Below, one piece after another: positions 1 through 64,000 of a stretch of DNA of 64,000 nt; positions within the stretch are counted from its first letter, which is position 1; each line of letters starts with the position of its first letter. The translations under genes and the position numbers were made by a program. Source of the stretch: Terrimonas ferruginea DSM 30193 (lineage in GTDB: Bacteria; Bacteroidota; Bacteroidia; Chitinophagales; Chitinophagaceae); contig NZ_AUDS01000014.1 of NCBI RefSeq assembly GCF_000425585.1, forward strand, positions 178,798 through 242,797, read 5' to 3'. The notes under the pieces are model-generated. The model ran no database searches. It was not told where the DNA came from and saw only the letters and a list, made by a program, of their open reading frames with translations.

Positions 1-60
1 AAGTTTCTTGCGAGATTGCTTTGTTGCGGGTACCAAATATGATCATGCCGGAGGATTGGT

Positions 61-573
61 TTAGATTTTGCCGGATTGCTCTACCCAGCCTTTTATCTTT
101 TCTACCATCTTGTAAGTGGCGGGGCAGTATTCTATGTTTTGCTTGTGAATATGTATGTAGTCCACCATTTTCTTTTTAGGTAAATGCGGGAAGCCTGCGC
201 AATCTACCGGGCGTATTTCATAGATGCTGCATTTATTATCCTCGAGGTTGAGGAATTGGCAGGGTTGTTTAACGTTGAGCCAGTCGCGGTTGCCACCCCG
301 CTCCTGCCGCAGCCATTTCTTTTTGAATTCGTCCTGCGTCATGTTGAAATGTGCACTGATGCGGCGGATATCTGCCGGGGTAAAAGTCGGCGTCATTGTT
401 TTACAGCAATTGGCGCAACTCAGGCATTCCACTTCTTTCCATACCTCGCCTTCTGCGCGTGACGTCAGTTTGTCGAGCCCGCGCGGAGGATTCTTTTCCA
501 GTTTGGAGAGGAACCGGCGGTAGCGGCCTTTAGTATCTTTCATCACTTGTTGAAAATCGCGGAATGTAAACAT
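61..573 (-). CDS. YkgJ-type cysteine cluster protein
   Basis: Predicted 170-aa cytosolic protein of the YkgJ family (putative zinc- or iron-binding Cys cluster); the family's biochemical role is not settled. Visible: a CxxCxxCC cluster at about residues 50-57, followed by single Cys at about 105, 115 and 125, the last two in the typical KCSIYEIRPVDC context. I start at the ATG at 573. An upstream in-frame ATG at 594 would add seven residues, but those are encoded by a copy of the intergenic TTTTGACTTTTGAATT word repeat. Its gene faces away from the lipoprotein gene at 888. Confidence 0.8.
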   Translation of the reverse strand: MFTFRDFQQVMKDTKGRYRRFLSKLEKNPPRGLDKLTSRAEGEVWKEVECLSCANCCKTMTPTFTPADIRRISAHFNMTQDEFKKKWLRQERGGNRDWLNVKQPCQFLNLEDNKCSIYEIRPVDCAGFPHLPKKKMVDYIHIHKQNIEYCPATYKMVEKIKGWVEQSGKI

Positions 574-800
574 GGGAAATAATTCAAAAGTCAAAAACGT
601 GAATGGTCAATCGTGAAACGTGAATGGTGAATGGTCAATAGCGAAACGTGAATGGTGAATGGTCAATAGTGAATAACAGCTGAGAATCCCGAAGCCTGCC
701 CCTTCGAGAGGCCAAAGCTTCGGCCTCAGGTATCTCCTTCCGAAACCTCTGGCTTCAACCTTACTCCTTAGCCCGAAGTATCGGGCCTTAGGCCTTCCCT
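574..800. repeat. Composite intergenic word-repeat tract
   Basis: Gap of about 310 bp between divergent genes. It begins with a TTTTGACTTTTGAATT copy (minus orientation, 577-598), continues with heptad words ATGGTGA / ATGGTCA / ATAGTGA (600-675), and then GC-rich segments with short perfect hairpins: GAGGCC...GGCCTC around 699-718 and GCCCGA-AGTA-TCGGGC at 771-786. The last is the reverse complement of the CCGATACTTCGG element seen at 10540 and 44574. No gene is supported here. Confidence 0.75.
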
Positions 801-830
801 CTCTCGCCTCCATTCGAAGATAAAAGAAAA

Positions 831-862
831 TTGCCGTCCAAGCCCCTGATTGGTTATTTTTG
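831..862 (+). promoter_or_regulatory. Putative Bacteroidota promoter of the lipoprotein gene
   Basis: A TATTTTTG box (855-862) matches the TAnnTTTG -7 consensus of Bacteroidota. A TTG at 831-833 sits 21 nt upstream, a suitable -33 element. The box ends 25 nt before the ATG at 888. Confidence 0.5.
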
Positions 863-887
863 TCCATATCCAAAAAAACTGACGTAT

Positions 888-1550
888 ATGCGATTATTCT
901 TTTTGCTTGCGGGCTCTGCAGCCCTGGCATTGGCCTTAGGCTCCTGTGGTTCAGGTAGCGGCTCTGCCACTTCTACTTCTTTCTGCGATACTGTTTGCCT
1001 CAAAGACACTTTGAAATATGAAGGCAGCAGCGCGATGAAACCTTTCGTCCATATCGTTCCGACCAACTGCTCGCCCGACTCTGTAACCTGGGGCATGGAG
1101 CGTAGTGAAAGCGATCACAGCTTTGCCTTCAGCGAATACCTCCGCCCGGGTATGAAGATCAACAAAGATTTTGTAAAAACTTCTTTCCGCGATACTGCCA
1201 TGGCTTATGTTCAATTCAACGACTGCCAGAGTGGGCGCGGTTACCTCCTCAAACTTCCCTATGGCAAAGGCCAGAACATCCAGGTAAAACCAACGGCCGT
1301 TACACCATTTGATAAGAAATTCTCTATCACCGGTGACCTGGTCGTATATACTGACCGTGGCAACATCTTCGTGGAAGAAGTTGCTACCGGCAAAGAAGCC
1401 ATGATGACCTTCGGCAAACAATTAGACATCAACTACGAAGATCTTCACCAGACACTCGACTCCGTCAACATCACAGCTACCCGTATCTGGGCCAAAGTGA
1501 AAATTGACGACAAGTGGCAGGAAATGGAAAAAAATATTACGCTGAAATAA
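888..1550 (+). CDS. Hypothetical lipoprotein
   Basis: 220-aa predicted lipoprotein of unknown function. From the ATG at 888 it has a hydrophobic signal segment ending in a lipobox (L-G-S-C, Cys about residue 20) and then a Gly/Ser/Thr linker. I prefer this start over the in-frame ATG at 831 because the earlier one precedes the promoter-like box and would bury the signal peptide. The mature part has several Cys (about six), no membrane segment and no domain I recognise. XerD starts 15 bp downstream on the same strand, so the two may be co-transcribed. Confidence 0.75.
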   Translation: MRLFFLLAGSAALALALGSCGSGSGSATSTSFCDTVCLKDTLKYEGSSAMKPFVHIVPTNCSPDSVTWGMERSESDHSFAFSEYLRPGMKINKDFVKTSFRDTAMAYVQFNDCQSGRGYLLKLPYGKGQNIQVKPTAVTPFDKKFSITGDLVVYTDRGNIFVEEVATGKEAMMTFGKQLDINYEDLHQTLDSVNITATRIWAKVKIDDKWQEMEKNITLK

Positions 1551-1565
1551 TTTATCCCGTGCGGG

Positions 1566-2468
1566 ATGTGGGAGGCATATAAAAAAGGATTCAAGGCTTA
1601 TCTGCAGTTGGAGAAATCATTATCCGACAACTCAACGGAGGCATATCTCCGCGACATTGATAAGCTTACGCAATACCTGCAGGAAAAGAACAACCTGCTG
1701 ACGCCGGCCCAGGTCCTCCTGGAAGATTTACAGCAATTCATTCACTGGATAGCGGGCCTGGGCATGACAGCATCATCCCAGGCCCGTATTATTTCCGGGA
1801 TCAAAGCCTTCTACCGCTATTGCGCTGCGGAGGAAATCATCACGGCCGATCCTACCACCCTGCTTGCCACACCCAAACTCAAACGCACATTACCGGATAT
1901 TCTCAGTTTTGAAGAAATCGAAGCGATGTTTGACCAGATCGATCTCAGCAAACCCGACGGCACGCGCAACAAAGCCATGCTGGATACGATGTATAGCTGC
2001 GGACTACGTGTAAGCGAAGTAGTCAATTTACGTATTTCACAACTCTACCTCGATGTTGGTTTTATCCGTGTGATTGGCAAAGGCGACAAAGAAAGACTGG
2101 TGCCTATCGGCGATAATGCCATTAAAAATATCCGGTTGTACGCCGAACATGTACGCGTCCATATTCCGGTAAAGCCCGGCAATGAGGACATTGTATTCCT
2201 CAATCGCCGCGGTACGCATCTCAGTCGCGTGATGGTCTTTTTAGTGATAAAAGAGCTGGCGGCAAAAGCGGGTATACAAAAAACGGTATCGCCGCATACG
2301 TTTCGTCATTCCTTTGCCACCCACCTGGTGGAAGGAGGTGCCGACCTGCGCGCTGTACAGGAAATGCTTGGGCATGAAAGCATTACCACCACAGAAATCT
2401 ACACGCACCTCGACCGTGAGTTCCTGAAAAAAACATTGGAAAAATATCACCCCGCCTTCTCGCGTTAA
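1566..2468 (+). CDS. xerD: Site-specific tyrosine recombinase XerD
   Basis: 300-aa tyrosine recombinase that, with a XerC partner, resolves chromosome dimers at dif. It has an N-terminal SAM-like core-binding domain (about 1-90) and a C-terminal catalytic domain. The catalytic set is visible: R148 (SCGLRVSEV), K172 (GKGDKER), H244 and R247 (HTFRH), H270 (LGHESI) and nucleophile Y279 (TEIYTHLD). Length is that of housekeeping XerC/D rather than phage integrases, and no attachment site or cargo is visible. The XerC versus XerD choice rests on overall resemblance. Its TAA stop overlaps the stop of the convergent gene at 2465. Confidence 0.9.
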   Translation: MWEAYKKGFKAYLQLEKSLSDNSTEAYLRDIDKLTQYLQEKNNLLTPAQVLLEDLQQFIHWIAGLGMTASSQARIISGIKAFYRYCAAEEIITADPTTLLATPKLKRTLPDILSFEEIEAMFDQIDLSKPDGTRNKAMLDTMYSCGLRVSEVVNLRISQLYLDVGFIRVIGKGDKERLVPIGDNAIKNIRLYAEHVRVHIPVKPGNEDIVFLNRRGTHLSRVMVFLVIKELAAKAGIQKTVSPHTFRHSFATHLVEGGADLRAVQEMLGHESITTTEIYTHLDREFLKKTLEKYHPAFSR

Positions 2469-3385
2469 AGCCTGACGACTTTAGAAGAAGCCTGATATTG
2501 ACCATCCGCGCTGCTCAAGCGAAGAATATAGGTCCCGGCCGGCCATTGCTGCACTGGCTGCCAGGTATAACGATTTACACCTTCTTTCGCTTTGATGTCA
2601 GTGTTCCATAACAGCTTCCCTCCCTGATCAAATACCTGCAAAGTATACGACGATGTTTTTCCAGCCGTCCATTCGATGGCCTGCTGCTGACCGCGGGGCA
2701 GAGGATTGGGGTAAGTTAAGAATTGAGTGTTTGCGGAAATCCTGTCTTCTTTTTTCTGCTCATTAATTGTAATCATGGTCAGACCGCAAACCATGTAACA
2801 TACTCTCCTGATACGGTTTGTAGCTACTACCGTTACGTTCTCCTCACATACCGCTTTCCGTTGCATTTTGATGCTATCGGGCATATAGCCATCCGTTAAT
2901 GAAAGTTTTACCGGTAGATAACCAATGGCGGTGACCTGCACGGTATACGAATTTCCATTTACCAATTTTTTCTTTATCACCTGTCCACGTTCGTCGGCCG
3001 CCTGCCGGGAAGAATCTTTTGCGCTTATGAGTTGAAGACTGGCGGCAGGTATGCCTTGCCCGTTCTCTTCATCGGCGATAGTGAGTACATTTTTTATTTT
3101 CTTCAGCGTAACAACGATAATACCTGAACGGCCATTTTGATGACATCCAATTAACGTATCATTCTTCAGGATATTCACCGATTCGATGGTATTGGGATCG
3201 ATCGCGGCAACCTGCTCTTCTGTAACAACAATGCCGTCTACTACCCACAAAGGTTTATTGACTGTATCACGCTCACCGACTTTACAGCGCAGCTTAATTC
3301 TTGTCGCACCATTTTCCGGCGGACAGGCCTGCGCGAAAGCAAATTCGCTTATCAGCAGGAAAATGGAAAAGTAGAAAATTCTCAT
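2465..3385 (-). CDS. T9SS-sorted protein with TonB-plug-like and carboxypeptidase-regulatory segments
   Basis: 306-aa exported protein. From the ATG at 3385 it has a clear signal peptide (MRIFYFSIFLL...FAQA). Next comes a segment like the plug of SusC-type receptors (PLWVVDGIVV, then IDPNTIESVNILK, then GIIVVTLKK), but no barrel follows. A carboxypeptidase-regulatory-like segment with GYLPVKLSL follows, and the C-terminal 80 residues form a T9SS type-A sorting domain (YPNPLPRG, then PAGTYILRL, ending KVVRL). An earlier in-frame start at 3442 would put a Lys/Arg-rich stretch before the signal. Function unknown; cell-surface location is inferred from the sorting domain. Confidence 0.75.
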   Translation of the reverse strand: MRIFYFSIFLLISEFAFAQACPPENGATRIKLRCKVGERDTVNKPLWVVDGIVVTEEQVAAIDPNTIESVNILKNDTLIGCHQNGRSGIIVVTLKKIKNVLTIADEENGQGIPAASLQLISAKDSSRQAADERGQVIKKKLVNGNSYTVQVTAIGYLPVKLSLTDGYMPDSIKMQRKAVCEENVTVVATNRIRRVCYMVCGLTMITINEQKKEDRISANTQFLTYPNPLPRGQQQAIEWTAGKTSSYTLQVFDQGGKLLWNTDIKAKEGVNRYTWQPVQQWPAGTYILRLSSADGQYQASSKVVRL

Positions 3386-3510
3386 AAGCTTTGTTTTAAG
3401 TATTATCTTTTTTCGCTTTGACCGAACTTCATTTTCATGCAAAGGCGCTAAGAAATTAAGCCGCGGAGATTGGTATCAATATTCCTGCAATAAATTCGAG
3501 CCCTTTTATA

Positions 3511-3534
3511 CTGTTTCGTGAAGACACGAACCAG
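3511..3534. repeat. Imperfect inverted repeat, TTCGTG...CACGAA family
   Basis: CTGTTTCGTG and CACGAACCAG flank a 4-nt centre; the arms pair with one mismatch and are followed by GGATC. A perfect 28-bp version, also followed by GATC, lies at 23819-23846. Confidence 0.6.
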
Positions 3535-3561
3535 GGATCATCGTACACACCATTGACTTAC

Positions 3562-3680
3562 TCACTATTCACTATTGACTATTCACTATTGACTATTCAC
3601 TATTGACTATTCACTATTGACTATTCACTATTGACTATTGACTATTCACTATTCACTATTGACTATTGACTATTGACTAT
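3562..3680. repeat. Uninterrupted 17-unit heptad array TSACTAT
   Basis: Seventeen consecutive 7-nt units, each either TCACTAT (8 copies) or TGACTAT (9 copies), with no spacer. The next partial unit, TCACC, contains the reverse complement of the VWA gene's TGA stop codon (3681-3683). Read on the VWA gene's sense strand, every unit contains TAG. Confidence 0.9.
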
Positions 3681-5558
3681 TCACCTGTAGCTCATCTCCT
3701 TCCCCATCACCTTCGCCGCCAGCTTCTGCGCATTCTCGACAATGCAGATAAACTCCGCACGGTATCCCTCCGGATCGCGGTACTGCGCATTACGCGCCAG
3801 GTGTAATACCTGCTGATAGTTTGCACTGCCCTTGTATTCAGACGCGCGCAGCAACATACCAAACTCTGCTACGGCTGCAGCGAAACGGAAATTCTCGGAT
3901 GCTTTTTCATAATTCTTTTCATTGTTGGCTACCACTGTTTCCATCAGTTGGCTTGTCTCGCTGTCGGGTTGTTTGTAACGCAGTTTCACGGTCATCAGTT
4001 CTGTTGTATTAGCAACTGCTACTACCGGCGTCTGCTGATATTTCAATGAATCGGGTTGCGCAAGCAAGGGATCATTTATTCCTACCGGAATGATTTCATA
4101 AAATGCCGTAACGGTATGACCACTGCCGAGTTCGCCTGCATCTTTTTTATCATCATTAAAATCTTCCTTCGCCAGCAGGCGGTTTTCATAACCAACAAGC
4201 CGGTATCCCTGTACCACCGCAGGATTAAATTCGATCTGCAGTTTTACGTCTTTGGCAATGGTAAATAAGGTGCCGCCGAATTCTTCCACCAACACTTTTC
4301 TTGCTTCGGCAATGCCATCGATGTAAGCATGATTGCCATTGCCCTTATCGGCCAATTTTTGCATTTTATTGTCTTTGTAGTTACCCATGCCATAGCCAAG
4401 TACAGACAGATAAATACCGCTTTTTCTTTCTACTTCAATCATTCTTTCGAGCGAGGCATCGCTGCTGGCTCCTACGTTGAAGTCGCCATCTGTGCAAAGG
4501 ATCACGCGGTTGTTACCACTGCGCATGAAATTTTCTCGCGCGGTTTCATAAGCAAGGCGGATGCCTTCTCCACCTGCAGTTGAACCACCGGCTTCCAGGT
4601 TATCAATTGCATCGAGAATTACTTTTTTATCACTACCCGGTGTCGGTTCCAATACCAGTCCCGCAGCTCCGGCATATACGACTATCGAAACCATATCCTG
4701 TTCACGCAGCTTTTCCACCAGCAGTTTCATCGATGCCTTTACCAATGGTAATTTATCGGGCGAACTCATCGAACCCGATACATCGATCAGGAAAGTAAGA
4801 TTGGATGCAGGCAATTTATCCATCGGAATATTTTTTCCCTGCAACCCGATCATCACGAGTTTATGCGATGAATTCCACGGCGCGGTGGCTACTTCCGTGT
4901 GCACACTGAAAGGGTCTTTGCCTTTCGGTTGCGGATAATCGTACTTAAAATAATTCACCAGTTCTTCCACACGGATCGCATCGGCGGGAGGCATTTTGCC
5001 GTTATTGATAAACCTGCGCATATTACCGTAAGCGGCTACATCTACGTCGATGGAAAAGGTGCTGAGCGGATTGTCTGTTGAACGAACAAAACGGTTGTCT
5101 GTTATGCGGTCGTAATCTTCGGTATTCCAATCCTCGTCTCTGTGATATCCCTGGCCGGTAGCCTGCAACCCCGGAGCACTTGCCGATAAATACGTTGTTG
5201 GACCCGGCGCACCGGATTTACGTTTACCATAACCTGTCACCACCACGTCTGCCAATTCGTTTGAAGTAGCTTTGAGCACAACGTTGATCGTGGTTCTGCC
5301 CGCGACTTTTACATCCTGCAGTTTAAACCCGACCATCGCAAACGAAAGGGTGCCCTGATTATTGGATACGGTAATGGTATAGTGACCTTTGGTGTCAGAA
5401 GTAGCGCTGGTTTTGGTCCCTTTCTCCGTAATGCTCACGCCCGGAACCGGAGCTCCTGAATCATCTGTGATCACACCGGAAACTGTATGAGAATGGACGG
5501 GTCTGAATGCGAGCCCCAGCAACAGCAAAGGCATCAACATAAAAAGTAAACGCTGCAT
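3681..5558 (-). CDS. YfbK-like von Willebrand factor A domain protein with carboxypeptidase-regulatory domain
   Basis: 625-aa exported protein. The ATG at 5558 gives a good signal peptide; the ORF is open to 5603. Order: a carboxypeptidase-D-regulatory-like domain (about 25-100, HTVSGVITDDSG... pattern); the linker ADVVVTGYGKRK, which resembles the start of SusC-type receptors; a vWF-A-associated N-terminal region (about 155-245); a VWA domain with MIDAS motif DVSGS (D259, S261, S263); and a DUF3520-like C-terminal region. VWA domains bind protein partners through a metal ion. Partner and task here are unknown. It faces away from the ECF sigma factor gene, and its stop codon sits in the heptad repeat array. 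Confidence 0.8.
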   Translation of the reverse strand: MQRLLFMLMPLLLLGLAFRPVHSHTVSGVITDDSGAPVPGVSITEKGTKTSATSDTKGHYTITVSNNQGTLSFAMVGFKLQDVKVAGRTTINVVLKATSNELADVVVTGYGKRKSGAPGPTTYLSASAPGLQATGQGYHRDEDWNTEDYDRITDNRFVRSTDNPLSTFSIDVDVAAYGNMRRFINNGKMPPADAIRVEELVNYFKYDYPQPKGKDPFSVHTEVATAPWNSSHKLVMIGLQGKNIPMDKLPASNLTFLIDVSGSMSSPDKLPLVKASMKLLVEKLREQDMVSIVVYAGAAGLVLEPTPGSDKKVILDAIDNLEAGGSTAGGEGIRLAYETARENFMRSGNNRVILCTDGDFNVGASSDASLERMIEVERKSGIYLSVLGYGMGNYKDNKMQKLADKGNGNHAYIDGIAEARKVLVEEFGGTLFTIAKDVKLQIEFNPAVVQGYRLVGYENRLLAKEDFNDDKKDAGELGSGHTVTAFYEIIPVGINDPLLAQPDSLKYQQTPVVAVANTTELMTVKLRYKQPDSETSQLMETVVANNEKNYEKASENFRFAAAVAEFGMLLRASEYKGSANYQQVLHLARNAQYRDPEGYRAEFICIVENAQKLAAKVMGKEMSYR

Positions 5559-5593
5559 AATAGGTATTTTGCTTATTGGATGCAGTGTTCGGA

Positions 5594-5610
5594 ACGATTG
5601 CACAAATCGT
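5594..5610. promoter_or_regulatory. Inverted repeat in divergent promoter region
   Basis: ACGATT and AATCGT are perfect inverted arms separated by 5 nt, lying in the 78-bp gap between the divergent VWA and sigma-factor starts. A near-consensus TAATTTTA box (5624-5631) follows just before the sigma start. It could be an operator; no binding protein can be named. Confidence 0.3.
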
Positions 5611-5636
5611 TGTTATAATTTAGTAATTTTAGGCCC

Positions 5637-6230
5637 TTGGCATTTCTGAAAAATACATCCAGCCACGCGCTCAGCGATGGTCAGTTGGTTCAACAATACA
5701 AAGAAACCGGCGACCTGGCTATATTGGGCGAACTGTACCAGCGATATATGGAGCTGGTATATGGTGTGTGCCTGAAGTATTTCAAGGAACCCGAGACGGC
5801 CAAAGATGCCGTGATGCAGATTTTCGAAGAGCTGGTGACCAAACTCCGCAAGCACGAGGTGGAAAACTTTCGCGGATGGGTGCATCAGGTGGCTAAGAAT
5901 CACTGCCTTATGCAATTACGCACACCCCGCAACCTGAAAACTGTAGAGTATAATGCGGAAGTTATGCAAAACGAAGAAAGTGTGCATCTGAATGGCATAT
6001 TAGAGAAGGAAGAGCATTTTAAACAGTTGGAAAACTGCCTGGGCACGCTCACCAGCGATCAGCAGGAGGCGATCCGGTTGTTTTACCTGGAAGGGAAATG
6101 TTATAATGAAATCGTAGAACAGACCGGCCGTGAATGGAACCAGGTGCGGAGTTTTATACAGAACGGCAGGCGTAACCTAAAGAGCTGTATGGAAAAGAGT
6201 GAATCGGCAATCGTGAATCGGCAATCGTGA
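5637..6230 (+). CDS. ECF-type RNA polymerase sigma factor
   Basis: 197-aa sigma-70 family protein. Region 2 covers about residues 20-95 (LYQRYMELVYGVCLKYF, then AKDAVMQIFEEL, FRGWVHQVAKNHC). Region 4 covers about 140-190, with a helix-turn-helix (YNEIVEQTGREWNQVRSFI). I accept the TTG start at 5637 because the conserved N-terminal helix begins at once after it and no ATG lies upstream in frame. The gene downstream encodes a membrane protein of anti-sigma-like layout. The stop codon falls in GTGAATCG word repeats (6205-6240), which encode the last few residues. Confidence 0.85.
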   Translation: MAFLKNTSSHALSDGQLVQQYKETGDLAILGELYQRYMELVYGVCLKYFKEPETAKDAVMQIFEELVTKLRKHEVENFRGWVHQVAKNHCLMQLRTPRNLKTVEYNAEVMQNEESVHLNGILEKEEHFKQLENCLGTLTSDQQEAIRLFYLEGKCYNEIVEQTGREWNQVRSFIQNGRRNLKSCMEKSESAIVNRQS

Positions 6231-6300
6231 ATCGTGAATATGGCTGTTTACTTAATACCTATAACTTTTTGATTTTGACTTTTGAATTTTGAATTATAAA
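6205..6300. repeat. Word-repeat tract between sigma factor and TonB-like gene
   Basis: GTGAATCGGCAATC words spanning the sigma-factor stop codon, then GGCTGTTTACTTAATACC (about 6242-6259), then TTTTGACTTTTGAATTTTGAA (about 6273-6293). The last word supplies the TTG start codon of the next gene at 6289. Confidence 0.75.
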
Positions 6301-7689
6301 GACAACATACCGTCATTTACCGCCGCTGATATCGAACGATATCACCGCGGTCTGCTGAACGCTGCCGAAATGCACCGCATGGAAAAAGCAGCGCTCGAAG
6401 ACCCGTTCCTGGCAGATGCACTGGAAGGATATGAAATATCCGGTACGCAGGCGCAGGCAGACCTCACTGATCTGCAGAAACGCCTGGAAGCCCGTATACA
6501 GGAATCTGCCGATGAAAAAGTCATTCCCATTTCCCGCGCCGGCAGCAGAAATTTCCCCTGGATGCGCGCCGCCGCCGCTGTTATACTTATCGCCGGAGCA
6601 GGCTGGCTCACCTATCGTTTTGGTTTTGATACCAACAACGATAAAGGCAATGTTGTACAAAACATTCCTGCCAAAACAGATAATACGGTTACCCCGACTC
6701 CAGATTCCGTATCCAACGGATTCAACGCAATTACACCAACCGATTCAAAAAAATATACCATCACCGCTGATAAGCCTGCAGCAAAAACACCTGCTGATAA
6801 TCCGGGTGCGGAACAACCCTTGTCCCAAGCCACAAAAGACGATCAGGCTTCCGCTGTCAACCAGCCCACTGCCACTCAAAAAGAACTTGCCGAAAACGAC
6901 AGCCGTGCCAAACAGGAACAGGCCGCTAATGTATCGGCCAAAACATCCGTGAATGCGGAAGAAGTCAGCAATGCGCAAGCCGTCAAAGCAAGAGCTGTTG
7001 CCGCCGCACCGCAAAAAAAGCAGGCTGACGAGCGGAAGCTCTATGAAGTTGATGCAGCCAATGCCAATAATCAGACCCGTAATCAACAGGCTTTTATTCC
7101 ACGCAACGTATACCGTGGCCGCGTATTGGATGCCAACAATAATCCATTGCCCTTTGCCAACGTTACCAACGTGCAGGATGGCATTGGCACCTACGCAGAT
7201 GCCAAAGGTAATTTTGTGCTTACCTCTCCCGATTCCACCATGAATGTGAAAGTGAGATCGGTTGGTTTTGAAACAAACCAGTTGTCGTTACAACGCAATG
7301 GCATCGCCAATCGCGTCGTGCTCGCAGAGGATCATTCACAGGTACAGACCATGGTGCTGAACAACCGCCAGCTCAATACCAACCGTTCCCGTTCTTCCAC
7401 CATCGTATTCGAAGAACCAGAGCCATTGGATGGTTGGGAAAATTATGACGCTTATCTCGCCAACAATATCCAGGAGCCCGAAGCTTCTACCCAGCTCAAA
7501 CGCGCCGCTTCCGGCGGAGAGGTATCCGTTTCGTTTGAAGTAAACGAGTACGGCGAACCCGTTAACTTTAAGATCGAGAAATCACTTTGCACCATTTGCG
7601 ACAAAGAAGCGATCCGGCTGATCAAGGAAGGACCACGCTGGAAACGCAAAGCGGGCAAACGTGTTACCGTCAGCGTTCCTTTCGGATAA
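6289..7689 (+). CDS. Anti-sigma-like membrane protein with carboxypeptidase-regulatory and TonB C-terminal domains
   Basis: 466 aa. The cytosolic N-terminus has the FTAADIERYHRG...AEMHRMEKAAL...DPFLADALEGYE pattern found in Bacteroidota proteins encoded behind ECF sigma factors. One membrane helix follows (about 90-112), then a long Ala/Gln/Asn-rich periplasmic linker (about 113-270), a carboxypeptidase-regulatory domain (about 275-350), and a TonB C-terminal-like domain (about 405-466: VSFEVNEYGEPVNFKIEKS...CDKEAIRLI). The TTG start is forced: an in-frame TGA lies two codons upstream and conserved sequence starts directly after. Likely the regulator or envelope partner of the sigma factor 58 bp upstream; this is inference. 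Confidence 0.75.
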   Translation: MNYKDNIPSFTAADIERYHRGLLNAAEMHRMEKAALEDPFLADALEGYEISGTQAQADLTDLQKRLEARIQESADEKVIPISRAGSRNFPWMRAAAAVILIAGAGWLTYRFGFDTNNDKGNVVQNIPAKTDNTVTPTPDSVSNGFNAITPTDSKKYTITADKPAAKTPADNPGAEQPLSQATKDDQASAVNQPTATQKELAENDSRAKQEQAANVSAKTSVNAEEVSNAQAVKARAVAAAPQKKQADERKLYEVDAANANNQTRNQQAFIPRNVYRGRVLDANNNPLPFANVTNVQDGIGTYADAKGNFVLTSPDSTMNVKVRSVGFETNQLSLQRNGIANRVVLAEDHSQVQTMVLNNRQLNTNRSRSSTIVFEEPEPLDGWENYDAYLANNIQEPEASTQLKRAASGGEVSVSFEVNEYGEPVNFKIEKSLCTICDKEAIRLIKEGPRWKRKAGKRVTVSVPFG

Positions 7690-7719
7690 ATTCAAACGCA
7701 CTCCGCATCTGATTTGCCT

Positions 7720-7727
7720 TAACTTTG
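7720..7727 (+). promoter_or_regulatory. Putative -7 box TAACTTTG
   Basis: TAACTTTG matches TAnnTTTG and lies 34 nt before the ATG of the DUF2911 gene. No clear TTG is seen at the -33 distance. Confidence 0.4.
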
Positions 7728-7761
7728 CCGGGCATTCTCGTAAACAACTTAAACTATTTGC

Positions 7762-8595
7762 ATGAAACGTTTAGTTATTGCCATGGGCGCAGTCCTGTGC
7801 ATGTGCACAGCCAACGCGCAACTTAAAACCCCGGCTCCCAGCCCGTCTCAAACCGTAAAGCAGGAGTTTGGTCTCTCTTCTATCGAACTCAGTTATTCCC
7901 GTCCCGGTGTTAAAGGACGCAAAGTATTCGGCGACCTCGTTCCTTATGGTAAAGTATGGCGTACCGGAGCCAACGGCGCTACCGTGCTCACCTTCGGCGA
8001 TGAGGTGACCATCGGCGGCACCAAAATCCCTGCCGGCAAATACGGACTGCTCAGCATCCCTGACAAAGACAACTGGACCATCATCATCAGCAAGCAAACC
8101 GACGTTACTTCTCCTGCAGCTTACAAACAGGAACAGGATGTTGTACGCTTCACGGCAAGCGTAAAAAAGGCACGCAAAAAAGCGGAGAACTTCACCATTC
8201 AGTTCAACGAACTCAATCCTACCAGCCTGCAACTGCAGATCCTGTGGGATAAATCGGAAGTAAGCTTCCCCATCACCACCGATGTAGATAGCAAAGTGAT
8301 GGCCTCTATCGAAAAAGCCATGAAATCAGAAAAGCCGCCTTATTTCCAGGCTGCCGTGTATTACATGGAAAATGGTAAAGACCTGAACCAGGCACTCGAA
8401 TGGTTCAACAAAGCCGTAGAACAAAATCCCAATGCTTTCTGGATACAGTATCAGTGGGCCAATTGTCTTGCCAAATTGGGTAAGAAAACGGAAGCAAGAG
8501 CCGCTTCTACGCGTTCACGCGAACTGGCTATGGAACAGAAAAATGAAGATTACGTAAGACTGAACGATAAGTTCCTGAAAGAACTTGGCAAGTAA
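7762..8595 (+). CDS. DUF2911 domain protein with TPR-like tail
   Basis: 277-aa exported protein of unknown role. It has a signal peptide of about 20 residues ending TANAQ. The DUF2911 domain (about 25-175) carries the typical ELSYSRPGVKGRKVFGDLVP, GKVWRTGANGAT and AGKYGLLSIP motifs. The C-terminal 80 residues form TPR-like helices (YYMENGKDLNQALEWFNKAVEQNPNAFW, quoted by its start YYMENGKDLNQALEWF). A strong terminator follows, shared with the convergent symporter gene. Confidence 0.85.
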   Translation: MKRLVIAMGAVLCMCTANAQLKTPAPSPSQTVKQEFGLSSIELSYSRPGVKGRKVFGDLVPYGKVWRTGANGATVLTFGDEVTIGGTKIPAGKYGLLSIPDKDNWTIIISKQTDVTSPAAYKQEQDVVRFTASVKKARKKAENFTIQFNELNPTSLQLQILWDKSEVSFPITTDVDSKVMASIEKAMKSEKPPYFQAAVYYMENGKDLNQALEWFNKAVEQNPNAFWIQYQWANCLAKLGKKTEARAASTRSRELAMEQKNEDYVRLNDKFLKELGK

Positions 8596-8620
8596 GCACA
8601 GTTTATTTTCTTTATAAAGA

Positions 8621-8652
8621 AAAGCTGCGTCATGACTGACGCAGCTTTTTTA
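8621..8652. terminator. Bidirectional rho-independent terminator
   Basis: Perfect 11-bp stem AAAGCTGCGTC / GACGCAGCTTT with a 6-nt loop, flanked by A and T runs. It serves the DUF2911 gene (+) and the symporter gene (-), whose stop codon touches the T run. Confidence 0.85.
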
Positions 8653-10368
8653 TTTCCCTGAAATAATTGTTTCATCCGCAGGTTCCGGCCATATCTTTTG
8701 TAAAAGATTACTAAGCAGCACGAGTCCAATGGCCCCGATCATGTTTAACCAAAGGAAACCGAGACTGATCACTTTGTATTGCGAAAGCACAAATAAACCG
8801 ATGGTCATCAATTCGATTACGATGGCGGCTGCAAACACGGCTCTTCCCTGCACTTTCTTGCAATAAAACGCCACCAGGAAGATACCGAGTATCGTTCCGT
8901 AGAAAAGAGACCCCAAGATGTTCACGGCTTCGATCAGGCTATTGCCGATGTTGGCTGCAAACATCGCCGCTATCACACAAAACAGTCCCCAGGCGAAGCT
9001 GTACCACTTGCCTGCACGGTAATCCTGTATTGGTGTACAGTCTTTTTTAATATAACGTTTATGAATATCCACCACTGTACACGAAGCCAATGAATTCAGG
9101 GCTGCCGCTATACTGCCCCACGAAGCGAGGAAGATCACCGCGATCAGCAAGCCCACCAAACCTACGGGCAGGTAATCGACCACGAAGCGCATGAAGATAT
9201 AGTTGGTATCTTTTTCGGCTCCACCGTTTTGTTTTACCAACCCTTTCACCTGCATCCGTACAGAGTCGGACTGGCGCTGCAGCACTTTCAACGATTGCAG
9301 ATGATGTTCCGACTTGTCTTCGGTATATTGTTTCAGCACGATGTCTTTTCCGAATTGCAGATGATCCATGCGGGTTTGCAATTGATGCAGCGAATCTTTA
9401 TAAACCGATTGCTCCAGCCGGTCGATCTCTTTTTGGTTAAAGAAAACCGGCGCACCGCGAAACTGATAAAAGGAAAACACCAGCACACCGATCAGCAGGA
9501 TAAAAAACTGCATGGGAATTTTCACCAGTCCGTTTAACAACAAACCCATGCGGCTTTCCGTAACAGACCGTGCCGTGAGGTAGCGGCCCACCTGCGACTG
9601 GTCGGTACCGAAATAAGACAAGGCAAGAAAGAAACCTCCGATGATACCGCTGAACAGGTTAAACTGATCGCCCCAGTTGAAGCTGCCGCCTTCCATGCCG
9701 GTTGTGATCACATTCAATTTGCCCAGCCGGCCTCCGATATCGAGTGCATCTGTAAATCCTACACTGCCGGGCAGACTGTGCACCACATACCATCCCGCGA
9801 TAAACATGGCGGCGAAAATAATCAGCAGTTGCAATTTTTGCGTATGCGCAACAGCCTTTGCACCACCGGTTACAGTATAAATGATCAGCAGGCCGCCCAT
9901 GAGCAGATTGGTGAGCGTGAGATTCCATCCCAGCAGGGCCGATAACACGATGGAAGGCGCTACCACACTAATGCCGGTGGAAAGCCCGCGTTGCAACAGG
10001 AAAAGTAAGGCGGTAAATGTGCGGGTGCGTCCGTCGAAACGCTGCTCGAGGTATTCGTAAGCAGTGATGATGCGGAGCCTTTTAAATACCGGCACAAAAG
10101 TGATACAGATCACGATGGCGGCCAGCGGCAATCCGAAATAGTATTGCAGAAAACGCATCCCGTCGGTATAAGCCTGCCCGGGTGCGGCAATAAAAGTAAC
10201 GGCGCTTGCCTGTGTGCCCATAATGCTGAGCAGTACGAGCCACCAGGGCATGTTGCGGTTGGACAAAAAATATCCCTCCATATCCTTGGAGGAACGGCTT
10301 TTGTACATCCCGTACAACACAATACACGCAAGCGTAATAACGAGTACTATCCAGTCTGTACGGGTCAT
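8650..10368 (-). CDS. Sodium:solute symporter (SSS family)
   Basis: 572-aa inner-membrane Na+-coupled transporter of the SSS/SLC5 family. About 13-14 hydrophobic helices are visible. The N-terminus (WIVLVITLACIVLYGMYKS, then YFLSNRNMPWWLVLLSIMGT, ASAVTFIAAPG) is typical. A hydrophilic, coiled-coil-like insertion lies at about residues 306-386 between helices. The substrate cannot be read from sequence. Its ATG overlaps the TGA of the 41-aa membrane protein upstream (ATGA), and a PIG-L deacetylase lies further upstream, so an amino-sugar or a similar conjugate is one guess. Confidence 0.85.
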   Translation of the reverse strand: MTRTDWIVLVITLACIVLYGMYKSRSSKDMEGYFLSNRNMPWWLVLLSIMGTQASAVTFIAAPGQAYTDGMRFLQYYFGLPLAAIVICITFVPVFKRLRIITAYEYLEQRFDGRTRTFTALLFLLQRGLSTGISVVAPSIVLSALLGWNLTLTNLLMGGLLIIYTVTGGAKAVAHTQKLQLLIIFAAMFIAGWYVVHSLPGSVGFTDALDIGGRLGKLNVITTGMEGGSFNWGDQFNLFSGIIGGFFLALSYFGTDQSQVGRYLTARSVTESRMGLLLNGLVKIPMQFFILLIGVLVFSFYQFRGAPVFFNQKEIDRLEQSVYKDSLHQLQTRMDHLQFGKDIVLKQYTEDKSEHHLQSLKVLQRQSDSVRMQVKGLVKQNGGAEKDTNYIFMRFVVDYLPVGLVGLLIAVIFLASWGSIAAALNSLASCTVVDIHKRYIKKDCTPIQDYRAGKWYSFAWGLFCVIAAMFAANIGNSLIEAVNILGSLFYGTILGIFLVAFYCKKVQGRAVFAAAIVIELMTIGLFVLSQYKVISLGFLWLNMIGAIGLVLLSNLLQKIWPEPADETIISGK

Positions 10369-10490
10369 GAAAAACGTTGGGTGAAGAAATAGAGTATCGC
10401 GATCATTGCCACCAGCGCTACCAGTACGATTATGTACCAGGCAGTCCAGCTGCGGAATAAGGGAACCCTTTCTTCAGGTCCATTTTGCAT
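10365..10490 (-). CDS. Miniature single-pass membrane protein (41 aa)
   Basis: Short ORF MQNGPEERVPLFRSWTAW... with a Trp/Tyr-flanked hydrophobic helix (about 17-36, YIIVLVALVAMIAILYFF) and a short polar end. Its TGA stop overlaps the ATG of the symporter (ATGA), a classic translational-coupling arrangement. I do not recognise a family. The layout suggests a small subunit or accessory peptide of the symporter, but this is inferred from context only. Confidence 0.7.
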   Translation of the reverse strand: MQNGPEERVPLFRSWTAWYIIVLVALVAMIAILYFFTQRFS

Positions 10491-10657
10491 GGCAGTTGTT
10501 TTATTCGTGAGCCGTCAATCGGCAATCGTTGCGCTCCCTGAGGCCGATACTTCGGCCTCCCGAAGGGGCGCTCGTCAATCGTGAATGGTGAATGGTGAAT
10601 GGTGAATAGATAATCGTTACTGAGATCTCACCATTTCCACATTGACACATTTACACA
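10491..10657. repeat. Composite word-repeat tract with CCGATACTTCGG hairpin
   Basis: Contains GTCAATCGGCAATCG words, a perfect 8-bp hairpin GAGGCCGA-TACT-TCGGCCTC (10540-10559), GTGAATGG heptads (10575-10612), and at the right edge ACATTGACACATTTACAC words that abut the stop codon of the 56-aa gene. It separates the two miniature membrane protein genes. Confidence 0.75.
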
Positions 10658-10828
10658 TTATTTCCTTCCTCTTGTCCATCCCAGGAACACAATCACCGTT
10701 CCGATGATCAATCCTAATATTAATCCGAGTCTTACTTTTTTTATCAGGGCTCCCAATACTACGCCCAATATGATAGCGACGATAAACGCCATCTCTCCTC
10801 TTCTTCTATCGGGCTGAAGGGTACTCAT
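10658..10828 (-). CDS. Miniature membrane protein (56 aa)
   Basis: ORF MSTLQPDRRRGEMAFIVA... has a basic N-terminus and two closely spaced Gly/Ile/Val-rich hydrophobic stretches (about 14-29 and 33-50) separated by KKVR, and ends WTRGRK. It starts 2 nt after the TGA of the PIG-L gene (TGA-AG-ATG), so it is very probably co-translated. It looks like a small Gly-zipper-like membrane peptide; I cannot name a family. The stop codon is immediately followed by TGTGTAAATGTG repeat words on the sense strand. Confidence 0.7.
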   Translation of the reverse strand: MSTLQPDRRRGEMAFIVAIILGVVLGALIKKVRLGLILGLIIGTVIVFLGWTRGRK

Positions 10829-10830
10829 CT

Positions 10831-13311
10831 TCAAAATGCTTTTTTACCATTCAATGCGATCAGGTTGGCCAGCAACCGGTAGGCACCCGGAACACCCGCC
10901 GGCAATTCACGGAAGAACACCAGGCCCGTGTAAGTGAAATATCCTTTTCCATAACGGGCCACCAGCAAACTTCCTTCATCTGGCCGTTCGCCGGGATCAT
11001 TCATTGTTAAAATAGTTTCAAAGTTTTTGTCCCAGTTCACACCGTGATAGATACTCCGCTCCTGGATCCAGCCTTTGAAATCTTCCTGGGTGATTTTATT
11101 GGGAAAATTCAATACCGGATGATCCGGCTTCAACACCGTTACCGGCGCATCTTCCCGTGTTACACGGGTACGGGAGATATCAAACGGATAAGGGCCAATG
11201 CGCGCACGCACCGGACCGATATTCGTACTCGTGTTGTACTGCACGATCAGGTTGCCGCCGTTGTTTACATATTCCATCAATTTGTCATAGTACTGGTTCA
11301 GCCATTCATTTGTATTGTAAGCCCGCACACCGGTTAAAATGGCGTCAAAACGCGCCAGGTCATTACGGGCCATTTCTTTTTCTGTCAGTAACGTCACTTC
11401 GTAGCCCATTTGCTCCAGCGCAGCCGGCACTTTGTCACCCGCGCCCACAATATAACCGATCCGTTTGTTGACCGTTTTGAGATCGAGACTCACCAGCCTT
11501 GCCGTAGCATCTTTGTAATAAACGATGTAAGGAATATGCGGGTATTGAATACTCCGGCTGTACCGGTCATAGGTCACGCCATTTTTTCCCCGGGCCTGCA
11601 ACAATACCTGCTCTGAATTGCCTTTTTTCAACGGCCGCACTTCGGGTGCAAAATAATCAGACGGATTATTGGCTGTGCCGTATGCAAAACGGTCTTTCGA
11701 AAACCACCAGTCGGCAGTATGTTGCAAGCTCATTGCGTACTCAGCGCTATCGTTCAGGTTGGTTTTGAAATGTGTCCATACTTTGGTGACCGTATCATTT
11801 ACCCAAAGATTGTTTTCATTGACAAAATTCAGTTCTACCGGTGGCAATACGACAAACGGTTCATACAATTCTCCTTTCACCGGATCCGTGAATTTGTATT
11901 TTACGGGAAGGGTCAGGTTGAGTGACTGACCGCCGATTTTCACGGTTGCCATTGCTTCGTAAGCAGGACTTACATCCGGCTGCCCGATCAGCAGTTGATC
12001 TTTTACGTTAAAATAGCCTTCTTCCATTTTATTGGCCAGCCAATACGGCTGCGTCACCGGTTTAGTGGCAGGAATGACAAAGTTTCTGGTGAAATTAATA
12101 TTCTGGTTGGCAACCATTCTTTGCGCAAATACGGTATCAAATCCATTCAGCGCAATTTTTTCGAGTACGGCATCGGCACCCAGCCTGTTGTTGAAAATAA
12201 AATTCACGCGCATGGTGCCGGTTTGCACACCAAACTGGCTCGCGGTAGTTGCTTCGGCAAAAAGTCCGGCACATTGTTGGATCAATTGCGCCGTTTCCTT
12301 CAACTTTTGTTCTTTCCAATAGCCTTCGGGCAACCCGGAAATATTTTTATACAATTGCACTAATCCTTTCACGGATTGCTCGGGATGGCGCAGGTCAAAC
12401 GAACGGATCAATGCCTCCACTTCATTGCTGATGGCGGCGCCTCCTTTTATTTTGTTCCAGCTTGCATCTATATTATCCAGCAGATCGTTCACCGGAGCTT
12501 TGCCGCCGGTGGTTTTGAAACGTTCGAATGATTCGCCGCGGCTGGCGGGTACGCCAAAACCCTGGCTTTTGTGCTGGCTGCGGCTTTCTGCAGCGATCTC
12601 GCCATAACTTTTTCCCAGCAATGGATTGAATCCGCCAACGTCTAGTTTGAATTGCGTATCATCCTGTGTATTGGTGCCACCAAAGTTGAAAGAGTTGAAT
12701 AAGATACGGGTGGCCTGCCAGGGTTGTACATATTTTAATTGTTCCGGAAAACGCTTGGGATCGGCAGCGGCCGTAAAGGCTTCGTTGGCCAGGATAGCAG
12801 AGGCCGTATGGTGGCCATGTCCGCCTTCGCCGGTAGTGGGGAATCTGGTGATGATCACATCCGGTCGGAAACGGCGGATCACCCAAACCACGTCTGCCAG
12901 GATTTTTTCTTTATCCCATTTGGTAAATGTCTCTTCCGGGTTTTTGGAAAAACCGAAGTCGTAGGCCCGGCTGAAAAATTGTTCTCCGCCATCGATGCGG
13001 CGTGCTGCCAGCAGTTCCTGCGTGCGGATCAACCCCAATTCAACACCCTGTTCATCACCGATCAGGTTTTGTCCGCCGTCACCGCGGGTGAGCGACAAAT
13101 AACCTGTTCTGTACAATTTATCTTTGGCGAAATACGTGATCAGTCTTGTATTCTCGTCATCAGGATGCGCGGCCACGTACAACACAGTACCCAGCACATT
13201 CAGTTTTTGCAGGCCCTGGTAAATATCGGCGGAGGTCCAGGTGGAAGGAGTCTGCGCCATGGCCCGCTGCATTAAAACCGTCAACAATAAAAACAAAAAA
13301 CATTTCTTCAT
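10831..13311 (-). CDS. PIG-L (LmbE-like) family deacetylase
   Basis: 826-aa exported protein with a signal peptide (about 1-20, ending RAMAQ). The N-terminal PIG-L/LmbE zinc-deacetylase domain (about 35-300) shows the metal motif AHPDDE (H49, D51, D52) and a GHGHHTAS motif near residue 165 that supplies further His ligands. The family deacetylates N-acetylglucosaminyl conjugates. The middle is a beta-rich region, and about 645-760 resembles a ThuA/glutamine-amidotransferase fold (IGYIVGAGDKVPAAL, DAILTGVRAYN, NGGNLIVQYNTS). It heads a minus-strand cluster with two small membrane proteins and a symporter; a role in uptake and trimming of an acetylated sugar conjugate is inferred. Confidence 0.8.
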   Translation of the reverse strand: MKKCFLFLLLTVLMQRAMAQTPSTWTSADIYQGLQKLNVLGTVLYVAAHPDDENTRLITYFAKDKLYRTGYLSLTRGDGGQNLIGDEQGVELGLIRTQELLAARRIDGGEQFFSRAYDFGFSKNPEETFTKWDKEKILADVVWVIRRFRPDVIITRFPTTGEGGHGHHTASAILANEAFTAAADPKRFPEQLKYVQPWQATRILFNSFNFGGTNTQDDTQFKLDVGGFNPLLGKSYGEIAAESRSQHKSQGFGVPASRGESFERFKTTGGKAPVNDLLDNIDASWNKIKGGAAISNEVEALIRSFDLRHPEQSVKGLVQLYKNISGLPEGYWKEQKLKETAQLIQQCAGLFAEATTASQFGVQTGTMRVNFIFNNRLGADAVLEKIALNGFDTVFAQRMVANQNINFTRNFVIPATKPVTQPYWLANKMEEGYFNVKDQLLIGQPDVSPAYEAMATVKIGGQSLNLTLPVKYKFTDPVKGELYEPFVVLPPVELNFVNENNLWVNDTVTKVWTHFKTNLNDSAEYAMSLQHTADWWFSKDRFAYGTANNPSDYFAPEVRPLKKGNSEQVLLQARGKNGVTYDRYSRSIQYPHIPYIVYYKDATARLVSLDLKTVNKRIGYIVGAGDKVPAALEQMGYEVTLLTEKEMARNDLARFDAILTGVRAYNTNEWLNQYYDKLMEYVNNGGNLIVQYNTSTNIGPVRARIGPYPFDISRTRVTREDAPVTVLKPDHPVLNFPNKITQEDFKGWIQERSIYHGVNWDKNFETILTMNDPGERPDEGSLLVARYGKGYFTYTGLVFFRELPAGVPGAYRLLANLIALNGKKAF

Positions 13312-13400
13312 ACCACCGGATTATTCAGCGAATATAAAGCATGTTGGGGAGCCTTCGGTTTTTGAACCTTTTAAGTACCTTTCACACAAATTACGGCACA

Positions 13401-15122
13401 ATGATCAGACCGGTCCTGGTTTTACTAACGATGAGTACGCTGCTTGCCTGCCATTCTTCCCGCAAAGCGGCTGCTCCCAACCCTCCTATCGATTCTTATC
13501 ATTATTCCATTGAAAAAACAGTAACCGGCAATAAAGGTGCTGTCGTTTCCGCGCATCCGCTGGCAAGCGAAGCCGGGGTGTTGGTATTAAAAAAAGGAGG
13601 TAATGCGGTGGATGCCGCCATCGCCACGCAACTGGCGTTGGCCGTGGTATATCCCGGAGCCGGCAACCTGGGCGGCGGCGGATTCCTGGTGGCGCATCTG
13701 CAAGACGGAAAGGAACTGGCGATCGACTACCGCGAGATGGCACCTTCGGGTTCCTCACGCGACATGTACATAGATAAGGATGGCAAAGCGCGCACCGATC
13801 TCAGCCAGGACGGACACCTCGCGAGTGGCGTGCCGGGAACAGTTGCCGGATTGTTTGAAGCCGCGCGATACAGCAAACTATCGTTTAAGGAATTAATAGA
13901 CCCTGCCATAGAACTGGCTGAAAAAGGATTCGTGATCACCGAACGCGAAGCAAGGTCGCTGAATGGCATTCAGCAAGACCTGCAGCAACTCAATACACGT
14001 CCCAATGCTTTTCAGAAAAAAGACAAATGGAAAGCGGGCGATACGCTGGTACAAAAAGATCTTGCGGCCACGCTTCGCCGTATCCGGGAAAAAGGAGCAG
14101 CCGGTTTTTATGAAGGAGAAACGGCCCGCCTGATCGTGGAAGAAATGCAGCGGGGAAAAGGTATTATCAGTTACGCCGATCTGAAAAACTATGTAGCCCG
14201 TTCACGCCAGCCCCATCGTTTTGATTACAAAGGTTACGCGGTCGTGAGTATGCCGATGCCAAGCAGTGGCGGCCTGCTGCTGCACCAGATGTTGAAAATG
14301 ATCGAAGGAAAAGACATTGCCACAATGGGATTTCATTCGCCGCAGGCGGTGCAATTGATGATCGAAGCGGAACGCCGTGCTTATGCCGACAGAGCCGAGT
14401 ATATGGGCGACATGGATTTTTACAAAGTACCGGTTGCCGCCTTAACCGATAAAAAATATATCGCTGACCGCATGAAAGATTTTACCCCCGGCAAAGCAAG
14501 CGACAGCAAGATCATTGGCCCCGGAAAAGCTGCGGCAAAAGAAAGTGAAGAAACCACTCATCTCAGTGTGATCGACGGAGATGGCAATGCCGTAGCGGTA
14601 ACCACTACCCTCAATGGTGGTTATGGCAGCCGCGTGGTAGTAGGTGGTGCCGGTTTTTTTCTGAATAATGAAATGGACGATTTCAGTATCAAACCAGGTG
14701 TGCCGAATATGTATGGCGCTGTGGGTGGAGAAGCCAATGCCATTGCGCCCGGCAAGCGCATGCTGAGTTCGATGACGCCTACGATCGTATTGCAAAATGG
14801 CAAACCTTATATTGTAACCGGCACGCCGGGAGGTACTACAATTCCTACTTCGGTCTTTCAAACGATTGTCAATATTCTTGATTTCGGTCTTTCTGCAAAA
14901 GATGCCGTGGACAAAGCCAAATTTCATCATCAGTGGCTACCGGATGCGGTGTTTGTAGAAAAGGATTTTCCTGCTGCCACACAGGAAGCCCTGCGCAAAA
15001 TGGGTTATAAGATCGACAGCCGCGGCGATATCGGCCGTGTGGAATTGATCCGTGTATTACCGGATGGAAAATTTGAAGCGGTGGCGGATAAGCGCGGCGA
15101 TGATTCGGCGAGCGGCTGGTGA
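13401..15122 (+). CDS. ggt: Gamma-glutamyltransferase
   Basis: 573-aa N-terminal-nucleophile hydrolase that cleaves gamma-glutamyl bonds (for example in glutathione) and matures by self-cleavage. The ATG at 13401 gives a lipoprotein signal (MIRPVLVLLTMSTLLAC). The ORF is open to 13341. Motifs: the large-subunit pattern GNAVDAAIATQLALAVVYPG with GNLGGGGFLV, YREMAP, GVPGTVAG, and the processing site with catalytic Thr about 385 in ETTHLSVID. GGYGS and SSMTPTIV follow in the small subunit. Family length is normal. A lipoprotein GGT in the envelope would act on extracellular gamma-glutamyl compounds. Confidence 0.93.
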   Translation: MIRPVLVLLTMSTLLACHSSRKAAAPNPPIDSYHYSIEKTVTGNKGAVVSAHPLASEAGVLVLKKGGNAVDAAIATQLALAVVYPGAGNLGGGGFLVAHLQDGKELAIDYREMAPSGSSRDMYIDKDGKARTDLSQDGHLASGVPGTVAGLFEAARYSKLSFKELIDPAIELAEKGFVITEREARSLNGIQQDLQQLNTRPNAFQKKDKWKAGDTLVQKDLAATLRRIREKGAAGFYEGETARLIVEEMQRGKGIISYADLKNYVARSRQPHRFDYKGYAVVSMPMPSSGGLLLHQMLKMIEGKDIATMGFHSPQAVQLMIEAERRAYADRAEYMGDMDFYKVPVAALTDKKYIADRMKDFTPGKASDSKIIGPGKAAAKESEETTHLSVIDGDGNAVAVTTTLNGGYGSRVVVGGAGFFLNNEMDDFSIKPGVPNMYGAVGGEANAIAPGKRMLSSMTPTIVLQNGKPYIVTGTPGGTTIPTSVFQTIVNILDFGLSAKDAVDKAKFHHQWLPDAVFVEKDFPAATQEALRKMGYKIDSRGDIGRVELIRVLPDGKFEAVADKRGDDSASGW

Positions 15123-15450
15123 GGACAATGTGTAAATGTGAAAATGTGCAGATACGGAAATTAGAAATACAAATACACTTGGGACCCAAGGTACGGATTG
15201 CGACCTACCTACGAATACGTTGAGGAGAAGCGATAAAACACGGCAACCCAAACACATTTACACATGGCCCCGGGCGAAGCCAGGGCACATTTACACATTC
15301 TTCCCCCGGTTACTGCGGTTTATAAAAAAAGCCTACTTTTGCCTGCCCCTGAACGGATCCAATCCGGTAGCCCGCCCTGCCTGTCTTCTTATGCCAAAGC
15401 CACTTTAATTAAAAAAATCAGCATTCGCCGGTGGCGATAACAACTGTAGT
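15123..15450. repeat. Gap with TGTAAATGTG word repeats and a -7-like box
   Basis: Starts right after the ggt stop with AATGTGTAAATGTGAAAATG words. The complementary ACACATTTACACAT words recur twice at about 15252-15300, so the tract is quasi-symmetric. A TACTTTTG box at 15334-15341 matches TAnnTTTG and could drive the barrel gene at 15451. No gene is supported. Confidence 0.6.
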
Positions 15451-16101
15451 ATGAAAACAATTGCCTTGATCCTGTCTTTTCTGGTAGCCGGTTTTAGTGC
15501 CCGGTCTCAGGTTAATTTTCTCGCTTTTGCCGGAGCGCACGGCAGCTCGGCGCAATATTTTGTCAAGGGACAACGCCAGGACGTATCTTATAAACCAGGC
15601 GGTATCGCCGGACTGGGTGTCAAAATCCCGTTCGAAAACAAACTCTTTTTCTCTCCGGCCGTTTTTTACAGCCTGAAAGGCTATAAAGTAGATTATACCC
15701 GTTTCTCAGAAACCCCGCGCCTCGATGCGGTGGCCAACAATACCACCATGCACGCCATCGAAGCGGCCTTCCTGTTCCAATTCGATTTTTCGGCTAAGCC
15801 CGGCCATTTCTTTATAAAAGCCGGACCCACCCTGGAAATGTATGTATCGGGTAAGGAAAAATTAAAACTGGATGATGGAACAAGTGTCGACCGTTCCATG
15901 CCTTTCGGTTTTCAGACTTATGGCCGTTATGGTGCCAATCTCATTGCACAATTCGGCTATGAAACAGCAGGAGGTTTCCTGATTGCGGCACAGTATACAC
16001 GCGGTCTTACGGACCTGAGCAACCAGGATGGCGGACCAGATATCCGTCAGCGCGCTATCGGTCTGACCTTCGGAAAATACTTTCACCGTAGCAAGAACTG
16101 A
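15451..16101 (+). CDS. Outer-membrane beta-barrel protein (PorT-like)
   Basis: 216 aa with a signal peptide (about 1-19, ending SARSQ) and alternating amphipathic beta-strands. The pattern GGIAGLGVKIPF...FFSPAVFYSLKGYK and a final strand ending RAIGLTFGKYF resemble the outer membrane beta-barrel/PorT-like family common in Bacteroidota. No ligand or partner can be inferred from the sequence. It stands alone, upstream of the dockerin-protein gene, with 231 bp between them. Confidence 0.7.
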   Translation: MKTIALILSFLVAGFSARSQVNFLAFAGAHGSSAQYFVKGQRQDVSYKPGGIAGLGVKIPFENKLFFSPAVFYSLKGYKVDYTRFSETPRLDAVANNTTMHAIEAAFLFQFDFSAKPGHFFIKAGPTLEMYVSGKEKLKLDDGTSVDRSMPFGFQTYGRYGANLIAQFGYETAGGFLIAAQYTRGLTDLSNQDGGPDIRQRAIGLTFGKYFHRSKN

Positions 16102-16146
16102 TTGCCATAAGCTTACGAAGGCAAGGATTAATTTATGTAAACATTC

Positions 16147-16176
16147 TTGCATATTTCATCAATTGCTGTACCTTTA
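16147..16176 (+). promoter_or_regulatory. Putative promoter of the dockerin-cohesin operon
   Basis: TTG (16147-16149), 19 nt, then TACCTTTA (16169-16176), seven of eight matches to TAnnTTTG counting the free positions. It would give a leader of about 150 nt before the ATG at 16333. The rest of the 16102-16332 gap shows nothing else that I can support. Confidence 0.4.
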
Positions 16177-16332
16177 GCCCGTATCCAAGTAATATAACCA
16201 GCAACTACAACCTGATTATATCACTCTAACCGCCTACGATTGACTACACTTCACTGACTCAATATCCTCCCAAGAATCAGGTAAATATCCTCGAGACATC
16301 ACCCCGTCATTTTTTTCACGACCCATCAATGT

Positions 16333-19300
16333 ATGAAAGGGATGTTGTATACATGTACCTCTTGGAAGCGGCTGTTTTTTATTCTCCTGGTGTGGACCCT
16401 GGCTACTCCTTTAGCCCGTGCACAAAACCCTATTGTGGTAGAAAATGCACTGACCGGTAATCCTCCTTCAGAATGGGATATCAACGGCGCAGGAGATTTG
16501 TCAATTCAGGGCTTCGCTACGGACATCAGTGTTAACCGTGGCGAACGTGTGCATTTTAAAATAAAAACGACTGCCCCCGCTTATACCATCGACATTTACC
16601 GCTTAGGTTATTATAATGGCAACGGCGCACGTAAAGTGGGCTCAGGCGTTGTCACCGCCACCTTACCCCAAACACAACCACCCGCATTTGAAGACGCCCT
16701 CACCGGTCTCGTTGATTGCGGCACCTGGGATGAATCCGGCTATTGGGATGTGCCTGCAACAGCGGTTTCCGGCATATATATCGCACGGCTGAAAAAGACC
16801 AGCGACGGTGGTGCCAGTCATATCATCTTCATCGTACGTGATGATGCCAGTACTTCCGATCTTTTTTTCCAGACTTCCGATGCCACCTGGCAGGCTTATA
16901 ATGCCTACGGCGGCAACAGCCTTTATGTAGGCAGCACTTCCTACCCCGCAGGCCATGCTACCAAAGTAAGTTATAACCGTCCCTTCCTCACACGCGATGG
17001 CGGCGGCGGCGGTGGTGCAGCCGAAGATTGGGTGTTCAACGCCGAATACCCGATGCTACGTTTCCTCGAAAAAAACGGGTTCAACGTAAGTTATACTACC
17101 AATATCGATGCGGCACGCCGCGGCAACCTGATACTTAATCATAAAGTATTTCTTTCCGTAGGACACGATGAATACTGGTCATCCGAACAACGTGCCAATG
17201 TAGAAGCAGCCCGCAATGCCGGCGTTCACCTGGCTTTCTTCAGTGGTAATGAGATCTACTGGAAAACACGCTGGGAAAACAGTGCCTACGGTACCAATAA
17301 TAGTTACCGTACACTGGTATGTTATAAAGAAGGCACTTTAGGTGAAACGGTTTGCGGCACCAAGTGTGATCCAACTCCGGCATGGACAGGTCTGTGGCGC
17401 AGTGGCTGCGAATATCCCGCGGGCGGTGCCTGTTTGCCGGAAAATTCCCTGAGCGGACAGATCAGTTGGGACGGCAGTACCTCCTCGATCAAAGTACCTG
17501 CCGCTTACCGCAATCTGCGTTTCTGGCGCAATACCAGCATTGTCAATCTCGGTTCCGAAGACGAAGCCACGCTTCCCTTCGGCACACTTGGTTACGAATG
17601 GAATTTTGAACAATATGCCGAAAGCAATCCGCGTGGCCGCATCACCATGTCGAGCACGGATTTCAACGGTAAAACACATAAACTTTCTCTTTACCGCCAT
17701 ACCAGCGGAGCACTGGTATTTGGCGCTGGTACCGTACAATGGGCCTGGGGTCTCGACGATAAACATGACAGAGGCAACCTGCCCGCCGATGTGCGCATGC
17801 AACAGGCCACTATCAACCTGCTGGCCGACATGGGTGTGCAACCAGCTACTCTTCAATCGGGCCTCGCGGCGGCTACCAAATCCACTGACAACACGGCTCC
17901 TGTTGCCGCTATTTCCACGCCCGGCACGGGAAGCTCTTATCAAAGCGGCAGCAGCGTCACTATTTCCGGCACAGCTACCGACATAGGCGGCGTAGTCGCC
18001 GGTGTGGAAATTTCAACAGACGGTGGCACCACCTGGCAGATCGCCAACGGCCGCACCAACTGGAATTATACCTGGTTTGCCAGCGTGCCCGGCAGCTTCG
18101 TGGTGAAAGTACGTGCCTTCGATGATTCAGGAAATATGCAGCCTGAAGGAACAGCACCTTCAACATCCGCTATCAATGTCACGATCACCAACCCGCAATG
18201 TCCCTGCAATATTTTTCCAAACAGTGCCATCCCTTATTCGGCCAACAACTACGATAATGAACCGGGTATTGAGATCGGCGTGAAGTTCCTGGCAAGCCAG
18301 GCAGGTTATATTACGGGTCTGCGTTTTTACAAAGGAGTAAATGATGTGGGCACACACACCGGCAGCCTATGGACTACCGATGGTGAACTGAAAGCCCGCG
18401 CCATTTTCGTAAATGAATCGGCTTCGGGATGGCAACAGGTACTGTTCAGCAGCCCGGTGGCGATACAGGCCAACCAAACGTATATTGCTTCTTATCATAG
18501 TCCAACAGGTTTCTATTCTTATACACCGACCTTCTTTCTGCAGCCTTATCCTTCGGGTTACCTGACCGCAGCGGGAGGTTCCGTCGCCAATGGGCTGTAT
18601 CAGTATACCTCCACTCCCACTTTCCCCGGCAACAGCTATCAGCAAAGCAATTACTGGGTAGATATTGTGTTTGATCTTACGGCTGGTCCGGATGTAACGC
18701 CGCCGGTTGTGTTATCGTCCACACCACCGGATCTTGCTTCATTGGTTCCGCTTGACGCTACCATCAAGGCAACTTTCAATGAAGCCATTCTTCCGGCTTC
18801 TGTAACCACGGGAACATTTGAATTGCGCGGCCCCGGCAACGCACTGATCAGCTCCACAGTGTCTACGGCACAAAGCCAGGTGACCTTAATACCTTCAGCA
18901 GCGCTGGCTTATGCCACTACCTATACCGCACGTATTTCCGGCGGTGTTACGGGCATAAAAGACCTGGCAGGCAACAACCTCGCGGCAGATTACACCTGGT
19001 CCTTCACCACGGCAGATCCGCCGCCGCCTCCGCCTACTGATGGCACCGGCGGACCAATACTGATCGTGAGCAATTCCACGAATCCGTTCAGCCGTTATGC
19101 CGTAGAAATTCTCCGTGCAGAAGGTATTACCAGTTTTGCCACAAAAGATATTTCCCAACTGAGCACAGCCGCTGATCTCAACGGATACGACGCGGTAGTA
19201 CTCGGGGAAATGACATTGAATGCGGCACAGGCGACCCTGCTTACCAACTGGGTAACCGCAGGCGGTACGCTCATTGCCTTCCGCCCGGGTGGCACGGCCC

Positions 19301-21264
19301 TCAGCTCACTGATGGGCATCACCAAACTGAGCGGCACGCTTTCCGACAAATATTTATTGGTCAATACAGCAACAGGTGCTGGCACAGGCATTACCAATCA
19401 AACATTGCAATTCCATGGCGCAGCAGATCTCTATTCGCTGAGCGGTGCTACGGCTGTTGCTACGCTATACGCCAATGCCAATACGGCTACTACTTATCCC
19501 GCTGTCACCACACGCAACGTGGGCGGCAACGGCGGCCGTGCTATTGCTTTTACCTACGATCTCGCCAAGTCAATTGTTTACACACGTCAGGGGAATCCTG
19601 CATGGGCAGGACAGGAACGCGATGGCCAGAGCGGCCCTATCCGCTCCAACGATTTATTTTTCGGCGGCACCGAAACTGACTGGATCGACTTAAGTAAAGT
19701 AGCGATTCCGCAGGCTGATGAGCAACAACGTTTGCTTACGAACCTCGTTATCAAAGGAGCGCTGCACCGCAAACCATTGCCACGCTTCTGGTTCCTGCCA
19801 AGAAATCTCAAAGCCGCTGTGGTAATGACGGGAGACGATCACACGTACAACGGAACACCGGGCCGCTTTACCCATTATCTCAGCCTCGGCCCCAACACAC
19901 CACAGGATGTACGTGACTGGAAAGCGATCAGGGCTACTTCGTATATCCTGAACAATACACCGATTACGAATGACCAGGCTGTTGCGTTCGAATCACAGGG
20001 CTTTGAAGTAGCATTGCACCTCAATACCAATTGCAGCAATTTCACTTCTGCCAGTTTCTCTTCCAATCTTACCACACAACTGGCACAGTTGGCCAATCAG
20101 TTACCCGGCATAAGTCCTCCCGTTACCAACCGCACACACTGTATTGCCTGGAGCGACTGGGCTTCTGCACCGAAGATCGAGGCGCAGAACAAGATCCGCC
20201 TCGATGTAAACTATTACTACTGGCCTGCCTCATGGGTACAAAACAGATCGGGTATGTTTACCGGTTCTGGTATGCCCATGCGTTTTGCCGACCTCGATGG
20301 CACACTCATCGACTGTTACCAGGTAGCCACACAAATGACCGATGAGTCGGGCATCGACTACAACACGTTCAGTGCACAATTATTTGACCGCGCACTGGGA
20401 ACAGAAGGATACTACGGTGTGTTCTGCGCCAACATGCATACCGACAGCGCCATGCATGCGGGATCAGAGGCGATCATTGCACAGGCACTGGCCCGCAACA
20501 TTCCGGTGATCTCTGCCAAACAATTGCTGACATGGCTGGATGGACGTAACAATTCTACCTACGATAATATTGCGTGGAATAATAACCAGCTTACGTTTAA
20601 CCTCAATGCCCGCACGGCCGCTTACAACCTGCGCGGTATGCTGCCGATGCTGGCAGACAATGGCCAGCAGCTGAGCCAGATCACGAGAAACGGCGGACTT
20701 ACCACCTTCACCACCGAAACAATTAAAGGAATTGCCTACGCATTCTTTGAAGCGCAGTCCGGCACCTATGTAGCGACTTACGGTCCTGTTACCACCGGTA
20801 CGATCCGCGGCTCCGTAACCTTACAGGCACGCCCCGCCGCACCACATGCAAGCTGGCAGGTACCACTGACCGTTAATCTGTATGCACCGGGCAACAATAC
20901 CACGCCGGTATTGACCTATACTACCACAACAGACAATAGCGGCAAGTTCTCTATCTCCGGTGTACCGGCAGGCACGTATAACATCGCTGTTAAAAACAGC
21001 CACACACTGCAACGCGTAAAAAGCAATCAGGCAATCGTGGCAGGCGATAACGCCATCGCATTCGGCACATTGTCCGAAGGCGATGTAAACAATGACAACT
21101 TCATCACGCTGATTGACCTGACCACGCTGCTGTCGGCTTATCTCAAGAGTAATGGTGATGCAGGTTATGTGGCAAACGCTGATCTCAACAATGACGGATA
21201 TATTTCCCTGCTCGATCTCACGACCTTATTGTCGAACTATCTGAGCCAGGGAGAAACACCATAA
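16333..21264 (+). CDS. Secreted multidomain protein with C-terminal dockerin
   Basis: 1643 aa, signal peptide to about residue 31. Order: an N,N-dimethylformamidase-beta-subunit-like domain (about 33-500; FLSVGHDEYWSSEQR, FFSGNEIYWKTRWE); an Ig-like domain (520-620); a DUF4082-like module (625-783); a Big_5-type Ig domain (787-893); a Pro-rich linker; a domain with GYDAVVLGEM and GGTLIAFRPGG (905-1140); a polysaccharide-deacetylase-like domain (1150-1400; GDDH at 1167-1170, H1229); a carboxypeptidase/SpaA-like domain (1488-1575); and a dockerin (1582-1640). The dockerin has two 12-residue calcium loops, D1584/N1586/D1588/D1595 and D1617/N1619/D1621/D1628, each followed by LTTLLS-YL. It has no T9SS sorting domain. 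Catalytic activity is unknown. The gene 56 bp downstream encodes the likely cohesin partner. Confidence 0.8.
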   Translation: MKGMLYTCTSWKRLFFILLVWTLATPLARAQNPIVVENALTGNPPSEWDINGAGDLSIQGFATDISVNRGERVHFKIKTTAPAYTIDIYRLGYYNGNGARKVGSGVVTATLPQTQPPAFEDALTGLVDCGTWDESGYWDVPATAVSGIYIARLKKTSDGGASHIIFIVRDDASTSDLFFQTSDATWQAYNAYGGNSLYVGSTSYPAGHATKVSYNRPFLTRDGGGGGGAAEDWVFNAEYPMLRFLEKNGFNVSYTTNIDAARRGNLILNHKVFLSVGHDEYWSSEQRANVEAARNAGVHLAFFSGNEIYWKTRWENSAYGTNNSYRTLVCYKEGTLGETVCGTKCDPTPAWTGLWRSGCEYPAGGACLPENSLSGQISWDGSTSSIKVPAAYRNLRFWRNTSIVNLGSEDEATLPFGTLGYEWNFEQYAESNPRGRITMSSTDFNGKTHKLSLYRHTSGALVFGAGTVQWAWGLDDKHDRGNLPADVRMQQATINLLADMGVQPATLQSGLAAATKSTDNTAPVAAISTPGTGSSYQSGSSVTISGTATDIGGVVAGVEISTDGGTTWQIANGRTNWNYTWFASVPGSFVVKVRAFDDSGNMQPEGTAPSTSAINVTITNPQCPCNIFPNSAIPYSANNYDNEPGIEIGVKFLASQAGYITGLRFYKGVNDVGTHTGSLWTTDGELKARAIFVNESASGWQQVLFSSPVAIQANQTYIASYHSPTGFYSYTPTFFLQPYPSGYLTAAGGSVANGLYQYTSTPTFPGNSYQQSNYWVDIVFDLTAGPDVTPPVVLSSTPPDLASLVPLDATIKATFNEAILPASVTTGTFELRGPGNALISSTVSTAQSQVTLIPSAALAYATTYTARISGGVTGIKDLAGNNLAADYTWSFTTADPPPPPPTDGTGGPILIVSNSTNPFSRYAVEILRAEGITSFATKDISQLSTAADLNGYDAVVLGEMTLNAAQATLLTNWVTAGGTLIAFRPGGTALSSLMGITKLSGTLSDKYLLVNTATGAGTGITNQTLQFHGAADLYSLSGATAVATLYANANTATTYPAVTTRNVGGNGGRAIAFTYDLAKSIVYTRQGNPAWAGQERDGQSGPIRSNDLFFGGTETDWIDLSKVAIPQADEQQRLLTNLVIKGALHRKPLPRFWFLPRNLKAAVVMTGDDHTYNGTPGRFTHYLSLGPNTPQDVRDWKAIRATSYILNNTPITNDQAVAFESQGFEVALHLNTNCSNFTSASFSSNLTTQLAQLANQLPGISPPVTNRTHCIAWSDWASAPKIEAQNKIRLDVNYYYWPASWVQNRSGMFTGSGMPMRFADLDGTLIDCYQVATQMTDESGIDYNTFSAQLFDRALGTEGYYGVFCANMHTDSAMHAGSEAIIAQALARNIPVISAKQLLTWLDGRNNSTYDNIAWNNNQLTFNLNARTAAYNLRGMLPMLADNGQQLSQITRNGGLTTFTTETIKGIAYAFFEAQSGTYVATYGPVTTGTIRGSVTLQARPAAPHASWQVPLTVNLYAPGNNTTPVLTYTTTTDNSGKFSISGVPAGTYNIAVKNSHTLQRVKSNQAIVAGDNAIAFGTLSEGDVNNDNFITLIDLTTLLSAYLKSNGDAGYVANADLNNDGYISLLDLTTLLSNYLSQGETP

Positions 21265-21320
21265 ACGCTGTTAAAAGACAACCATTAAACTGTAACAATT
21301 AATCGTTATTACCATTTAAA

Positions 21321-23210
21321 ATGATTTGTATGAACCCGAATACTACACTCCCCCGTATTTTCAGCCGTTCAGTGCTGATGCTGTTGCTGGTATTCATTAG
21401 CCGCAGTATGCTGGCACAAAACGTGAACATTATCGTATCGCCTGCCACTACTTCCACACAGGTAGGCCAGACGTTTACCGTTTCCGTAGTAGCCGATTTT
21501 ACCGGCACCGCTACACTCAATGGTATCGATGCATTCCTGAATTTCAATCCTGCGGATTTGCAGGTAGTAGGCACACCTACGGTGCCTGCTGGTACGCAAG
21601 CCATGCTGGAAGGCGTGTCAGTTCCGTTTACTTCGGTAGCTAACATGAACAGCCTCGGTCGGGTGGATCATGGTCGTTTTACGACTAACGGCAACATCGC
21701 TGCCCACCCCAGCAGCGACTTCACGCTGTTCTCCGTAACGTTCCAGGCTTTGCGAGTACCACCGGGAGGCAATACCGCGCTTTCGTTCAATACAGCATTG
21801 CCGCGTCAGACCAACGCTGCTGAAGGCGCCACCGTTGTGCTGAACCAGACCATCAATGGCACGGTGACCATCACCTCCAATTGTACACCTCCTACTGCTA
21901 CGATCAGCAATACCACCAGTTGTAATGGTCAGCCCTTTTCGCTGACATTGGCCAATGCTACCGGTACAGGTCCTTATGACCTTACGGTAAACGGCAATCT
22001 CTACAGCAATGTAGCTGTTGGCGGTTCATTCGGTCTTTTTACACCGCCGGTTGAAAAGGTTTACACTACCAACCCTGTTACCAGTTCCTATGGTCCGGAC
22101 ACCGACCCTCCCAGTGCCGGTGCGCCTGCAGTTGAGCTGGGTGTAAAATTCCGCACCAGTGTAACGGGTTTTGTAAAAGGCGTTCGTTTCTATGCACCGG
22201 ACATGGTTTCGGGTACGTATACCGGCAACCTCTGGAGCGCTTCGGGTGTACTGCTGGCCTCCGCTGTTTTCAGCAATGTAAGCCCCAACGGATGGCAGGA
22301 AGTCACCTTCACCACACCTATCCAGATTCCGGCGAATACCACTTATATCGTCTCTTATCACAGCACCTACGGCCGCTATCGTGCAACCGTAGGCGGTTAT
22401 AACAGTGCTGGTGCATCGAATGGTTCTATCACGATCCTGCGCAATGGTGTGGACGGCGGTAATGGTTTGTTTAAATATGGCCCGACCGGTTTTCCCAATC
22501 AATCTGTAAATGCCACTAACTATTGGGTGGATGTATTGTTTTCACCTGCTGTATACTCTTTCAACCTCACCAGTGTAGCGAGTGCCGACGGATGTACCAA
22601 CACCGGTTCGCTGCAAACGCTGGTGGTTACATCCGTTGAATGCGGAACACTGCCTGTACGTTTTGTTTCACTGGCCGCTGCTGCACAGGAGCCGGACCGT
22701 ATCGTACTCAACTGGAGCACTGCTGAAGAACTGAATAACCGTGGCTTCCAGGTTGAGCGTTCAACGGATGGTGTGAACTGGACCGCCATTGGTTTTGTAC
22801 CAAGCGATACACGAAGCCAGGACATCCGCCGCTATACCTATACGGATGAGCGCCTCGCTCCTGCACGTTACTATTATCGCGTGAAGCAGATCGACTTCGA
22901 TAACAACTATCGTTATTCCATTGTGGTATCTGCCACACTGGGCAGTGCCGCCCGTTATATCCTTGAGCAGAACGTTCCCAATCCTGCAAATGGCCAGACG
23001 GCCATCCGTTATACACTGGCAGAAGGTGGCCAGGTGATGCTGACCCTGCTGGATGCCAGCGGCCGCCAGGTAAAGGTATTGGCCAGCGCCCGCCGCGAGG
23101 CCGGCAGCTATGTGGAGTATTTTGAGCCCGCAGGTTTGGCGAAAGGTGTTTATTTCTATAAATTAGTAGTGAATGGATTTTCTGCTGTAAAAAAGATGTT
23201 CATTCAATAG
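21321..23210 (+). CDS. T9SS-anchored protein with N-terminal cohesin-like domain
   Basis: 629 aa; signal peptide to about residue 33. The cohesin-like domain (about 34-185) shows the usual layout: IIVSPATTSTQVGQTFTVSV, then a TLNGIDAFLNFNPADLQVV strand pair, and FTLFSVTFQAL near the end. A DUF4082-like module follows (about 245-408), resembling the one in the preceding protein (LGVKFRTSVTGFVKGVRFY; GNLWSASGVLL). Then comes a fibronectin-like segment (445-540) and a T9SS type-A sorting domain (545-629; NVPNPANGQTAIRY, LAKGVYFYKLVV). The start could be 21321 or 21330. Likely exported by T9SS and attached to the surface, where its cohesin could hold the dockerin protein. Confidence 0.78.
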   Translation: MICMNPNTTLPRIFSRSVLMLLLVFISRSMLAQNVNIIVSPATTSTQVGQTFTVSVVADFTGTATLNGIDAFLNFNPADLQVVGTPTVPAGTQAMLEGVSVPFTSVANMNSLGRVDHGRFTTNGNIAAHPSSDFTLFSVTFQALRVPPGGNTALSFNTALPRQTNAAEGATVVLNQTINGTVTITSNCTPPTATISNTTSCNGQPFSLTLANATGTGPYDLTVNGNLYSNVAVGGSFGLFTPPVEKVYTTNPVTSSYGPDTDPPSAGAPAVELGVKFRTSVTGFVKGVRFYAPDMVSGTYTGNLWSASGVLLASAVFSNVSPNGWQEVTFTTPIQIPANTTYIVSYHSTYGRYRATVGGYNSAGASNGSITILRNGVDGGNGLFKYGPTGFPNQSVNATNYWVDVLFSPAVYSFNLTSVASADGCTNTGSLQTLVVTSVECGTLPVRFVSLAAAAQEPDRIVLNWSTAEELNNRGFQVERSTDGVNWTAIGFVPSDTRSQDIRRYTYTDERLAPARYYYRVKQIDFDNNYRYSIVVSATLGSAARYILEQNVPNPANGQTAIRYTLAEGGQVMLTLLDASGRQVKVLASARREAGSYVEYFEPAGLAKGVYFYKLVVNGFSAVKKMFIQ

Positions 23211-23238
23211 TCCCGGTACACACAATTTAATACTTGAG

Positions 23239-23280
23239 AAAGCGAGACGTCTCCACCCTGCGGAGGCGTTTCGCTTTTTT
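23239..23280 (+). terminator. Rho-independent terminator of the dockerin-cohesin operon
   Basis: Arms AAAGCGAGACG and CGTTTCGCTTT with an inner CTCC/GGAG pair and a loop, followed by a T run. It ends just before the promoter of the next gene. Confidence 0.75.
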
Positions 23281-23290
23281 TATATCTCTG

Positions 23291-23298
23291 TATCTTTG
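23291..23298 (+). promoter_or_regulatory. -7 box TATCTTTG, near-leaderless
   Basis: TATCTTTG ends 4 nt before the ATG at 23303. Initiation at the usual distance would give an mRNA starting at or within a few bases of the start codon. Confidence 0.5.
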
Positions 23299-23302
23299 CG
23301 GC

Positions 23303-23782
23303 ATGGCAGAAGACCTCGCAATAGCAACAGGCTCCAAAGAAGAGCAATACATGGCCCTCCTTCCCCAGATAAAAGGATTATTGGAGGGCGAAACCGACCT
23401 GATCGCCAACCTGGCCAATATCGCCGGTGCTTTGAAAGAACAATTCAACTGGTTGTGGATCGGATTTTACCTGGTAAAAAATGATGAGCTGGTACTCGGT
23501 CCTTTCCAGGGACCTGTTGCCTGTACGCGTATCCGTAAAGGTAAAGGAGTGTGCGGCAGCAGTTGGGCGCAGGCACAAACATTGATCGTTCCGGATGTGG
23601 AAAAATTCCCGGGGCACATAGCCTGCAGCAGTCTTTCGCGTTCGGAAATAGTCGTGCCGCTGATCAGGAATAATGAAGTGGTGGCTGTGCTGGATGCCGA
23701 CAGCATTGACCTCGATACTTTTGACGAAACGGATCAGGTATATCTTGAAAAGATCGTGAACATGGTGGAGTGGTTGCCGTGA
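23303..23782 (+). CDS. msrC: Free methionine-(R)-sulfoxide reductase (GAF domain)
   Basis: 159-aa cytosolic GAF-domain enzyme that reduces free methionine-R-sulfoxide. The three conserved Cys are present in GPVACTRI, GKGVCGSSW and GHIACSS. The WIGFYLV and AVLDADS motifs also fit. The start at 23303 is chosen because it follows the -7 box directly; the open frame upstream runs through the terminator. The TGA stop lies in a GTGAATCGTC repeat word. Confidence 0.88.
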   Translation: MAEDLAIATGSKEEQYMALLPQIKGLLEGETDLIANLANIAGALKEQFNWLWIGFYLVKNDELVLGPFQGPVACTRIRKGKGVCGSSWAQAQTLIVPDVEKFPGHIACSSLSRSEIVVPLIRNNEVVAVLDADSIDLDTFDETDQVYLEKIVNMVEWLP

Positions 23783-23818
23783 ATCGTCATCCGAAGCCTC
23801 GGGAACGAATCGTGAATT

Positions 23819-23846
23819 CCTTGGTTCGTGTATACACGAACCAAGG
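23819..23846. repeat. Perfect 28-bp palindrome
   Basis: Each arm reads CCTTGGTTCGTGTA and its exact reverse complement follows with no spacer; GATC comes directly after. It sits between msrC and acyP, 23 bp before the acylphosphatase start. A shorter imperfect relative occurs at 3511-3534. It could be a hairpin element or an operator. Confidence 0.85.
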
Positions 23847-23869
23847 ATCGAATTTACTACTTAAAACTT

Positions 23870-24139
23870 ATGCCTACCTGGATCATCAACGTAGCCGGAA
23901 AAGTGCAAGGCGTATTCTTTCGCAAGCATACACAGGAACAAGCTTTACAATCAGGCGTTACCGGTAAAGTGCGTAATCTTCCGGATGGAAGCGTGCAAAT
24001 CATTGCAAGCGGTTCGGAAGAGCAACTGCAGGCACTGGCTACCTGGTGCCGTACCGGACCTTCACGCGCAAGAGTAGAGGCTGTAGACGTGCAGCCATCG
24101 GATGATCAAACCTTCAGCGGATTTACGATCGATCGATAA
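23870..24139 (+). CDS. acyP: Acylphosphatase
   Basis: 89-aa small enzyme that hydrolyses acyl phosphates. The signature GKVQGVFFRKHT contains the catalytic Arg, and the Asn of VRNLPDGSV is the second catalytic residue. The ATG at 23870 fits the family N-terminus; an in-frame upstream start at 23828 would read through the palindrome. Convergent with the threonine dehydrogenase gene, with 2 nt between stops. Confidence 0.9.
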   Translation: MPTWIINVAGKVQGVFFRKHTQEQALQSGVTGKVRNLPDGSVQIIASGSEEQLQALATWCRTGPSRARVEAVDVQPSDDQTFSGFTIDR

Positions 24140-24141
24140 AA

Positions 24142-25104
24142 TCAGCCCGGTAAATTCTTTTCCTTCTTCAGATTGACCAGCATATCCTTTACCATTTCCG
24201 GTAACTGGAATTCTTCTTTCCAGCCCCAGTCGCGGCGGGCCACCTGGTCATCGATACTTTGTGGCCAGCTATTGGCAATATCCTGGCGGTAATCAGGTTC
24301 GTATTGAATGGAGAAATCGGGAATATGTTGCTGAATCTCCGCGGCAATTTCTTTCGGAGAAAAACTCATCGAAGAAAGGTTGTAAGAAGTGCGGATGGAA
24401 ATTTTTTCCGCTGGTGCTTCCATGAGTTCGATGGTTGCACGGATGGCATCGGGCATATACATCATCGGCAGGTAGGTATCTTCCTGCAGGAAGCTGGTGT
24501 ATTGTTTTTCTTCCAATGCTTCATGGAAAATTTCTACCGCGTAGTCTGTGGTGCCACCGCCGGGTGCCGACTTATAAGAAATAAGCCCCGGATAACGAAG
24601 GCTTCTTACATCCACACCAAACTTCATATGGTAGTAGTTGCACCAGAACTCGCCGGCGTATTTGCTGATGCCGTACACCGTTGTAGGTTCGATGATGGTT
24701 TGTTGCGGGCAGTTCTGCCGCGGTGAAGTGGGGCCGAATACGGCGATCGAGGATGGCCAGTAAACTTTGGTCAGCTTTTCCTCGCGGGCAATATCGAGCA
24801 CGTTGAGCAGGCTCTGCATGTTCAGGCTCCAGGCAAGATTGGGATTTTTTTCGCCGGTGGCGGAAAGAATGGCCGCCAGCAGATAGATCTGTGTGATGTT
24901 CTGACGGATCACCTGCACGTGCAGCATTTCCTTGTTCATAACGTCGAGGGAAACATACGGTCCGGTACCTTCGAGCAATGGATTTTGTTCGCGCAGATCC
25001 GACGCTACCACATTGGCATTTCCATAGATTTTACGCAATGCCAGCGTGAGTTCTACACCTATTTGCCCGGATGCACCGATAACCAGTATTTTTTCCCTGA
25101 CCAT
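24142..25104 (-). CDS. L-threonine 3-dehydrogenase (SDR type)
   Basis: 320-aa NAD-dependent extended short-chain dehydrogenase of the UDP-galactose-epimerase-like threonine dehydrogenase group. It has an N-terminal nucleotide-binding motif (VIGASGQIG), the catalytic YGISK motif preceded by WPSSIAVFG, and the hallmark PGLISYKSAPGGGTTDYAV, which separates this group from sugar epimerases. It would oxidise threonine to 2-amino-3-oxobutyrate; a Kbl partner is not in the window. Confidence 0.82.
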   Translation of the reverse strand: MVREKILVIGASGQIGVELTLALRKIYGNANVVASDLREQNPLLEGTGPYVSLDVMNKEMLHVQVIRQNITQIYLLAAILSATGEKNPNLAWSLNMQSLLNVLDIAREEKLTKVYWPSSIAVFGPTSPRQNCPQQTIIEPTTVYGISKYAGEFWCNYYHMKFGVDVRSLRYPGLISYKSAPGGGTTDYAVEIFHEALEEKQYTSFLQEDTYLPMMYMPDAIRATIELMEAPAEKISIRTSYNLSSMSFSPKEIAAEIQQHIPDFSIQYEPDYRQDIANSWPQSIDDQVARRDWGWKEEFQLPEMVKDMLVNLKKEKNLPG

Positions 25105-25137
25105 ATCAACGTTCGTTTTTGCGGGTGCAAAATAATT

Positions 25138-25169
25138 AAAAAAAAGGCGACCGGGGTCGCCTTTTTTTT
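25138..25169 (-). terminator. Rho-independent terminator downstream of the amylase gene
   Basis: GGCGACC-GGG-GGTCGCC-type hairpin (arms GGCGACC and GGTCGCC overlap in the G run) bounded by A and T runs. It lies between the amylase stop and the threonine dehydrogenase start, both on the minus strand. Confidence 0.75.
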
Positions 25170-25170
25170 A

Positions 25171-25294
25171 AGTCAAAATTCAAAAGTAAAAAGTCAAAAA
25201 ATGACCGTGCGATATGTATGCTTTCTTCGTCTTGCGCGAAATGACTATTAATCACAATACACTTTTGAATTTTTACTTTTGACTTTTGAATTTA
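25171..25294. repeat. Inverted pair of TTTTGACTTTTGAA word tracts
   Basis: AGTCAAAATTCAAAAGT words (25171-25200) and the complementary ACTTTTGAATTTTTACTTTT words (25261-25294) flank about 60 bp of unique sequence. The right tract supplies the TAA stop of the amylase gene (complement at 25292-25294). Confidence 0.75.
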
Positions 25295-27706
25295 CCTCAC
25301 AACGGTTATCTTCTTCGTCTGTGTTCCGTTCGCCGTTACCAGCTTCACCACATACACACCGGGAGTAAGATGCGCGGCTTTAAGCGACATCCGGTGCTGT
25401 CCTGCGGGCAATACCTGGCTGGCCAGCCTGCTCACCTCATGTCCCTGCGCACTATAAATGCGTATGTCAACATTCCCCTTCTGTGCGATGCTGAAGGTCA
25501 GCACAGATTGCGCCGATACGGGATCGGGATATACCTGCAATCCTTCATCGGCGGCTTCGGTGATCCAGCCGCCATTATCCGGCTCGATCATATCCGGATG
25601 CGATGAACGCGCAGGATAAGAAGAGGTAGCCGGGATTTTGGGTGATGTGTACGTTGCTTTTACAAATACTTTCTGTGATGGATTGGAGGCACTGGTATTC
25701 TTCACCCGTATCTGGTAAAAACCAGTAGAAGATGGCGTATAAGTCAGCGTGAGATTCCCCAGGCCATTTACTGTTTGCAGCAGCGTGCCTGCATTGTTGT
25801 AAAGGTTCAGCGTAATGTCTTTTGTATTGTTGGTTGGATAAAGATTCACAGTAATGGTCTTTCCGTTTTCACTGAATATTTTTCCCACGTTGCGCAATGC
25901 GGTGGATGTGGCGGGAAGGGCGCCGCCCTGCTGCAAGGAACTTGCATGCGAATCGCCGAGATCATCCGCCATTTCCCATTCCTGCGTGGTGGTTCTTTGC
26001 GTTGGGTTGAAGCCGCCTGTAATACCTGCCGGTCCCCAGATGCAATAACCACGGCGTATGTTGCTGCCATCGCAGGGTGGAATCCAGATGGTCGCCTTGC
26101 CGGTTGCATCGGTCCAGATATCGGATGCATTGGCACCTGAATAGTCATGCAGTTGTTTATTGGCACCAAAATCAGTTTGTATTGTTGCGGACTGCCAGGT
26201 ATTCCAGTTATCGTTCACGCCAATGATTGCGTAACTGTTTTCAGGCCCCACATTGTAACCGCGTTCGATGATCAGCAAATCATTTCCGGAGGCTCTCACC
26301 TTGTAAGAACCTTTTTTAAAGTTCAGTTTCTGATGACACCAGATGATATTGGCGATGTCGTCTCTTACCGGCAGATCCGTTGTATTGGTTGGCAAATGCG
26401 AATAACGTTTGCTGAGCCCGCCTACATTAAACAGGTCTTCAAAGAACACCTGGGGCGAACCGTCTACGGCAAAGGCGATGGCATAAGCAACGGCGAGCCT
26501 TACATCAAAAGGATCGATGTGTCCGCCGCCCAATTCATTGCCGGTGTCCCAACCTGTGTAGTTACCATTGGCGTCTTTGATCGGACGGAACGTATCATGG
26601 TTGTTGACAAACGGAACCGTACGGTAACGGTTGCCTTGTTGTGAACCGGGAATGTTGGCGAGGTTGTAACCGCCGCCGCCGCTGGTCATGTTTTTCAATT
26701 CCTGGCGCAGGCTGAAATCGAAGGTACCAACGAGGTCTTCCGAACCGCCATTGCTGTAACGCACATCATTGATCCATGTATCGAGTTGTGCGCTGCTGCC
26801 CACATACTCCCCTACCGCAAACATCTGCGCGCCACCGTTGGCCCAGCCGGCATTGTATTTCACATTCCAGATAAAATCCTGCATGGCCCAATGCGGGAAA
26901 TGTTTGACGGCATCGAAACGGAAACCGTCCACGCCTGTCTGTTTTTTCATCCAGATGATCCAGTCGCGGGCATTGTTGCGCATGTAATCGCTGGTCTGTG
27001 TGGGATTGAAAGTGGCGTTGGAACTTTGTCCGTAAGCGCCGGAATAATAACATACATCCGGACCGAAAAAAGGCGAGCACCAGTCGCCGCTTGTACATAC
27101 GTGTCCCGGATTGCCATGGAAATTCTGCCAGTTCTTGGGCCATCTCCCGGAGCGGGCCATGTAGTTGGCAGCCGTTTCCGAAGAAGCGGGCGTTACATAA
27201 CTGACGTTGCGGAAATTCTTGTAGCTGTTACCATCGCCGTTGGCATACATGGGGTCGGAGCCACCAAGGCCGGTGGAAGAACCCGCATTGTCGAGATGAT
27301 TAAATACCACGTCCTGGATCACGTCCATGCCATTGGCATGTGCCACACCAACGAGACGCAGGAATTCATTCTTGTTGCCAAATCTTGTTTTGACATTTCC
27401 TTTCTGGTACTTGTCGCCAAGATCATACTGATCGAAGGGAGAATAGCCGTTACTGTTGGTACCGGCGTTTTTGATGGTGGGCGGGATCCAGAGACCATCG
27501 ATGCCGAGGTCGCGGAGGCGGGGCGACAGATCGGCGAGGTAGTTGGCCCAGCCATCGGGATAATTGGTGTTCCAGTAATCCCACCAGAATCCTTGCAGGA
27601 CCACTTTACCATTCCAGGGATTTTGTGCTGCCGGCACGAAGAATAAGTGGGCCGACAGGAATAGCAGCACCAGCTGCAGACGAAACTGTAGTAACATTCT
27701 TTTCAT
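25292..27706 (-). CDS. Secreted alpha-amylase (GH13) with T9SS sorting domain
   Basis: 804-aa secreted glycoside hydrolase, signal peptide to about 27. The (beta/alpha)8 barrel (about 30-480) shows the GH13 regions DVVFNH (D132-H137), GFRFDAVKH (nucleophile D265), VGEYV (acid/base E300) and FVNNHD (D371). A beta-rich C domain follows, then a PPC-like segment (about 620-690; TYTPSSTGFYQIRV), and a T9SS type-A sorting domain (about 725-804; VYPDPVSAQ, LTPGVYVVKLV). It likely degrades starch-like glucans at the cell surface. No SusC/D pair is next to it. Confidence 0.92.
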   Translation of the reverse strand: MKRMLLQFRLQLVLLFLSAHLFFVPAAQNPWNGKVVLQGFWWDYWNTNYPDGWANYLADLSPRLRDLGIDGLWIPPTIKNAGTNSNGYSPFDQYDLGDKYQKGNVKTRFGNKNEFLRLVGVAHANGMDVIQDVVFNHLDNAGSSTGLGGSDPMYANGDGNSYKNFRNVSYVTPASSETAANYMARSGRWPKNWQNFHGNPGHVCTSGDWCSPFFGPDVCYYSGAYGQSSNATFNPTQTSDYMRNNARDWIIWMKKQTGVDGFRFDAVKHFPHWAMQDFIWNVKYNAGWANGGAQMFAVGEYVGSSAQLDTWINDVRYSNGGSEDLVGTFDFSLRQELKNMTSGGGGYNLANIPGSQQGNRYRTVPFVNNHDTFRPIKDANGNYTGWDTGNELGGGHIDPFDVRLAVAYAIAFAVDGSPQVFFEDLFNVGGLSKRYSHLPTNTTDLPVRDDIANIIWCHQKLNFKKGSYKVRASGNDLLIIERGYNVGPENSYAIIGVNDNWNTWQSATIQTDFGANKQLHDYSGANASDIWTDATGKATIWIPPCDGSNIRRGYCIWGPAGITGGFNPTQRTTTQEWEMADDLGDSHASSLQQGGALPATSTALRNVGKIFSENGKTITVNLYPTNNTKDITLNLYNNAGTLLQTVNGLGNLTLTYTPSSTGFYQIRVKNTSASNPSQKVFVKATYTSPKIPATSSYPARSSHPDMIEPDNGGWITEAADEGLQVYPDPVSAQSVLTFSIAQKGNVDIRIYSAQGHEVSRLASQVLPAGQHRMSLKAAHLTPGVYVVKLVTANGTQTKKITVVR

Positions 27707-27836
27707 ACAGCAAAAGGTTTAAAAATGAGCAATCGGTTTTAAATGTGTACTAAATACACATTTAACTTAAAGGTACATTATTTCTTTTCGCGCAGGAAGC
27801 GTAAAATCACGGATAATTTTTCCGGAATGTTCCGGT

Positions 27837-27844
27837 TAACTTTG
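27837..27844 (+). promoter_or_regulatory. -7 box TAACTTTG, near-leaderless
   Basis: TAACTTTG ends 4 nt before the kdsA ATG at 27849, so the transcript would start near the start codon. Nothing else of note is seen in the 27707-27836 gap. Confidence 0.5.
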
Positions 27845-27848
27845 TAGT

Positions 27849-28670
27849 ATGAAACCATTTTTGACCGAGCTTTTTAAAGGCCAGTCGTACGACGACAAGA
27901 ACTTTTTCCTGATCGCAGGTCCTTGTGTTATTGAGAGTAAGGAGTTGCTGGAGGAAGTAGCCGACAAGGTATCCGGCATTTGCCGCAACCTGGGAATTCC
28001 CTATGTTTTTAAATCCTCTTACCGCAAGGCCAACCGCACGAGTGCCAGTTCGTTTACAGGCATCGGCGATCACGAGGCCTTGTCGTTGCTCAAGGCAACA
28101 GGTGAAAAGTTTGGCCTGCCGACCACTTCCGATATTCATGCGCACGAAGAAGCTGCGGTAGCCGCGGAGTATGCAGACATCCTGCAGATACCGGCCTTCC
28201 TTTGCCGCCAGACCGATCTGCTGATCGCTGCCGGTGAAACAGGAAAAATTGTGAATGTAAAAAAAGGACAATTCCTCAGCGGCCCGTCGATGAAGTTTGC
28301 GGTGGAAAAAATCCGCAGTACGGGCAACGATAAAATTATACTGACCGAACGGGGTACCACCTTCGGCTACCAGGACCTCGTTGTCGACTACCGTAATATT
28401 CCCTGGATGCAGGAACACCAGGTGCCGGTGGTGATGGACGTTACGCATTCATTGCAACAACCAAATCAAACTTCCGGTATTACCGGAGGTAATCCGCAAC
28501 TCATCAGCACCATCGCTTCTGCTGCATTGGCTGCCGGAGCAGACGGTCTGTTTATCGAAACGCATCCCGACCCTGCCAATGCCAAAAGCGACGGAGCCAA
28601 TATGCTGCGCCTCGATCTGATGGAAGCGTTGTTGGAGAAGCTGGTGAAGATCAGGAAAGCTGTTGTGTAA
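27849..28670 (+). CDS. kdsA: 3-deoxy-8-phosphooctulonate synthase
   Basis: 273-aa cytosolic enzyme that condenses phosphoenolpyruvate with arabinose-5-phosphate to Kdo-8-phosphate for lipopolysaccharide. Motifs: LIAGPCVIES, FKSSYRKANRTS, PTTSDIHA, QIPAFLCRQTDLL and TERGTTFGY. The Cys in AGPC is the residue that marks metal-dependent members; metal-independent enzymes have Asn there. The TAA stop is read within GTGTAAATGTG repeat words. Confidence 0.95.
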   Translation: MKPFLTELFKGQSYDDKNFFLIAGPCVIESKELLEEVADKVSGICRNLGIPYVFKSSYRKANRTSASSFTGIGDHEALSLLKATGEKFGLPTTSDIHAHEEAAVAAEYADILQIPAFLCRQTDLLIAAGETGKIVNVKKGQFLSGPSMKFAVEKIRSTGNDKIILTERGTTFGYQDLVVDYRNIPWMQEHQVPVVMDVTHSLQQPNQTSGITGGNPQLISTIASAALAAGADGLFIETHPDPANAKSDGANMLRLDLMEALLEKLVKIRKAVV

Positions 28671-28814
28671 ATGTGCCCTTCCTTTAGAAGGGGCCATGTG
28701 TAGATGTGTAAATGTTCAGATCATGGTCTGGGTTTTCGGAAAATAAATAACCGTCCTAAAGGCACAACACAAATCAATTTACACATTTTCATATTTACAC
28801 ATTTTCACATCACT
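28671..28814. repeat. ACACATTTAC word-repeat tract
   Basis: GTGTAAATGTG words after the kdsA stop, then the complementary TTTACACATTTTCATA words at about 28777-28811, making a quasi-inverted layout around about 60 bp of unique sequence. Confidence 0.65.
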
Positions 28815-28843
28815 AAAAAAGCCGCCCAAAGGCGGCCTTTTTT
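28815..28843. terminator. Bidirectional terminator between kdsA and lolA
   Basis: AAAAAAGCCGCC, short loop, GGCGGC and a T run. It serves convergent kdsA (+) and the LolA-like gene (-). Confidence 0.8.
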
Positions 28844-28857
28844 AATATCTCTTCCGA

Positions 28858-29508
28858 TCAGCGCAAATCAACTTCTTCCACGCCGGGGTATTGACTTTTC
28901 TGGAAACTAAATTGTGCATCGCTTACCGCGGCATCTGTTTTCATGTTGTTGATGGTATAGGTATAACGATTGCCACCATTCTCCAATACACGCATGCTGT
29001 AAATGGTCTTGGTGTTTTTATCAATCTGTACATATACTTTATGGAAATTCTTGCCTTTGTCGGTTGGCGTCAATTCAATTTCCTGGAGTGTACGGTTACC
29101 CACTTTTTTCTCTCCATTCAGGATGTAAAGAAAATCTTTGTCGTAAAAATTGGTAAATAACTTTTGCGGAGAAAGAGAACCACCTGAAGCATCGGCATTG
29201 TTGATCGTTACTTCTTTGGCGCTTTTATCATAGTTCCAAACGGTTTTGCCGTCGCAGAAAATTTCCTGACCCACAAATGTCACTCTGTATTTGGTACCTT
29301 TCATCACCAACGTACCAGTTTTGGAAGACTGTACTTTACCGCGGGCATCTTCTACTTTATAGGCAAAAGAGGCCTGCACACTTTTAAAAGATTTGAATTT
29401 CGCACTTACAGCGTCCAGGACCTTTTTGGCCTCCGGGTCACTTTTTTGTGCTGACACGACCAGTACCGACGAAAGTAATACGGCCAGAATTGAATACAAT
29501 TTCTTCAT
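28858..29508 (-). CDS. lolA: LolA-like outer-membrane lipoprotein carrier
   Basis: 216-aa periplasmic protein with a signal peptide (about 1-20, ending VVSAQ). LolA carries lipoproteins across the periplasm. Visible: an amphipathic helix DPEAKKVLDAVSAKFKSFKS followed by the beta-strands of an open barrel (VQASFAYKV, GTLVMKGTKYRV, FCDGKTVWNYD). The gene lies 105 bp downstream of ftsK on the same strand and may be in its transcription unit, though it also has its own -7-like box. Confidence 0.85.
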   Translation of the reverse strand: MKKLYSILAVLLSSVLVVSAQKSDPEAKKVLDAVSAKFKSFKSVQASFAYKVEDARGKVQSSKTGTLVMKGTKYRVTFVGQEIFCDGKTVWNYDKSAKEVTINNADASGGSLSPQKLFTNFYDKDFLYILNGEKKVGNRTLQEIELTPTDKGKNFHKVYVQIDKNTKTIYSMRVLENGGNRYTYTINNMKTDAAVSDAQFSFQKSQYPGVEEVDLR

Positions 29509-29536
29509 TTTTAGCTATTTACATTTTTTTGCTTCG

Positions 29537-29544
29537 CAAAGATA
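29537..29544 (-). promoter_or_regulatory. -7 box upstream of lolA
   Basis: Minus-strand TATCTTTG, 28 nt before the ATG at 29508. A TTG-like -33 lies slightly too far away, so the call is tentative. Confidence 0.35.
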
Positions 29545-29613
29545 AGTATTTGCATTACCTAGACAGTCAAGGATCATACCGGGTTGCAACCTGCCATCTT
29601 TCTTAACACCTTT

Positions 29614-32274
29614 CTAACCCAGGTCCAGTATCTCCTGGAGTTCAGATTCCGTTTTTACCAATACATCACGCGCCTTGCTGCCCTGGTTGGGACCAACGAT
29701 GCCGGCAGCCTCCAACTGATCCATCAGGCGGCCGGCGCGGTTGTAACCGAGTTTCATGCGGCGTTGTAACAGTGAAGTGGAACCGATCTGGTTTTGCACG
29801 ATCAGTCTCGCAGCATCTTCAAAAAGCGAGTCGCGGTCGCCGATATCAAAATCTTTTCCTTCCAGGTCTTTCTCATCGATATATTCCGGCAGCAGGAACG
29901 GTTCAGGATAGCCTTCCTGGTAACCGATGAAGTCGGTAACCTTATCTACTTCCGGTGTGTCGACAAATGCACACTGCAGGCGCACAATCTCACCGTTATA
30001 ACTGATCAGCATATCACCCTTACCGATCAACTGCTCGGCACCGCCTGCATCCAGGATGGTGCGGCTGTCGATCTTGCTGCTCACCTTGAACGCGATACGC
30101 GCCGGGAAGTTGGCCTTGATGGTACCGGTGATGATGTTTACGGAAGGACGCTGCGTGGCAATGATCAGGTGAATACCTACCGCCCGCGCCAATTGTGCAA
30201 GGCGGGCTATCGGCATTTCCACTTCTTTGCCTGCCGTCATGATCAGGTCGGCAAACTCATCCACCACGAGTACGATGAAAGGAAGGAATTTATGTCCTTT
30301 CTCAGGATTCAGCTTACGCGAAGCAAACTTTGCGTTGTATTCTTTAATATTTCGGCATCCGGCATCTTTCAGCAGGTCGTACCGCTGATCCATCTCGATA
30401 CAAAGGGCATTCAGCGTATTGATTACTTTTTTTGTATCGGTTATGATGGCATCTTCTTCGTTGGGCAGGCGTGCGAGGAAATGATTGGTAATGGTGCTGT
30501 ACACACTCAATTCCACCTTCTTCGGGTCCACCAGTACAAACTTCAGTTGCGATGGATGTTTTTTATACAAAAGAGAAACGAGGATCGCATTCAGCCCGAC
30601 CGACTTACCCTGTCCCGTGGCACCTGCCATCAGCAGGTGAGGCATAGCGGCCAGGTCAACGATAAAGTTTTCGTTGTCGATCTTTTTACCGATCGCGATC
30701 GGCAGGGAGAACTGGCTGGTCTGAAATTTTTCAGAAGCCAGCAGCGTCTTCATGCTCACGACTGTTTTACGTGCGTTGGGCACTTCGATGCCGATCGTTC
30801 CTTTACCGGGAATAGGTGCAATGATACGTATACCCAGGGCGGCAAGGCTAAGTGCGATATCGTCTTCAAGATTCTTTATACGCGAAATCCTTACACCTGC
30901 AGCAGGTACGATCTCATACAAAGTAACCGTTGGTCCTACCGTAGCGCTGATCTTTTGTATCTCGATAGAATAATTGCGAAGCGTGGAAATGATCTGGTTT
31001 TTGTTGGTCTCCAGTTCTTCCGGATCCTGCACGATCTTCTCGCTGCCATGTGTTTCCAGCAGTTCCAGCGAAGGATATTGATAGTCGCGCAGATCGAGTG
31101 TGGGCTCGTAGGGTTTTAATTTCTCCGGTGCAGGTTTCAGTTCCTGCGGAATATCTTCCAGTTCTTCCGCTGCGCTTTTGATTTCTAATTCGAGTCCATC
31201 TGCCGGTTTTGTAACAGCGGGTGGTTTTACAGGCAATGGCTCTTCTTCGATTATTTCCTCTTCTTCTATTACTTCTTCTTCGTACGCGTCTGCTGCTTCT
31301 TCGGGGAAAACGGGTTCATGCATCAGGTCATCGACGATCTCTTTGCTGATAAGATCCTCTTCCACGGTCATGCGGGCTTGGGGTATTTCTTCGGGTATTT
31401 CTTTTTCGATGAGGCTGAAATTGTGCAGTGGTTTTTCGTCCGGCACACCGGATTGCATGGCTATGGGCGCATCTCCTTTCAGGGCATTGCCGCCGGTGGC
31501 AACCGGCCGTGCGGGAATATCTTCGTCATCGTCCTCCGTTTGCTCCTCTGTGGTTTCAGGCAGCTCGAAAGGCTCTTCTTTTGTTTTCGCTGCAACTGGT
31601 ATGGCTTCTTCATCATAGGCAGGTGCATTGGCCGCACGCGCGGGCACATTGAAGTTGGGATTGAATTGCCAGATAACATAGGCGAGAGCCACAACCAGCA
31701 GAATGGCGGCCGTGCCGATGGAGCCGAACATACCGGTCAACCATTGACTGATCATCTTACCTACGCCGCCGCCCCAGGCAAATTCACTGTTGCCGGCTAC
31801 AAATGCCAGCGAAACGGAAAGCGTGAGCAAACCAATGGTCACATATTTAAGGTTGCGCGAGATGGAAAATACTTTGCGTTTGAACAGCAGGTTGACGCCT
31901 ACTACAAAAAAGAAAGTGGAGAAGAGCAGCGAGGCTACGCCAAATGCTTTGAAGACAAAAAAATGCGACACCAGCGCGCCGAGATTGCCCAGCAGGTTGG
32001 AAGCCTGTTGTTCATTGCCAAAAAGAATAGAACTGCCCATGGCCACGCTTGCCTGGTCCTGACGCCATGAAAAGAAATAGGAAATGATGGCTATCGTTAA
32101 AAAAGTAGCGATCAGGAGGAACACCACGCCGGTGATTTTCCAGGTGCGTTCATCCCGTGCAAGGGCTTTCCAGTCAACCTGTTCTTCTTTTTCTGCTTTC
32201 CAGGTTGGTGGGGCAGTTTTTTTGGCAGGTGTTTTTTTCTTCGGAGAGGTTTCTTTCTTCAGCTTATTCGCCAT
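29614..32274 (-). CDS. ftsK: DNA translocase FtsK
   Basis: 886-aa septal protein that pumps the chromosome terminus and activates XerCD at dif. The N-terminus is Lys/Pro-rich, followed by about four membrane helices (about 45-205). A very acidic linker (about 225-390, with EEEVIEEEEIIEEEP) follows. The RecA-like motor has a Walker A GATGQGKSVG near residue 550 and VVDEFADLIMTAG as Walker B, and a C-terminal winged-helix gamma domain (SLLQRRMKLGYNRAGRLMDQ). XerD, its target recombinase, is also in this window, about 27 kb away. Confidence 0.95.
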   Translation of the reverse strand: MANKLKKETSPKKKTPAKKTAPPTWKAEKEEQVDWKALARDERTWKITGVVFLLIATFLTIAIISYFFSWRQDQASVAMGSSILFGNEQQASNLLGNLGALVSHFFVFKAFGVASLLFSTFFFVVGVNLLFKRKVFSISRNLKYVTIGLLTLSVSLAFVAGNSEFAWGGGVGKMISQWLTGMFGSIGTAAILLVVALAYVIWQFNPNFNVPARAANAPAYDEEAIPVAAKTKEEPFELPETTEEQTEDDDEDIPARPVATGGNALKGDAPIAMQSGVPDEKPLHNFSLIEKEIPEEIPQARMTVEEDLISKEIVDDLMHEPVFPEEAADAYEEEVIEEEEIIEEEPLPVKPPAVTKPADGLELEIKSAAEELEDIPQELKPAPEKLKPYEPTLDLRDYQYPSLELLETHGSEKIVQDPEELETNKNQIISTLRNYSIEIQKISATVGPTVTLYEIVPAAGVRISRIKNLEDDIALSLAALGIRIIAPIPGKGTIGIEVPNARKTVVSMKTLLASEKFQTSQFSLPIAIGKKIDNENFIVDLAAMPHLLMAGATGQGKSVGLNAILVSLLYKKHPSQLKFVLVDPKKVELSVYSTITNHFLARLPNEEDAIITDTKKVINTLNALCIEMDQRYDLLKDAGCRNIKEYNAKFASRKLNPEKGHKFLPFIVLVVDEFADLIMTAGKEVEMPIARLAQLARAVGIHLIIATQRPSVNIITGTIKANFPARIAFKVSSKIDSRTILDAGGAEQLIGKGDMLISYNGEIVRLQCAFVDTPEVDKVTDFIGYQEGYPEPFLLPEYIDEKDLEGKDFDIGDRDSLFEDAARLIVQNQIGSTSLLQRRMKLGYNRAGRLMDQLEAAGIVGPNQGSKARDVLVKTESELQEILDLG

Positions 32275-32279
32275 AACGA

Positions 32280-32287
32280 CAAAGATA
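32280..32287 (-). promoter_or_regulatory. -7 box of ftsK, near-leaderless
   Basis: Minus-strand TATCTTTG, 5 nt before the ftsK ATG at 32274. Confidence 0.5.
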
Positions 32288-32349
32288 ATACAGTTTAAAG
32301 TTAGGCCCCTTCCCAGGGCCTTATATGCAAAAAATGAAAGTTTTTTATG

Positions 32350-32357
32350 TAGGTTTG
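32350..32357 (+). promoter_or_regulatory. Putative -7 box of the histidine kinase gene
   Basis: TAGGTTTG matches TAnnTTTG, 21 nt before the ATG at 32379. No clear -33 element. Confidence 0.35.
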
Positions 32358-32378
32358 GCTGACCAACGACCTTAGCTT

Positions 32379-34325
32379 ATGAACCGGCTGACCCGCGCCT
32401 CCTGGCTTTTCTTTTTCCTGCTGCAGGGCTCCCTCCTGTATGCACAGGCACCGCCCGACAGTGCGTGGGTCGATATCAGCAGCGTTCGGCTTTCGCGCGA
32501 CATCCGCGACCGGGCACCTGCCGTTTTCCTGCCTCCCGGCGGTTCCCTCCGCGATCTGTACACACCTCAATTGTTTCAAAACGCCGTTCAACCCGGTCAT
32601 TTCCTGCGTCCAAAATATGTGACGCATACGCTGGTGCTGCGGTTTCATCTGTTCAACAGTGCCGATTCCACCGTGGGCGTCTGGTTCTTTCCGGGATTCA
32701 GTTATTGGGAAATAAATCTCTACAAACTGGATAATGACCTGCTCGTAAAAGTACGCCGCCGCCTCCCCCGCTGCCGCGACAGCATCGGCTATCGTTATCT
32801 GAGTCTTCCTGCCCATGATTCCGGCACCTATTTCGCAGAAATGATCCCGGTTAAAACGCACCTTAACAGCATAAGGCCGAGACTCATCACTAACGAATTC
32901 CTGCCCTCCTTTATTTCAGAAAAGAACAGCACAAAAGATGACGGCAACATCGTGACCTATTTGTTCTGCGGGCTCATGCTGATGATGATCCTTTATTCAC
33001 TGGCCAGTTACTGGCAGGGTGCCAACCGCGAATTTCTCTATTATGCCCTGTATGCTTTTTTTATCGGCTGCATGTTATTTACCAAAGGAGCCTACGCTTA
33101 CCGCACAGACCTGATGGGCTATTTCCTGGAAGAATACCTCGACTTCATTCTGCAATGTACCGGTATTCTTTTCTTCATGATCTTCATGCGGAAATACCTC
33201 GATACAAGGCAGAACCATCCTTTCCTCGATAAACTTTATAAAGTCGGCATCGTCATCCTCGTGATATCGATGACCTTCTACACCTATCTCAATTATTTCT
33301 CCGATAATTTCTGGTTGGAAAACCAGGTGGAAAACGGCACTAAAATATTGTTGCTGGTCCTGGTGATCGTTTTCCTGGTATACAGTATCCGGCATTGGCA
33401 GGACAAACTCCTGCGTTTTTTATTCTGGGGAAACCTGTGCCTGCTGATCTTTTCGTTGTTCTCGCTCGTGCTGCTGATCTCAAGACCCGTTGTTACGCTG
33501 ATTGGCGGGCTACTGGGTTCTGCTTTATTCCACTATGAGATTGGGCTTTTCCTCGAACTGGTATTCTTCCTGATAGCGCTCAATCACAAGAACCGTATCC
33601 GCATTGCCTTGCAGGCCCGCGAGCGCGAGCGGCTCAAAGCCGAGAACATGCTCAAAGAATACGAAAAAGAAATTGCCGTGTACAAAGCACAGCAGGACGA
33701 ACGCCAGCGTATTTCCGCCGACATGCATGATGAATTGGGATCGGGCATGACGGCCATCCGCCTGATGAGCGAGATCGCACGGAATAAAATGAAAGAGAAC
33801 ACACCTGTTGAAATAGACCGCATCTCCCACTCCGCCGATGAAGTGCTCAATAAAATGAATGCGATCATCTGGAGCATGAACAGCGGCAACGATACGCTCG
33901 ACAACCTCGTATCTTACGTCCGATCCTATTCACTGGAATACTTCGACAATACAGCGGTCGATTGTAAAGTATCCACACCTCCGGACATCCCTGATATCCA
34001 GATCAGCGGTGACAAGCGGCGCAACATGTTCCTTTGTGTAAAAGAATCGCTGAACAATATTCTGAAACATGCAAAAGCCACGCAGGTGACAATCCGTATT
34101 GCCCTCGATACGGAACTACTGATCGCCATTCATGATAACGGCGTTGGCATCAACCTGGAAAATATCCGCCAGTTCGGGAATGGTTTGAAAAATATCAAAC
34201 GGCGGATGGAAAGTATCGGCGGACATTATTCGATCCGCAGGGAAGAAGGAACGGTAACGGAATTGCGCCTGCCTATTTCCGCGAGCGACTTACCGCCACA
34301 GCCAGCAACAACCAGCCGGCAATAA
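32379..34325 (+). CDS. 7TMR-DISM sensor histidine kinase
   Basis: 648-aa sensor kinase. Signal peptide (to about 22), a beta-rich extracytoplasmic 7TMR-DISM-like sensor (about 25-180), seven membrane helices (about 190-400), a coiled-coil linker (405-440), then a HisKA_3-type phosphoacceptor helix with H450 in ADMHDELGSGM. The ATPase domain has the N-box VKESLNNILKHAKATQ and G-box motifs DNGVGI and FGNGLKNIKRR. No response regulator gene adjoins it, so it is an orphan here. Its last about 17 codons overlap the 3' end of the convergent DUF423 gene by 53 bp. Confidence 0.88.
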   Translation: MNRLTRASWLFFFLLQGSLLYAQAPPDSAWVDISSVRLSRDIRDRAPAVFLPPGGSLRDLYTPQLFQNAVQPGHFLRPKYVTHTLVLRFHLFNSADSTVGVWFFPGFSYWEINLYKLDNDLLVKVRRRLPRCRDSIGYRYLSLPAHDSGTYFAEMIPVKTHLNSIRPRLITNEFLPSFISEKNSTKDDGNIVTYLFCGLMLMMILYSLASYWQGANREFLYYALYAFFIGCMLFTKGAYAYRTDLMGYFLEEYLDFILQCTGILFFMIFMRKYLDTRQNHPFLDKLYKVGIVILVISMTFYTYLNYFSDNFWLENQVENGTKILLLVLVIVFLVYSIRHWQDKLLRFLFWGNLCLLIFSLFSLVLLISRPVVTLIGGLLGSALFHYEIGLFLELVFFLIALNHKNRIRIALQARERERLKAENMLKEYEKEIAVYKAQQDERQRISADMHDELGSGMTAIRLMSEIARNKMKENTPVEIDRISHSADEVLNKMNAIIWSMNSGNDTLDNLVSYVRSYSLEYFDNTAVDCKVSTPPDIPDIQISGDKRRNMFLCVKESLNNILKHAKATQVTIRIALDTELLIAIHDNGVGINLENIRQFGNGLKNIKRRMESIGGHYSIRREEGTVTELRLPISASDLPPQPATTSRQ

Positions 34326-34665
34326 AGAACAATCCGCCAAAAGGCGTGATGATGCCGAGTCTGCTGAGCCCGACTGTATCGGTTGCTTTCAACATAGTGA
34401 GTACATACAATGATCCGGAGAACAGAAGGATTCCCAATCCAAAGCAGATGCCTGCCCAACGCAGCGCACCTGATGCAAAACGTTCATAGAGGATGCCGGT
34501 AAATACCAACGCGATCGCATGATACATCTGGTATTGCACACCCGTCTGAAAAGTACCCACCGTTTCGGGCGGCACCATTTCTTTGAGTTTATGTGCACCA
34601 AAAGCTCCCAGTATCACGCCCAGTCCGCCAAGCAGCGCACCGGCTGTCAGATATCGTTTATGCAT
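34273..34665 (-). CDS. DUF423 family membrane protein
   Basis: 130-aa inner-membrane protein with about four helices. Typical motifs are LGVILGAFGAHKLKE, YQMYHAIAL and FSGSLYVLTM. Function in the family is unknown. The start overlaps the end of aroK by 8 bp and the end overlaps the histidine kinase gene on the other strand by 53 bp. Confidence 0.85.
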   Translation of the reverse strand: MHKRYLTAGALLGGLGVILGAFGAHKLKEMVPPETVGTFQTGVQYQMYHAIALVFTGILYERFASGALRWAGICFGLGILLFSGSLYVLTMLKATDTVGLSRLGIITPFGGLFFIAGWLLLAVAVSRSRK

Positions 34666-35164
34666 GGAATATTTTTTCTACAAACTGCTCTAGGCATTCC
34701 TGGCTTTCATCAACGGTTACCGTTGCCTGCTCATAATAAATGCGACGGTCGGCGTATTTTTTTGCAATGAACTGATGCAACTGGTCGTCGGTCAGTTCGC
34801 GCAACAGCGGGCGATGCGTTTTTTCTTTTACCAGCCGGTGAAACAAGGTGTCGGGGCTGGTATTGATCCATACGGTAATGCCCGACCGGTTCATGTATTC
34901 GATATTGTTGAAATAACACGGCGTACCGCCACCGCAGGCCATCACAAAAGACTCGTGGCTTTCGGTGATGATGCTGAGGGTTTGTTTCTCTGACTCACGG
35001 AAATATTCTTCTCCTTTTTCAGCAAACACTTCGTTGATGGAGCGGCCCTCGGCATTCACGATCTGTTCATCAAGGTCAAAAAAAGGCAGTCCGAGTTTTT
35101 CACTCAACTGGCGGCCCCAATGTGTTTTGCCGGAGCCCATAAATCCTATGAGAAATATTTTCAA
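34658..35164 (-). CDS. aroK: Shikimate kinase
   Basis: 168-aa P-loop kinase that phosphorylates shikimate in aromatic amino-acid synthesis. Visible: Walker A GFMGSGKTHWG, FFDLDEQI (shikimate-binding Asp), and ACGGGTPCYF (the GGG substrate motif). Normal length. It lies 9 bp downstream of the acyl-CoA dehydrogenase gene and overlaps the DUF423 gene, so the three form an operon despite unrelated tasks. Confidence 0.92.
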   Translation of the reverse strand: MKIFLIGFMGSGKTHWGRQLSEKLGLPFFDLDEQIVNAEGRSINEVFAEKGEEYFRESEKQTLSIITESHESFVMACGGGTPCYFNNIEYMNRSGITVWINTSPDTLFHRLVKEKTHRPLLRELTDDQLHQFIAKKYADRRIYYEQATVTVDESQECLEQFVEKIFHA

Positions 35165-35173
35165 CCGGATTGT

Positions 35174-36358
35174 TTATTTAAAAGCGTTGAACCCTGTTAC
35201 ATCCATACCGGTGATCAGCAGGTGAACATCGTGTGTGCCTTCGTAGGTGATCACACTTTCGAGGTTCATCATGTGGCGCATTACGGAATACTCGCCGGTA
35301 ATGCCCATGCCTCCCAGCATCTGACGTGCATCACGGCAGATATTGGTAGCTATTTCGCAGGCGTTGCGTTTGGCCATACTCACCTGCTGTGGAGTCACCT
35401 TGCCTTCGTTCATCAGCACACCGAGGCGCCAGTTGAGCAATTGCGCTTTGGTGATCTCTGTCACCATTTCAGCCAGTTTCTTTTGCTGCAGCTGGAATGC
35501 ACCGATGGGTTTACCAAACTGCACACGTTCTTTGGAATAACGCAATGCAGTATCATAACAATCCATGGCCGCACCTACTGCGCCCCAGGCAATGCCGTAA
35601 CGCGCTTTGGTGAGGCAGCCCAGCGGACCTTTCAAACCCTGCACGTTGGGTAGCATATTTTCTTTGGGAACTTTTACATTGTCGAACACCAGTTCGCCGG
35701 TAGCGCTGGCGCGAAGGCTCCACTTACCGTGTGTGGTCGGTGTGCTGAATCCTTCCATACCGCGCTCGACGATCACACCCCGGATTATGCCTTGTTCATC
35801 TTTTGCCCAAACAACGGCCACTTGTGCAAATGGTGCATTGCTGATCCACATTTTGGCACCATTCAGGATCACGTGATCACCCGCATCTTTGATGTTGGTG
35901 AGCATGCTGCTCGGGTCACTTCCGTGATCGGGCTCTGTAAGACCGAAGCATCCGAGCCATTCGCCGCTCGCGAGTTTGGGTAAATATTTATTGCGTTGTT
36001 CTTCATTGCCGTAAGCGTAGATGGGATACATTACCAGCGAACCTTGTACGGAAGCAGTGCTGCGTACACCGCTGTCGCCGCGCTCGAGCTCCTGCATCAT
36101 TATACCGTAGCTGATATAATCGAGACCGCCACCGCCGTATTCAACCGGCACAGTAGGACCGAAACAACCGAGGTCACCAAGTTGCTTTACAATATGCTCA
36201 GGGAACTCCGCTTTTTGTGCATAGTCTTCGATGATGGGAGAAATTTCTTTCTTCACATAATTCCTTACGGAATCACGGATCATCAACTGTTCTTCGGTCA
36301 GCAGTTCATCTACATTGAAGTAGTCAGGGCTTGTAAAAAGGTCTGTACGAGCAGCCAT
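35174..36358 (-). CDS. Acyl-CoA dehydrogenase, glutaryl-CoA dehydrogenase-like
   Basis: 394-aa FAD enzyme. The acyl-CoA dehydrogenase fold is clear: CFGLTEPDHGSDP, KMWISNAP, and QFGKPIGAFQLQQKKLAEM. The C-terminal LESVITYEGTHDVHLLITG places the catalytic Glu in YEGTHD, as in glutaryl-CoA dehydrogenases. It would act in lysine or aromatic-compound breakdown. The exact substrate is inferred from this motif. First gene of an operon with aroK and DUF423. Confidence 0.85.
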   Translation of the reverse strand: MAARTDLFTSPDYFNVDELLTEEQLMIRDSVRNYVKKEISPIIEDYAQKAEFPEHIVKQLGDLGCFGPTVPVEYGGGGLDYISYGIMMQELERGDSGVRSTASVQGSLVMYPIYAYGNEEQRNKYLPKLASGEWLGCFGLTEPDHGSDPSSMLTNIKDAGDHVILNGAKMWISNAPFAQVAVVWAKDEQGIIRGVIVERGMEGFSTPTTHGKWSLRASATGELVFDNVKVPKENMLPNVQGLKGPLGCLTKARYGIAWGAVGAAMDCYDTALRYSKERVQFGKPIGAFQLQQKKLAEMVTEITKAQLLNWRLGVLMNEGKVTPQQVSMAKRNACEIATNICRDARQMLGGMGITGEYSVMRHMMNLESVITYEGTHDVHLLITGMDVTGFNAFK

Positions 36359-36383
36359 AGGAGCAATCTTTATTTAGTTGCCG

Positions 36384-36391
36384 CAAAGGTA
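36384..36391 (-). promoter_or_regulatory. Putative -7 box of the acyl-CoA dehydrogenase operon
   Basis: Minus-strand TACCTTTG, about 25 nt before the ATG at 36358. No clear -33 element. Confidence 0.4.
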
Positions 36392-36431
36392 TTGTAAAGT
36401 TTGTAGTTTGGGAGCCTTTGTTTCGATGAAT

Positions 36432-37805
36432 TCAACTGTTGGGACTGTCTTTCAGAATGCGTAATTCGCGGGGATAGTAGTTGTTGATGCGGTTGGGCAA
36501 CGCGTTGATCCAGCCTAGCGGATACCCCTGGAAGTTAACGGTCTGCCATCCCCTGCCGGCTGTTTCAGCGGTGAAATCGCGGCGTTGGAGATAAAGAATG
36601 GCGGCATCCTTATCGAGTGAAGCAGCCGGCACAGCAGGCCGTAACAGGCCGCTGAGCGCCAGTGCGTGATCGGGCACCAGCTTGTCGCGCATCAATTCGC
36701 CCAGGCGTACACCTGAATACACCACGCGCATTTTTTCCAACAAAAGAGAAAAATCAGCAGCCAGCGGCGAAGGCCATGCATACACGGTTTGCTGATGCCG
36801 CACCGTGCTCATGTCTGTCATATCAATCCAGGGTTCGAGCAGTTTTTGTTCGGCTTTTGTAACGGAATCGGGCTTTTTACGCAGCTTTCCGGCAAAACCC
36901 TGCACGCCGTCCTGTTTTTCTACCATGGTCAGGAAAAAACCTTCGCCTTTTACTTTGTGTGGCCAGAAACGGTAACCGGGCAATCCGTTTTTACTGAGGG
37001 TAGTAACGATACCGCTGTGCTCCGGCACCTCCAGTGCAATACCTTTCACCTGCCACTCCTCCTGCATCCAATCGAGGATAGCTTCATCTTCTTCGGGAGA
37101 AAAAGAGCAGGTGGAATAAATCAATGTGCCGCCTTCGCGCAGGGCAGGCCATACATCGGCCAGGATGCGTTGCTGTCGCTGACTGCATAGTTGTACGGCA
37201 TTTTCGCTCCATTCAATGATGGCTTCGGGCTCTCGGCGAAACAAACCGCTGCCACTACACGGTGCATCCACGACAATCACATCAAAAAAACCTTCGAGCG
37301 ATTGAAAATGGGCGGGATCATTGTTCGTCACCATTACATTGGCACTTCCCCAGCGGATGATGTTGTCACGCAGAATGGATGAACGTGATTTGATCACTTC
37401 ATTGCTTACCAGCAGACTCCCTTCGGGCAGCAATGATTGAATATGTGTAGACTTGCCACCGGGTGCGGCACTGAGGTCGAGGACTTTTAAGGGACCATCC
37501 TGCTGCGGAATTTTTTCAAAAGCCTTTTCCAGGAACATGCTGCTGGCTTCCTGCACGTAATAACAACCGGCATGAAACAACGGATCGAAGGTAAACGAAG
37601 GACGTTGCGGAAGATAGTAACCATAACGGCTCCACGGAACAGGCGTCAGTTCATTCAGCGAACCATCAAACAACCGCGACGGCTTTGCAGGATTGATGCG
37701 AATGGAGGTGATTGCTTCGGCATTGGCATGTGTTTGTTCAAACGCATGCCGATCGAAACCATCGATGCCTTCCAGCGAATTGATCAGTGAAACGGGAACC
37801 TGCAT
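36432..37805 (-). CDS. RsmF-like rRNA cytosine-C5 methyltransferase
   Basis: 457-aa SAM-dependent methyltransferase of the NOL1/NOP2/Sun family. The SAM motif is VLDLSAAPGGKSTHI. The two catalytic Cys lie in VVDAPCSGSG (motif IV) and IYSTCSFSPEED (motif VI). An N-terminal RmF-type domain and a C-terminal PUA-like region (NFQGYPLGWINALPNRINN) complete an RsmF-like layout. The target is probably 16S rRNA, inferred from the family. Confidence 0.85.
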   Translation of the reverse strand: MQVPVSLINSLEGIDGFDRHAFEQTHANAEAITSIRINPAKPSRLFDGSLNELTPVPWSRYGYYLPQRPSFTFDPLFHAGCYYVQEASSMFLEKAFEKIPQQDGPLKVLDLSAAPGGKSTHIQSLLPEGSLLVSNEVIKSRSSILRDNIIRWGSANVMVTNNDPAHFQSLEGFFDVIVVDAPCSGSGLFRREPEAIIEWSENAVQLCSQRQQRILADVWPALREGGTLIYSTCSFSPEEDEAILDWMQEEWQVKGIALEVPEHSGIVTTLSKNGLPGYRFWPHKVKGEGFFLTMVEKQDGVQGFAGKLRKKPDSVTKAEQKLLEPWIDMTDMSTVRHQQTVYAWPSPLAADFSLLLEKMRVVYSGVRLGELMRDKLVPDHALALSGLLRPAVPAASLDKDAAILYLQRRDFTAETAGRGWQTVNFQGYPLGWINALPNRINNYYPRELRILKDSPNS

Positions 37806-37809
37806 AGCG

Positions 37810-37817
37810 CAAAGATA
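37810..37817 (-). promoter_or_regulatory. -7 box of the RsmF-like gene, near-leaderless
   Basis: Minus-strand TATCTTTG, 4 nt before the ATG at 37805. Confidence 0.5.
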
Positions 37818-37830
37818 AGATGGCTGTGTA

Positions 37831-39369
37831 CTACAGATTTTTAATCTCCGCTACCAGGTCCTGCAATACTTTTTTAGCATCACCGAACAGCATGGACGTA
37901 CGTGGCTGGAAGAACAGGTCATTCTCGATACCGGCATAACCGGGCTTCATGCTGCGCTTGTTAACAATTACATTTTTAGCGAGCTCCACATCCAGTATGG
38001 GCATTCCGTATATCGGGGAAGAAGGATCTGTTTTGGCAGCGGGGTTTACTACGTCATTTGCCCCCAATACGAGTACCACATCGGTGGTGGGAAACTCTTC
38101 GTTGGCGTGTTCCATCTCGAGCAATTTCTCGTAAGGAACATCAGCTTCTGCGAGCAATACGTTCATGTGGCCGGGCATACGTCCCGCTACGGGATGGATG
38201 GCGTATTTCACTTCCACGCCTTTGCTCTCGAGTAACTTTTCCAGTTCGTGACAAATATGTTGCGCCTGCGCTACTGCGAGACCATAACCCGGCACAATGA
38301 ATACTTTATTGGCATAGGTCATTACAACGGCTGCATCGCTGAGGCTGATTTCTTTGTAGGCTCCCTGTTCTTTGGCCGCGCCGCCTCCGGCTTTAGCACC
38401 ACCGCCGAAGGAGCCGATGAGTACGTTGGCGAGTGAGCGGTTCATGGCCTTACACATCAGGATGGTGAGCAAGGTGCCTGCCGCGCCCACGAGAATACCA
38501 CCGGTAAGCATGACCTTATTATCATAAAGGAAACCGCCACAAGCCGCGGCTACCCCCGTAAAAGAGTTAAGCAGGGAAATCACTACCGGCATGTCCGCAC
38601 CACCGATCGGCAATACGAAGAAGATACCGTATAAGGCAGACAAGACCAGGATGCCGTAAAAAATATACTTGAAAGAAGAAGGCAACCAGGTGTTGGCCGT
38701 AACAGACTCCTCCTCGTAAAAAGAAGGAAATTCAAAACGGCTTGTATGATAAACCATGTAAACGCTGAGCCCTATGATGATCAGCAACAGGACAATATTA
38801 AAAATATGCTGACCACGGAAAGCGAAATCTTTCACACGGCCGTTGAGTTTACCCCATGCGATGATGCTACCGGCAAAAGAAACGGTACCGATGACCAGGC
38901 CTGCCAGGATGATCACGAGATGCAGCGCCAACTGAGCGCCGGAACCTTGTAATGAAGTTTCGCTGCCGAATGCAAAATTCTCTGCTTCGGTCAAACCGAT
39001 TTCCAGGTAGGGGCGCAGATGTTCATAAAAATGATTGAACTCTACGATCGAAATCAGCATGGCACAGGCGCCGCCCATACCATTGAACAGGCTCACCATT
39101 TCCGGCATCGCCGTCATCTTCACGCGTTTGGCGGCGAGGAAGCCGATCAATGTACCAATGGCAATACCGCCGAAAATCCAGCCATAGTTGTGTAGCTTTT
39201 CCCCATCTTCTTCATAGAGAAAGATGGTGGCCAATATGGCGATGGTCATACCGCCGGCTGCCACCAGGTTGCCTTTGCGGGCGCTGGCTGGATTCGATAA
39301 CATTTTCAGGCCCAGGATAAAGGTGATGGAGCCGATGAGGTAAGAAAGGGTAAGTATATTCAATTCCAT
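37831..39369 (-). CDS. pntB: NAD(P)+ transhydrogenase subunit beta
   Basis: 512-aa membrane subunit of the proton-translocating transhydrogenase that makes NADPH from NADH. About nine helices fill the first 330 residues; the NADP(H)-binding domain follows (IVPGYGLAVAQAQH, HPVAGRMPGHMNVLLAEA, GANDVVNPAA, VNKRSMKPGYAGIEN). Last gene of a pntAA-pntAB-pntB series on the minus strand. Confidence 0.93.
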   Translation of the reverse strand: MELNILTLSYLIGSITFILGLKMLSNPASARKGNLVAAGGMTIAILATIFLYEEDGEKLHNYGWIFGGIAIGTLIGFLAAKRVKMTAMPEMVSLFNGMGGACAMLISIVEFNHFYEHLRPYLEIGLTEAENFAFGSETSLQGSGAQLALHLVIILAGLVIGTVSFAGSIIAWGKLNGRVKDFAFRGQHIFNIVLLLIIIGLSVYMVYHTSRFEFPSFYEEESVTANTWLPSSFKYIFYGILVLSALYGIFFVLPIGGADMPVVISLLNSFTGVAAACGGFLYDNKVMLTGGILVGAAGTLLTILMCKAMNRSLANVLIGSFGGGAKAGGGAAKEQGAYKEISLSDAAVVMTYANKVFIVPGYGLAVAQAQHICHELEKLLESKGVEVKYAIHPVAGRMPGHMNVLLAEADVPYEKLLEMEHANEEFPTTDVVLVLGANDVVNPAAKTDPSSPIYGMPILDVELAKNVIVNKRSMKPGYAGIENDLFFQPRTSMLFGDAKKVLQDLVAEIKNL

Positions 39370-39521
39370 ATATTCAATAAGTCAATCAGTGAATAAGTCA
39401 ATCGTGAATAAGTGAACCAGCTTTGCGGCTTACTTTCTTTGCGCTTTGCGTGAAACAGCGCAGGATTCACGCAAAGGAGCATAAGGTGCAAAGTCGCAAA
39501 GAGCTATATGAATCGTGAATG
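39370..39521. repeat. Repeat tract with CTTTGCGTGAA hairpin between pntAB and pntB
   Basis: Contains GTGAATAAGTCAAT words (39375-39415), then CTTTGCG words and an 11-bp perfect hairpin CTTTGCGTGAA / TTCACGCAAAG (39444-39454 and 39466-39476, 11-nt loop), then further GCAAAG words. It splits two cistrons of one enzyme by 152 bp. Confidence 0.75.
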
Positions 39522-39830
39522 CTATTTCTTTTTCTTTTTGAACATCTCGAGCATGCGGTCGGTTACAACAAATCCGCCTACTACGTTGAGCGTACCTAAT
39601 ACCACGGCCAGGAATCCAAGAATAAGCGCCAGGTAATTGTCGCTTTCGGCTTTGCCCATTACGATGATGGCGCCGATGATCACTACTCCGTGAATGGCGT
39701 TGGCACCACTCATCAGCGGTGTATGCAACACACTCGGCACGCGGCCGATTATTTCGATACCCACAAAAATCATCAGTACTACGATGTAGATGATCTGCTG
39801 ATTTTCCGTGATCCAGTTGAGGAAGCCCAT
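39522..39830 (-). CDS. pntAB: NAD(P)+ transhydrogenase subunit alpha part 2
   Basis: 102-aa membrane segment (three helices) that in E. coli is fused to the C-terminus of PntA. Motifs: VLMIFVGIEIIGRVPSVLHTPLMSG (read from FVGIEIIGRVPSVLHTPLM) and LALILGFLAVVLGTLNVVGG. Ends with a Lys run. Flanked on both sides by word-repeat tracts. Confidence 0.92.
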   Translation of the reverse strand: MGFLNWITENQQIIYIVVLMIFVGIEIIGRVPSVLHTPLMSGANAIHGVVIIGAIIVMGKAESDNYLALILGFLAVVLGTLNVVGGFVVTDRMLEMFKKKKK

Positions 39831-39985
39831 TTAGTAGTAAGTTTTAAGTATTAAGTCGTAAATTATGGTATCAGGTGTAAGGCTTAAGGTGGAAGGAATT
39901 TATTTAAGATTTGTCTCACCATTCACTATTCACCATTGACCATTCACTATTCACTATTCACCATTCACTATTGACGATTGACCGT
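39831..39985. repeat. Word-repeat tract overlapping the pntAA 3' end
   Basis: AAGTTTTAAGTATTAAG words (39838-39863), GGTGTAAGGCTTAAGG-type words, then TTCACCATTGACC heptads (39917-39985). The heptads supply the TAG stop and encode the last few residues of pntAA. Confidence 0.75.
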
Positions 39986-41089
39986 TTTGACTCTTTCATG
40001 TTGAATTTCACCATCAAACGTAATGCAACTGCCTTTCACCAGATCATCTTCCCAATTCAATTGCAGTGCTCCTTCTTTGGTCGTGATCAGTTGCAGAAAG
40101 TTAAGAACGTTTTTCCCATACAACTTACTGGCATCTGAAGGCATGGTGCTTTGCAAAGATGAATTACCGATGATGTATGCACCACCTGCTTTCACCGTTT
40201 CGCGGTCGCGGGTCTGCGGGGTGTTGCCACCGGTTGACGCGGCCAGGTCGATGATCACCGAACCATTGCGCATCGAAGCCAGCATTTCATCCGTAATAAG
40301 GATGGGTGCTTTTCTTCCCGGGATTTGCGCGGTGGTGATCACAATATCTGCTTTGGCAATATGTGCGGCGATCAGGGCCTGTTGCTTTTGTTTGTATTCT
40401 TCAGTTTGCTCTACTGCATAACCACCTGCTGCCGATGCATCGGCGGCGCCTTCCACTTCAATGAATTTGGCACCGAGACTCATTACTTCTTCTTTTACCG
40501 CAGGGCGTGTATCGAATACTTCCACTACGGATCCGAGGCGGCGCGCGGTGGCAACTGCCTGCAGACCTGCCACACCGGCTCCGAGGATCAGTACTTTGGC
40601 CGGAGCGATACTGCCCGCCGCGGTCATGAACATCGGAAAGTAACGGCCGTAGGTATTAGCGGCCAGCAACACCGCTTTGTAGCCGGCAATGTTTGCCTGG
40701 GAACTCAATACATCCATCGACTGCGCACGCGTGGTACGCGGCAGCATATCGAGTGAAAAAGAGGTAATGCCTGCTGCTGCCCACTCCTGCATACGCGCAT
40801 GCGTGAAAAGCGGTTGATATACCCCGATAAAAATAATACCCGGTCGGACAGACGCGGGTAGCTGAGGTGTATGAATAGATAAAACAATATCTGCCTGTGA
40901 AAATATTTCTGTGGCGTGACTGATGCGGCCTCCGGCCTTTTCGTATTCGGCATCATCGCAAAAGGCCTGTTCGCCTGCGCCGCTTTCCACCAGCACATTG
41001 ACGCCTTTTTTGGTCAATGCCGCCACGGCTTCCGCTAATAACGATACCCTTGTTTCAGGTGCTGGTTCTTTGAGCAATCCGATCGTCAT
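39968..41089 (-). CDS. pntAA: NAD(P)+ transhydrogenase subunit alpha part 1
   Basis: 373-aa soluble NAD(H)-binding subunit. Motifs: RVSLLAEAVAAL near the N-terminus, VLILGAGVAGLQAVATARRLGS (read from LILGAGVAGLQAVATAR), and VITTAQIPGRKAPILIT. The ATG at 41089 matches the family start; the frame is open to 41134. First gene of the transhydrogenase operon. Its C-terminal KTVNRQ is encoded by repeat words. Confidence 0.92.
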   Translation of the reverse strand: MTIGLLKEPAPETRVSLLAEAVAALTKKGVNVLVESGAGEQAFCDDAEYEKAGGRISHATEIFSQADIVLSIHTPQLPASVRPGIIFIGVYQPLFTHARMQEWAAAGITSFSLDMLPRTTRAQSMDVLSSQANIAGYKAVLLAANTYGRYFPMFMTAAGSIAPAKVLILGAGVAGLQAVATARRLGSVVEVFDTRPAVKEEVMSLGAKFIEVEGAADASAAGGYAVEQTEEYKQKQQALIAAHIAKADIVITTAQIPGRKAPILITDEMLASMRNGSVIIDLAASTGGNTPQTRDRETVKAGGAYIIGNSSLQSTMPSDASKLYGKNVLNFLQLITTKEGALQLNWEDDLVKGSCITFDGEIQHERVKTVNRQ

Positions 41090-41177
41090 GAAGTTAGTTT
41101 TACACTTGTACGGATAAGAATTTCCGGTACGCACCGAAGATATAGAAAACGGCGTTTACCGTCAATTTAATATTGTA

Positions 41178-41975
41178 TTAGAAACGAATGGAAAAATGCT
41201 GCTCTTCGTGAAAGGCGGGACGAAACAAAACGATACCGATGAAAAAGAGATCGATCGAACAACGCACACGTTCATGGCTGATCACCTGGTGCCAGGCCTG
41301 CTCCATTTCCGGGCTCCAATGAATATCGTCCAGGATCACGATCGTATCGTCGTGTATATAAGGAAGTATTTGTTCAAAGTAACGCACCGTGGGTTCGAAG
41401 CGATGATTGCCGTCGAGAAATATTAAATCCTGCGCCGGAAGTTGCGCCAGCGCCGGTTGCAGTGTTTCATCAAAATTGCCCTCGATCACTTGTATGTTGC
41501 CGAGGCCGAGCTTGTGGAAGTTCTCCCGCGCACATTGTGCAATAGCCGGCGCGCCTTCCATGGTAGTAACGGCTGCCGTTGGCTGTGCCAGCGAAAAATA
41601 AGTGCTGGTAATTCCGAGCGATGTTCCCAGTTCAAGTATATGTTGCGAGCCGTAATGACGGGCTATCCTGAACAGCAGTCGCGCCAGCTTGCGTGGTTTG
41701 GCGGCATGTTTTGCGATGGATTTAACCTGCCGGCTGCTCCCCGCTCCCGTGGCCGATCCGGCGCCCAGGTCGGCTACAGCCAGCCACCGTTCATCGCGAA
41801 GCAGATCAGCGCGCAGCGCTTCCGCTTTGGCATATTCGGGATATTCTTTTTTATCCATGAACACATCCCGGATCATGCGGAATACAAACGGTGAATGCAT
41901 GCCATGCCCTTTACCGTTCAACGCGGTAAAATAATACTGCAGGTATTTAACAGCGAGGCGCGCGGGAGAATACAT
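41178..41975 (-). CDS. Class I SAM-dependent methyltransferase
   Basis: 265-aa methyltransferase resembling small-molecule O-methyltransferases. SAM-binding LELGTSLGITSTYFSLA, then TTMEGAPAIAQCA, LIFLDGNHRFEPTV and IVILDDIHWSPEMEQAW are visible. The frame is open to 42053, inside folA; I prefer the ATG at 41975 because it follows the folA stop by 19 bp. Substrate unknown. Third gene after thyA and folA. Confidence 0.8.
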   Translation of the reverse strand: MYSPARLAVKYLQYYFTALNGKGHGMHSPFVFRMIRDVFMDKKEYPEYAKAEALRADLLRDERWLAVADLGAGSATGAGSSRQVKSIAKHAAKPRKLARLLFRIARHYGSQHILELGTSLGITSTYFSLAQPTAAVTTMEGAPAIAQCARENFHKLGLGNIQVIEGNFDETLQPALAQLPAQDLIFLDGNHRFEPTVRYFEQILPYIHDDTIVILDDIHWSPEMEQAWHQVISHERVRCSIDLFFIGIVLFRPAFHEEQHFSIRF

Positions 41976-41994
41976 GAAGGAATTGTTGCGGTGA

Positions 41995-42486
41995 TCAGAT
42001 CCTCTCCCATACCTGGAAGGAATAATTGTAGGCGTGCTTTTCATCCGCCTCATGATTTTTCTGGCTTACCAGTTTCCATTTGGCCGGATCGATCGCAGGA
42101 AAGCTGGTATCTCCTTCGGGGGTAGCTTCCACGCGTGTAATGTAAATGCGGCGGGCTTTCTCGAATGCCAGCCTGTATATTTCCCCTCCACCGATCACCA
42201 TCGGCTCTTTCACGTCCATTTCTTTTACCAGGAAAAGTGCATCATCCAGGCTGCCTACTACCACGGCACCTTCTGCTTTCCATCCTTTCTGACGGGTGAT
42301 GACGATGTTTTTGCGTCCGGCAAGCGGCTTGCCCAGCGCTTCAAATGTTTTGCGGCCCATGATCACGGGCATTCCCCAGGTTACATTCTTGAAGAATTTG
42401 AGATCATTGGGCAAATGCCACAACAACTGGTTGTCTTTTCCGATAATGTTATTGTCGGCGGCCGCTACTACAAGGGAAATATTCAT
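41995..42486 (-). CDS. folA: Dihydrofolate reductase
   Basis: 163-aa enzyme that regenerates tetrahydrofolate. Motifs: SLVVAAADNNIIGKDNQLLW, PNDLKFFKNVTWG, VIMGRKTFEALGKPL and MVIGGGEIYRLA. It lies 12 bp downstream of thyA; the pair is functionally coupled because thymidylate synthase consumes the folate that this enzyme restores. Confidence 0.95.
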   Translation of the reverse strand: MNISLVVAAADNNIIGKDNQLLWHLPNDLKFFKNVTWGMPVIMGRKTFEALGKPLAGRKNIVITRQKGWKAEGAVVVGSLDDALFLVKEMDVKEPMVIGGGEIYRLAFEKARRIYITRVEATPEGDTSFPAIDPAKWKLVSQKNHEADEKHAYNYSFQVWERI

Positions 42487-42498
42487 GAAAGAAATTAT

Positions 42499-43293
42499 TT
42501 ATACGGCCACGGGCGCCTTGATCGCAGGATGATGCTGATAGTTTTCCAATTCAAAATCTTCAAACGTAAACGACAGGATATCTTTTACCGCAGGATTTAT
42601 TTTCATTACGGGCAGCGGAAAAGGCTCGCGCGTTAATTGCAGTTCTACCTGCTCGCGGTGATTATGATAGATATGTACATCGCCGAATGTATGAATGAAT
42701 TCTCCCGGCTCGAGATCGCAGACCTGTGCGATCATCATTGTCAGCAATGCATACGAGGCAATGTTGAAAGGCACACCGAGAAATACATCCGCACTGCGCT
42801 GGTACAACTGGCAACTGAGTTTGCCATTGGCCACATAAAACTGGAACAGCGCATGACAGGGCATCAGGGCCATATCAGGAAGATCGGCCACGTTCCAGGC
42901 GCTTACGATGAGGCGGCGGCTATCGGGATTTTTGCGGATCTGGCTGATGAGATCGGTGATCTGGTCCACTACTTTTCCGTCGGCTCCGGCCCAGCTACGC
43001 CATTGTTTGCCGTATACCGGTCCGAGTTCCCCGTTGGCATCGGCCCATTCGTCCCAGATCTTAACCCCGTGTTCTTTCAGGTAGGCAATATTCGTTTCGC
43101 CGCGGAGAAACCACAGCAATTCATGGATAATGCTTTTCAGGTGCACTTTTTTGGTGGTCACCATCGGAAATCCCTGCTGAAGGTCGAACCGCATCTGGTA
43201 GCCAAACACGCTGGTGGTGCCGGTGCCGGTGCGGTCTGTTTTTTCCGTGCCATTATCCCGGATATGCCTGAGAAGATCGAGGTACTGCTGCAT
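42499..43293 (-). CDS. thyA: Thymidylate synthase
   Basis: 264-aa enzyme that methylates dUMP to dTMP with methylene-tetrahydrofolate. Visible: [16 protein letters not shown], the catalytic Cys in [11 protein letters not shown], and [20 protein letters not shown] for dUMP binding. Length is the same as the E. coli enzyme. First gene of a thyA-folA-methyltransferase operon. Confidence 0.97.
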
Positions 43294-43352
43294 GGGTGCA
43301 AGTTAGCGAAAACCTGCCAGTGCCGCCGGGCGCTGTGAGCAACCTGTGGATA

Positions 43353-44399
43353 CTAATGTACTGCCTGCAGGGCAACGACCGGCGAACTGCTCAGCGAACC
43401 CGCCAGGCGGCCGATTTCGTGCACGGCCTGACGGTAGGATGCGAGCTGCTGTTCCGTTTCAGTAAGTCGCCCCCGCAATTCTTTCAGTTCTGCATGCAGT
43501 TGCTGTTGCTGGTTTTCATACCCTTCTGCCAGCGAACTTTTACTGGCTTCAAGCCGGTTGCGTTCGTCCTGCCAAAGCTGCGATTCCGCGAGCTGCTGCT
43601 CCCGTTGCTCTTGTAACTGAATTACTTTTTCTTCCAGCTTTGCCTGTTGCAAGCGCAAAGCGGCCAGTTCGGCTACCGCCTGTTCTTCTGATTGCGTGGC
43701 CTGGTGATAGCGCCGGATGCGTTCTTCCAGTTGTTGTTGCAGGAAGCTGAGCTGCAATGTTTTTTCGTCCATCAGGTCTTTCACGTAAGCTTGTTCTGCC
43801 AGGCGTGTAAGGAGGGTTACTCTTTCTTCCTTCCATTGCTCCTCGTTTTGTGCACCATCGTTGTTTTCGGATAAATGGTTCCGCGCCTGTAAAACGGCAT
43901 TCTCTCTTTCCAATGTTTGAAACGCGTTGTTCAGTTCGCTGAGTTTTTCTAATAAGGTTTCGCGGTCCATTGCCGCAAGGCTTTCATCAGTGAACAGGGT
44001 TTCTGTTGTTGTTTCCATCGGATTGTGTGCAGGTGAATGTTGCATTGACAGGATATTTTGGGAAGTGATCAAAACGGTGTATTTCTCCCGCAACGATTGG
44101 AGGTCGCGATGGAGAACGGTATGGCGGGCAGCAGCCAGCGTCAACTGCCGTTGCTGCCGCCTTACCAGACCTGAATGGTCAACGAAGAGATATTGTTGCG
44201 CCTGCGGCGAAAGGCCCGGGACAGGCATAAAAAAAGCGTGTTTCCCCTGCACGACCGGCTGCAGGGCATGGCTCCGTTTCTGGCGGTAATGCCACCAGAT
44301 AGTGATGATCGCCACAATAGCGGCCACGGGTAAACCGATCCAAAGTGTCACCTGTATGAAGGGGGCTAACTCAGCAAAGCTGCCTGCGCCAATAAACAT
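43353..44399 (-). CDS. Membrane-anchored coiled-coil protein, unknown function
   Basis: 348 aa. One N-terminal membrane helix (about 15-36, QVTLWIGLPVAAIVAIITIW) is followed by a basic HYRQKRSH segment, a moderately conserved-looking region with SPQAQQYLFVDHSGLVRRQQ, and then a long Gln/Glu/Leu-rich coiled coil (about 150-335). No catalytic motif. It could be a scaffold at the inner membrane. The next minus-strand gene upstream is 432 bp away, so it seems to stand alone. Confidence 0.65.
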   Translation of the reverse strand: MFIGAGSFAELAPFIQVTLWIGLPVAAIVAIITIWWHYRQKRSHALQPVVQGKHAFFMPVPGLSPQAQQYLFVDHSGLVRRQQRQLTLAAARHTVLHRDLQSLREKYTVLITSQNILSMQHSPAHNPMETTTETLFTDESLAAMDRETLLEKLSELNNAFQTLERENAVLQARNHLSENNDGAQNEEQWKEERVTLLTRLAEQAYVKDLMDEKTLQLSFLQQQLEERIRRYHQATQSEEQAVAELAALRLQQAKLEEKVIQLQEQREQQLAESQLWQDERNRLEASKSSLAEGYENQQQQLHAELKELRGRLTETEQQLASYRQAVHEIGRLAGSLSSSPVVALQAVH

Positions 44400-44831
44400 A
44401 GTATGCCCTGTTGATGAAGTAGAGTTAGTGCATAACTATATAGCAGTATATGGATGAGGAGATAAAGCAATTCATGACGCAGCAACCGCGCAACAATGAT
44501 ACCAAAGGGAGTTAATGGGTATAACTATTGAACAAGGTTGAAGGCGTAAGGCTGAAGGTGTAAGGTAAACAGCCGCCCGATACTTCGGGCGTAAGTTATA
44601 AGTTGTAAGTATACAGCCCGTATATGGCTGACGGCGTAAGGTTGAAGGCGTAAGGTAAACAGCCGTTATGGTTCCTGAGGCCGATGCTTCGGGCCGAGGT
44701 TTCGGCCTGTCGAAGGATAAGTTATAGGTATCAGGCTAAACGGCCAGGGCTGTTTAATTCACTATTGACCATTCACCTTTGACCATTCACCTTTGACCAT
44801 TCACCTTTGACCATTCACCATTGACGAAAAT
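44400..44831. repeat. 432-bp repeat-rich intergenic region
   Basis: The first about 125 bp show nothing that I can support. From about 44526 there are two copies of GAAGGCGTAAGG...GTAAACAGCCG (44538-44576 and 44644-44676). A perfect hairpin CGCCCGA-TACT-TCGGGCG (44574-44591) follows the first copy, and a GGCCGATGCTTCGGGCC variant lies near 44689. The region ends in TTGACCATTCACC heptads (44757-44826), next to the proline dehydrogenase stop. Confidence 0.75.
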
Positions 44832-46082
44832 TCAGTCACCGGTAGCTGAAGCTTCCGAAGCTCTCCGCCTGAGTTCGCGGTCGATCAGCAGCAGTTCGCG
44901 GCCGGTCTGCCCTTTTACCGATGTATTCTCCTGCGCGCGGCGCATCAGGTAAGGAATTACATCGGAGATGGGACCAAACGGCAGGTATTTGCTTACACTG
45001 CATCCCGCGCTGGCAAGGTTGAATGTGATGTTGTCACTCATGCCATACAATTGGCTGAAATGCACATGCGGATGATTGAGGGGCAACCCTTTTTGCTGCA
45101 GGATACCCGCAGCCAGCAGGTTGCTGTATTCGTTGTGCGAGGCTACGATCAGCGCGATATGATCAAGATGATCCAGGCAAAACCGGATGCCGTCATTGTA
45201 GTCTTTATCGGAATGCTCCTTATCGGGCTGAATGGGTGAAGGATAATTTTTCTCTGCCGCTCTCCTGCGTTCTTTTTCCATATAAGCGCCGCGCACACAT
45301 TTGGCACCGAGGATAAAATTACGTTCCACTGCCGCCTCCTGCGAATCGCGCAGGAATTGCAGCCGGTCGTGCCGGTATAGCTGAATGGTATTGTATACAA
45401 CGGCACGTTCTTTATTGAACGTATCCATCATTAAGATAGTCAATGCATCGACCGGATCCTGTATCCAGCTTTCTTCCGCATCCACCAGCACACCAATGCC
45501 TTTCTCCGCAGCGGCTTCGCAGATGCGCATCATGCGCACGCGTACTTTGTGCCATTCTTCTTTTTCAACGGGAGATAATTCGTCTACTGCAGTGAGATAA
45601 CGTTTCATCAGGGTGCCCTTGCCCGCATGCATATCGTTGTCCAGTTTTTCCAGCAAACTGAATCTTGCGAAGCCGGTCACTTTGATGCTCATGAAAGGAA
45701 TATTCGGTTGCGTGGCGGCATAGTTGATCACGCGGATGAATTCTTCGGTGGCATGGTCGAAGCCGTGTTCACCGTCATCACCACCTTCCACACCGTAATC
45801 GAGGATCACCTGCACATTGTAGCGCGAAAGTGTTTCAGCCACTTTAGCCGTCTGGTCCAGCGTTTCACCGCCGACAAATTGTTTGAATATGGTATTTCTG
45901 ATCAGGCCTTTTACCGGCAGACCGGCACGGATGGCCCAGGGAGTGAAGCGTGTGCCCAGTTTTACGAGCCACGATTTTCCCATAGAAGCAAAAAGAAAAC
46001 GGGCTTTCTTTAATTCTTTATCCGATTTGTACGCAAAGGCAAACTCTGTATTGTCGAAGGAGATTCCCGGATGTAGTTCCAT
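44832..46082 (-). CDS. Proline dehydrogenase
   Basis: 416-aa FAD enzyme that oxidises proline to pyrroline-5-carboxylate. It has a TIM-barrel with SIKVTGFARF, IGVLVDAEESWIQDPVDAL, YNTIQLYRHDRL and KCVRGAYMEKER (flavin and substrate contacts). The C-terminal YGMSDNITFNLA and YLMRRAQENTSV hold the Arg pair that binds the proline carboxylate. Monofunctional: no aldehyde dehydrogenase domain. Alone on its strand. Confidence 0.92.
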   Translation of the reverse strand: MELHPGISFDNTEFAFAYKSDKELKKARFLFASMGKSWLVKLGTRFTPWAIRAGLPVKGLIRNTIFKQFVGGETLDQTAKVAETLSRYNVQVILDYGVEGGDDGEHGFDHATEEFIRVINYAATQPNIPFMSIKVTGFARFSLLEKLDNDMHAGKGTLMKRYLTAVDELSPVEKEEWHKVRVRMMRICEAAAEKGIGVLVDAEESWIQDPVDALTILMMDTFNKERAVVYNTIQLYRHDRLQFLRDSQEAAVERNFILGAKCVRGAYMEKERRRAAEKNYPSPIQPDKEHSDKDYNDGIRFCLDHLDHIALIVASHNEYSNLLAAGILQQKGLPLNHPHVHFSQLYGMSDNITFNLASAGCSVSKYLPFGPISDVIPYLMRRAQENTSVKGQTGRELLLIDRELRRRASEASATGD

Positions 46083-46143
46083 ATAGCTCTTAAAAAATAA
46101 TCACAAATGTACGTTAACTTATCCCATGGTCATCACCGGGGCT

Positions 46144-46151
46144 TATCTTTG
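46144..46151 (+). promoter_or_regulatory. -7 box of the acyl-CoA thioesterase gene
   Basis: TATCTTTG, 17 nt before the ATG at 46169. No clear -33 element. Confidence 0.45.
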
Positions 46152-46168
46152 CGGGAAACACGTAAGAC

Positions 46169-46684
46169 ATGGAACCAAAGACCGCCAGCGCCAGCCTCAC
46201 GATCATGACCGAGCTCGTTCTTCCCAACGATACCAACGTTTTTGGTAACCTGATGGGCGGACGGCTGATGTATTGGATGGACATTGCTTCGGCCCTTGCT
46301 GCGCAAAAACATTGTAATGCGCCGGTGGTAACGGCTTCCGTGGATAATATTTCGTTTGAAAACCCCATTCGCCTGGGAAATGTGGTCCATATCGAAGCCA
46401 AAGTAACGCGCGCGTTCAACAGCTCCATGGAAGTACACATGAAAGTGTGGGGTGAAGACCTGAAGCAACAGAAGAAATACAAAAGCAACGAAGCCTACTA
46501 TACATTCGTAGCGCTCGACGACCACAATAAACCTCAGCAGGTTCCCGGACTGATCCCGGAGACAGAGGAAGAAAAAAGATTGTTTGAAGGTGCGCTCCGT
46601 CGCCGCCAGATCCGCCTGATCCTCGGCGGAAAGATGAAACCCGACGATGCAAAAGAGCTTAAAGCACTGTTTGTAACAGACTAA
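46169..46684 (+). CDS. Acyl-CoA thioesterase (hot-dog fold)
   Basis: 171-aa cytosolic hydrolase of the YciA/BACH type. Visible: LPNDTNVFGNLMGGRLMYWM (the hot-dog helix with the catalytic Asn/Asp region), VTASVDNISFENPIRLGNVV and NSSMEVHMKVWGEDL. Chain-length preference cannot be read. Its TAA stop overlaps the TAG stop of the convergent mutS2 gene. Confidence 0.88.
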   Translation: MEPKTASASLTIMTELVLPNDTNVFGNLMGGRLMYWMDIASALAAQKHCNAPVVTASVDNISFENPIRLGNVVHIEAKVTRAFNSSMEVHMKVWGEDLKQQKKYKSNEAYYTFVALDDHNKPQQVPGLIPETEEEKRLFEGALRRRQIRLILGGKMKPDDAKELKALFVTD

Positions 46685-48786
46685 GCGGTTCCGGCATTTT
46701 CTTTTACCACTACCAGGTCGGCCAGGTTAACCTGCATCGGCAGCAGCCCGATTTTCACCACGGCTTTTTTGCCGCGGAGTTCGAGCACCTCCCCTACCTG
46801 GTGGTTCTTTTTCATTTTCACTTTATCACCGATACGTATCTCACCACCAACTTCTGAGAATTTCTCATCGATCTTTTTTTGCATCTTGCTCACCACTTTC
46901 TGTTCGTTCTTTTTGAACAGCAGTGCCTCCATTTCTTTGATCACTTTCTTTTTGTCATCGGTCTTGCGCCACTCCACCAGCATTTGTTTCAGCTTGCGTT
47001 CCATATCTTTCAGATATGTGATGCGGTTCTCTGAAATGCGGTTTTGTTCTTTCAGCATTTCCACCTGCTGTTTGTGGCGTTCGCGGTCCATCACCTGCTC
47101 CATTTCTTTCCGCAGCTTCTCATTTTCCTTCAATAATTTCTGCAGTTCTTTATCCTTCTTCTCTACTTCACGCAGGTCTTGTTCGGTGCGGTTGAGTAAT
47201 TTATCCAGGCGATATTGGTCATCATCCACCAGTTTACGTGCGCGCTGGATCAATGATTTTTCCAGGCCGATGCGCTCGGCGATGGCAAATGTGTAGGAAC
47301 TGCCGGGTTTACCTACCAATAGTTTGTATTGCGGTTGAAGATTTTTTTCATCGAAAGCCATGGCACCGTTGAGAATGCCTGCGGTTTTACCCGCCATCAC
47401 TTTCAGGTTGAGGTAGTGCGTGGTAACAATGCCGTAGGAATGTTTGCGCGCCAGTTCCTGCATGATCACTTCGGCAAAGGCGCCACCAAGGCTTGGATCG
47501 CTACCGCTTCCCAATTCGTCGATAAAGAAAAGTGTTTTGCCATTGGCGTGCTCCATGAAATGTTTCATGTGGAGCAAATGACTACTATAGGTACTGAGTT
47601 CAAATTCGATGCTTTGCGTGTCGCCGATATGGATCATCAGTTGACGGAAAATACCGAACTGCGAAGACGGATGCACAGGCACCAGCAATCCCGCCTGTAC
47701 CATCATCTGCAACAGTCCCACCGTTTTCATGGTGACCGTTTTGCCACCGGCATTGGGACCGCTGATCACGAGGATCCTGCTTTGCTCATCGAGCGTGAGG
47801 TTCATCGGGATGGTGGGTTTGCTGCTTCGCTGATTATAGAGATACAACAACGGATGCACGGCCTGAACCAGGTGAACATGTGCTTTATCTACAAGTGTTG
47901 GAAATTCACCACGTATTTCGCGTGCAAGTCTTGCTTTGGCCCGGATGAAATCATATTCACCCACAACGGAATGGTAAGTATTGAGCAGCGGTGACCATGC
48001 CGACAGGCGGCTTGTGAGCTGGCGAAGAATGCGGTACACTTCTTTGCGTTCCGCATTTTCCAGTTCGTATACCTGGTTATTCAGTTCGATGGTTTCTTCC
48101 GGTTCGATAAAAGCCGTTTTGCGGCTGTCGCTTTCACCGTGAAGAATGCCTTTGACCGTTCTCTTTTGTTCGGCGAAAACCGCCACCACGCGGCGGCCGC
48201 TCATGAAGCTTTCTTCTATCTCCGCCAGGTATCCCTGCTTGTTGAGTTTGGCTACAATTTTCTCAAACAGGCGGCGCAGTTCATTGCGCTTGCGGAACAG
48301 CGAAAGGCGTATATCGCGAAGGTCCTCGGATGCGTTGTCTTTTACCTGGCCGGATTCATCAAGCACCTCGTCGATCAGTTCGATGATATTTTTTTCATAA
48401 TACGTACCATCTACCACTTTCAGCAGGGCCGTATAAACAGTGCGGCGTTCGGCGTCGAACCAGCGGAATATTTTCTCCATGCTTTCCGCCAGTTTGCGGA
48501 TACCCATCAGGTCTTCACCATTGAGTACGGCACCGGGAATGGAAAGCAGTTTGAGTTCTTTGGCCAGGTTGAGGATATAATCGTTGGGAAAATGGATACC
48601 GTTGATCAGAAGCTGGTGATACTCATGGCTCTGCCGCAATTCGGTATCGATATAGTCCTTGCGTGTATGGATGCGCAATTGCTCCGCTTTGTTGCGGGCA
48701 TACTCCAGTTGGCAAAACCCGCTGAGGAGGGTCTTAACCTTGTCAAATTCAAGTTGCTGATAAGCGGATTCAGGAAAAAGTTTCAT
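46681..48786 (-). CDS. mutS2: MutS2 family DNA-binding ATPase without Smr domain
   Basis: 701 aa. The start MKLFPESAYQQLEFDKVKTL at 48786 matches the family; the frame stays open to 49164 but that part lies across msrA. It has the core and lever domains, then the ATPase with Walker A ISGPNAGGKTVTMKT and Walker B LFFIDELGSGSDPS, a long Lys/Glu coiled coil, and an SH3/KOW-like end (GDKVKMKKNHQVGEVLEL). MutS2 proteins act on recombination or stalled ribosomes. The C-terminal Smr nuclease domain of longer members (about 780 aa) is absent, and the protein ends at a stop overlapping the neighbouring gene. Confidence 0.85.
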   Translation of the reverse strand: MKLFPESAYQQLEFDKVKTLLSGFCQLEYARNKAEQLRIHTRKDYIDTELRQSHEYHQLLINGIHFPNDYILNLAKELKLLSIPGAVLNGEDLMGIRKLAESMEKIFRWFDAERRTVYTALLKVVDGTYYEKNIIELIDEVLDESGQVKDNASEDLRDIRLSLFRKRNELRRLFEKIVAKLNKQGYLAEIEESFMSGRRVVAVFAEQKRTVKGILHGESDSRKTAFIEPEETIELNNQVYELENAERKEVYRILRQLTSRLSAWSPLLNTYHSVVGEYDFIRAKARLAREIRGEFPTLVDKAHVHLVQAVHPLLYLYNQRSSKPTIPMNLTLDEQSRILVISGPNAGGKTVTMKTVGLLQMMVQAGLLVPVHPSSQFGIFRQLMIHIGDTQSIEFELSTYSSHLLHMKHFMEHANGKTLFFIDELGSGSDPSLGGAFAEVIMQELARKHSYGIVTTHYLNLKVMAGKTAGILNGAMAFDEKNLQPQYKLLVGKPGSSYTFAIAERIGLEKSLIQRARKLVDDDQYRLDKLLNRTEQDLREVEKKDKELQKLLKENEKLRKEMEQVMDRERHKQQVEMLKEQNRISENRITYLKDMERKLKQMLVEWRKTDDKKKVIKEMEALLFKKNEQKVVSKMQKKIDEKFSEVGGEIRIGDKVKMKKNHQVGEVLELRGKKAVVKIGLLPMQVNLADLVVVKENAGTA

Positions 48787-48952
48787 ACACGTTACATCAA
48801 AAAAGCCAGCAAAGTTAGAACTATTCAGGCTTAGAACCCAAATAAGTACCCTAAGCCAATTGATTGTTAAACAACAGAACCAAAAAACCGGCCGGTTGTT
48901 ATAAACGTAGATGCATTGAAAAAAAATCAGGAAATTTGTCCTGCAAAACAAT

Positions 48953-49618
48953 ATGAAACACCTAATTACCTTTATGCTGGCGGCTGCGGTGGGACTTGTC
49001 TCCTGCGCGCAGAACAATGCCCGTCCGGCGAAAAACGAAACAAAAACATCTACCGCTAATACTACCAACACAATGGCGACAACTGATACAGCTACATTGG
49101 CAAACGGGTGCTTCTGGTGCACCGAAGCGATCTTCGAACAACTGGAAGGCGTGATCAGCGCCACCTCCGGCTATACCGACGGCCAGACGAAAAATCCTAC
49201 CTATAAAGAAGTGTGCTCCGGCGAAACCGGACATGCGGAATGCCTTCAGATCGTCTATGATCCTTCCAAGATCAGCTTCGACGAATTGCTGGAAGTATTC
49301 TGGAAAACGCACGACCCTACCACACTCAACCGCCAGGGCAACGACGTAGGTACGCAATACCGCAGCGGTGTGTATTACCACAACGAAGAGCAGAAAGAAA
49401 AAGCGGAACATTACAAGGCCGAACTGGACAAGAGCGGCGCGTTCGACAAACCAATCGTTACCGAGATCAAACCCTTCAGCGTGTTCTATCCTGCTGAAGA
49501 TTATCATCAGCAATATTTCGAGAACAACGAAAATGCCAATCCTTATTGCAGCATCGTGATCCGCCCGAAAGTGGACAAGTTTAAGAAGGTGTTTAAGGAT
49601 AAGCTGAAGAAAGATTAA
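48953..49618 (+). CDS. msrA: Peptide-methionine (S)-S-oxide reductase, lipoprotein form
   Basis: 221 aa. The N-terminus is a lipoprotein signal (LISFM-like helix ending AAAVGLVSC), followed by an Asn/Thr linker. The catalytic domain starts near residue 50 with the active-site GCFWCTEAIFE; ATSGYTDG, HAECLQIVYDP and HDPTTLNRQGNDVGTQYRSG are also typical. It repairs oxidised methionine in envelope proteins. Divergent from mutS2. The gap holds no clear promoter. Confidence 0.93.
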   Translation: MKHLITFMLAAAVGLVSCAQNNARPAKNETKTSTANTTNTMATTDTATLANGCFWCTEAIFEQLEGVISATSGYTDGQTKNPTYKEVCSGETGHAECLQIVYDPSKISFDELLEVFWKTHDPTTLNRQGNDVGTQYRSGVYYHNEEQKEKAEHYKAELDKSGAFDKPIVTEIKPFSVFYPAEDYHQQYFENNENANPYCSIVIRPKVDKFKKVFKDKLKKD

Positions 49619-49700
49619 TTTGACGATTTGAAAATTTGAAGATTTGGAAATTGTTATAGAATTATCAAATTTTCAAATTGTCAAATTCTCTCATTAGACT
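49619..49700. repeat. TTTGAAAATTTG word tract with internal symmetry
   Basis: GACGATTTGAAAATTTGAAG words after the msrA stop are followed by complementary CAAATTTTCAAATTGTC words (49667-49688). This makes a large imperfect inverted repeat around TTGTTATAGAATTAT. Confidence 0.6.
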
Positions 49701-49750
49701 TTCAATTTTCCCTAACATTTGTTTGGTTAGTTTTCCTGAAAAGAAAGTCT

Positions 49751-50455
49751 ATGAGAAGAATCTTTACACTTTTAACCTTGTTGTTCAGTGGCACTGTATT
49801 CGGACAGGAAACGTTCGGATCCTTGAGCTTTCAGCTCGCTTTTCCCCAGGAAGAATATAAAGAAACTTATCCCCGTACCGGCTGGGGCGGACGGCTCGCT
49901 GTCATGCATCGCTTTAGCGACAACCAGCCTTTCAGTATCGGTGGAGAACTCGGCTGGCTGCAGAATGGCCATGATTCGCGCCGTTTCCGTGTGCCCTTTT
50001 ACGGCCGCGACAACCGCGTGCAGGTGACCGCTACCAACAACGTGGCCACTGTCGCCTTTAAAGTACGCGCCGACCTCATCCCTTCGCGTCATGATTTCCA
50101 ATTGTTCCTCGAAGGCACTGCCGGCACCAACGTGTTTTTCTCCAAAGCCAATTACGACTACGGCAACTACAACAATTACTACTACGACTATTATGGTTAT
50201 TATCCCGACAACAATACCATGTATAGCAAAAACCGCTGGACGTTCATGTGGGGACCAGGCATGGGGGCCGAAATCAAAGTAGGCAAAAGGAAAGATGCCG
50301 CCATCATGCTCAAAGGATCGTACCTGTTCGGAGGCGATACGCGTTATCTCACCGACCCTTATATTTCACCCGACGGCGATGTATTCTTCACGGAGAAAAA
50401 ATCTCCTACCACCATGCTGATTGCCGAGGCGGGCGTACGATTTACCATCGAATAA
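49751..50455 (+). CDS. Outer-membrane beta-barrel protein with Tyr/Asn-rich loop
   Basis: 234 aa with a signal peptide (about 1-19, ending VFGQ). Amphipathic beta-strands suggest an eight-strand-type barrel, ending in a strand AEAGVRFTIE. One loop (about 136-160) is almost only Tyr, Asn and Asp (YDYGNYNNYYYDYYGYY). No family is recognised. Convergent with the peptide-binding lipoprotein gene, 1 nt between the stops. Confidence 0.65.
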   Translation: MRRIFTLLTLLFSGTVFGQETFGSLSFQLAFPQEEYKETYPRTGWGGRLAVMHRFSDNQPFSIGGELGWLQNGHDSRRFRVPFYGRDNRVQVTATNNVATVAFKVRADLIPSRHDFQLFLEGTAGTNVFFSKANYDYGNYNNYYYDYYGYYPDNNTMYSKNRWTFMWGPGMGAEIKVGKRKDAAIMLKGSYLFGGDTRYLTDPYISPDGDVFFTEKKSPTTMLIAEAGVRFTIE

Positions 50456-50456
50456 T

Positions 50457-52094
50457 TCAGAAACGCGTGTGCCGGAGTTCCAGCAGATTGAGTGCATTGG
50501 GCTCAAACCCTTTCACTTCAGGCTGCACGAGATGCACTACTTTATCATACCAGAGTGGAACTACCGGTGCATCTTCCATGATCAATTGATCCGCCTGCTG
50601 GTAAAGACGGTAACGGAGCGAGTCGTTGGTTTCGGCCAATGCCTGTTCAAACAACCGGTCGAAGCGGGGATTATTGTAACGCGTATAGTTCGGGGGCGAA
50701 GGGTTGCGTGAATAAAAAACGGACAGATAGTTTTCTGCATCCGGATAGTCCGCGATCCAGCTGCCCCGGAAAAAAGGTGCGCGCTGGTTGGCGGTCATCT
50801 CAAGCAGCAGGGCTTTCTGCACTACCTCTACCTGTATCGGTATGCCCACTTCGCTGAGTTGTTTGGCAATGAAACTGGCCATATCTGCATAAATGGGAAT
50901 CGTGAGCAGTTTAACGGGTGGTAAGCCTTTCCCGCCAGGAAAACCGGCCTCTGCCAACAAGCGGTTGCTACGAACAGGATCATAGGTATAACCTTTCACG
51001 ATGCTGTCGTTAAACGATGGCAATCCCGCAGGAACAAAACCGGATTCGGCCGGTGTGCCCAATGAATTGCGCAGGTAGAGAATCATTTTTCTCCGGTCAA
51101 AACCGTAGTTGATGGCCTGCCGCACTTTGCGTGCATACAACGGCGAACCAGCAGGACCGTTCACCGAATCGACCAGGATACCGAGGTATTCGATGTTGAG
51201 ATAGGGATGGGTGTGCAAACGAACCTTACTCTCCCACTCCTTCCGCAAGGCACCGCGTTTGGTGAGTACTTCATCTTTAAAGGAAGCATCGATATCGTTG
51301 ATAAAATCCAGTTGTTTCTGCCGGAATAAAAGAAACTCGGTCGCACGGCTGTCGTAGAAAGAAACCTTGATACCATCGAGATAAGGCAGGCGGTTGCCGG
51401 CGCTATCGGTTTCAAAATAGCGGTCATTGCGCGCCATCACCAAAGCCTGACCTTCCTCCCAGGCTACAAAACGGAATGGTCCGGTGCCGACAGGGTGGCG
51501 ACGGAAGTCACGTCCGTATGCTTCAACAGCCTCCCTGGGAATAATCGAACAATATTGCATGGAAAGAATACCGAGAATGGGATGGTACGGCTTGAGCAGC
51601 ACCAGCTGAAACGTGGAGTCGTTCAATGCAACGAAAGGCTGCACACTGTCGACCTTATTATTGAATATCCATGCACCGGGACTTGCCGTTTTCGGATCGC
51701 GGATACGTGAGAGACTGAACACAATATCGGAGGCATTTAACAAACGGCCTTTACCGTTGGGAAAAGAAGGATCGTCGTGGAAATAAACATCCCGGCGCAG
51801 ATGAAAAGTATAACGAAGGCGGTCTTCGGACACCTCCCAGGAAAGTGCAAGTGAAGGCACGATGTGCAGGCTGTCGTCCACTTCCACCAGTGTATTGAAT
51901 AGCTGATGCGCCGGCCACATATTGGCCTGGTTGCGGGCCATCGCGGGATCGAGCGAGGAAATGCCCGCCTGTTCGTTGTACCGGAAAAAGCGGCGCTTGT
52001 CAGCTTGCTGGCTGCCGCAGGCCATCAGCACTAACAGGAAGAAGCCTGCCGCCAGTTTTGCACCAATGTGAGATCTTATAATTTTTTTTGCCAT
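50457..52094 (-). CDS. ABC transporter substrate-binding lipoprotein (peptide/OppA type)
   Basis: 545-aa SBP_bac_5 family protein. It has a lipoprotein signal (FFLLVLMAC, Cys about 26) and the family motifs ISSLDPAMARNQANMWPAHQ, LSWEVSEDRLRYTFHLRRDV, NASDIVFSLSRI and VGTGPFRFVAWEEG. It would bind peptides or a similar solute for an ABC importer; no permease or ATPase gene is nearby. Divergent from the M1 peptidase gene with only 34 bp between starts. Confidence 0.88.
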   Translation of the reverse strand: MAKKIIRSHIGAKLAAGFFLLVLMACGSQQADKRRFFRYNEQAGISSLDPAMARNQANMWPAHQLFNTLVEVDDSLHIVPSLALSWEVSEDRLRYTFHLRRDVYFHDDPSFPNGKGRLLNASDIVFSLSRIRDPKTASPGAWIFNNKVDSVQPFVALNDSTFQLVLLKPYHPILGILSMQYCSIIPREAVEAYGRDFRRHPVGTGPFRFVAWEEGQALVMARNDRYFETDSAGNRLPYLDGIKVSFYDSRATEFLLFRQKQLDFINDIDASFKDEVLTKRGALRKEWESKVRLHTHPYLNIEYLGILVDSVNGPAGSPLYARKVRQAINYGFDRRKMILYLRNSLGTPAESGFVPAGLPSFNDSIVKGYTYDPVRSNRLLAEAGFPGGKGLPPVKLLTIPIYADMASFIAKQLSEVGIPIQVEVVQKALLLEMTANQRAPFFRGSWIADYPDAENYLSVFYSRNPSPPNYTRYNNPRFDRLFEQALAETNDSLRYRLYQQADQLIMEDAPVVPLWYDKVVHLVQPEVKGFEPNALNLLELRHTRF

Positions 52095-52101
52095 GAAAGG
52101 C

Positions 52102-52109
52102 TAAATTTA
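52102..52109. promoter_or_regulatory. Palindromic TAAATTTA, possible shared -7 box
   Basis: Self-complementary TAAATTTA sits in the 34-bp gap between divergent starts (52094 minus, 52129 plus). On each strand it is one base off TAnnTTTG. It could serve both directions. Confidence 0.25.
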
Positions 52110-52128
52110 CAATTCAAACCCATTCATC

Positions 52129-53787
52129 GTGAAATACTTTTGCCGTTTGGCCTGCCTTTTTCTTTTCTTCATTTCGGTGAGTCATGTTTCCTGCGCACAA
52201 TACACGCACCAGGACACGCTCCGCGGATCTGTAGGCACCGGCCGCGATTGGTGGAATGTGCTGCATTACGATCTGCTCGTGGACGTGGACATTCCCAATA
52301 AAAGCATCAGCGGCAAAAACACCGTTCTTTTTGAAGTAACAAAAACAGGCAAGCCCGGCCTGTTGCAGCTCGACATGCAACGCCCGATGGAGATCACCAG
52401 CATCGAAGATCCGCAACAGAAATACAAACAGCTTGTTTTCCGTCGCGAAGGCAATGTGTATTGGATAGAATTTGGCGATATGGCTTTTACGGCCAAACAG
52501 CAATACAGCCTGATCGTACATTATAAAGGCACTCCGCGCGCCGCGGTAAATCCACCATGGGACGGAGGCTGGATCTGGACCAAAGACGAAAAAGGCCGTC
52601 CGTGGATTACCGTAGCCTGCCAGGGATTAGGAGCCAGTGTATGGTATCCCTGCAAAGACTACCAGGGCGATGAACCCGATCGGGGCGCCACACTTTCCAT
52701 CACCGTGCCGGACGAACTGACAGCGGTGGGCAATGGTGTTTTCAAAGAAAAAAAATCAATGAACGGCCGCACCACCTGGCGCTGGGAAGTAAAAAACCCG
52801 ATCAACAACTACACGATTGTCCCTTATATCGGCTACTACACCAATTTTGGTGAAACATTCGACGGCGAAAAAGGCAAACTCGAATGCAGCTACTGGGTGC
52901 TTGATTACAATATTGAAAAAGCGCGCAAACAATTTGTGCAGGTGGCACCGATGATGCGCTGCTTTGAACAATGGTTCGGCCCCTATCCTTTTTACGAAGA
53001 CAGTTATAAGCTGGTAGAAACGCCGCATCTCGGCATGGAACACCAGAGCGCTGTTGCCTACGGCAACCGTTATAAAAATGGTTACCTCGGTATGGACCGT
53101 TCCGGCAGTAAATGGGGACTCGACTGGGATTATATCATCGTGCATGAATCGGGACATGAATGGTTTGCCAACAACATCACCACGAATGATATTGCCGACA
53201 TGTGGGTGCATGAAGGCTTCACCACGTACTCCGAAGTATTATTTGTAGAATGTAAAAATGGCGTGGCTGCCGGAGATGCGTATTGCCAGGGATTGCGCCG
53301 GAATATTGAAAACGATAAACCGATCATCGGTCCTTATGGCGTGAACAAGGAAGGCAGCAGCGACATGTACGACAAAGGCGCCAACATGATTCATACCATC
53401 CGCCAGCTCATCAGTGACGACAATAAATTCAAAGCCATCCTGCGCGGACTGAACAGCCGGTTCTACCACCAAACAATCAACACAAACGATGTAGAAAAAT
53501 ACATCAGCAAAGAAGCAGGCAAAGACCTGCAGAAAGTATTCGACCAATACCTCCGCACGGTGAACATACCGCAACTGGAATACGAGCTTAAAGGAAACAT
53601 ACTCAGTTATCGCTGGACCAACTGCATCAAAGGATTCAACATGCCGGTAAGAGTGCTGATCGGCGACACTCCGCGTTGGATTGAACCTACGGAGAGCTGG
53701 CAAAAGCAGACTTTGGGACCTAAAGAAAAAGACGCGACTTTTGCGGCAGACAAGAATTTCTATATCACAGTAAAAAAAGCCGGCTGA
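52129..53787 (+). CDS. M1 family zinc aminopeptidase
   Basis: 552-aa exported metallopeptidase, GTG start, signal peptide to about 25 (ending HVSCAQ). Catalytic residues are clear: the zinc motif HESGHEWFANN with the downstream Glu in WVHEGFTTYSE, and the exopeptidase motif as HLGMEHQSAVAYG (variant of GAMEN). The N-terminal beta domain (about 35-230) is typical. It likely releases N-terminal residues from peptides in the periplasm, which would fit the divergent peptide-binding protein. Confidence 0.92.
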   Translation: MKYFCRLACLFLFFISVSHVSCAQYTHQDTLRGSVGTGRDWWNVLHYDLLVDVDIPNKSISGKNTVLFEVTKTGKPGLLQLDMQRPMEITSIEDPQQKYKQLVFRREGNVYWIEFGDMAFTAKQQYSLIVHYKGTPRAAVNPPWDGGWIWTKDEKGRPWITVACQGLGASVWYPCKDYQGDEPDRGATLSITVPDELTAVGNGVFKEKKSMNGRTTWRWEVKNPINNYTIVPYIGYYTNFGETFDGEKGKLECSYWVLDYNIEKARKQFVQVAPMMRCFEQWFGPYPFYEDSYKLVETPHLGMEHQSAVAYGNRYKNGYLGMDRSGSKWGLDWDYIIVHESGHEWFANNITTNDIADMWVHEGFTTYSEVLFVECKNGVAAGDAYCQGLRRNIENDKPIIGPYGVNKEGSSDMYDKGANMIHTIRQLISDDNKFKAILRGLNSRFYHQTINTNDVEKYISKEAGKDLQKVFDQYLRTVNIPQLEYELKGNILSYRWTNCIKGFNMPVRVLIGDTPRWIEPTESWQKQTLGPKEKDATFAADKNFYITVKKAG

Positions 53788-53809
53788 TCCGGTCTTTCAA
53801 TCGAACTGC

Positions 53810-55324
53810 ATGAGTACTATCCGGCGGCAAAGCATCATATCGTCTGTTGTCATTTATCTGGGCTTTGCTATCGGATTTGTGAACACTTTCTTTTTTACCA
53901 AAGACGGCTGGTTCACACCCGAACAATACGGTCTCACGAGCATATTTGTGGCGGTGGCCACGTTGATGACCTCGTTTGCCACCATGGCCATGCCCGCCTA
54001 TATCTATAAGTTTTATCATTATTACAATGATCACCTTTCACCCAAAAAGAGTGACATGGTGGCCTGGTCCATCTTGCTGGGTATAATAGGCTTTATATTG
54101 GTAATGGTGGCAGGCATTGTTTTCAAACCGCTTGTTATACGGAAATTCGGATCCAACTCAGGGCTCTTCGTCGACTATTACAACTGGGTTTTCCCCATGG
54201 CATTGGGCCTGACCATTTTCACCATCCTGGAAAGTCTTGCCTGGAACATGGGAAAATCGGTGCTTACCAATTTTCTGAAGGAAGTACAATGGCGGGCCTT
54301 TACAACCTTACTCATTCTGCTCTTTCTTATAGGAGTTATCGGCAACTTTGACCTGTTTATTAAATTTTATTCCCTGGGTTACCTGGTGATTGCGCTTACC
54401 TTGCTGGCCTACCTGGTTTATACCAAACGGATTTATTTTTATTTCAGGGTAACGAAAATAACACGACGTTTTTTCCGCAAGATCCTGCTGTTCTGCGCTT
54501 TCTTTTTTTCCAGTGGGATTGTCTTCAATTTATCCCAGGTATTCGACAGCATCGTTATTGCATCTGTTCTGAAGGATGGACTTGCCAAGGCCGGTGTGTT
54601 CACGCTTGCCCAACTCATGACCAGTCTTATACAGGCTCCGCAACGAAGTATTATCTCAGCGGCTATTCCGCATTTGTCCCGCTCATGGAAGGACAAAAAC
54701 TATGGCAACATTCAACGCATTTACCAGCGGTCATCGATTAACCTCCTGTTGTTTGCTGCCGCGATGTATATTTTAATACTGCTCAATTACAATGATGCGG
54801 TGATCACATTCAAATTAAACTCAGACTATCTGGCAGGTTTCAGTGCCTTTATTTTTCTCGGGCTTACCAGGGTGATCGACCTGGGTACCGGCGTCAACGC
54901 ACAGATCATTGCCACTTCCAACTACTGGAAATTCGAACTCATTACAGGTATTATCTTACTGGGAATAATGTTGCCGGTAAACATTGTGATGACGCGTGAA
55001 TTCGACATTGTGGGTCCGGCCATTGCCAATCTCATCGGTTTTACGCTTTACAATGCTATCCGTGTTGTTTTTCTTTGGAGAAAGTTTAAATTTTTCCCCT
55101 TTAACATACGCTCGTTGTACACGCTGCTGCTTGGAGGTATTGCATTCCTTGTATCCTGGCTCTTGTTCCGCAACAGCAGCGGAGTAGGCGCAATGGTGGC
55201 ACGCAGCGCAACCGCACTGGTTATTTATGGCGGCGGTGCATTGCTGTTGCGCATCTCGCCGGATGTGATGCCGATATGGCAATCCGTCCTGGAAAGACTG
55301 GGATTACAGAAAAAGAAAAGCTGA
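53810..55324 (+). CDS. Wzx-like oligosaccharide flippase
   Basis: 504-aa polytopic inner-membrane protein, about 14 helices, of the MOP/polysaccharide-export family. The N-terminal pattern RQSIISSVVIYLGFAIGFVN and the later ATSNYWKFELITGIILLGI fit lipid-linked oligosaccharide flippases. Substrate unknown. It follows the M1 peptidase gene by 22 bp. No glycosyltransferases are adjacent. Confidence 0.82.
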   Translation: MSTIRRQSIISSVVIYLGFAIGFVNTFFFTKDGWFTPEQYGLTSIFVAVATLMTSFATMAMPAYIYKFYHYYNDHLSPKKSDMVAWSILLGIIGFILVMVAGIVFKPLVIRKFGSNSGLFVDYYNWVFPMALGLTIFTILESLAWNMGKSVLTNFLKEVQWRAFTTLLILLFLIGVIGNFDLFIKFYSLGYLVIALTLLAYLVYTKRIYFYFRVTKITRRFFRKILLFCAFFFSSGIVFNLSQVFDSIVIASVLKDGLAKAGVFTLAQLMTSLIQAPQRSIISAAIPHLSRSWKDKNYGNIQRIYQRSSINLLLFAAAMYILILLNYNDAVITFKLNSDYLAGFSAFIFLGLTRVIDLGTGVNAQIIATSNYWKFELITGIILLGIMLPVNIVMTREFDIVGPAIANLIGFTLYNAIRVVFLWRKFKFFPFNIRSLYTLLLGGIAFLVSWLLFRNSSGVGAMVARSATALVIYGGGALLLRISPDVMPIWQSVLERLGLQKKKS

Positions 55325-55338
55325 AGAAAACGGAACGA

Positions 55339-56121
55339 TTAAAATCCTCTTTGAGCCTCTTCGTCGCCGGGCGTTTTAGCTTTCGCCTCGGAACGCTCGA
55401 TACGGCCCGATCCCAGGAAACGTTTCAGGTAATAAGGATCAAACATATCACTCACCGTCACGCCTTGCGAAGTGGACGCGTGAATGAATTTGTTATAGCC
55501 CAGGTAAATGCCCACATGCGAAACGCCTCCGCGTGTATTGAAGAAAACAAGATCTCCTTCTTTCAATTCTGTGGAAGACACGATGCGCGCAGCCCGGTAT
55601 TGTTCACGCGCCGTGCGGGGCAACGTAACACCGAAGGCAGAGAGATAGATCGCTTTGGTAAAGGCCGAACAGTCGATGCCGCTTTTGTCATTACCACCCA
55701 TGCGGTAACGCGTGCCGTACCATTCATCCACATATTCCAGCAGATGCATGTCTTTAAGCGTTTCCACCTCAGTGTTCATTAAAATGGCATATTTAAGCTG
55801 AACAGCAGTTGTCTTTTCAACAACGGGCGCTTTTTCGTTCAGCAGGCGTGACGAAGACGCAGAGCGGTTGTCACGGTGATCGCGGGTGCTGGCGGTGCCG
55901 CCGGATGTGCGCCGCGAAGGCGACTCATACGCGGGTTTGGCTTCCGGTTTGGAAGCGTTGGCATCCATTGAAATATCATCCAGAAAACGTACCTGCCCGG
56001 CAGAAGAAGATTTCTCTTCGCTAACGGACGGCTTCCTGCTGGCAGTAGCTGCCGGCTGAAGCGTGGAACAACTGGCCAATGTCAAAGCGAACAGCGCGGA
56101 ATAAGTGATTTGCTTAACCAT
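55339..56121 (-). CDS. NlpC/P60 family peptidoglycan endopeptidase lipoprotein
   Basis: 260-aa lipoprotein (signal LFALTLASCS, Cys about 18), a Ser/Arg-rich linker (about 30-105), then an NlpC/P60 domain (about 130-250). The catalytic set is visible: Cys in SGIDCSAFTKAIY, His in VSHVGIYLG, and His in FIHASTSQG. It would cut cell-wall stem peptides. Divergent from the beta-propeller gene. Confidence 0.92.
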   Translation of the reverse strand: MVKQITYSALFALTLASCSTLQPAATASRKPSVSEEKSSSAGQVRFLDDISMDANASKPEAKPAYESPSRRTSGGTASTRDHRDNRSASSSRLLNEKAPVVEKTTAVQLKYAILMNTEVETLKDMHLLEYVDEWYGTRYRMGGNDKSGIDCSAFTKAIYLSAFGVTLPRTAREQYRAARIVSSTELKEGDLVFFNTRGGVSHVGIYLGYNKFIHASTSQGVTVSDMFDPYYLKRFLGSGRIERSEAKAKTPGDEEAQRGF

Positions 56122-56290
56122 GAAGGCTTTTTAGGTTTTGTTGTCGGCTCGGATCAGAAAGGTGCAAAAATATAGGATAAATCTGTTAAATCGGAACTTC
56201 TATTTAACGAAATTTGCAGGGGTAAATTGCCATTCAGGGATAATCCTGATCAATTCTTCCGCAATCCCGGCATCATTCAAGCCATTAACC

Positions 56291-57526
56291 ATGTACCAGA
56301 TTGTATCCTTTGCTTCATTCTTTTTGCTGGCAACTGCCTGCCAATCTACGGATTCCGCTCCGCCGCAGAAAGAATTGACCAGCAATTTGCACGTCGAAAA
56401 AAAATTGCCGGCAACGGATACCACGGCGCCCGAACCGGCGGCATTGCCACCTTATTCAGGGCTGATATATGAGAAAAAAGAAATATTATCGGCCGCGCCG
56501 GGAACAAAATCTGTCCTTTTCAACGCCAAAGGCAGCCGCCTTTACGCCATGAACCTGGAAGGCATGAGCATTTATGAATTCGATCAGGCCTCCCGAAAAG
56601 TGACACACGAATTCAAATTTGCTCCTACCCGCGGCACCGGTTGGGACTATGTAAAAGAAAAACCGATCCCTTCTTATGAAGAAAAGCCCGTGGAAGCCTG
56701 CCTTTCACATGATGATAAATGGTTATGGGTATCGCTTCACAACGCAGAAGGTATTGTGCCCATACGCGTCGATGATCCGCTGGCCAACAACACCACAGAT
56801 ACCCTGGCAGGCATCCGCAGAAAAAAGATCCGCCTGCTGGGTGCCGATAAAAAACTGGTGGACTCCTTTTATGTTCCGCTCATTGAAACGGGTAAAACGC
56901 CCAAAGTGGTCGCACGCACGGCAGACAGCAAACATCTGCTGGTGAGCAACTGGCATTCGTACAACGTGAGCATACTGGAAACAGACGAAACACGTTATCC
57001 TTATGCAAAAGTGGTAGCGACCGTGCCCGTAAGCGCCATTCCGCGCGGCATAGCGGTGGATGATTCGCAACAACGCTCTTATGTGGCCATCATGGGCGGA
57101 GCCAGCCTCGCCGTGATCGATCACAAAACATGGAAGATTGATACCACATTGGCCGTTGCATCCAATCCAAGACATGTGGTGATGGATACAAGCGGACATC
57201 TTTTTGTGTCCTATAACCGTCTTGCTAAAGTAGCCTGCCTCGATGCAGCCACGGGCAAAACACTTTTTTCGATCGGCACACATGCGCAACCCCGCACGAT
57301 CATGCTGTCGAAAAATCATCGCTTCCTCTTTGTTACCTGCTACAGCAGCGACTATGTGGAAGTATTGAAAATAACAGATAAAGGATTTGAGAACATAGCC
57401 TCCCTGCCGTGCAAAGGGCATCCGGTGGGAGTAGACATTTTTGAAGATGCCGATAAACTGGAAGCATGGGTCTGCAGTTATTCCAACGGCAGCATCCAGG
57501 TATTCAGTTTCCGCAAAACCCGATAA
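56291..57526 (+). CDS. YncE-like beta-propeller lipoprotein
   Basis: 411 aa. The ATG at 56291 gives a lipoprotein signal (ASFFLLATAC); the frame is open to 56138. The body is a repeat-built WD/YVTN-like propeller, about seven blades, with recurring motifs such as RGIAVDDSQQRSYVAIMGG, PRHVVMDTSGHLFVSYN and PRTIMLSKNHRFLFVTCYSS. No catalytic motif. Such propellers bind partners or small ligands. dnaE starts 15 bp downstream. Confidence 0.75.
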   Translation: MYQIVSFASFFLLATACQSTDSAPPQKELTSNLHVEKKLPATDTTAPEPAALPPYSGLIYEKKEILSAAPGTKSVLFNAKGSRLYAMNLEGMSIYEFDQASRKVTHEFKFAPTRGTGWDYVKEKPIPSYEEKPVEACLSHDDKWLWVSLHNAEGIVPIRVDDPLANNTTDTLAGIRRKKIRLLGADKKLVDSFYVPLIETGKTPKVVARTADSKHLLVSNWHSYNVSILETDETRYPYAKVVATVPVSAIPRGIAVDDSQQRSYVAIMGGASLAVIDHKTWKIDTTLAVASNPRHVVMDTSGHLFVSYNRLAKVACLDAATGKTLFSIGTHAQPRTIMLSKNHRFLFVTCYSSDYVEVLKITDKGFENIASLPCKGHPVGVDIFEDADKLEAWVCSYSNGSIQVFSFRKTR

Positions 57527-57541
57527 AGTGATTTTGAGTTT

Positions 57542-60500
57542 ATGAAATTTTCACACCTTCACGTACATACGCAGTTCTCTTTGCTGGATGGAGCCGCCTC
57601 CATTCAGAACCTCTATAAAAAAGCGGTTGCCGACGGTATGCCTGCACTGGCCATCAGTGACCACGGCAACATGTTCGGCGTATTTGAATTCGTTTCGGAA
57701 GCTTATAAACACAAAGATGAAAACGGCAACCTCAAAGTAAAACCGGTTGTCGGCTGCGAATTCTATGTGGTAGCCAACAGGCATATCAAGACCTTTACCA
57801 AAGAATTGAAGGACCAGCGTCAGCACCAGATTTTACTCGCAAAAAATGAACAGGGCTACCGCAATCTTGTCAAGCTTACTTCTTACGGATTCATCGAAGG
57901 ACTATACAGCAAGTATCCCCGTATCGACAAAGAACTGATCGAAAAATATTCCGAAGGACTGATCGCCACTACCTGCTGCCTGGGTGCCGCGGTGCCGCAA
58001 GCCATCCTGCGCCAGAACGAAGACGAAGCCGAAAAAGAATTCAAGTGGTGGCTCGACCGCTTTGGAGAGGATTACTATGTAGAACTGCAACGCCATGGCA
58101 TGGCCGAGCAGGATAAGGTAAATGAAGTACTGATAAAATTTGCACGCAAATACAACGTACGCATTATCGCCAGCAACGACTCACACTATGTGGATCAGAG
58201 CGACTTCGATGCGCATGATATCCTTCTTTGCATCAACACCGGTGAAAAGAAGGCCACTCCTGCCCTGCGAGAGTTCAACGATGACGATGTACAGATCAAA
58301 AACAAACGCTTCGCATTTCCCAACGATCAGTTTTATTTCAAAACAACGGCGGAGATGAGCAAAGTGTTTTCGGATCTGCCGGAAGCCATCGATAATACCA
58401 ACGAGATCGTCAGCAAGATAGATGTCCTGAACCTGAAGCGCGATATTTTACTACCGGCCTTCCCGATTCCTCCACAGTTTCAGATACACCACACAGATGA
58501 AAAAATCGGGAAAGACATTATCAAACCCGACGTTAACAACCAGTGGGAATACCTGAAGCACCTGACCTATGAAGGTGCAGCCGGTCGGTACAGCGAGATC
58601 ACGGAAGAGATCAGGGAACGTATCGACTTCGAACTGTTCACCATCAAGACCATGGGATTTGCGGGTTACTTTCTTATCGTGAGCGATTTTATCAAAGCCG
58701 GCCGCGATATCGGCGTATTCATCGGACCGGGTCGTGGTTCTGCCGCAGGCTCCGTAGTGGCTTATTGCATAGGCATCACCAACATCGACCCCATCAAATA
58801 CAACCTGCTGTTCGAACGTTTCCTTAACCCCGACCGTAAATCGATGCCGGATATCGATACGGACTTCGACGATGAAGGAAGGCAGAAGGTGATCGATTAT
58901 GTAGTAGATAAATACGGCAAGAACCAGGTGGCGCAGATCATTACCTATGGCACCATGGCCGCAAAAATGAGTATCAAGGACGTGGCACGTGTACTTGATC
59001 TGCCGCTTGTTGAGTCCAACGCACTCGCAAAGATGGTACCGGATAAACCAGGTATCGAACTTCGCCGTGTACTGCACGCACCGCTGAAAACAAAAGACGG
59101 TCCAAAATCACTCGAAGAAAAGGATGGCCTGCAGAGCGAGGACATCGAAACCGTGAGAAAGCTCCGCGATATTTATAATCAGAAAGACAGTCCGCTCAGC
59201 AAAGTATTGCATGAAGCGGAACGTCTCGAAGGTTCTGTCCGCAACACAGGTATCCACGCTGCGGGTATCATCATTGCCCCGCGCGACCTTACAGACCTGA
59301 TTCCGGTTTCCATTGCCAAAGATTCTGATCTCTGGGTAACGCAGATAGAAGGAAGCATCATCGAAGATGCCGGCGTTATCAAAATGGACTTCCTGGGGCT
59401 GAAGACCCTCACCATTATCAAGAATGCACTCACCATGATCAAACAGAATCATGGTGTGGAAATCAATATCGACGAAATACCTCTCGACGATCAGAAAACA
59501 TTCGAGTTGTATCAGCAGGCTGCTACCATCGGTACTTTTCAATTTGAAAGTCCCGGGATGCAGAAATATCTCCGTGATCTCAAGCCTGACCAATTTGCCG
59601 ACCTCATTGCGATGAACGCCCTGTATCGCCCGGGTCCGCTGGCTTATATCCCCAACTTCATCGATCGTAAACACGGCCGGGAGCAGATCGTATATGACCT
59701 GCCGGAAATGGAAGAATACCTGCAGGAAACCTATGGCATTACCGTATACCAGGAACAGGTAATGTTGCTCGCGCAAAAAATTGCGGGCTTCAGCAAAGGT
59801 GATGCCGACGTACTGCGAAAGGCCATGGGTAAAAAGCAAATTGCGGTACTGGATAAAATGAAAAACCAGTTCATTACCGGAGCTTCCGCCAAAGGACATC
59901 CGGTAGATAAACTGGAAAAAATCTGGACCGACTGGGAGGCATTTGCACAATACGCGTTTAACAAATCACACTCCACCTGTTATGCGTATGTAGCCTACCA
60001 GACCGCTTACCTGAAAGCGCATTACCCGGGAGAATACATGTCTGCCGTATTAAACAACGCCGGCAGTATTGAAAAGATAACCTTCTTCATGGAAGAATGT
60101 AAGCCGATGGGCATCCAGGTATTGGGGCCAGACATCAATGAATCGCTGAAAGGATTTGCGGTAAATAAAGCCGGTGTGATCCGTTTCGGTTTGGGAGGAT
60201 TGAAAGGCGTGGGAGAAGCGGCTGTTGAAAGCATTATCGAAGAGCGTGAAAAGAACGGACCATTCACCGATATATTTGATTTCATCCGCAGGGTCAATCA
60301 GCGTACGGTCAATAAAAAGACGCTGGAAAACCTCGCGTATGCCGGCGCTTTTGACTGTTTCCCCGAGCATCACCGCGCGCAATATTTCACGATTGTGCCT
60401 GGCGAAACTGCAACGGGGCTGGAAAAGATCATCCGTTACGGACAAACCATGTCCAACCAAAGTGTATCTGCCAGCAACACGCTCTTTGGCGATATGCCGG

Positions 60501-61216
60501 ACAGCATTGAGATTCCGACGCCGCGTCTGCCTGACTGTGCCCCCTGGTCGCTGACGCAGCAACTGGACTATGAAAAAGAAGTAACGGGGATGTTCCTGAG
60601 CGGTCACCCGCTGGATCACTACCGTTTTGAAATGAAACATTACGGTGTAACGCCGATCGGCGACTTCAATGAATTCCGCGACTCGATCAGGATGCAATCC
60701 AACCCCGGCCGTCAGTTCCGGTTGATTGCCCTCGTAGCATCGGCGGATCACCGCGTGGCGCAGAACGGCAATAAATATGGAAGATTTAACCTGGAAGACT
60801 ACACAGGCAAAACGGAAGTATCCCTTTTCCGGGAAGAATACCTGCGTCTCCATCCCTTCCTGGTGCAGGGAACTGCGGTGTACATCACCGGCTATTTTAA
60901 GCCGCGCTTCAATAAAGAAGAATTTGAATTCAAGATTACGGGTGTATCGCTGGCCGAAACGCTGAAGAAAACCCTGACCAAACAATTGACAATCAGTACG
61001 CAAGCCCGGTATATCACCAGCGACCTGATTGATTTTATGGAAGCGAACCGCCGCTCCCATCCCGGCGATACGGCGCTGCAATTTGTGGTGATGGAACCCG
61101 CGCAGGAACTGAGAATCAGTATGGTAACAGGCGGTAACGGGCTGGAAATGAATGATGACCTGATACAATATTTACAGGAAAAACCTGAGCTGGACGTACA
61201 GGTACAATTGACCTGA
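57542..61216 (+). CDS. dnaE: DNA polymerase III alpha subunit
   Basis: 1224-aa replicative polymerase. The N-terminal PHP domain begins FSHLHVHTQFSLLDGAA and has ISDHGNMFG. The polymerase core holds the catalytic PDIDTDFDD (D437, D439), GPGRGSAAGSVVAYC, and HAAGIIIAP. A helix-hairpin-helix region and an OB-fold (about 1050-1110, FRLIALVASADHRVAQNG) end the protein. Length is normal for DnaE. It may share a transcript with the propeller gene. Confidence 0.96.
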   Translation: MKFSHLHVHTQFSLLDGAASIQNLYKKAVADGMPALAISDHGNMFGVFEFVSEAYKHKDENGNLKVKPVVGCEFYVVANRHIKTFTKELKDQRQHQILLAKNEQGYRNLVKLTSYGFIEGLYSKYPRIDKELIEKYSEGLIATTCCLGAAVPQAILRQNEDEAEKEFKWWLDRFGEDYYVELQRHGMAEQDKVNEVLIKFARKYNVRIIASNDSHYVDQSDFDAHDILLCINTGEKKATPALREFNDDDVQIKNKRFAFPNDQFYFKTTAEMSKVFSDLPEAIDNTNEIVSKIDVLNLKRDILLPAFPIPPQFQIHHTDEKIGKDIIKPDVNNQWEYLKHLTYEGAAGRYSEITEEIRERIDFELFTIKTMGFAGYFLIVSDFIKAGRDIGVFIGPGRGSAAGSVVAYCIGITNIDPIKYNLLFERFLNPDRKSMPDIDTDFDDEGRQKVIDYVVDKYGKNQVAQIITYGTMAAKMSIKDVARVLDLPLVESNALAKMVPDKPGIELRRVLHAPLKTKDGPKSLEEKDGLQSEDIETVRKLRDIYNQKDSPLSKVLHEAERLEGSVRNTGIHAAGIIIAPRDLTDLIPVSIAKDSDLWVTQIEGSIIEDAGVIKMDFLGLKTLTIIKNALTMIKQNHGVEINIDEIPLDDQKTFELYQQAATIGTFQFESPGMQKYLRDLKPDQFADLIAMNALYRPGPLAYIPNFIDRKHGREQIVYDLPEMEEYLQETYGITVYQEQVMLLAQKIAGFSKGDADVLRKAMGKKQIAVLDKMKNQFITGASAKGHPVDKLEKIWTDWEAFAQYAFNKSHSTCYAYVAYQTAYLKAHYPGEYMSAVLNNAGSIEKITFFMEECKPMGIQVLGPDINESLKGFAVNKAGVIRFGLGGLKGVGEAAVESIIEEREKNGPFTDIFDFIRRVNQRTVNKKTLENLAYAGAFDCFPEHHRAQYFTIVPGETATGLEKIIRYGQTMSNQSVSASNTLFGDMPDSIEIPTPRLPDCAPWSLTQQLDYEKEVTGMFLSGHPLDHYRFEMKHYGVTPIGDFNEFRDSIRMQSNPGRQFRLIALVASADHRVAQNGNKYGRFNLEDYTGKTEVSLFREEYLRLHPFLVQGTAVYITGYFKPRFNKEEFEFKITGVSLAETLKKTLTKQLTISTQARYITSDLIDFMEANRRSHPGDTALQFVVMEPAQELRISMVTGGNGLEMNDDLIQYLQEKPELDVQVQLT

Positions 61217-61305
61217 TACACATGCTAATACGACAGGAGCAGCGGAAAATAATGACATTTTTTACACAACCTTCTGCTACCCCTGCCTGTTATCTCAAGA
61301 GGACT

Positions 61306-61313
61306 TAAATTTG
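61306..61313 (+). promoter_or_regulatory. Putative -7 box of trxA
   Basis: TAAATTTG matches TAnnTTTG, 49 nt before the ATG at 61363. No clear -33 element. Confidence 0.45.
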
Positions 61314-61362
61314 CAGTCCCTTGTTCGTAAAGCGACACTTAAAAAAACTTAAAATAAACACA

Positions 61363-61680
61363 ATGGCAAAAGAGTTCAATGATGCAAACTTCCAGGCAGA
61401 TGTCCTGTCTTCTGATCAACTGACTGTGGTGGATTTCTGGGCAGAGTGGTGTGGTCCCTGCCGCGCGATCGGTCCGGTTATCGAGGAGTTGTCAAAAGAG
61501 TATGATGGCAAAGTAAATATCGGTAAGGTGAATGTGGACAACAATCCGCAGGTATCGATGAACTACGGTATTACGTCCATTCCGGCTATTCTGTTCATCA
61601 AAAACGGACAGGTGGTTGACAAGCTGGTTGGTGCGCAGCCCAAAGGCAACTTTGTAAAAAAGATCGAAGCACATATTTAA
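61363..61680 (+). CDS. trxA: Thioredoxin
   Basis: 105-aa disulfide reductant with the [13 protein letters not shown] active site and cis-Pro motif [12 protein letters not shown]. The ATG at 61363 gives the standard length; the frame is open to 61321. It could supply electrons to the two methionine sulfoxide reductases in the window. A strong terminator follows directly. Confidence 0.96.
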
Positions 61681-61714
61681 AAAGAAATCCCGCCGAATGG
61701 CGGGATTTCTTTTA
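61681..61714 (+). terminator. Rho-independent terminator of trxA
   Basis: Perfect 14-bp stem (61681-61694 with 61699-61712), GAAT loop, T run. Confidence 0.9.
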
Positions 61715-61861
61715 GTAATAAGTTTTAAGTGATAAGTTGTAAATAAAACAGTCATTGACCTATTCACTTATTGACTTATTGACTTATTTACTTATTGACT
61801 TATTGACGATTCACGATTCACGATTGACGATTCACCATTCACTTTTAAATTTTGAATTTTG
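61715..61861. repeat. Word-repeat tract upstream of dinB
   Basis: TAAGTTTTAAGTGATAAG words, an ACAG core, then TTGACTTATTCAC-type nonamer and heptamer words (61752-61843), then TTTTAAATTTTGAATTTTG. The last T-rich word supplies the TTG start codon of the DinB gene. Confidence 0.75.
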
Positions 61862-62305
61862 GCTTTTAACATCTTCCCCGACCTGTTCTCTTACAATGAG
61901 CACAGCAATCATCAACTTGCGTTGTTGTTGCAACGCAAAGCCGGTGAATTGCCGGAAAAGATACACCTGCTGTTCAGTCATATCCTCAATGCCCACCAGG
62001 TGTGGAACAGCCGCATCCAGCGCGATCAGCCGCCATTTGGCATCTGGGATTTTCGCACCGTGGAAGAATACGCCGAAATCAACCGCCGCAATCATCTTCA
62101 CTCACAAAATGTACTGGCTAAGTTTACGGATTTGGAAGCTAGCATCCGTTATGTTAATACACGTGGGCAGGAATTCAGTAAAATAGTAAAGGATATTCTT
62201 TTTCACGTAATCAATCACTCTACTTATCACCGCGGACAAATAGCATTGTTGTTACGCCAGCATGGAGAAACGCCGCTGGTGAGTGATTATATTCATTTTA
62301 AGTAG
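61859..62305 (+). CDS. DinB family putative metal-binding protein
   Basis: 148-aa four-helix DinB/YfiT-like protein. Visible: FSYNEHSNHQLALLL at the N-terminus, HILNAHQVWNSRI, and HVINHSTYHRGQIALLLRQ, where His residues form the usual three-His metal site. Family members include thiol-dependent transferases; the reaction here is unknown. The TTG start at 61859 is preceded two codons earlier by an in-frame TGA, and no ATG would keep the first helix. Confidence 0.82.
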   Translation: MAFNIFPDLFSYNEHSNHQLALLLQRKAGELPEKIHLLFSHILNAHQVWNSRIQRDQPPFGIWDFRTVEEYAEINRRNHLHSQNVLAKFTDLEASIRYVNTRGQEFSKIVKDILFHVINHSTYHRGQIALLLRQHGETPLVSDYIHFK

Positions 62306-62415
62306 CTCCGGAACGGAACAGCCGTATTAAGTAGTAAGTATTAGGTATTAAGTAGAACAGCGATTCACCTATTCACTCATTGACTTATTGACCATTCACC
62401 ATTGACGATTCACTC
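62306..62415. repeat. Word-repeat tract between convergent dinB and MFS genes
   Basis: AAGTAGTAAGTATTAGGTAT words, a GAACAGCG core (62352-62359), then ATTCACCTATTCACTC and TTGACCATTCACC words up to the MFS gene stop. Confidence 0.7.
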
Positions 62416-63678
62416 CTAATGAGCAATCATCTGCGCCGGCGCATTGCGATCGTGTTTATGTCGGAAGAAAATGGCGAACAACACGGCCACAATCAGCGCA
62501 TACGCTGCAAATGCCAGCCAGATGCTATGCCAATCATTTGTACCGTCAGGTAGCAGGAAATATGAATCGATTACCACACCACTGATATAACTGCCTGCGA
62601 GTGCGCCGAATCCATTGGTCATCATCATGAATACGCCTTGTGCACTGGCCCTTATATCGGGCGCAATTTGTGTATCGACAAATAGAGAGCCTGAGATATT
62701 AAAGAAGTCGAATGCCATGCCATACACAATGCAAGAAAGAATGATCATCCAGAGGCCGTCGCCTGGATTGCCGTAGGCAAACAGGCCGAAGCGAAGTACC
62801 CATGCGATCATGCTGAACAACATTACCTGTTTGATACCGAAGCGGCGCAGGAAGAACGGAATGGCCAGGATAAATACAGTTTCTGAAATCTGGGAAATAG
62901 ACATAATGATAGCAGGATATTTCACAGCTGTCAGGCCTTGGTATTCGGGTATTTTGGCAAAGTCGTGCAGAAAAGTATCTCCATAGGCATTGGTCAGTTG
63001 CAACGCTGCCCCGAGTAACATGGAAAATATAAAGAACAGCGCCATTTTGGTTTGCGCAAATAACTTAAAGGCGCGCAGCCCGAGTCTTTCGCTCAAGCTT
63101 TTCTTAGCAGCGTTCGAAGGCTGTGGTGGGCAGGCTGGCAATGTAAACGAGTATATTCCAAAGACAATGGAGGCCGCTGCAGCCACATAGAATTGTTTTG
63201 CCGACGTTTCGAAATGAAGCAAGCTTACAGTCCACATGGCGGCTATAAAACCGATCGTTCCCCATACGCGGATAGGCGGGAAGTCTTTTATAATATCTTT
63301 TCCGCTCTTAACAAGTGTGGCATAAGATACCGTATTGGCCAGGGAAATGGTAGGCATGTAAAATAGCATATACACCAGCATTACCCAGAAAAAAGTTTTA
63401 GGGTCAGCGACCTCGGGTACATACATCAGCAAAATGGCTCCTGCTATGTGGCATATACCCAGCAAACGTTCAGCATTGATCCAGCGGTCGGCAATGATAC
63501 CCATCACGGCCGGCATAAACACAGCCGAAATACCCATAGTTGAAAAAATAGCTCCGAACTCGGTAAATGTCCAGCCTTTGGTCTGGGAACAATACGCACC
63601 GATCGTGATCAGCCAGGCGCCCCAGATAAAAAACTCCAGAAAACTCAATGCAGTCAGGCGAAGTTTGATATGCTTCAT
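62416..63678 (-). CDS. MFS transporter, nucleoside:H+ symporter-like
   Basis: 420-aa, 12-helix inner-membrane protein. The start MKHIKLRLTALSFLEFFIWG at 63678 and the motifs GMAFDFFNISGSLFVDTQ and AQGVFMMMTNGFGALAGSYI resemble the NupG/XapB nucleoside symporter family. The frame is open to 63720. The substrate is inferred from resemblance. A short perfect palindrome lies 22 bp upstream. Confidence 0.82.
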   Translation of the reverse strand: MKHIKLRLTALSFLEFFIWGAWLITIGAYCSQTKGWTFTEFGAIFSTMGISAVFMPAVMGIIADRWINAERLLGICHIAGAILLMYVPEVADPKTFFWVMLVYMLFYMPTISLANTVSYATLVKSGKDIIKDFPPIRVWGTIGFIAAMWTVSLLHFETSAKQFYVAAAASIVFGIYSFTLPACPPQPSNAAKKSLSERLGLRAFKLFAQTKMALFFIFSMLLGAALQLTNAYGDTFLHDFAKIPEYQGLTAVKYPAIIMSISQISETVFILAIPFFLRRFGIKQVMLFSMIAWVLRFGLFAYGNPGDGLWMIILSCIVYGMAFDFFNISGSLFVDTQIAPDIRASAQGVFMMMTNGFGALAGSYISGVVIDSYFLLPDGTNDWHSIWLAFAAYALIVAVLFAIFFRHKHDRNAPAQMIAH

Positions 63679-63700
63679 ACAGTTGTTTAGTTGCTTCAGC

Positions 63701-63717
63701 ATCCCGGTAACCGGGAT
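63701..63717. promoter_or_regulatory. Palindrome upstream of the MFS gene
   Basis: ATCCCGGT-A-ACCGGGAT, a perfect 8-bp inverted repeat with one central base, 22 bp before the MFS start at 63678. Possible operator. Confidence 0.35.
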
Positions 63718-63752
63718 CATCGGGGGAAGATCAATGTCGTTTCCTTAAGGCT

Positions 63753-64000
63753 TTAGAGGTGTTTATAGTTTGAGTTTGGCGGTTTTTTTTTGAGGTGTTT
63801 CCGGGGGAAGCGTCTTGCTGGCCGGATAATTTCCTTTGTTTTCAGCAGTATACTGTCGATCGCTTTCAGACATGGAACAACCATTCCTTTGACCACCATT
63901 ACATGCAAGTGATATTTGACGATGGCTAATGTATTAGTACGATTGACCTTGTATTTGTGCTTATTGCTGGTTTGGGCCTGTTCTTTTTTCAAGCGCTCTT
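63753..64000 (-). pseudogene. Partial transposase-like ORF at the window edge
   Basis: The last about 82 codons of a minus-strand frame that runs off the right edge, so its N-terminus is not seen. The basic C-terminus (KYKVNRTNTLAIVKYHL, then IIRPARRFPRKHLKKKP) resembles the ends of IS4-type transposases from memory; no catalytic residue is in view. It may be an intact gene continuing outside the window, or a remnant. No terminal inverted repeat was found at its left side. Confidence 0.35.

Follow-up and report, generated by a model that had tools for sequence, protein, structure and literature searches.

A dockerin–cohesin gene pair in Terrimonas ferruginea that probably fixes an untagged protein to the cell surface through a T9SS-tagged partner

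The 64,000-nt stretch of the Terrimonas ferruginea DSM 30193 genome analysed here (the window) carries two adjoining genes which, like all features of the window listed below, lie on the plus strand. The first encodes P1, a protein of 1643 aa (16333..21264), and the second P2, a protein of 629 aa (21321..23210); the 56-bp gap between them (21265..21320) and both sets of coordinates and lengths are correct as given in the original prediction, made from sequence alone. P1 starts with a putative Sec signal peptide, judged by eye and ending in ARAQ (residues 1–31, 16333..16425). It continues with a DMFA2_C domain (residues 85–478, 16585..17766; Pfam E 1.2e-94), Big_7, DUF4082 (residues 640–776, 18250..18660; E 3.9e-45), a Big_5 Ig-like domain (residues 787–893, 18691..19011; E 1.7e-24), a weak ThuA-like match, an uncharacterised part, an X-module and a dockerin. 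No glycoside hydrolase domain was found in P1 with Pfam, and we therefore rejected the idea that it is a recognisable glycoside hydrolase.

The dockerin of P1 (residues 1583–1637, 21079..21243) was detected both by Pfam, as type I PF00404 (31.5 bits against a cut-off of 22.9), and by a profile search of the PDB. Both calcium-loop-helix repeats are present (repeat 1, residues 1584–1605, 21082..21147; repeat 2, residues 1617–1638, 21181..21246), at the sites where two calcium loops had been proposed. In an alignment of 30 sequences, the window's included, the key residues D1584, D1595, D1617 and D1628 are invariant and N1619 and D1621 almost so; the P1 dockerin probably binds calcium. The X-module, a CarboxypepD_reg-like stretch that scores under its Pfam cut-off (residues ~1495–1580, 20815..21072), lies directly N-terminal to the dockerin and was absent from the original prediction. 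The profile search matched the combined block to 2b59_B (E 3.4e-15); the X-module abuts the dockerin and the joint fold is shared, as in a type II X-module–dockerin dyad. Compared with PDB sequences, P1 matched X-dockerins, one dockerin and, marginally, one other entry. As predicted, no T9SS sorting domain was found in P1 with Pfam or NCBIfam at E up to 1 (a listing from which the HMMER filters discard most matches above ~0.1), and the idea of a cryptic one was set aside on that search; nor was any other export signal seen in P1 with these two libraries.

P2 carries an N-terminal cohesin (residues 33–189, 21417..21887), a DUF4082 domain (residues 267–403, 22119..22529; Pfam E 1.3e-41) and a T9SS type-A sorting domain (residues 553–629, 22977..23207). 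The last, also foreseen, is above the cut-off in both libraries (TIGR04183, 33.2 against 23 bits; PF18962, Por_Secre_tail, 28.1 against 27), and the genome encodes SprA (TIGR04189, 2433 bits); judged by its domain content, P2 is T9SS cargo. The cohesin of P2 itself matches PF00963 below threshold (17.4 bits against 24.1). Its AF2 model, however, has a pLDDT of 93.4 and finds cohesin or scaffoldin entries as its best PDB matches, a cohesin profile built from 13 sequences matches 1g1k (E 9e-6), and the cohesin of the related anchor L209 reaches 30.0 bits in Pfam, above the 24.1 cut-off. Since predicted fold and relatives agree, we regard the cohesin identity of the domain, as originally suggested, as settled at the level of a predicted fold, despite its weak own score.

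The two genes had also been said to share one terminator. A terminator-like hairpin with a T-run indeed follows P2 (23260..23278), and the gap between the genes showed no such site, but these hits are no commoner in the window than after shuffling (10 against 9.2 expected), so the evidence from a shared terminator is weak. A scan for promoters and terminators together likewise gave a signal no higher than shuffled sequence.

In the T. ferruginea genome as a whole, a Pfam search gave a single strong dockerin place (39.4 bits); of 11 further, weak places one barely makes the cut-off when its neighbours are summed. The three Pfam cohesin matches are all below cut-off. Local profiles run on the whole genome recovered a single dockerin block and a single cohesin, and gave no strong score at any of the weaker Pfam places. 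We then counted the pair in other genomes, with L057 (Chitinophagaceae MAG-378) and G529 treated as one genome and counted once. Among 394 genomes of the family the X-dockerin block occurs in nine, and in all nine, the genomes that the family cohesin search covered, a cohesin gene follows it directly on the same strand. The gene gaps are 31 to 58 nt in seven of them; in the other two the anchor frame, in its longest reading, overlaps the upstream gene. Seven of the nine anchors bear a sorting domain, L211 shows none and the remaining one is cut by its contig end; one anchor, L209, is a 380-aa protein that is essentially cohesin plus sorting domain. Across 396 genomes of the order, the block (E up to 1e-8) was found in 12, the cohesin (E up to 1e-6) in 12 and both in 11, all 11 with at least one adjoining pair; one genome has the block alone and one the cohesin alone. 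We set aside chance adjacency of the two genes on these co-occurrence and neighbour counts. Two of the three outcomes under which the original prediction was to fall, that the N-terminal domain of P2 does not fold as a cohesin and that relatives do not keep the genes together, did not come true, and its reading of P2 as anchor and P1 as docked cargo is supported by the predicted cohesin fold, the dockerin, the T9SS tag and the conservation of the pair.

The predicted docking-pair system is rare and patchy. Of 296 genomes from across the phylum just three have the block, T. ferruginea and two others of the same order, and full-length P1 was seen only in its own genome among 59 searched, and not in the single other genome of the genus. 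In G077, no cohesin is listed next to one of the dockerin genes (L183). A contig scan was drawn to the widespread body of P1: when plus-strand frames of at least 300 aa at its 79 loci were scanned with local profiles, dockerin or cohesin appeared only at L057. Matches listed for relatives searched with whole P2 mostly cover residues after ~400, and the dockerin by itself, used as a protein query, returned only 4 proteins.

We noted that dockerin and sorting domain are mutually exclusive among the relatives of P1. In the best 120 of 2694, ordered by their likeness to a stretch in which the dockerin is contained and scored with local profiles, 55 have a dockerin without a sorting domain, 50 a sorting domain without a dockerin, 15 neither and none both (Fisher p 1.1e-20, relatedness ignored). 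The ranking biases the 55, yet leaves the empty class with both unexplained. The dockerin thus appears to take over the role of the sorting tag. A relative of the P1 body at L095, in the same MAG as L057, has two frames under the match and both end in a sorting domain. The rule is not universal, because outside P1's family some proteins with a dockerin have a sorting domain as well; both were found in four proteins of G156 and G077. In one of these, L181, a cohesin lies between dockerin and sorting domain (37 bits by local profile, not listed by Pfam), and L181 is, by these profile matches, a natural fusion in the order of the operon, dockerin–cohesin–sorting domain. In the other three the intervening stretch has a weak cohesin score or none, or the cohesins lie elsewhere in the protein.

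The two 22-residue repeats of each dockerin were then compared with each other and with those of other dockerins. Of 78 dockerins, we left out 19 in which the pattern recognised more or fewer than two repeats, and removal of near-duplicates left 42, 36 of them from P1's family. In these 36, positions 1 and 12 are invariant, and identity within a protein far exceeds that between proteins at position 9 (75 versus 24%), 10 (94 versus 35%), 11 (81 versus 15%), 13 (92 versus 41%), 14 (97 versus 49%), 17 (86 versus 44%), 18 (61 versus 23%), 20 (94 versus 45%) and 21 (89 versus 59%). Coupling was also seen at position 7 (36 versus 16%) and weakly at 3, 15 and 16, and was not significant at 2, 4, 5, 6, 8, 19 and 22. 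Cohesin recognition in known dockerins involves positions 17, 18 and 22, of which 22 shows no coupling here. Recognition in known dockerins is also placed at about positions 10–12, in a numbering that may differ from ours by one (PMC5301203). The matched repeats are most simply explained if selection has kept two equivalent faces, both specific for the partner, as dockerins with a dual binding mode have; this function is suggested by the comparison.

Dockerin and cohesin also vary together. Over 13 pairs, nine from the family genomes and four of listed proteins joined indirectly, through equal length of the longest contig, cohesin distances correlate with those of the dockerin at 0.86 and with those of the P1 body at 0.38. 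With the body removed, and over the 12 pairs in which both repeats could be read, the partial correlation with the cohesin is 0.66 (p 0.0002) for the nine most coupled positions, which were chosen from largely the same data, and 0.54 (p 0.001) for the remaining dockerin positions. Exclusion of one near-duplicate pair changes these to 0.59 (p 0.0004) and 0.50 (p 0.011). The covariation signal is therefore only partly specific to the presumed interface, since positions outside the coupled nine track the cohesin too.

The arrangement is extended into chains in a second family within the order. Four genomes (G100, G215, G299 and G315) have three consecutive giant genes, whose products end in a dockerin, begin with a cohesin and end in a dockerin, and begin with a cohesin and end in a sorting domain, respectively; the last chain gene of G215 reads as separate frames and the first of G299 extends off the fetched stretch. 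In G156 the first protein again ends in a dockerin, the middle one (2754 aa) has four cohesins and a C-terminal dockerin, and the last has two cohesins and a sorting domain. G323 and G369 have two genes, the second with a sorting domain, and G333 has two, the second interrupted by the contig end. The first-gene dockerins of G100, G215, G299 and G315 form one class (83–93% identity), and the cohesins that follow them form another (61–94%). In all five three-gene arrays the second-gene dockerin precedes a cohesin of the third-gene class; in the G156 anchor it is the first of the two cohesins that resembles this class (51–62%), the second lying outside it, and the first-gene dockerin and four middle cohesins of G156 were assigned to neither class. 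The G323 dockerin is 63–69% identical to the first-gene class and 41–47% to the second-gene dockerins, and its anchor cohesin 51–58% identical to the class that follows first genes and 27–34% to the third-gene class. Class matching thus indicates that G323, lacking a middle gene, carries on its anchor a cohesin of the class matching the first gene. Shared ancestry may partly explain the matching, since the six genomes belong to one genus and G323 is perhaps no independent event.

Taken together, P1, with an X-module, a dockerin and no recognisable sorting domain, and P2, which has a type-A sorting domain behind its predicted cohesin, are likely to bind each other, so that P2 would fix P1 to the cell surface. 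The support observed consists of the domains, the predicted folds, gene adjacency, the exclusivity in P1's family, repeat coupling and class matching. The dockerin of P1 would offer the cohesin of P2 two nearly equivalent faces, as its matched repeats suggest. Export through SprA by means of a sorting domain, followed by surface attachment, is established T9SS behaviour, and P2 would follow this route. Docking would tie P1 to P2 either in the periplasm, with P1 as a passenger of P2, or outside the cell. In the chains of the second family, every dockerin at a C-terminus would find its partner in the cohesin encoded by the next gene, and only the last protein carries a sorting domain. A bolder reading, less likely than not, is that docking takes place in the periplasm, so that the T9SS signal is lent in trans and an untagged protein, or the chain of giants in relatives, could leave through SprA with a tagged partner; if so, the order of the genes would be the order of assembly. 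The T9SS transports proteins that are folded or very large, and other systems are known to carry piggyback cargo (PMC9251779); our search of papers on co-secretion showed no case of a T9SS passenger.

It is quite possible, instead, that P1 leaves the cell otherwise, by lysis, in vesicles or through an unrecognised signal, and docks from outside on P2, a mere anchor. Clostridial cellulosomes assemble in just this manner, their enzymes docking from outside, and no large complex would then need to pass SprA. The absence of any other export signal in P1 in Pfam and NCBIfam, however, argues against this, as does the distribution among the best 120 relatives (50 with tag, 55 with dockerin, 15 with neither, none with both), which looks as if the dockerin replaces the tag. 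That P1 remains in the periplasm or on the inner leaflet, the pair acting there or only during export, we consider improbable: given its signal peptide of the Sec type (judged by eye) and its lack of a sorting domain, P1 would by default end up in the periplasm, but 50 of the same 120 relatives and both L095 frames carry sorting domains, and since the compared region of these relatives comes with such domains, the body of P1 likely works outside.

Two other readings fare worse. Many non-cellulosomal proteins contain dockerin-like loops, and the Pfam cohesin match of P2 itself is weak; the dockerin might hence do no more than stabilise P1 as a calcium module, with P2 carrying an Ig-like domain unrelated to it and the two genes only co-transcribed. 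The fold matches, the co-occurrence, the repeat coupling, the class matching and the natural fusion L181 (supported by the local profile, with no Pfam cohesin) make this very improbable. A true cellulosome, in which P1 would share a scaffold of several cohesins with many other dockerin enzymes, can be practically dismissed: the four-cohesin protein of G156 with its C-terminal dockerin recalls one, but T. ferruginea has one clear dockerin and one clear cohesin, so that neither a scaffoldin gathering several enzymes in this genome nor a glycoside hydrolase cargo in P1 was found.

Several known systems come close to binding of P1 to P2 with anchoring at the surface, the reading we prefer. Among them is the type II X-module–dockerin dyad of Clostridium thermocellum CipA and A. 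cellulolyticus ScaA with its surface-anchoring cohesins (2b59, 3kcp, 4wi0, 5g5d). The original prediction held that a T9SS-coupled form would be a different solution; such a form is not without precedent, because a predicted cohesin scaffoldin with a conserved C-terminal surface-attachment domain, for which a T9SS review is cited, is described in Ca. Stygibacter (Cloacimonadota; PMC8542988). Like P2, that protein is predicted to be held at the surface by its C-terminal domain, and the Stygibacter enzymes end in dockerins; in contrast to P2, it is a single 3755-aa scaffoldin with tandem cohesins and CBMs, serving several enzymes in another phylum, and the part of that report devoted to the complex describes it without a dedicated neighbouring pair or chain (PMC8542988). 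The Nemodlikiaceae planctosome, named there too (see also PMC6461901), is likewise a non-canonical cellulosome-like complex outside Clostridia but differs in belonging to Planctomycetes and in being reported for polypeptide degradation. Dockerins are reported in some Bacteroidales single-cell genomes (PMC10266427). Ordinary T9SS cargo has its sorting domain (PF18962/TIGR04183) in cis, and P2 fits by its domains, whereas P1 has none and would borrow that of P2. In the open-licence papers searched we found no description of a Bacteroidota cohesin–dockerin gene pair or chain with T9SS, and the pair may thus represent a known interaction in a new division of labour.

The pair points to cohesin–dockerin docking as a one-to-one, gene-pair means of surface display in Bacteroidota, which relatives would extend to a predicted chain of giants with a single T9SS tag at its end. 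It makes testable whether the T9SS can export a passenger that is already folded and held by a carrier with the tag, and the diverse, class-matched natural pairs are a possible set of orthogonal docking pairs. The chain proteins that we scanned bear Kelch, malectin, CBM6 and Ig-like domains, which suggests that they bind carbohydrate.

The partners of the P1/P2 pair, a putative cargo ending in a dockerin and an anchor with a predicted cohesin and a T9SS sorting domain, are arranged in several other ways in relatives. At locus L181 (3766-12690), a single protein carries a dockerin, a cohesin (matched by the profile built on this system's own sequences) and a T9SS sorting domain in tandem, the two-gene layout in fused form. 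At L180, from a Bacteroidota relative, positions 9432-17693 encode a 2754-aa protein with four cohesins, numerous Ig-like domains and a C-terminal dockerin; it would be a scaffoldin-like middle link.

The anchors themselves vary. Among the anchor relatives P0003-P0007 (~1050 aa), inspection by eye of the aligned P0003-P0006 revealed two cohesin-DUF4082 units and a single sorting domain; therefore, one anchor of this layout could have room for two cargoes. The smallest anchor seen (L209, 2781-3920; 380 aa) consists of little more than a cohesin and a T9SS sorting domain, and would be convenient for binding assays. The 558-aa homologue at L211 (5167-6840), in which no sorting domain was found, ends where that domain would begin. 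Four proteins of ~1080 aa each (P0079, P0086, P0091 and P0112) combine an internal dockerin with their own sorting domain, and no cohesin was detected in any of them; in P0079, DUF4082 lies between dockerin and sorting domain.

In P1, the stretch before the X-module (residues ~1150-1490; 19780-20802) is well conserved, with invariant D1168, D1169, H1170, H1229 and H1369. No Pfam family is listed for it; visual inspection suggests a possible likeness to a metal-dependent deacetylase. The P1 body is widespread, occurring at loci L058-L135, with Actinomycetota, Acidobacteriota, Chloroflexota and Proteobacteria among their recorded sources; a scan of the plus-strand reading frames at least 300 aa long at these loci found no dockerin.

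Near the P1/P2 pair, the alpha-amylase-domain protein encoded on the minus strand (25292-27706) has its T9SS sorting domain in cis and is ordinary T9SS cargo.
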